Shown piece after piece: positions 1-17,130 of a DNA stretch of 17,130 nucleotides. How positions within the stretch are numbered: position 1 is the stretch's first letter; each line of letters begins with the position of its first letter. Origin of the DNA: an uncultured Planctomycetaceae bacterium (GTDB lineage Bacteria; Planctomycetota; Planctomycetia; Pirellulales; Pirellulaceae). The position numbers were made by a program, and so were the translations under genes. The stretch spans positions 1 to 17,130 of the forward strand of contig CAIYOB010000621.1 of NCBI GenBank assembly GCA_903927685.1, read 5' to 3'. The notes under the pieces are model-generated. The model ran no database searches and was not told the origin of the DNA. It saw only the letters and a list, made by a program, of their open reading frames with translations.

Positions 1-2
1 AT

Positions 3-152
3 GGCGTGGCGGTCGAAGATGACGCCCACCTGGTGAACATGGTCAGCCTGGCCGGAGTCGGCGAGGCGATCAATCTGGTGGTCTACCGCGGGGGCAAAAC
101 GCTAGCCGTCAAGGTTCAAGTCGCCAAACGCGCCGACTTCGAGCCCGAATAG
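3..152 (+). CDS. C-terminal end of a PDZ-domain protein, probably HtrA/Deg-like protease (partial)
   Basis: Only the last 49 codons are inside the window; the reading frame enters from the left edge and ends at TAG 150-152. The visible residues (GVAVEDDAHLVNMVSLAGV, then INLVVYRGGKTLAVKVQV) have the pattern of the second half of a PDZ domain: a small loop, the alpha helix that lines the peptide groove, and the last beta strand with an R-G-G-K turn. PDZ domains of this type end DegP/HtrA serine proteases and related envelope proteins, where they bind exposed C-termini or hydrophobic peptides. The protease domain, if there is one, lies outside the window, so the HtrA assignment is inference. 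The gene converges on the dehydratase gene that ends at 185, leaving 32 bp between the stops. Confidence 0.7.
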   Translation, partial: GVAVEDDAHLVNMVSLAGVGEAINLVVYRGGKTLAVKVQVAKRADFEPE

Positions 153-184
153 CCCTGGGAGTGCGGCCCCTTTCTTCCGCCACC

Positions 185-547
185 CTATTCCTTCACCGCG
201 ATCGGCACCCGGTCGATCTTGGCCGCCAGGATGAAGTCGTTTTCGCTCAGCCCGCCGATCGCATGGGTCCAGAGCTCGATCCACACTCGCCGATATCCCT
301 CCAAGTGGACATCCGGGTGATGCCCGTCCTCTTCCGCCAATTGCGCTACGCGGTTGAAAAAGTCGATGCCGGCCATGAAGTTCTTCGCTGTCCAGTCCTT
401 GCGAATCCGCTGCCCGTCGTGGGTCAGATACCAGCCGGGCAGCCTGGCCAGCTGACTACGGGCCTCGTCGACCGAACACGCTTCGACCCCACCTTCGCAC
501 GGTTTGCACTTTTTGGCTACAAGCTGATCGGCACTCTGCACCGACAT
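185..547 (-). CDS. phhB: Pterin-4a-carbinolamine dehydratase (4a-hydroxytetrahydrobiopterin dehydratase)
   Basis: A 120-residue protein of the PCD/DCoH family. The enzyme dehydrates 4a-hydroxytetrahydropterin in the cytoplasm, recycling the cofactor of aromatic amino acid hydroxylases. The family signature is clear: E-E-x-G-H-H-P-D-V (H76, H77, P78) followed by V-W-I-E-L-W-T-H (H94) and G-G-L-S-E-N-D-F, which supply the three active-site histidines and the dimer strand. An N-terminal C-K-P-C-E-G-G stretch (residues 14-20) precedes the fold, as in many bacterial members. The start was set at ATG 547-545 because GAGGAG lies 5 nt upstream; a GTG two codons earlier (553) abuts that ribosome site and is less likely. 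No pterin-dependent hydroxylase is nearby, so the physiological partner is unknown. It is probably transcribed alone, since a terminator-like hairpin separates it from the upstream gene. Confidence 0.93.
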   Translation of the reverse strand: MSVQSADQLVAKKCKPCEGGVEACSVDEARSQLARLPGWYLTHDGQRIRKDWTAKNFMAGIDFFNRVAQLAEEDGHHPDVHLEGYRRVWIELWTHAIGGLSENDFILAAKIDRVPIAVKE

Positions 548-629
548 AGGCACTCCTCGCTCGACCTTCGTGGTATCTCCCGGCCCGCCGGTCTCCCGTC
601 TAAGCGGTCCTCCGTTGGGCCCCTGTCAC

Positions 630-658
630 ACTATTTGGAGCAAGGTCCGGCTTTTCAA
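630..658 (-). promoter_or_regulatory. Possible sigma70-type promoter of the carbinolamine dehydratase gene
   Basis: On the minus strand TTGAAA (658-653) is followed after 17 nt by AATAGT (635-630), a 4/6 match to the -10 consensus. It would place the transcript start roughly 75 nt upstream of the ATG at 547, just past the terminator-like hairpin of the preceding gene. The position makes sense but the match is weak and planctomycete promoters are poorly defined. Confidence 0.3.
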
Positions 659-671
659 GGCCTCAAACAAC

Positions 672-706
672 GAGAGGCCCGGCTTTTCATCAAAGCCGAG
701 CCTCTC
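672..706 (-). terminator. Hairpin terminator downstream of the isopropylmalate-dehydrogenase-type gene
   Basis: The 15-nt arms 672-686 and 692-706 pair around a 5-nt loop (687-691). Read on the minus strand all 15 positions pair, one as a G-U wobble (679/699); on the plus strand that position is a C-A mismatch, so the structure is stronger in the minus-strand transcript. It begins about 30 nt after the TAA at 738-740 and is followed by GTTGTTTG, a modest U-rich tail. This fits a Rho-independent terminator. Confidence 0.7.
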
Positions 707-737
707 TCATTTCCGTGCGGGCTCTGCTGGCGGGCAG

Positions 738-1796
738 TTACAGCGCCTCGACGACCAGATCGCCGACCTCGGTCGTGCTGTAGCCCATCTTGCCCGCCGC
801 CTGGCTCTTCATCTTGGTGCCGGTGACGATCTGAATGGCCTTCAGCACGCGGGCGCCGGCTGCCGGTTGGCCGCTGTGCTCCAGCAGCATGGACAGGGCG
901 CTGATGGCGGCGATCGGGTTGATGACGTTCTTGCCGGTGTACTTGGGGGCGCTGCCGCCCATCGGCTCGTACATGCTGACCCCGCCCGGGTCCGGGTTGA
1001 TGTTGCCACCGGCGGCCACGCCCATCCCACCCTGGAGGATACCGGCCAAGTCGGTGATGATGTCGCCGAACATGTTCGTGGTCACGATCACGTCGTAGAA
1101 CTCCGGGTTCTTGACCATCCACATACAGCAGGCGTCGACGTGGTTGTAGTCCTTCTCGACGTCCGGGTACTCCTGGCCGACTTCCTGGAACGTCCGCCAC
1201 CACAGGTCGTGGCCGTAGGTCAGCACGTTGGTTTTGGCGACGAGAGTCAGACGCTTGCCCTTGGGGTTATTGCGTTTGCGGGTGTATTCGAATGCCCAGC
1301 GAACGCACCGCTCGCACCCCTTGCGGGTGTAGACCGCCGTCTGAGTCGCGACTTCGTCCGGCGTGTTCTTCTTCAGAAAGCCGCCGATGCCGGCGTACAT
1401 GTCTTCCGTGTTTTCACGGACGACGACAAAGTTGATGTGCTCGGGACCCTTGCCCTTCAGCGGCGTTTCGACGCCGGGAAACAGCTTGACGGGTCGGAGA
1501 TTGATGTACTGGTCGAACTGGAACCGCAACTGCAGCAGCAGGCCGCGTTCGAGAATACCCGGGGCGACATCCGGGTGGCCGATCGCACCGAGGAGAATTG
1601 CGTCGAACTGACGGAGTTCGTCGGCCGCTCCCGCCGGCAGGACCTCGCCGGTCCGCAAATAGCGGTCGCCGCCGAAATCGAAGTCGGTCAGGCTGTACTC
1701 GAAACCCTCCAGTTTCGCCACCGCCTTGAGCACCTTGACCGCTTCCGCGGTTACTTCCGGACCCGTCCCGTCGCCGCCGATCACTGCAATCTTCAT
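738..1796 (-). CDS. leuB: 3-isopropylmalate dehydrogenase-type beta-decarboxylating dehydrogenase
   Basis: A 352-residue, full-length member of the isopropylmalate/isocitrate dehydrogenase family, which oxidises and decarboxylates a 2-hydroxy acid using NAD(P) in the cytoplasm. In leucine synthesis the substrate is 3-isopropylmalate. Visible family landmarks are the N-terminal K-I-A-V-I-G-G-D-G-T-G-P-E-V, substrate arginines R91, R101 and R127, Y134 in E-N-T-E-D-M-Y, K188 in V-A-K-T-N, and the metal aspartates D221, D245 and D249 in M-F-G-D-I-I-T-D-L. The nucleotide loop is G-S-A-P-K-Y-T-G-K-N, where classic LeuB has D-I-A-G-K. Cofactor and substrate could therefore differ (isocitrate, homoisocitrate or tartrate relatives), and no leuC or leuD gene is near. 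The ATG at 1796 was chosen because the family N-terminus begins there and AAGGGGA lies just upstream; the open frame extends further but is not protein-like. Confidence 0.88.
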   Translation of the reverse strand: MKIAVIGGDGTGPEVTAEAVKVLKAVAKLEGFEYSLTDFDFGGDRYLRTGEVLPAGAADELRQFDAILLGAIGHPDVAPGILERGLLLQLRFQFDQYINLRPVKLFPGVETPLKGKGPEHINFVVVRENTEDMYAGIGGFLKKNTPDEVATQTAVYTRKGCERCVRWAFEYTRKRNNPKGKRLTLVAKTNVLTYGHDLWWRTFQEVGQEYPDVEKDYNHVDACCMWMVKNPEFYDVIVTTNMFGDIITDLAGILQGGMGVAAGGNINPDPGGVSMYEPMGGSAPKYTGKNVINPIAAISALSMLLEHSGQPAAGARVLKAIQIVTGTKMKSQAAGKMGYSTTEVGDLVVEAL

Positions 1797-1858
1797 GGTT
1801 TCCCCTTGTGCCAAACGAAATCGCCGCTGCTGCGGCTGCCCGATTCGTAAACCGAAGA

Positions 1859-1887
1859 ATTGTAATCGCTTGGGGGGAGACTCACAA
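1859..1887 (-). promoter_or_regulatory. Candidate sigma70-type promoter of the leuB-like gene
   Basis: On the minus strand TTGTGA (1887-1882) and TACAAT (1864-1859) are separated by exactly 17 nt. TACAAT matches the -10 consensus at 5 of 6 positions. Transcription would start near 1852, giving a leader of about 55 nt before the ATG at 1796. No operator or attenuator for leucine control was recognised in that short leader. Confidence 0.5.
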
Positions 1888-2036
1888 GTATCGGTTGGCG
1901 CCGGTTGGCACCCGTATGTCGGGCGGTCTGCACCGGGCGGTGGGGATGAGAGGGACCAGAAATGCCATCGGTGCCCGAGTGCCTTGTCCAGGCAGAGAAT
2001 TGGGGGTTGGGTGCCCGAATGCCCCACCGCACGGCA

Positions 2037-2061
2037 GGGCCAACGGCCGGGCCGTTGGCCC
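2037..2061. repeat. Perfect 11-bp inverted repeat (hairpin 1 of 3)
   Basis: Arms GGGCCAACGGC (2037-2047) and GCCGTTGGCCC (2051-2061) are perfect complements around a 3-nt loop. There is no U-tract on either side, so it is not a classical intrinsic terminator; it may be a REP-like extragenic palindrome or a Rho-assisted 3' end for the ThuA transcript. Confidence 0.75.
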
Positions 2062-2084
2062 TCTCGGTTGTGATTGTCCGGTTA

Positions 2085-2103
2085 CCCAGCCCGTTAGGCT
2101 GGG
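2085..2103. repeat. 7-bp inverted repeat (hairpin 2 of 3)
   Basis: CCCAGCC (2085-2091) pairs with GGCTGGG (2097-2103) around the loop CGTTA. It lies 23 nt from hairpin 1 and 7 nt from hairpin 3, so the three form one structured block. Confidence 0.65.
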
Positions 2104-2110
2104 CTAGGCA

Positions 2111-2140
2111 AACCGCTGGGCCTTCGGCCCGGAAACGGTT
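2111..2140. repeat. Two-part hairpin with TTC loop (hairpin 3 of 3)
   Basis: The inner stem pairs 2116-2122 with 2126-2132 (one T-G wobble) around a TTC loop. The outer stem pairs AACCG (2111-2115) with CGGTT (2136-2140), leaving an AAA bulge at 2133-2135. It is the first of the three structures met by transcription leaving the ThuA gene on the minus strand. Confidence 0.65.
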
Positions 2141-2252
2141 GCGTGGTTCCTCGGCCCGGAGGTCGCTCAGTTCCTTGGCGTCTCCAGGCCATGTTGATAT
2201 CGCGCACGGGCCTCGACGTACTTGCCTTGAGCGAGGTTCGGACGCAGCGAGT

Positions 2253-3167
2253 TCACTTCTTCGGCGTCGCGTCGGCGGCCAAGTCGCCGATCGCGAACTG
2301 GATGCCGTCCAGGTAGAACTGGTTCACCGCGGCGTCCTGGAACACGTTCTGGGCGTGGCCGAGCGAGCAATAAAACAGGCGGCCTTGGCCGGCGCCCTTG
2401 ATCCACGCGACGGCGTAATCATTGTCCGGCCGGCCGCCCTTGACGTCGCCCGTGGCCTTGTCAGCCAGGTCCAGGCTGAGCAGCACGCGGCGGTCCGCAC
2501 GCGTGTAGGGTTCCTTGAACTGGTAGATCTCGTCTTGCAGCTTGAAGCCCTTGCCGCCAAAGGCGCGGACGAGCGAGTGGTCGGGTTCGTCCAGTTTAAA
2601 GGCCCAGGTGCCGCCGCCGCCCCAGGGATGCCCGGCGAACAAGCCGCCCATCAGGCTGGCGCCGGCGGGCCAGTTGTAGAAGTTGTCGGTCGCGGCGTGG
2701 ATGCCGACCAGGCCCTTGCCGCCCTGGACAAAGTCCAGCAGGGCTTGCTGCTGGTCCTCGGACAGTTTCAGGCCCGTGGTGTTGTTCAAGACCACGGCGT
2801 CGTACTTGGCCAGATTGGCGGGCGTGAAGACCTCGTAGTCGCGGGCGATGTCCGTCTGGAAGGCCCCCGTCTTTTGCCCCATCAGCTCAATGGCCTTGTT
2901 GCCGCCGGCGATGCCCGAGCCGTGGAAGAAGCCTTCGCACCGCCAGAACACCAGGACCCGCCGCGGTTGCTTTGGCGCGGCCGCAGCCTTGGCCGGTATC
3001 GCGGCCTCGATCTTCTCCAGGTCGGCGGGCGACAGTTGCGGCACCTCCTGGGCGGCCGCTTGTGCCGCCTGACCCTGGATCGACGCCGAGTTCACACAAC
3101 TGACGGCGACCGCCGCCGCCAGGACCAGCATTCCCGTCCACACTCGTTGCCACGACGCACTTTTCAT
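2253..3167 (-). CDS. Exported ThuA-domain protein
   Basis: A 304-residue protein. The N-terminus is a basic stretch followed by a hydrophobic segment (residues 11-23) and a Cys at 24 (A-V-S-C), giving a signal peptide and possibly a lipoprotein; the -3 residue is not ideal for a lipobox. An Ala/Gln-rich linker follows, then the ThuA (trehalose utilisation, class I glutamine amidotransferase-like) fold from about residue 70. Its marks are R-V-L-V-F-W-R-C-E-G-F-F-H-G-S, V-V-L-N-N-T-T-G, V-G-I-H-A-A-T-D, A-G-H-P-W and G-R-L-F-Y-C-S-L-G-H. ThuA proteins accompany sugar-oxidising dehydrogenases, and some take part in 3-keto-disaccharide metabolism; the exact reaction here is unknown. It lies 66 bp after a Gfo/Idh/MocA gene on the same strand, with AGGAG 8 nt before the ATG, so co-transcription is likely. 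Confidence 0.9.
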   Translation of the reverse strand: MKSASWQRVWTGMLVLAAAVAVSCVNSASIQGQAAQAAAQEVPQLSPADLEKIEAAIPAKAAAAPKQPRRVLVFWRCEGFFHGSGIAGGNKAIELMGQKTGAFQTDIARDYEVFTPANLAKYDAVVLNNTTGLKLSEDQQQALLDFVQGGKGLVGIHAATDNFYNWPAGASLMGGLFAGHPWGGGGTWAFKLDEPDHSLVRAFGGKGFKLQDEIYQFKEPYTRADRRVLLSLDLADKATGDVKGGRPDNDYAVAWIKGAGQGRLFYCSLGHAQNVFQDAAVNQFYLDGIQFAIGDLAADATPKK

Positions 3168-3205
3168 TCTTGGTACTCCTTGCTGACACTGCCATTTGTT
3201 GATCC

Positions 3206-3224
3206 GCCTGGAAACGTTCCAGGC
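3206..3224 (-). repeat. Intercistronic hairpin between the Gfo/Idh/MocA and ThuA genes
   Basis: An 8-bp perfect stem (3206-3213 with 3217-3224) with an ACG loop lies 10 nt after the oxidoreductase stop and about 40 nt before the ThuA start. It has no U-tract, so it could tune message stability or relative expression rather than end transcription. Confidence 0.5.
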
Positions 3225-3233
3225 ACACTCAGT

Positions 3234-4526
3234 CTACCGCATCACGATCTGTTCCTGATCCTTGTCCCACAGGGCGACCTTGTTTTCGCGGTGCGACAGG
3301 ACGCCCATCGACAGCGGCGCCTGCACGCGGACGGCCATGGCGATATTGCACTTGGGCTGCTGCCGGCTGTGGACGCATTCGAGCAGGTTCTCCCACAACT
3401 TGCGCGTATCGCCTTGGCCCTTCCACGGCAGCAGAATCTCCTTCTTGTCACCGCCGAACGGCACGATGCGGACCCCGTACTCCTTGCCGCCCTGCAGCAT
3501 GGCCCAGGTGATCAGGCCGTCGGTCCCGCGGATCGTCGTGTCCGCGGGCACGTGGTTGGACAGCGAGTTGGTCATGACCACGGTCGGGCCGCCCGGATAG
3601 TCGGCGATGATATTGCACTGGTCGGGCACCTCGCGGCTGTACTCGAAGGTCCCGCCACCGCCCAAGACCCGCTCGGGGTACCCGAGTTCCAGGACGCAGA
3701 AGATGGGTGTGAAGGTGTGCACCAGCAGGTCCGTGGCCGGGCCGCCGGCGTAGTCCCAGTACATCCGCCACTGGAAGAATCGCGAGACGGTGAAATCGAC
3801 CTTCGGGGCGTCGCCCAGGAACCGCTCCCACAGCAAATCGGGGCCGGGCTTGGCGTTCGGGTCCGGGATGGCCATCCGCTCGCCCCAGTCCCCGCGGCGA
3901 AAGTAGCTGCAGGTGACGTGCATCGGCTTGCCGATGACGCCGGCGCGGATCAAGCGGATGATCTCCGGATAGTTGTCGTCCGCCATGTGCTGCGTGCCGA
4001 CTTGCACCAACCGCTGGTTCTTGTCCGCCGCCGCCTGCACCTGCTTGGCCATCTCGAACTGGCTCCAATGCGTCAGCGGCTTTTCACAGTACACGTCCTT
4101 GCCGGCATTCAACGCGTCGATGGCCATCGGGGCGTGCAGTCGGTCGGGCGAAGCGATGCACACGACGTCGACGTTCTTGTCAGCCAGCAGGGCCTCGTGC
4201 TCCATGTACATCTTGGCCCCGCCCGTCTTCTGGCCGGCGGCTTCCAAGCGGGGCCGATAGACATCGCAGACCGCCACCGGTTCCGCGACGCCTTGCTCCT
4301 TGAATCCGTTGATGATGCCCAGGTGCGCCTGGCAGCGGCCGCCGACGCCGATGAACCCGACGCCGATTCGGTCGTTCGCGCCCCGCACCCGCTCGGCCGC
4401 CAGCACTCGCGGCACGGGATACGTCGCCGCAGCCGCCACCGCGCCGGCCGTGACCGTGGCCGCTGACTGCCGGAGAAAGGTCCGGCGGGAAGAGGTTTCC
4501 TGCTTGGTCTTGGATTCCCTCGTCAT
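3234..4526 (-). CDS. TAT-exported Gfo/Idh/MocA family oxidoreductase (first copy)
   Basis: A 430-residue protein with a twin-arginine signal (S-R-R-T-F-L-R-Q, arginines 14-15) and an Ala-rich hydrophobic segment ending near residue 45. Proteins with this signal are exported folded, so the dehydrogenase would carry its nicotinamide cofactor out of the cytoplasm. The Rossmann fold follows (G-F-I-G-V-G-G, about residues 57-63), with the acidic end of beta-2 in V-C-D-V and the family C-E-K-P motif (E148-K149-P150), whose lysine normally contacts substrate and cofactor. The C-terminal domain includes D-L-L-V-H. The family oxidises or epimerises sugars, inositols and related polyols; the substrate is not predictable here. 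The start at 4526 has AGGAG 8 nt upstream and gives a normal TAT N-region; the open frame runs 11 codons further. It sits between the GH123-like and ThuA genes on the same strand. Confidence 0.93.
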   Translation of the reverse strand: MTRESKTKQETSSRRTFLRQSAATVTAGAVAAAATYPVPRVLAAERVRGANDRIGVGFIGVGGRCQAHLGIINGFKEQGVAEPVAVCDVYRPRLEAAGQKTGGAKMYMEHEALLADKNVDVVCIASPDRLHAPMAIDALNAGKDVYCEKPLTHWSQFEMAKQVQAAADKNQRLVQVGTQHMADDNYPEIIRLIRAGVIGKPMHVTCSYFRRGDWGERMAIPDPNAKPGPDLLWERFLGDAPKVDFTVSRFFQWRMYWDYAGGPATDLLVHTFTPIFCVLELGYPERVLGGGGTFEYSREVPDQCNIIADYPGGPTVVMTNSLSNHVPADTTIRGTDGLITWAMLQGGKEYGVRIVPFGGDKKEILLPWKGQGDTRKLWENLLECVHSRQQPKCNIAMAVRVQAPLSMGVLSHRENKVALWDKDQEQIVMR

Positions 4527-4650
4527 CTGCAATTCTCCTCGTCGGCCGACGCCGCCCACAGACGCGAGGCCGGGACAGTCAGGCGAGCGACCAGCCGGCT
4601 CGGCAGCTTAGGCCCAGGTGTGCTCCAGGGGTCAGGTCGTGGATTGGTCT

Positions 4651-4675
4651 GCGGGGACTATTCTAGTCGCCCCGC
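4651..4675 (-). repeat. Hairpin between the GH123-like gene and the first oxidoreductase gene
   Basis: GACTA (4656-4660) and TAGTC (4664-4668) pair around a TTC loop, and the flanking GCGGG (4651-4655) pairs with CCCGC (4671-4675) past a 2-nt bulge. It lies 27 nt after the stop of the large upstream gene on the minus strand. No run of U follows, so it may attenuate rather than stop transcription into the oxidoreductase gene. Confidence 0.45.
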
Positions 4676-4701
4676 TGGCCGTTGCCGAGCCCCGGACCGA
4701 T

Positions 4702-7700
4702 TCAACGCCCGGATCGATTCAACCCCTCGATCGCTCGGGCGATCGTCCGGCGCGTCTGGTACAGGCGTTCGGGCTGTGGCAGGATGCGCGTCGAGTAATA
4801 CCCGCCGGCGTTGGGAATCTGGACCAGGCTGCGAGCTGCGGCCAGGGCCTGCTCCGCCTCGGCCACCGACCGACCGCTCCCGCGGGCCGACTGGATCCGG
4901 GCCGCGAGCAGGTGCAGATACTCGTAGTCCTCGACACCCTCGCGGGCTTGCTCCAGGCGGATGGAACTGACGGGACCGGGGTGGGCCGAGGGCGTGGCAG
5001 TGTCCGCGTTCTTGCCGCCGGGGACCTGCGGGACGCTCGGCGGTGGATAGATCAGGAAGCCGTCGCCGTTGGGATAGCGGACCCAAGTCGCCTGGCCGGG
5101 CTCGCTGGACTGGTGGATGAACGAGTGCCAGCCGAAACGATACGGGTCGTACGTCTGCCAGGCGACGCCCCAGAACTCGTAGGCCTGCGCGCCGTACTGG
5201 AAACAGTAGTGGGGCAACAGACGCTCGACGGCACAGTACGGTGTGTCCGTGCACATCTGGCCGTCCGTCGTGAACCAGACCCGCGCGCCGCCGGACCGCA
5301 GGCGGGCGATCGTGTCCGGCGGCACGAGGCCGTAGTGGCCGATGCCCCAGATGTTCAAGAACCCGTCCCACTCGGGCACGTGCTTCCAGGTGCTGGAGTA
5401 GATCGGGATCTCCGGATCGACCTCGTGGATCATGTCGCACAACGCCTTCATCTGCTGACGAATGCGTTCGTGCTGGTCGAACGGCTCATCGGAAATGTAC
5501 AGCACGACGCGACGGTTCCAGCCCTTGTCCCGGAGGTGCTGCCAGTACAGCCGCAGCATCGCCTGGTACGCCTGCTTGTATTCCGGCCGCAACCGGCCGC
5601 GGTCCGCCGACTCAAACGGCGACTCGCCCTCGTACGGACGCTCGCCGAAAACGGCCTTGGGGGGATGCCCCCAGCCGAACAGATACAGATCCCAGGGCGT
5701 GTAGGCAAACGGGAACTTCAATTCGTCGAAGTAGACCTGTGCCGCCTGGTCGAACGCCGTGAAGTCGGCAGTGACTTTGCCGTTCTCCCGGCGAAAGACC
5801 GGCCCGGGCTGGATCGTATCGGGACACAGGCGGCGGGCGGCCAGAAAACGGATGAGTTCCGGGTAGGCCGCGTCCAGCGACTGGCCCCACTGCCGGCCGC
5901 CGGAGCCAAATCGCACGTCATAGATGGCCGCGACGTGGCTCTCGTCCGGCAAGGCGAAATCCCAGACGTGCACGCGGAAGGGGATGGCGGCCAATTCGCC
6001 GTCCGGCGCCAACAGACGCACACGCCCCTGGTAGTCGCCCGCCGGGGCGTCCCGCGGGACGGTGACGGTGATCCAAATCGGTTGCGTGACATCAGCAGCC
6101 AACGCGCAGGTACTGACCGGCAGCAGCGGATCCGGCCACAAGCCGGGCCAGCCGTCCCCGCGGGCCGCACCGGCAGGGATCTTGCGCTGCCACGCCGGCG
6201 ACTGGCTCTGATAGTAGTTGCTGCGGCAATCGATCGGCACAAAGCCGACGACCTCGACGCGGACTCCGTCCAACGCCACGCCCTGCGGTCCGACAGGCGG
6301 CTCAACCTGGACTCGAACCTCCGGCACACTGCGGGCACTGCGAACGGCCAGCTGCAGCGCTTCCTGTTCGTTGCGAGCTGCTTCGATCTCGACGGCGGCA
6401 GGACTCGTCCTCGCATCCAGCGGCACGTCGTCCGGAAACACCTTGATGACCGCGGGGACTTGCCAGATGGCCAGGCCCGTTCCGGCGGGCGGCTGCTGCG
6501 ATTCGATCCGCAGCAGGTCGCCGGACGCGACCTCGACAACCGCCACGCTGTCGTGCCAGACCGTGCCGTGACCTTCCATCGTCAAGTGCAGTTGCAGCGT
6601 CGCCGTGTCGTCGGGCGTGGTCAGCGTGCCCAACATCAGCGTCCAGTCACCGGAGCCCGAGATCGCCGGTCCGACGCTGGCGAATCCGCCGCGCTGGGAC
6701 AGCTGCCCGTCCGCCGTGCGGAAATGCGCGTGCAGCCGGACGTCGCCGTCGTTGACATCCTGGCACTTGACCCAGGCCGAAACCAGGTACGCGCGGCCCG
6801 CCTGGACCGGGACGTCCTGCCGCCAGCCGCGCCACGCTTTCGGTGCCGAGGCGGGGACGTGCAGCCGGACGCAGCGAGCGCCAAACGCGTCTCGCCGGGG
6901 ATCGGCGACGTCGAGGGTGACGCCCTCCGGCGGCGAATCGCCCGTGGCGGTCCAGTCGGCGGGCAGTGGCTGGCCTTGTTCAAAGCTGGGATTGCGGACG
7001 AGATTGCAGGCCGAATCGGCCATTGTCGTGGTGCTGGCCTCCGCCGGGCCTGCCGGTGGATCCGCGGCCGCGCAGTAAACGTGAAAGACACTCAACGAAC
7101 GAGCCGGCAGGTCGGCGGCGCACAATAGCTGGTCGCCCAGCAGGCAGTGCTCGACCGCTCGCCCGTCGCGAGTGACCAGGATCGAGCCCAGATCCAGGCG
7201 TCCGCGCAGGCGGGCTTGCAGCCGGCCCAGTTCGATGGTGACGAGCGTCCGCGCGACCGCCGTCTCGCCCATGTTCAGCGTCTGGACGATCGCTCGATAC
7301 GGCCGCTGAACGCCGCTGCCGGACTCAGGCCAGGCTGCGTCCCTGCCGATTTCGCGCAAGTCCAGCGTTTCGACGGGCTGGATCGTGGACCGCAACGAGC
7401 CGGGGGACAGGCATTGCAGCACCGCATTGTCGAACCAGGTCGTGCCGGTCCCGCGCAGCACGGTGCCCAGATCCAAGCGGTCCGCCTCGGCTGGCGCCGT
7501 GAACTCCAAGGCGACCGATTTCCAGTCGAACGTTCCCTCGCCCGCGGGCAGCATGGGGGCGGTGAGCATCGGCTCGGCCTGGTTGCCGATGTGCAGGTAC
7601 CAGCCGCACATGCCGCGCACGGCTTGGGCCTTGACCCAGGCCTGCAGCCGATACCGCGCCCCGCCCACGATCGCGATGCCCTGCTGGCGCGTGGCGATCC

Positions 7701-8298
7701 AAGTCGGCTCGGCGCCGTCCGCGACCACGGTTTGCAGACAGCGGCTTCCGGACTGGGCTCCCGTGCTGCTCCACGCTGCCCGGTGCTGGTCGTCAGGCTG
7801 GTCGTGCACCCAGCCGTCGGGAACGCCGTCCTCGCCGAACTCCACATCGCCGTTGATCAAACCGGCGCGCGCCGGCAGGAAGTCGGGCACTTGGCCGGCC
7901 TGGGGGTTGTCACTGTAGACGTAGTACACCGCCGTCGCTGCGGGCGGGCATTCCACGGGGATGAGCAGCGTGCAGCCGTCGGGAATCGGGCCGCGTTCCA
8001 CCGCGCTGCCGCGGGAATCGCGCAGCACAAATAGCAGTTCCGTGCCGCGGGCATCACAGACGCGCACGGCTTCCGCTCGCTGGCCGGTCAGCGGCAGCTG
8101 GTTGGCGCCCGTCCCCACGACACAGGCAACGGGCAAGCCGCTCCAGGGTTGAGAGCCGTCGTTGGCGATCTGTACCGGTATCCGCTGGCGCCACCAGCCG
8201 CTGCCGTCCAGGTACAGCGGATGATGCCAGGGGGCGGCGAGTACGGCGGAGGTCCACAGAAGCAGTAATTCGGCAAGCAGCAAGGTCCGGCGTGTCAT
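4702..8298 (-). CDS. Large exported DUF4091/GH123-like glycosidase with carbohydrate-binding-type domains
   Basis: A 1198-residue protein. Residues 1-21 are a Sec signal peptide (M-T-R-R-T then a Leu-rich core to V-L-A-A). Residues about 33-145 resemble a DUF2341-type beta domain (G-W-W-R-Q-R-I-P-V, later V-Y-Y-V-Y-S-D-N-P). Two jelly-roll modules of CBM/CenC type follow at about 147-297 (N-G-D-V-E-F-G) and 432-590 (N-L-V-R-N-P-S-F-E-Q-G). A beta-rich domain covers about 615-780. The catalytic-type DUF4091/GH123 domain lies at about 785-1150, with Y-I-S-D-E-P-F (D937-E938) and the late signature R-L-E-Q-A-R-E-G-V-E-D-Y-E-Y. In GH123 N-acetylgalactosaminidases an adjacent Asp-Glu pair is catalytic, and D937-E938 fits that place. 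Activity on an N-acetylated glycan is inference; many DUF4091 proteins are uncharacterised. The start at 8298 begins the signal peptide, but no good ribosome site precedes it. Confidence 0.85.
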   Translation of the reverse strand: MTRRTLLLAELLLLWTSAVLAAPWHHPLYLDGSGWWRQRIPVQIANDGSQPWSGLPVACVVGTGANQLPLTGQRAEAVRVCDARGTELLFVLRDSRGSAVERGPIPDGCTLLIPVECPPAATAVYYVYSDNPQAGQVPDFLPARAGLINGDVEFGEDGVPDGWVHDQPDDQHRAAWSSTGAQSGSRCLQTVVADGAEPTWIATRQQGIAIVGGARYRLQAWVKAQAVRGMCGWYLHIGNQAEPMLTAPMLPAGEGTFDWKSVALEFTAPAEADRLDLGTVLRGTGTTWFDNAVLQCLSPGSLRSTIQPVETLDLREIGRDAAWPESGSGVQRPYRAIVQTLNMGETAVARTLVTIELGRLQARLRGRLDLGSILVTRDGRAVEHCLLGDQLLCAADLPARSLSVFHVYCAAADPPAGPAEASTTTMADSACNLVRNPSFEQGQPLPADWTATGDSPPEGVTLDVADPRRDAFGARCVRLHVPASAPKAWRGWRQDVPVQAGRAYLVSAWVKCQDVNDGDVRLHAHFRTADGQLSQRGGFASVGPAISGSGDWTLMLGTLTTPDDTATLQLHLTMEGHGTVWHDSVAVVEVASGDLLRIESQQPPAGTGLAIWQVPAVIKVFPDDVPLDARTSPAAVEIEAARNEQEALQLAVRSARSVPEVRVQVEPPVGPQGVALDGVRVEVVGFVPIDCRSNYYQSQSPAWQRKIPAGAARGDGWPGLWPDPLLPVSTCALAADVTQPIWITVTVPRDAPAGDYQGRVRLLAPDGELAAIPFRVHVWDFALPDESHVAAIYDVRFGSGGRQWGQSLDAAYPELIRFLAARRLCPDTIQPGPVFRRENGKVTADFTAFDQAAQVYFDELKFPFAYTPWDLYLFGWGHPPKAVFGERPYEGESPFESADRGRLRPEYKQAYQAMLRLYWQHLRDKGWNRRVVLYISDEPFDQHERIRQQMKALCDMIHEVDPEIPIYSSTWKHVPEWDGFLNIWGIGHYGLVPPDTIARLRSGGARVWFTTDGQMCTDTPYCAVERLLPHYCFQYGAQAYEFWGVAWQTYDPYRFGWHSFIHQSSEPGQATWVRYPNGDGFLIYPPPSVPQVPGGKNADTATPSAHPGPVSSIRLEQAREGVEDYEYLHLLAARIQSARGSGRSVAEAEQALAAARSLVQIPNAGGYYSTRILPQPERLYQTRRTIARAIEGLNRSGR

Positions 8299-8361
8299 GG
8301 GACAACTCACAAAACGGCGTGATGAAGACAAACAAGAGGTTAAGGACTCAGGATTGCCGGG

Positions 8362-8435
8362 GTGGCTGTGGTCGAGTGCCGCGAGCCCACCGTCCGCGGG
8401 CATTCCGGGGGCTCGCTGCGCTCGACCCCGGCCAC
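8362..8435. repeat. Long imperfect inverted repeat, GCGAGCCC family (copy 1)
   Basis: Arms of 27 nt (8362-8388 and 8409-8435) fold around a 20-nt loop with two mismatches (8369/8428 and 8380/8417) and two T-G wobbles. The core GTCGAG-x-GC-x-GCGAGCCC recurs in the palindrome at 9977-10029 on the other side of the oxidoreductase gene. No transposase gene is attached. It looks like a REP or MITE-like intergenic palindrome. Confidence 0.8.
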
Positions 8436-8499
8436 GCTTCCCTTGCTTCTCCTCATTAACCTCGTACCACTCGCGGTGCAGGCGGCCGCGATTCGCGTC

Positions 8500-8529
8500 T
8501 TGACTTGGCTATCGCCTTGTCCCCACAAT
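8500..8529 (+). promoter_or_regulatory. Possible promoter of the second Gfo/Idh/MocA gene
   Basis: TTGACT (8500-8505) is 5/6 to the -35 consensus and is followed after 18 nt by CACAAT (8524-8529), 4/6 to the -10. Transcription would start about 75 nt before the ATG at 8614. Confidence 0.35.
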
Positions 8530-8613
8530 ACTACCTGCTTTCCCTGCCGCGGCATATTGGTCGGCTCCCGCCTGCCAGCCTGGCCCCACCCTATTTCCCG
8601 AAAGGACCTCACC

Positions 8614-9948
8614 ATGACCGTAACTCGTCGTTCGTTCCTCCAACGCACCGCTGCAGCGGCCGTTGCGGCTCCGTTCATCCTGCCGTCGCGGATCTGGGCC
8701 GCCGAGACGCCGCCGAATTCGCGGCTGACGATGGGCTTCATCGGCATGGGCAAGCAGAACAAACACCTGCTGGGCGGCTTCCTCGGTTCCGAAACCCAGG
8801 TTCTCGCGGTCTGCGACGTGGACACCAATCGCCGTGACGCGGCCAAGAAGCGGGTTGACGAGTACTATGCCAGCCAGGCGGGACGAGGCGGCGACTGTGC
8901 GGCCTACAACGACTTCAACGAGATCATCGCCCGCAAGGATATCGACGCCGTCTGCATCGCCACGCCGGACCACTGGCACACGATCATCATGCTGGCGGCG
9001 CTGCGGGCCGGCAAGGACGTGTATTGCGAAAAGCCGCTGACGCACAACGTGCACGAGGCCATCGAAGTCATCCGGGCCGTGGACGCCAACCAGCGGGTCC
9101 TGCAAACCGGTTCGATGCAGCGCTCGTCGAAGGAATTCCGCGTCGCCTGCGAACTGGTCTGCAACGGTGCGATCGGCAAGCTGGAACGCGTCGAGTGCAG
9201 CTTTGGCGATCCCGGAGTCCCGTGCAATCTGCCGGAGGAGCCGATGGAGCCCGGCTTGGATTGGAACCTGTGGGTGGGTCCTGCCCCGATGCGGCCGTAC
9301 AATTCCGTGCTCAGCCCGCGCGGCTTGCACGACCATTTCCCGAACTGGCGAGCCTATCGCGAATTCGGCGGCGGCATGGTCACGGATTGGGGCGCCCATC
9401 ATCTGGATATTGCCCAATGGGCGCTGGGCGACAACGGTCCGGTCGAGGTACTGCCGCCGGAGAAGGAGGGCGCCAAGCGAGGGGCCAAGTTGGTCTATGC
9501 CAACGGCGTGACCGTCGAGCACAAGGATGGTTTCGGCGTCCACTTCTACGGCACGGAGGGCGAGGTCCAGGTGAACCGCGGCAAATTCACCTTCCAACGC
9601 GGTGACCAGATGATTGCGTCCTTCACAGGACGCGAAGAAGGGGAAAAGAAGACGTCCTGTGCCGCCCAGGTCCAAATCGCCGAACGCGACTTCCTGAAAG
9701 ACGCCAAGGTCAAACTGTACGACAGCAAGAACCACCTGGGCAATTTCTTGGACTGCGTCAAGGACCGCACCAAGCCGATCACCAGTGAACAGGTTGGCGG
9801 CCGCACGGCAATCTGCTGCCACCTGATGAACCAGGTGTACTACCACCAACAGAAGATCCAGTGGGATCCGGAGAAGTTCGCCCTGGTCGGCGGCACCGGC
9901 GATCCCGCCTGGCTGACCCGCGAGTATCGCAGTCCGTGGAGCGTGTAG
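8614..9948 (+). CDS. TAT-exported Gfo/Idh/MocA family oxidoreductase (second copy)
   Basis: A 444-residue protein. It opens with T-R-R-S-F-L-Q (arginines 5-6), an Ala-rich hydrophobic stretch and W-A-A near residue 30, a standard twin-arginine signal. The Rossmann fold follows with G-F-I-G-M-G (residues 41-46), V-C-D-V-D, A-T-P-D-H-W-H and the family E139-K140-P141. The C-terminal alpha/beta domain carries D-W-G-A-H-H-L-D-I (D258 to I266), a motif common in planctomycete members and containing the histidine usually placed at the active site. The protein would oxidise or isomerise a sugar derivative in the periplasm with a pre-loaded cofactor. The start is clear: AAAGGA lies 8 nt upstream and the TAT N-region begins there. 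It is divergent from the GH123-like gene and clearly distinct in sequence from the first copy, so it is not a recent duplicate. The substrate is unknown. Confidence 0.93.
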   Translation: MTVTRRSFLQRTAAAAVAAPFILPSRIWAAETPPNSRLTMGFIGMGKQNKHLLGGFLGSETQVLAVCDVDTNRRDAAKKRVDEYYASQAGRGGDCAAYNDFNEIIARKDIDAVCIATPDHWHTIIMLAALRAGKDVYCEKPLTHNVHEAIEVIRAVDANQRVLQTGSMQRSSKEFRVACELVCNGAIGKLERVECSFGDPGVPCNLPEEPMEPGLDWNLWVGPAPMRPYNSVLSPRGLHDHFPNWRAYREFGGGMVTDWGAHHLDIAQWALGDNGPVEVLPPEKEGAKRGAKLVYANGVTVEHKDGFGVHFYGTEGEVQVNRGKFTFQRGDQMIASFTGREEGEKKTSCAAQVQIAERDFLKDAKVKLYDSKNHLGNFLDCVKDRTKPITSEQVGGRTAICCHLMNQVYYHQQKIQWDPEKFALVGGTGDPAWLTREYRSPWSV

Positions 9949-9976
9949 CAGCAGCTGTACGTGTGGGTGAATTGAA

Positions 9977-10029
9977 TCGATCGCAGCGAGCCCGCGGAAC
10001 AGATTGGACGTCGGGCTCGCTGCACTCGA
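9977..10029. repeat. Imperfect inverted repeat, GCAGCGAGCCC family (copy 2)
   Basis: Arms 9977-9994 and 10012-10029 pair at 16 of 18 positions (mismatches at 9981/10025 and 9982/10024) around a 17-nt loop. The core TCGA-xx-GCAGCGAGCCCG matches the arms of the palindrome at 8362-8435. It begins 28 nt after the stop of the second oxidoreductase gene and could also form its transcript 3' end. Confidence 0.75.
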
Positions 10030-10113
10030 AGACGGGTGAAAGATAAGGGTACACATGGTCTGGGGTACATCTGGTCCCAGCCATACAGGAACCCGGTCTC
10101 GACCTCCCATTCA

Positions 10114-10133
10114 CCCTCCCGCTTGCGGGAGGG
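10114..10133 (-). repeat. GC-rich hairpin downstream of the thioredoxin lipoprotein gene
   Basis: CCCTCCCGC (10114-10122) and GCGGGAGGG (10125-10133) are perfect 9-nt complements separated by TT; in RNA this is most likely an 8-bp stem with a 4-nt loop. It lies about 35 nt past the minus-strand stop at 10168 and could end that transcript, although no U-tract follows. The same short palindrome is, from memory, frequent between genes in many high-GC bacteria. Confidence 0.6.
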
Positions 10134-10167
10134 GCGGACGCGGTAGCGGCCGGGGAGGGCTGCCGCC

Positions 10168-10821
10168 TTAGTTCGAGGCCGCGGCTCGATGTCCCGCGTC
10201 CTGCTCCAGCAATCGTTCGACCCAGGGCGCGATGTGCTTTTCGTACGTAAAGCCCTCGTCGCCGTACAAGCTGTCGTCGTTGTCAAACCGCTTGGACAAC
10301 TGGCCATCCGGGCCATAGACCAGCACGGCGGGGATCGAGCCCAGTTTCTGACGCCGAAACACTTCGTCCGCCGCGTCGCTGCAGATCACGTTCTCGAACG
10401 TGGCGCCGTGCTTGGTCAAAAACTCGCTGACCGCCGGACGGAACGACTCCGGGGTCTCCCCGGCTGCGCCGGAATAGTCCAGGTTGACGCCCAGGCAGAC
10501 GACATCGTCCGCGTGGTCCCGCTGCAACTTGACCAGGTTCGGGAACTCGCGGACGCAGGGAACGCACCAGGTCGACCACAGATCGAGGACGACCACCTTG
10601 CCCGAGTGAGCCGCGAGCCGTTTCTGGGTCTCGTCCCAGCTGGTCACGGCCAGCCGGAGCGTCGCTGGCTGTGGTGCCGGTGTGACGTTGCCCATCGGCG
10701 CCGCCGGGACGGCCGGTTCGTGGCTCCCGCTGGGCTGCGTTGCCGGCGGCCCCGCCGGACGCTCGCCACAGCCGAAGCAGGACAGGAGGATCAGGCCAAC
10801 ACAGGCGTGAGTTCGTTTCAT
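10168..10821 (-). CDS. TlpA/ResA-like thioredoxin-fold lipoprotein
   Basis: A 217-residue envelope protein. The first 18 residues are a lipoprotein-type signal (hydrophobic V-G-L-I-L-L-S-C-F-G-C-G; acylation at C18 or less likely C15), followed by a Pro/Ala-rich linker to about residue 52. The thioredoxin fold has the active site W85-C86-V87-P88-C89 after the strand K-V-V-V-L-D-L-W, and the cis-proline region G-S-I-P-A-V-L-V-Y-G (P164). An insertion between these, including L-D-Y-S-G-A-A-G-E-T-P, is typical of AhpC/TSA-TlpA relatives. Such proteins reduce or exchange disulfides outside the cytoplasm. Its neighbour 101 bp upstream on the same strand is the candidate selenoprotein, so this may be its electron partner; that is inference. 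No clear Shine-Dalgarno precedes the ATG at 10821, which was chosen because the signal peptide starts there. Confidence 0.88.
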   Translation of the reverse strand: MKRTHACVGLILLSCFGCGERPAGPPATQPSGSHEPAVPAAPMGNVTPAPQPATLRLAVTSWDETQKRLAAHSGKVVVLDLWSTWCVPCVREFPNLVKLQRDHADDVVCLGVNLDYSGAAGETPESFRPAVSEFLTKHGATFENVICSDAADEVFRRQKLGSIPAVLVYGPDGQLSKRFDNDDSLYGDEGFTYEKHIAPWVERLLEQDAGHRAAASN

Positions 10822-10860
10822 GGCTTCGCGCGGGGAAAGAAAATTCGGGGGAGAAACAAG

Positions 10861-10890
10861 GCACGCCCCGAGCGAGTGCCCGGGGCGCGC
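10861..10890 (-). repeat. GC-rich intercistronic hairpin in the redox pair
   Basis: CGCCCCG (10864-10870) pairs with CGGGGCG (10881-10887) around a 10-nt loop; GC/GC pairs extend it on the outside past one mismatch (10863/10888). It lies 33 nt after the stop of the candidate selenoprotein gene and 40 nt before the start of the thioredoxin lipoprotein gene. It might adjust the ratio of the two products. Confidence 0.45.
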
Positions 10891-10922
10891 CGAAGGACGC
10901 AGAAACAGGGGCTGGGTGCCCG

Positions 10923-11483
10923 CTAGTCGAGGATGGCTTTCGTCCCCTCGACAATCCCCTTGACGGCCTCTGCGTTCAGGCCGCCGACGGGAACCGCGTG
11001 ATTGGCTTTCACCGTCTTGCCCTTGTAGTGCATCACGGTGACCGCCGCTTGGTCGTTGATCTTGAACCGGTCGGCGTCGGCGGTAATCGTCAACGCGACG
11101 TTCTTCAGGTTGTGCTTCGTGCCGAACTCGGCGATCTTCGCCTTGTAGTCGTCGGTGGGCTCGCCGATGAAGTTGATCACGGCAGCGAGCTTCTTCTCCT
11201 GGTTTTCCGCGACGAGCTTGTCGATCTGCTTGGCCAAACTGGCCAAGGCGTCATCGGGCGTCTTTGCCAAGGCAAAAACGACCGGACGGCCGCCCAGCCG
11301 TCACGTATAGCACAACGATTTCCCGAGGTCGACGCCGTCGTCGGCGCCTCCACTCTTCGTGCACGAGTAGCTCCCGATCGGATCGCCGACCGGGATGCCG
11401 CTGGTGAATCCCTCGGCCCGCAGGCACGAGGCGGCGGTGCACAGCAACAAGGCTGCTGCCACCCACTGACCTTGGACTTTCAT
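10923..11483 (-). CDS. Candidate selenoprotein: exported thioredoxin-like protein with in-frame TGA in a Cys-x-x-TGA motif
   Basis: Read through one TGA, this frame gives 186 residues. The ATG at 11483 has AGGAG 9 nt upstream. A signal peptide (residues 1 to about 23, V-A-A-A-L-L-L-C-T-A-A-S-C-L-R-A) is followed by G-I-P-V-G-D-P-I-G-S-Y-S, G-K-S-L-C58-Y-T, then the TGA (codon 61, 11303-11301), then R-L-G-G-R-P-V-V-F-A-L and a regular alpha/beta protein to the stop at 10923. The late V-T-V-M-H-Y-K-G-K-T-V strand pair is thioredoxin-like. From memory, planctomycete relatives read G-K-x-L-C-Y-R-C-K-Y-G-x-R-P here, which puts a Cys where the TGA is. I therefore read C58-x-x-U61, a selenocysteine redox pair. 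The motif precedes the first core strand, unlike classical thioredoxin, so the role is uncertain. Alternatives are a nonsense mutation, a sequencing error, or two separate small genes (the second from TTG 11270). Confidence 0.6.
11259..11303 (-). promoter_or_regulatory. Candidate SECIS-like stem-loop region directly after the in-frame TGA
   Basis: Bacterial selenocysteine insertion needs an RNA hairpin just 3' of the UGA. On the minus strand the nine bases after TGA (11300-11292) pair fully, with wobbles, to 11287-11279 around a GGCC loop; A and G of the UGA can add two more pairs. A second 9-bp stem follows (11280-11272 with 11267-11259, loop CTTG). An alternative wobble-rich fold puts a GTCC loop 13 nt after the UGA. 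Bacterial SECIS loops normally lie about 16-37 nt after the UGA with a G in the first two positions. The G-first loops here are a little close, and the well-placed second loop lacks the early G, so the match is partial. Confidence 0.35.
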
Positions 11484-11674
11484 AAGTTGCTTCTCCTTTT
11501 CCACGAAAACACAACGACACCATCGCCGCCCGGTGGGCACCCAGCGCACGTCCGTGGCGGCATCCATCAACGTTCCCCGATATCTTACCCGCTGCCGGAG
11601 GCGAGGGAAAGGCAACCCCGGGAAAGGCCCGTCGGCCGCGAGCTTGCCAGAATCCCTGGAAAGAGCGAACATAA

Positions 11675-11692
11675 AAGGTGTCGGGGCACCTT
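11675..11692 (+). repeat. Small hairpin in the lon-like gene leader
   Basis: AAGGTG (11675-11680) pairs with CACCTT (11687-11692) around TCGGGG, ending 18 nt before the protease ATG and 10 nt before its AAAGGT ribosome site. From memory, close relatives of this short palindrome are scattered between genes in planctomycetes, so it may be a repeat rather than a control element. Confidence 0.45.
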
Positions 11693-11710
11693 CCGTTCAG
11701 AAAGGTCACC

Positions 11711-14122
11711 ATGCAAGACACCCAAGCCTTGTCGCCGCAACAGCTGTGCTGGCATTGCGACCCCGCACAGTTCAACTTCGAGACGACGGAGCAACTGGAT
11801 GACTTGAGCGAGTTCGTCGGCCAGACGCGCGCGCTGGACGCGGTCCGGTTCGGCATCGCGATCCGCCGCGAAGGCTATAACCTGTACGTCCTGGGCCCTC
11901 CGGGCGTCGGCAAGCGGACGATCGTCAAGTCGTTTTTGGAGCAGAAGTCGGCGGACGAACCGCGGCCGGACGACTGGTGCTACGTCAATAACTTTGCCGA
12001 TCCACAGCAGCCCCGCGCGTTGCGGCTGCCGGCCGGCCGGGGCGGGAAACTGGTCCAGGACCTGGGGATTCTGATCGAGGACTTGCGGGCCGCCATTCCC
12101 GCCGCGCTGCAAATGGACGAGCATCGGACCCGGCTGCAGGAAGTCGAGGACGAGGTCAAGGAGCGACAATCCAAGGCTTTTCAACAGCTGGCCGAAAAGG
12201 CGGAACAACAAGGCATCCAGCTGATTCGGACGCCGGGCGGGTTTGCCTTGGCTCCGCTCCGCGAGGGCGAAGTCCTGAGCCCGGAGGAGTATGAAAAGCT
12301 GAGCGGCGACGAGCGGGAGCGGATCCAGGTCGCGGTGGAAGAACTGCAGGCGGAATTGCGGGCGTTGGTCGAGAAGCTGCCCCAGTGGCGGAACGAGATC
12401 CGCCGCAAGATCAAAGAGATCAACCAGGAGGCGACCCGGTTTGTCGTCGGCCAGTCGCTGGCTCAGTTGCGCAACTGGTACACGGACCTGCCGCAAGTGC
12501 TGAAGTACCTGGACGCCTTGGAAGCCAACGTGAGCGAACGGGCCGACGAATTCCAGCCGGCGGACGAAGAGTCGGCGGATCCGCTCGGCGGCCTGGCCCG
12601 CCGCCGCCAGTTGGCCGACGCGTACCGCGCGAATCTGATCGTCGAGAACAGTCAGACCAAGGGCGCGCCGGTCGTCTATCTCGAGCACCCCAGCTATGTC
12701 AACCTGGTCGGCCGCGTCGAGCACGAGACGCAGATGGGGACCCTGGTGACGGACTTTACCCTGATCAAACCCGGTGCGTTGCATCAGGCCAACGGCGGGT
12801 ACCTGGTCGTCGAGGCCATCCGCCTGTTGCAGCAGCCGTTCGCCTGGGAGGCGCTCAAACGGGCGCTGTACTCGCGGCACATCCAGATCGAATCACTCGG
12901 CGAGAGCCTGAGCCTGCTGAGCACCGTGTCGCTCGAACCGGAGCCGATCCCGCTGGACGTGAAAGTCGTGTTGCTGGGCGACCGGATGCTGTACTACCTG
13001 CTGTACCAGTACGACCGCGATTTCGCCGAACTGTTCAAAGTCGCCGCGGACTTTGAGGAGGAGATGGACCGCACGCCCGAGAACTGCCAGCTGTACGCCC
13101 GGCTGATCGCCACGCTGGTGCGGCGTGAAGGCCAGTTGCCGTTCGACCGCACGGCGGTGGCCCGCGTGCTGGAGCACAGCGCCCGCGTCGCGGCCGATTC
13201 GGAGAAACTGACGACGCACATGCGCACCGTGGCGGACCTATTGCGAGAATCGGACTATTGGGCCACGCACGACGGCGGGGTGTGCGTCAACGCCCGGCAC
13301 GTCCAGCAGGCCATCGATAAACAGGTCTATCGCTCGGAGCGTCTGCGGGAACACGTGCTGGAAGAGATTCGCCGCGGGACGCTGCTGATCGACACCAGCG
13401 GGAGCGTGGTCGGCCAGGTCAACGGCCTGTCGGTCCTGGACCTGGGCTGCTTCTCCTTCGGCCGCCCGTCGCGGATCACGGCCACGGCCCGGTTGGGCAA
13501 GGGCGAAGTCATCGACATCGAGCGGGAAGTCGAGTTGGGCGGCGCCATCCACTCCAAGGGCGTGCTGATCCTGTCGTCGCTGCTCACGGCGCGGTACGCA
13601 CAGCGGCATCCGTTGTCGGTTTCCGCCAGTCTGGTATTTGAACAGTCCTACGGTCAGGTCGATGGCGACAGCGCGTCGGTCGGTGAGTTGTGCGCCCTGC
13701 TGTCGGCGCTGGCGAGCGTGCCGATCAACCAGGCGCTGGCCGTCACCGGGTCCGTCAACCAGCTGGGCCAGGTCCAGCCGATCGGCGGAGTGAACGAAAA
13801 AATCGAGGGCTTCTTCGATGTCTGCCGAGCACGGGGGCTGAGCGGCGAGCACGGGGTGTTGATCCCGGCGTCGAATGTCAAGCACTTGATGTTGCGTCAG
13901 GACGTCGTCGCCGCGGCCGCAGCCGGCCAGTTCCAGATCTGGCCGATCGAGACCGTCGACCAGGCGTTGAGCCGGCTGACCGGACTGCCCGCCGGCGAAC
14001 CCGATGCCGAGGGCCGCTACCCCGCGGGAACGATCAATCACCGGATTTCGGAACGGCTCTGGGAGTTGTTTCAGTTGCGGCAGAGATACAATGCGGAATC
14101 GCAGACGGAGAAACCCAAATGA
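11711..14122 (+). CDS. Lon-family ATP-dependent protease (AAA plus S16 protease domain)
   Basis: An 803-residue protein of the Lon-like family with an N-terminal ATPase and a C-terminal S16 peptidase, not classical LonA (no LAN substrate domain). Walker A is G-P-P-G-V-G-K-R-T (residues 62-70). A long charged helical insertion, probably coiled coil, covers about 130-260. A-N-G-G-Y-L-V-V-E-A (360-369) occupies the Walker B position. The peptidase domain runs from about 560, with the catalytic serine in D-G-D-S-A-S (S654) and lysine in V-N-E-K-I-E-G (K697). Their spacing of 43 equals S679-K722 of E. coli Lon. It should degrade damaged or regulatory proteins in the cytoplasm with ATP. The start at 11711 follows AAAGGTCACC; the frame extends 11 codons further, without a ribosome site. 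It overlaps the next gene by ATGA, so they are translationally coupled. Confidence 0.93.
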   Translation: MQDTQALSPQQLCWHCDPAQFNFETTEQLDDLSEFVGQTRALDAVRFGIAIRREGYNLYVLGPPGVGKRTIVKSFLEQKSADEPRPDDWCYVNNFADPQQPRALRLPAGRGGKLVQDLGILIEDLRAAIPAALQMDEHRTRLQEVEDEVKERQSKAFQQLAEKAEQQGIQLIRTPGGFALAPLREGEVLSPEEYEKLSGDERERIQVAVEELQAELRALVEKLPQWRNEIRRKIKEINQEATRFVVGQSLAQLRNWYTDLPQVLKYLDALEANVSERADEFQPADEESADPLGGLARRRQLADAYRANLIVENSQTKGAPVVYLEHPSYVNLVGRVEHETQMGTLVTDFTLIKPGALHQANGGYLVVEAIRLLQQPFAWEALKRALYSRHIQIESLGESLSLLSTVSLEPEPIPLDVKVVLLGDRMLYYLLYQYDRDFAELFKVAADFEEEMDRTPENCQLYARLIATLVRREGQLPFDRTAVARVLEHSARVAADSEKLTTHMRTVADLLRESDYWATHDGGVCVNARHVQQAIDKQVYRSERLREHVLEEIRRGTLLIDTSGSVVGQVNGLSVLDLGCFSFGRPSRITATARLGKGEVIDIEREVELGGAIHSKGVLILSSLLTARYAQRHPLSVSASLVFEQSYGQVDGDSASVGELCALLSALASVPINQALAVTGSVNQLGQVQPIGGVNEKIEGFFDVCRARGLSGEHGVLIPASNVKHLMLRQDVVAAAAAGQFQIWPIETVDQALSRLTGLPAGEPDAEGRYPAGTINHRISERLWELFQLRQRYNAESQTEKPK

Positions 14123-14913
14123 GCGCCGAGGAGGAAGAGACACCGGTCGCGCGGCGGATTGTCGTAACCCTGGACGCTTCCGCTTGCGGGCGCGCTGCTC
14201 TCGAGACCGCGGCGGAACTGGCGGCCCAGATGCAGGCCGAGTTGTGGGGCCTGTTCGTCGAGGACGTCGCTCTGCTGCGTTTGGCGAATCTGCCCTTGGC
14301 CAGCGAAGTCCCCCTCCCCTGCGCCGTCCCCCGTCCCCTGGAGCCCGTCCGGATTCAGAATGCGTTGCGTCTGCACGCCGAGCGGGTCCGGCAAGCACTG
14401 GCCGAAGCCGCTGACCGCCGGCAACTCCGCTGGTCCTTCCAGGTGCTGCAGGGCGACGTGGTGCGGACCAGCCGAGCGCTCGCCGAACAGGCGGAACTGT
14501 TGATCCTGGGTTGGGCCGAAATGGTCGCCAGTGGCGTGTCGGCCGGCGCGCTGCGGGCCGCGACAGGCTCGATCCTGGTCATCGACGAAGGTCCCCCCGG
14601 CGGTGATCGCGTGCTTCGCGCCGCCGTCGCGCTCGCCCAGTTGCTGGGAAGCGAACTGTTGGTGCTCCGCCCCGAGGGCTCGGGCGATGAGGGTGCGGCG
14701 GGCCCTAGCCCGCGCGCGGGACTGTTGTCGACCGGCGGCGTCCAGTTCGCACTTCAGCCGCTGCCCCAGCTGACGGCAAAGGCGATCGTCGCAGCGGCCG
14801 AACGTCTGCGGGGCCGGCGGGTGCTGCTGGTCCTGGGCAGCGCGTTGCTAAGCGAATCCGAAGTCGATATCTTAGTGAAGCAACTGGAATGCCCCTTGGT
14901 GCTGGTCCCGTGA
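14119..14913 (+). CDS. Universal stress protein (UspA)-like protein
   Basis: A 264-residue cytoplasmic protein with no signal or membrane segment. Residues about 11-150 have the UspA pattern: a first strand R-R-I-V-V-T-L-D-A-S, a helix rich in Ala, the strand E-L-W-G-L-F-V-E-D-V, a variable loop, a long helix, then S-F-Q-V-L-Q-G-D-V-V and A-E-L-L-I-L-G-W-A. The ATP-binding G-x2-G-x9-G pattern is not evident. The second half (about 160-264) repeats the strand-helix rhythm weakly (L-L-G-S-E-L-L-V-L-R, then R-V-L-L-V-L-G and P-L-V-L-V-P) and may be a degenerate second Usp unit. Its ATG overlaps the stop of the Lon-family gene, with GGAG in the end of that gene as ribosome site, so the two are co-expressed and a link to proteolysis under stress is plausible. 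Assignment is by fold pattern only. Confidence 0.7.
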   Translation: MSAEEEETPVARRIVVTLDASACGRAALETAAELAAQMQAELWGLFVEDVALLRLANLPLASEVPLPCAVPRPLEPVRIQNALRLHAERVRQALAEAADRRQLRWSFQVLQGDVVRTSRALAEQAELLILGWAEMVASGVSAGALRAATGSILVIDEGPPGGDRVLRAAVALAQLLGSELLVLRPEGSGDEGAAGPSPRAGLLSTGGVQFALQPLPQLTAKAIVAAAERLRGRRVLLVLGSALLSESEVDILVKQLECPLVLVP

Positions 14914-14924
14914 AAGGTACGCGG

Positions 14925-15428
14925 ATGGACAGTCAATTGCAGATCGCGATCCGGCAGATCGAGTTTGCCCGGGCCTACACCCTGACGCTGCTCGACGGCC
15001 TGCTGGACGACGACTGGTTCCGCCAGCCGGCCGAAGGAGTCACGCACGTCGCGTGGCAAGTCGGCCACCTGGCGATGGCCGAGTACGGCCTGTGCCTGTT
15101 TCGCCAGCGGGGCCGGCAGCCGGAAGATCTGGATTTGATGTCCAGCAAGTTTCGCAAGCAGTACAGCAAGGGCTCGCAGCCGGACCCCGATCCGGCCAAC
15201 AACCCCGCTCCAGCCGAACTGCGGCAGACCCTGGAGCGAGTCCATCAGCAGGCCCTGAGCGAACTGGCCGCGTGCCATGAAGCCCAGTTGGCCGAGCCGA
15301 TCGACCAGCCGTATGCGGTCACGCCGACCAAGCTGGGCGCGCTGTTCTTCTGCTCGCACCACGAGATGCTGCACGCCGGCCAGATCGGCTTGCTCCGCCG
15401 CCTGTTGGGCAAATCGCCCGTACGGTAG
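14925..15428 (+). CDS. DinB-like (DinB/YfiT superfamily) putative metal-dependent protein
   Basis: A 167-residue, mostly helical cytoplasmic protein. The DinB-like four-helix bundle is suggested by the first helix (Q-I-A-I-R-Q-I-E-F-A-R), by W-Q-V-G-H48-L-A-M-A-E-Y, and by the late F-C-S-H-H146-E-M-L-H150-A-G-Q-I-G-L-L-R-R. These provide the three histidines that usually hold a metal ion. Members are thiol- or substrate-transferases of largely unknown target, some induced by DNA damage. The ATG at 14925 has AAAGG 8 nt upstream. A GTG at 14910 overlaps the preceding stop (GTGA) and would add five residues, so the gene is in any case nearly contiguous with the Usp-like and Lon-family genes and probably belongs to one transcript with them. 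No damage-response (LexA-type) box was recognised. Confidence 0.8.
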   Translation: MDSQLQIAIRQIEFARAYTLTLLDGLLDDDWFRQPAEGVTHVAWQVGHLAMAEYGLCLFRQRGRQPEDLDLMSSKFRKQYSKGSQPDPDPANNPAPAELRQTLERVHQQALSELAACHEAQLAEPIDQPYAVTPTKLGALFFCSHHEMLHAGQIGLLRRLLGKSPVR

Positions 15429-16143
15429 CGGTGCGGGACGCGCAGTGCTGGTGACGCAGCGAGGTCTTGTGGTAAGGCATCGACTTGAGCCGTCTTCCCC
15501 AGCGCGCGAGAATGTTGCCGCCACCCTTGCAGACGGTCGGAGAGTACCGGGCCGCACTTGACGCGGCTTCGAAGCCCGCGCCTGCAGTTGGCTGGGCATT
15601 GGCTGGTTCACCCACGGATGGCGAAGCCGTCCCCAGATTTCAGCCTGCGAGTTTTCCAGGGTTTCGACTGCCCAGCTTGGCGCCGGAGGACTGATACCCG
15701 CCGTTCGCCTTGGGCAACGAAATCTCCCAATCCGGATTTGGCGGCGACGGGAAATCGCGATAGGATATGGGCTTGGGACTGACGAATGGGTTGCTGTCGG
15801 CAAGTTACGACGGGCTCGGGTGACGGCGAGCGGGACGGTGATCGCAGGCCGGGTACGCAGCCGCCTCCGGGTTGCCTTTGTACCGCACGCGGTTGATCCT
15901 GCCTGATACCCGAAACGCCAGCGAGAGGGCGGCATTCCACTGGGCCTTGATCGGAGTGTCACTCGCCGTAACCCGTGGCGATGGCGGGAGAGCGGGGATT
16001 TGTTTCCCACTCGCTGGCGCTTCGGGCTATCGTGGGGGCCGCGGAAGGTGCCAGCCTCCGTCGCGTGCGGTATGGACGGGACAGGTTCCTGTTCGTCGGT
16101 CTGCCTCTCCCATCCATTGCTTGCCTGCGGGGAAAACACATAT
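15429..16143. other. 715-bp stretch without a convincing gene, containing a palindromic repeat
   Basis: Between the DinB-like gene and asnS no frame has a recognisable product on either strand. Several long open frames cross it, but their translations are Arg/Pro/Ser-rich shadows of high-GC sequence. Its right third holds the spaced inverted repeat at 15916-16019, and the leader of asnS must lie to the right of that. A 54-codon minus-strand open stretch (15804-15643) reads somewhat like protein but has no start codon. The region may contain eroded gene remnants. Confidence 0.55.
15916..16019. repeat. Spaced inverted repeat with CGCCAGCGAG arms
   Basis: CGCCAGCGAGAGGG (15916-15929) is complementary to CCCACTCGCTGGCG (16006-16019) at 13 of 14 positions, with 76 nt between the arms. 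From memory the CGCCAGCGAG-TGGG arm is a very common intergenic repeat in Pirellula-like planctomycetes and often gives spurious small ORFs. The element ends 124 nt upstream of asnS. Confidence 0.7.
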
Positions 16144-17130
16144 ATGGACAAGATTCGCGTTGTCGAGGCGCGTCGGCCGGAATCGATCGGGCGGACGGTG
16201 TGCGTGCAGGGTTGGATCCGGACCCGCCGTGATTCCAAGGGCGGATTCAGTTTTCTCGAGGTGAACGACGGCTCCTGCTTGGGTAATCTGCAGGTGATCG
16301 CCGAGGCCGGACTGGCCAACTACGAGACGGAGTTGAAACGGCTCTCCGCGGGGTGCAGCGTCACGGTTGTCGGCTTGGTCAAGGCGTCCGGCGGCCAGGG
16401 GCAAGCGACGGAAGTCCTGGCCCAGCAGGTGACCGTGCACGGCTGGGCGGACCCCGAGGCCTATCCACTTCAGAAAAAACGGCACTCGTTCGAGAAACTG
16501 CGGGAATGGGCCCATTTGCGGCCGCGGACCAACAGCTTCAGCGCGGTCACGCGGGTCCGCAACTGCGTTTCCCGCTCGATTCACAACTTCTTCCAGGAAG
16601 AGGGCTTCGTCTATATCCATACGCCGATCATCACCGCCAGCGACTGCGAGGGCGCCGGCGAGATGTTCCGCGTCACGACGCTGGACCTGAACCAGGTACC
16701 CAAAAAGGATGGCCAGATCGATCATAGCTTGGACTTCTTCGACCGCCCCGCCTACCTGACAGTCAGCGGACAATTAGAGGCCGAAATATTTGCTACCGCA
16801 ATGAGCAAGGTGTACACGTTCGGCCCGACGTTTCGAGCCGAGAATTCCAATACCTCGCGGCACTTGGCCGAATTCTGGATGGTCGAGCCGGAGATGGCTT
16901 TTTTCGAGCTGACCGACAACATGGATCTGGCCGAGCGGTTCCTGAAACGCATCTGCCGCGATGTGCTGGCCCAGTGTGACGAAGACATGCAGTTCTTCAA
17001 CGAGCGGATCGACCCCACGGCGATTGAGACTGTGCGGCAGATCATCGACTACGATTTTGTCCGGTTGCCGTACACCGAGGCGATCGAGATTCTGAACTCG
17101 AGCGGCACGACTTTCGAGTACCCTGTCTCG
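16144..17130 (+). CDS. asnS: Asparaginyl-tRNA synthetase (3' end outside the window)
   Basis: The first 329 codons are present and the frame is still open at the right edge. The enzyme charges tRNA-Asn with asparagine using ATP in the cytoplasm. Residues about 16-110 form the anticodon-binding OB fold (G-R-T-V-C-V-Q-G-W-I-R-T-R-R-D-S-K, then F-L-E-V-N-D-G-S). The class II catalytic domain follows: F-F-Q-E-E-G-F-V-Y-I-H-T-P-I-I-T-A-S-D-C-E-G-A-G-E-M-F marks the motif 1 region, and F226-G-P-T-F-R-A-E with S-R-H-L-A-E-F-W-M-V-E-P-E is motif 2. The sequence S-D-C-E-G-A-G and the E-P-E-M-A-F end of motif 2 are as in bacterial AsnRS rather than AspRS. Motif 3 is beyond the edge. The start ATG at 16144 has GGGGA about 11 nt upstream, a longish spacing. 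It is separated from the DinB-like gene by 715 bp and is probably its own transcription unit. Confidence 0.95.
   Translation, partial: MDKIRVVEARRPESIGRTVCVQGWIRTRRDSKGGFSFLEVNDGSCLGNLQVIAEAGLANYETELKRLSAGCSVTVVGLVKASGGQGQATEVLAQQVTVHGWADPEAYPLQKKRHSFEKLREWAHLRPRTNSFSAVTRVRNCVSRSIHNFFQEEGFVYIHTPIITASDCEGAGEMFRVTTLDLNQVPKKDGQIDHSLDFFDRPAYLTVSGQLEAEIFATAMSKVYTFGPTFRAENSNTSRHLAEFWMVEPEMAFFELTDNMDLAERFLKRICRDVLAQCDEDMQFFNERIDPTAIETVRQIIDYDFVRLPYTEAIEILNSSGTTFEYPVS

Follow-up and report, generated by a model that had tools for sequence, protein, structure and literature searches.

Thioredoxin-fold proteins of the Tpx, Bcp, ResA and TlpA kind carry their catalytic cysteine behind the central strand. 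Selenoproteins with selenocysteine (Sec) in a C-x-x-U motif are described in PMC13188914 (2026), which counts 119 selenoprotein families and subfamilies and, in the part of its text available, includes SelenoW-like and AhpD-like proteins, Trx7/PDZ and the thiol peroxidase Prx-SUH among them. For planctomycetes, Sec genes and putative selenoproteins were reported from two organisms (PMC4807772, seen in part), and the name stem "planctomycet" does not occur in the available text of PMC13188914. Here, we describe a gene in a stretch of 17,130 nucleotides from an uncultured Planctomycetaceae bacterium (the window). It is like the C-x-x-U proteins of the available part of PMC13188914 in having Sec three residues past a cysteine and in UGA recoding, and it differs from TlpA/ResA and from Tpx/Bcp (AhpC-TSA) in that the redox pair of its family lies on helix 59-63, ahead of strand 68-73. 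Judged from the sequences, the gene very probably belongs to a selenoprotein family of Planctomycetota that is apparently uncatalogued and has its redox pair at an unusual place. Literature searches on planctomycete selenoproteins and on novel selenoprotein families returned no paper recognisable as a description of this family, nor was it seen in the available parts of PMC13188914; a member may stand in table S9 of PMC4807772.

The window gene and its reading frame

The sequence-only reading had proposed a minus-strand frame with exactly one stop, a TGA three codons past Cys58 (C-Y-T-U), and coding character on both sides. Re-reading the frame gave the same picture: from the ATG at 11483 to the TAG at 10925-10923, 187 codons including the stop, the sole internal stop is TGA 11303-11301 (codon 61), which stands three codons 3' of Cys58 in the context GKSLCYT-TGA-RLGGRPVVFAL. 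The features of the gene are as follows.

10923..11483, minus strand: putative selenoprotein gene, 186 residues, Sec at codon 61, stop TAG (from the read-through frame and homologues)
11301..11303, minus strand: codon 61, TGA probably read as Sec (TGA 59, Cys 73, Ser 1 among 133 genes)
11310..11312, minus strand: codon 58, Cys, putative Sec partner in C-x-x-U (Cys in 132 of 133 homologous genes)
11415..11483, minus strand: codons 1-23, likely export signal peptide (read from the sequence; pLDDT low at residues 1-20)
11493..11498, minus strand: Shine-Dalgarno-like AAGGAG 5' of the ATG (read from the sequence)

The GC content at third positions is 0.82 5' of the TGA and 0.87 3' of it, like that of other frames of the window (0.67-0.90 in the ten measured). 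A 125-codon open stretch is expected in about 4% of random frames of the same composition, and the open stretch alone is therefore weak evidence; by comparison of sequences, it is homology that lifts the reading frame far above chance. Some relatives, for example, L001 and L053, have what reads as a lipoprotein-like N terminus.

Homologues and the codon-61 column

A search with the read-through translation against about 5.8 billion proteins returned 63 clusters. Fifty-nine of them, compared as proteins, start at window residues 63-80, directly past codon 61, and the four that span residue 61 (P0014, P0019, P0036, and P0063) all have Cys there. Such starts are the trace that would be expected of genes cut by annotators at a recoded stop, and they agree with the earlier suspicion that gene callers split or truncate these genes.

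In a Pirellulaceae MAG, the gene L001 is 59% identical to the window gene and reads C-Y-T-TGA-R-L-G-G-R-P-V-V. Genomes of relatives were sampled around the L001 genome, giving a phylum sample of 392 and a family set of 241 genomes. Matches were found in 54 of the 392 genomes and in 138 of the 241 genomes. Of the 69 places listed for the phylum sample, 20 contain exactly one TGA, 49 contain no stop, and none contains a TAA or TAG. From these, a set of 133 planctomycete genes was assembled that comprises all listed places of the phylum sample, the listed TGA places of the family set except G605:C97, and some other listed family places, leaving out six duplicate loci and L114, which gave no match. 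Because only part of the non-TGA family places was fetched, the TGA share among the 133 genes is no census. Codon 61 is TGA in 59 of these genes, TGC in 60, TGT in 13, and TCT in 1; codon 58 encodes Cys in 132 and Arg in 1. The alignment with codon 61, to which the sequence-only reading had tied the Sec interpretation, thus reads Cys in nearly all non-TGA homologues and TGA in many genomes, and the C-Y-R-C that it named for planctomycete relatives is indeed the majority motif of the family (CYRC). Furthermore, Gly33, Gly46, Gly54, Leu57, Tyr59, Gly64, Pro67, Leu83, Asp88, and Val150 are conserved to at least 90%, as is Phe at position 72, where the window protein has Leu. Sec and Cys forms occur together in the same genome in six genomes.

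Four loci of the set may be recorded individually. Two TGA members adjoin on one strand at L081 (492-1037 and 1133-1696). The TGA member L128:480-1058 has Arg in place of Cys58 (R-Y-Y-U), and its genome also holds C-Y-R-U and C-Y-R-C copies. L108 is a C-Y-A-S member, in which Ser takes the place of Sec; its genome has SelB and tRNA-Sec. L137:483-1046, a C-Y-R-C copy, is interrupted by a single in-frame TAG, at codon 98.

A pseudogene or a sequencing error, with the TGA having arisen from a Cys codon by random mutation, has in its favour that TGA is one base away from both TGC and TGT and that decay happens at times, as the TAG elsewhere in L137 indicates. It is exceedingly improbable, since divergent planctomycetes have TGA at codon 61 in 58 further genes, 59 of the 63 database clusters are cut directly past this codon, and codon changes indicate purifying selection both 5' and 3' of the TGA. 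Over 14 non-overlapping pairs, 169 synonymous versus 137 non-synonymous changes were counted 5' of the TGA and 437 versus 235 3' of it. Decay in close relatives, which had been named as an outcome that would speak against Sec, was not seen: with stops at residues 183-188 counted as natural gene ends, the TAG of L137 is the one premature stop besides the codon-61 TGA among the 133 genes.

Trees calculated with codon 61 masked require at least four changes between Sec and Cys, both with 129 rows and with 108 rows (the 129 minus 24 near duplicates or long branches, plus three Cys proteins). The Cys forms P0014, P0019, and P0036 fall inside the 11-member clade of the window protein (support, 100/99), and in the unrooted trees Sec forms lie on both sides of the midpoint.

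Candidate SECIS hairpin

For bacterial SECIS elements, section 5 of PMC13188914 gives a spacing of 16-37 nt, a loop of 3-9 nt, and an MFE of -7.5 or lower. A hairpin of this kind was located 3' of the TGA.

11255..11284, minus strand: candidate SECIS hairpin, nt 20-49 counted from the U of UGA, apical loop nt 33-36 (strong for the family)

The tests covered 58 TGA genes (one of the 59 contains N and was dropped) and 73 Cys genes. With any loop sequence allowed, hairpins by the criteria of PMC13188914 were present in 57 of 58 TGA genes and 61 of 73 Cys genes; at -12 or lower, the counts were 53 of 58 versus 33 of 73. Coding-aware evaluation of hairpins at the published spacing gave a mean z of -2.17 in the TGA genes versus -0.41 in the Cys genes. 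Consistent with this, the 51 nt past the codon, compared with synonymous recodings, had a mean z of -1.64 in TGA and -0.29 in Cys genes (p 1.5e-10), with control stretches (upstream and 40 codons further) averaging -0.12 to -0.36 in either group. Sampled structures of the TGA genes have a single apical loop at nt 32-38, peaking at 0.85 at nt 35; the highest loop value in Cys genes is 0.43, at nt 34. In sum, the TGA genes are marked by a hairpin, weak in the Cys genes, that has its apical loop some 30 nt 3' of the TGA.

The window hairpin has a value of -19.3 at a spacing of 29 and, taken alone, is not significant (z -0.75, with 43 of 200 synonymous shuffles equally stable), nor does the folding of the 51 nt of the window gene alone stand out from synonymous recodings (z -0.49). 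In the seven close relatives tested with it, 0 to 17 of 200 shuffles were equally stable. Loops that begin with G are not clearly enriched in TGA genes; in a further loop test at -7.5 or lower, the loop was permitted in 38 of 58 TGA and 41 of 73 Cys genes, and the window permits the 8-nt loop GCCTTGGC at -16.8. RNAalifold did not find a common structure on the whole TGA set. Third-position pairing in a fixed register was 0.500 versus 0.425 in shuffles, 8 of 2000 shuffles reaching 0.500, and one other register attains a similar z. The RNAalifold result and the modest covariation may be due to shifting stem registers, and we used loop profiles by position and coding-aware shuffles in place of these two measures.

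Sec machinery in relatives

SelB was accepted at E up to 1e-60 and tRNA-Sec at E up to 1e-10. With both genome sets united, SelB or tRNA-Sec was present in 49 of 52 TGA genomes versus 26 of 118 without TGA among the listed places (Fisher p 7e-20, no tree correction). The latter count becomes 34 of 131 when 13 unseen or non-Cys genomes stay in, namely, 11 without listed places, the Ser form G265, and the unconfirmed place G313. The family set gave 33 of 35 versus 23 of 92 (29 of 103 with its 11 genomes without listed places counted in) and the phylum set 17 of 18 versus 4 of 34 (6 of 36 with G265 and G313). Three TGA genomes (G613, G614, and G315) had neither SelB over the cut-off nor tRNA-Sec. 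In the family set, genomes without a homologue often have SelB or tRNA-Sec as well (59 of 103), and hence the contrast is one with carriers of non-TGA forms. After correction for kinship, only two independent pairs remain, so that the association is strong in count and rests on few events.

The nine genomes that carry the nearest TGA relatives of the window gene all have SelB, tRNA-Sec, and SelD, and 8 of 9 have SelA; among six controls, chosen from genomes already without SelB over the cut-off and tRNA-Sec, SelA and SelD were each found in 0 of 6. In six of these nine relatives' genomes, the SelD gene itself contains an in-frame TGA, in the context GGG-U-ACK in the three genes read, and therefore Sec decoding is very likely in use in those relatives. 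In L155-L157, the SelD genes of relatives, the TGA of G-G-G-U-A-C-K is followed by hairpins downstream, with a GGUCU loop in one case and an AGUCU loop in another. The genome G578 has two SelD copies with TGA in G-G-G-U-A-C-K.

An open frame by itself is silent on which residue is inserted, and the TGA might be read as Trp or Cys through a changed code or leaky decoding. Against this extremely unlikely reading, TGA ends the window frames 2253-3167, 4702-8403, and 11678-14122 and also terminates 25 of the 132 family genes whose stop was seen; the non-TGA homologues among the 133 genes have Cys, once Ser, and never Trp, and SelB and tRNA-Sec accompany the TGA form.

Predicted fold and position of the motif

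AlphaFold2, run on 90 aligned members with Cys at position 61, predicted a thioredoxin-like fold (pLDDT, 91.4; pTM, 0.85), with Tpx, Bcp, and ResA/TlpA nearest among the structural matches listed. The order of elements in the predicted model is E41-46, H59-63, E68-73, H78-93. Judged from this order, the redox motif lies at 58-61, and strand 68-73 is followed by K-T-P-D without Cys; the redox Cys right after the central strand that is typical of TlpA/ResA or peroxiredoxins is absent from the window protein. The thioredoxin-like nature claimed earlier thus holds for the predicted fold; the motif, on the other hand, is displaced from its customary position in such folds.

Pfam and NCBIfam searches gave no significant family match for the gene's family. 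Against NCBIfam at E up to 1, the window protein matched TsoA at 0.16, far below the cut-off. NCBIfam 20.0 models named as selenoprotein matched 0 of 90 members at E 0.01, and one of the 90 matched NCBIfam deiodinase_rel at 0.0042. Families of PMC13188914 that have only a Pfam domain in the available text were compared via Pfam (10 members), so that the comparison extends to families with an NCBIfam or Pfam model, as distinct from those whose sole model is a cd or PTHR one. A PDB sequence search with the family profile returned only a de novo design (E 0.12), and a plasmid search gave no match.

The fold also bears on the possibility that the TGA is a real stop and the downstream frame a separate gene with its own start. 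Gene callers predict downstream proteins of exactly this kind, and an ATG, GTG, or TTG lies at most 25 codons past the TGA in 56 of 59 TGA genes. But the first start-type codon varies in position from 2 to 68 codons off, the first ATG is a median of 55 codons away (9 genes lack one and entered the median as far), the segment 5' of the TGA is predicted to fold as one unit with the strands 3' of it, the Cys forms are single proteins, and the links with the hairpin and the machinery would be left without explanation. A split gene is therefore very unlikely. The recurrence of the codon, the single fold, the TGA stops elsewhere, and the machinery link led us to reject nonsense mutation, split gene, and changed code.

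The Sec interpretation of the window TGA, in turn, is strongly supported by its recurrence, the Cys homologues, the family hairpin, and the machinery in relatives, and we consider it very probable that this codon is decoded as Sec. For the family, these four lines and the predicted fold were computed.

The TlpA-like neighbour

Two features downstream of the gene suggest a redox partner.

10168..10821, minus strand: TlpA/ResA-like thioredoxin lipoprotein gene, 101 nt downstream of the window gene (over the cut-off for Pfam Redoxin and AhpC-TSA)
10555..10566, minus strand: CVPC redox motif, codons 86-89 of the neighbour (from the sequence)

NCBIfam TlpA/ResA models stayed below the cut-off for this neighbour, and TlpA/ResA proteins of the PDB were matched by sequence. 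The neighbour is likely the redox partner of the window protein. We examined 56 loci; outside L001 and the window, the flanks covered 1.5 kb or less, and some were ended by contig ends. A TlpA-like gene was detected at 11 of 21 TGA loci (downstream on the same strand at 10) and at 3 of 35 non-TGA loci (on the same strand at one); the pairing is therefore not general. At L013, the downstream TlpA-like lipoprotein gene (2154-2855), with similarity to TlpA/ResA, has the motif W-A-L-W-TGA-S-H-C, with TGA at the first Cys of W-x-x-W-C-x-x-C, and is likely a second selenoprotein beside the first. It is of the kind of the UxxC TlpA-like/redoxin selenoproteins in the available text of PMC13188914, a feature of the neighbour and not of the window protein. 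Compared as profiles, the family and the TlpA partner gave only a weak C-terminal match (prob 2.6).

The gene upstream of the window gene is a divergent LonB/LonC-like protease gene. Elsewhere in the window, the 1233-residue product of 4702-8403 has glycoside hydrolase 123 and carbohydrate-binding domains and is encoded near ThuA and two Gfo/Idh/MocA genes.

According to section 9 of PMC13188914, selenoprotein genes that are co-located frequently function jointly. Together with the TlpA-like neighbours, this favours dithiol/selenol-disulfide exchange between the two exported proteins, and we give such an exchange of the C-x-x-U protein with TlpA slightly less than an even chance. A selenoprotein whose C-x-x-U is instead a peroxidase, metal or metalloid ligand, or scavenging site is also possible, at somewhat less than even odds; the window protein has no Cys at the usual peroxidatic position, and the conservation of Cys58 comes close to that of residue 61, pointing to a dithiol-type pair.

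Model and significance

In our model, the window gene encodes an exported Sec protein of thioredoxin-like fold, belonging to a Planctomycetota family with Sec and Cys forms. SelB with Sec-tRNA would read the UGA at codon 61, aided by the hairpin that places an apical loop some 30 nt past the UGA. The Cys58-Tyr-Thr-Sec61 pair is predicted to sit on a short helix ahead of the first central strand and may cycle between selenolate/thiol and selenenylsulfide outside the cytoplasm. Electrons could then pass to or from the CVPC motif of the adjoining TlpA-like lipoprotein. We infer export, the direction of electron flow, the substrate, and the contact with the partner.

A wider and rather unlikely extension of the model is an old selenium redox relay of the planctomycete envelope, in which the exported C-x-x-U protein with its new motif place would work with the TlpA-like lipoprotein, itself sometimes a selenoprotein, and in which several lineages would have changed Sec to Cys upon loss of the machinery. 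Reversion of this kind is called rare in bacteria in the available text of PMC13188914.

In sum, the family would enlarge the 119 listed in PMC13188914, where the phylum's name stem is absent from the available text, by one whose genes stand in databases mostly as fragments (59 of 63 clusters). It would place a C-x-x-U pair where thioredoxin-fold enzymes normally have none. With Sec and Cys forms side by side, even in the same genomes, the family may serve as a natural test of the benefit of selenium to an extracytoplasmic redox protein and of the gain and loss of Sec.
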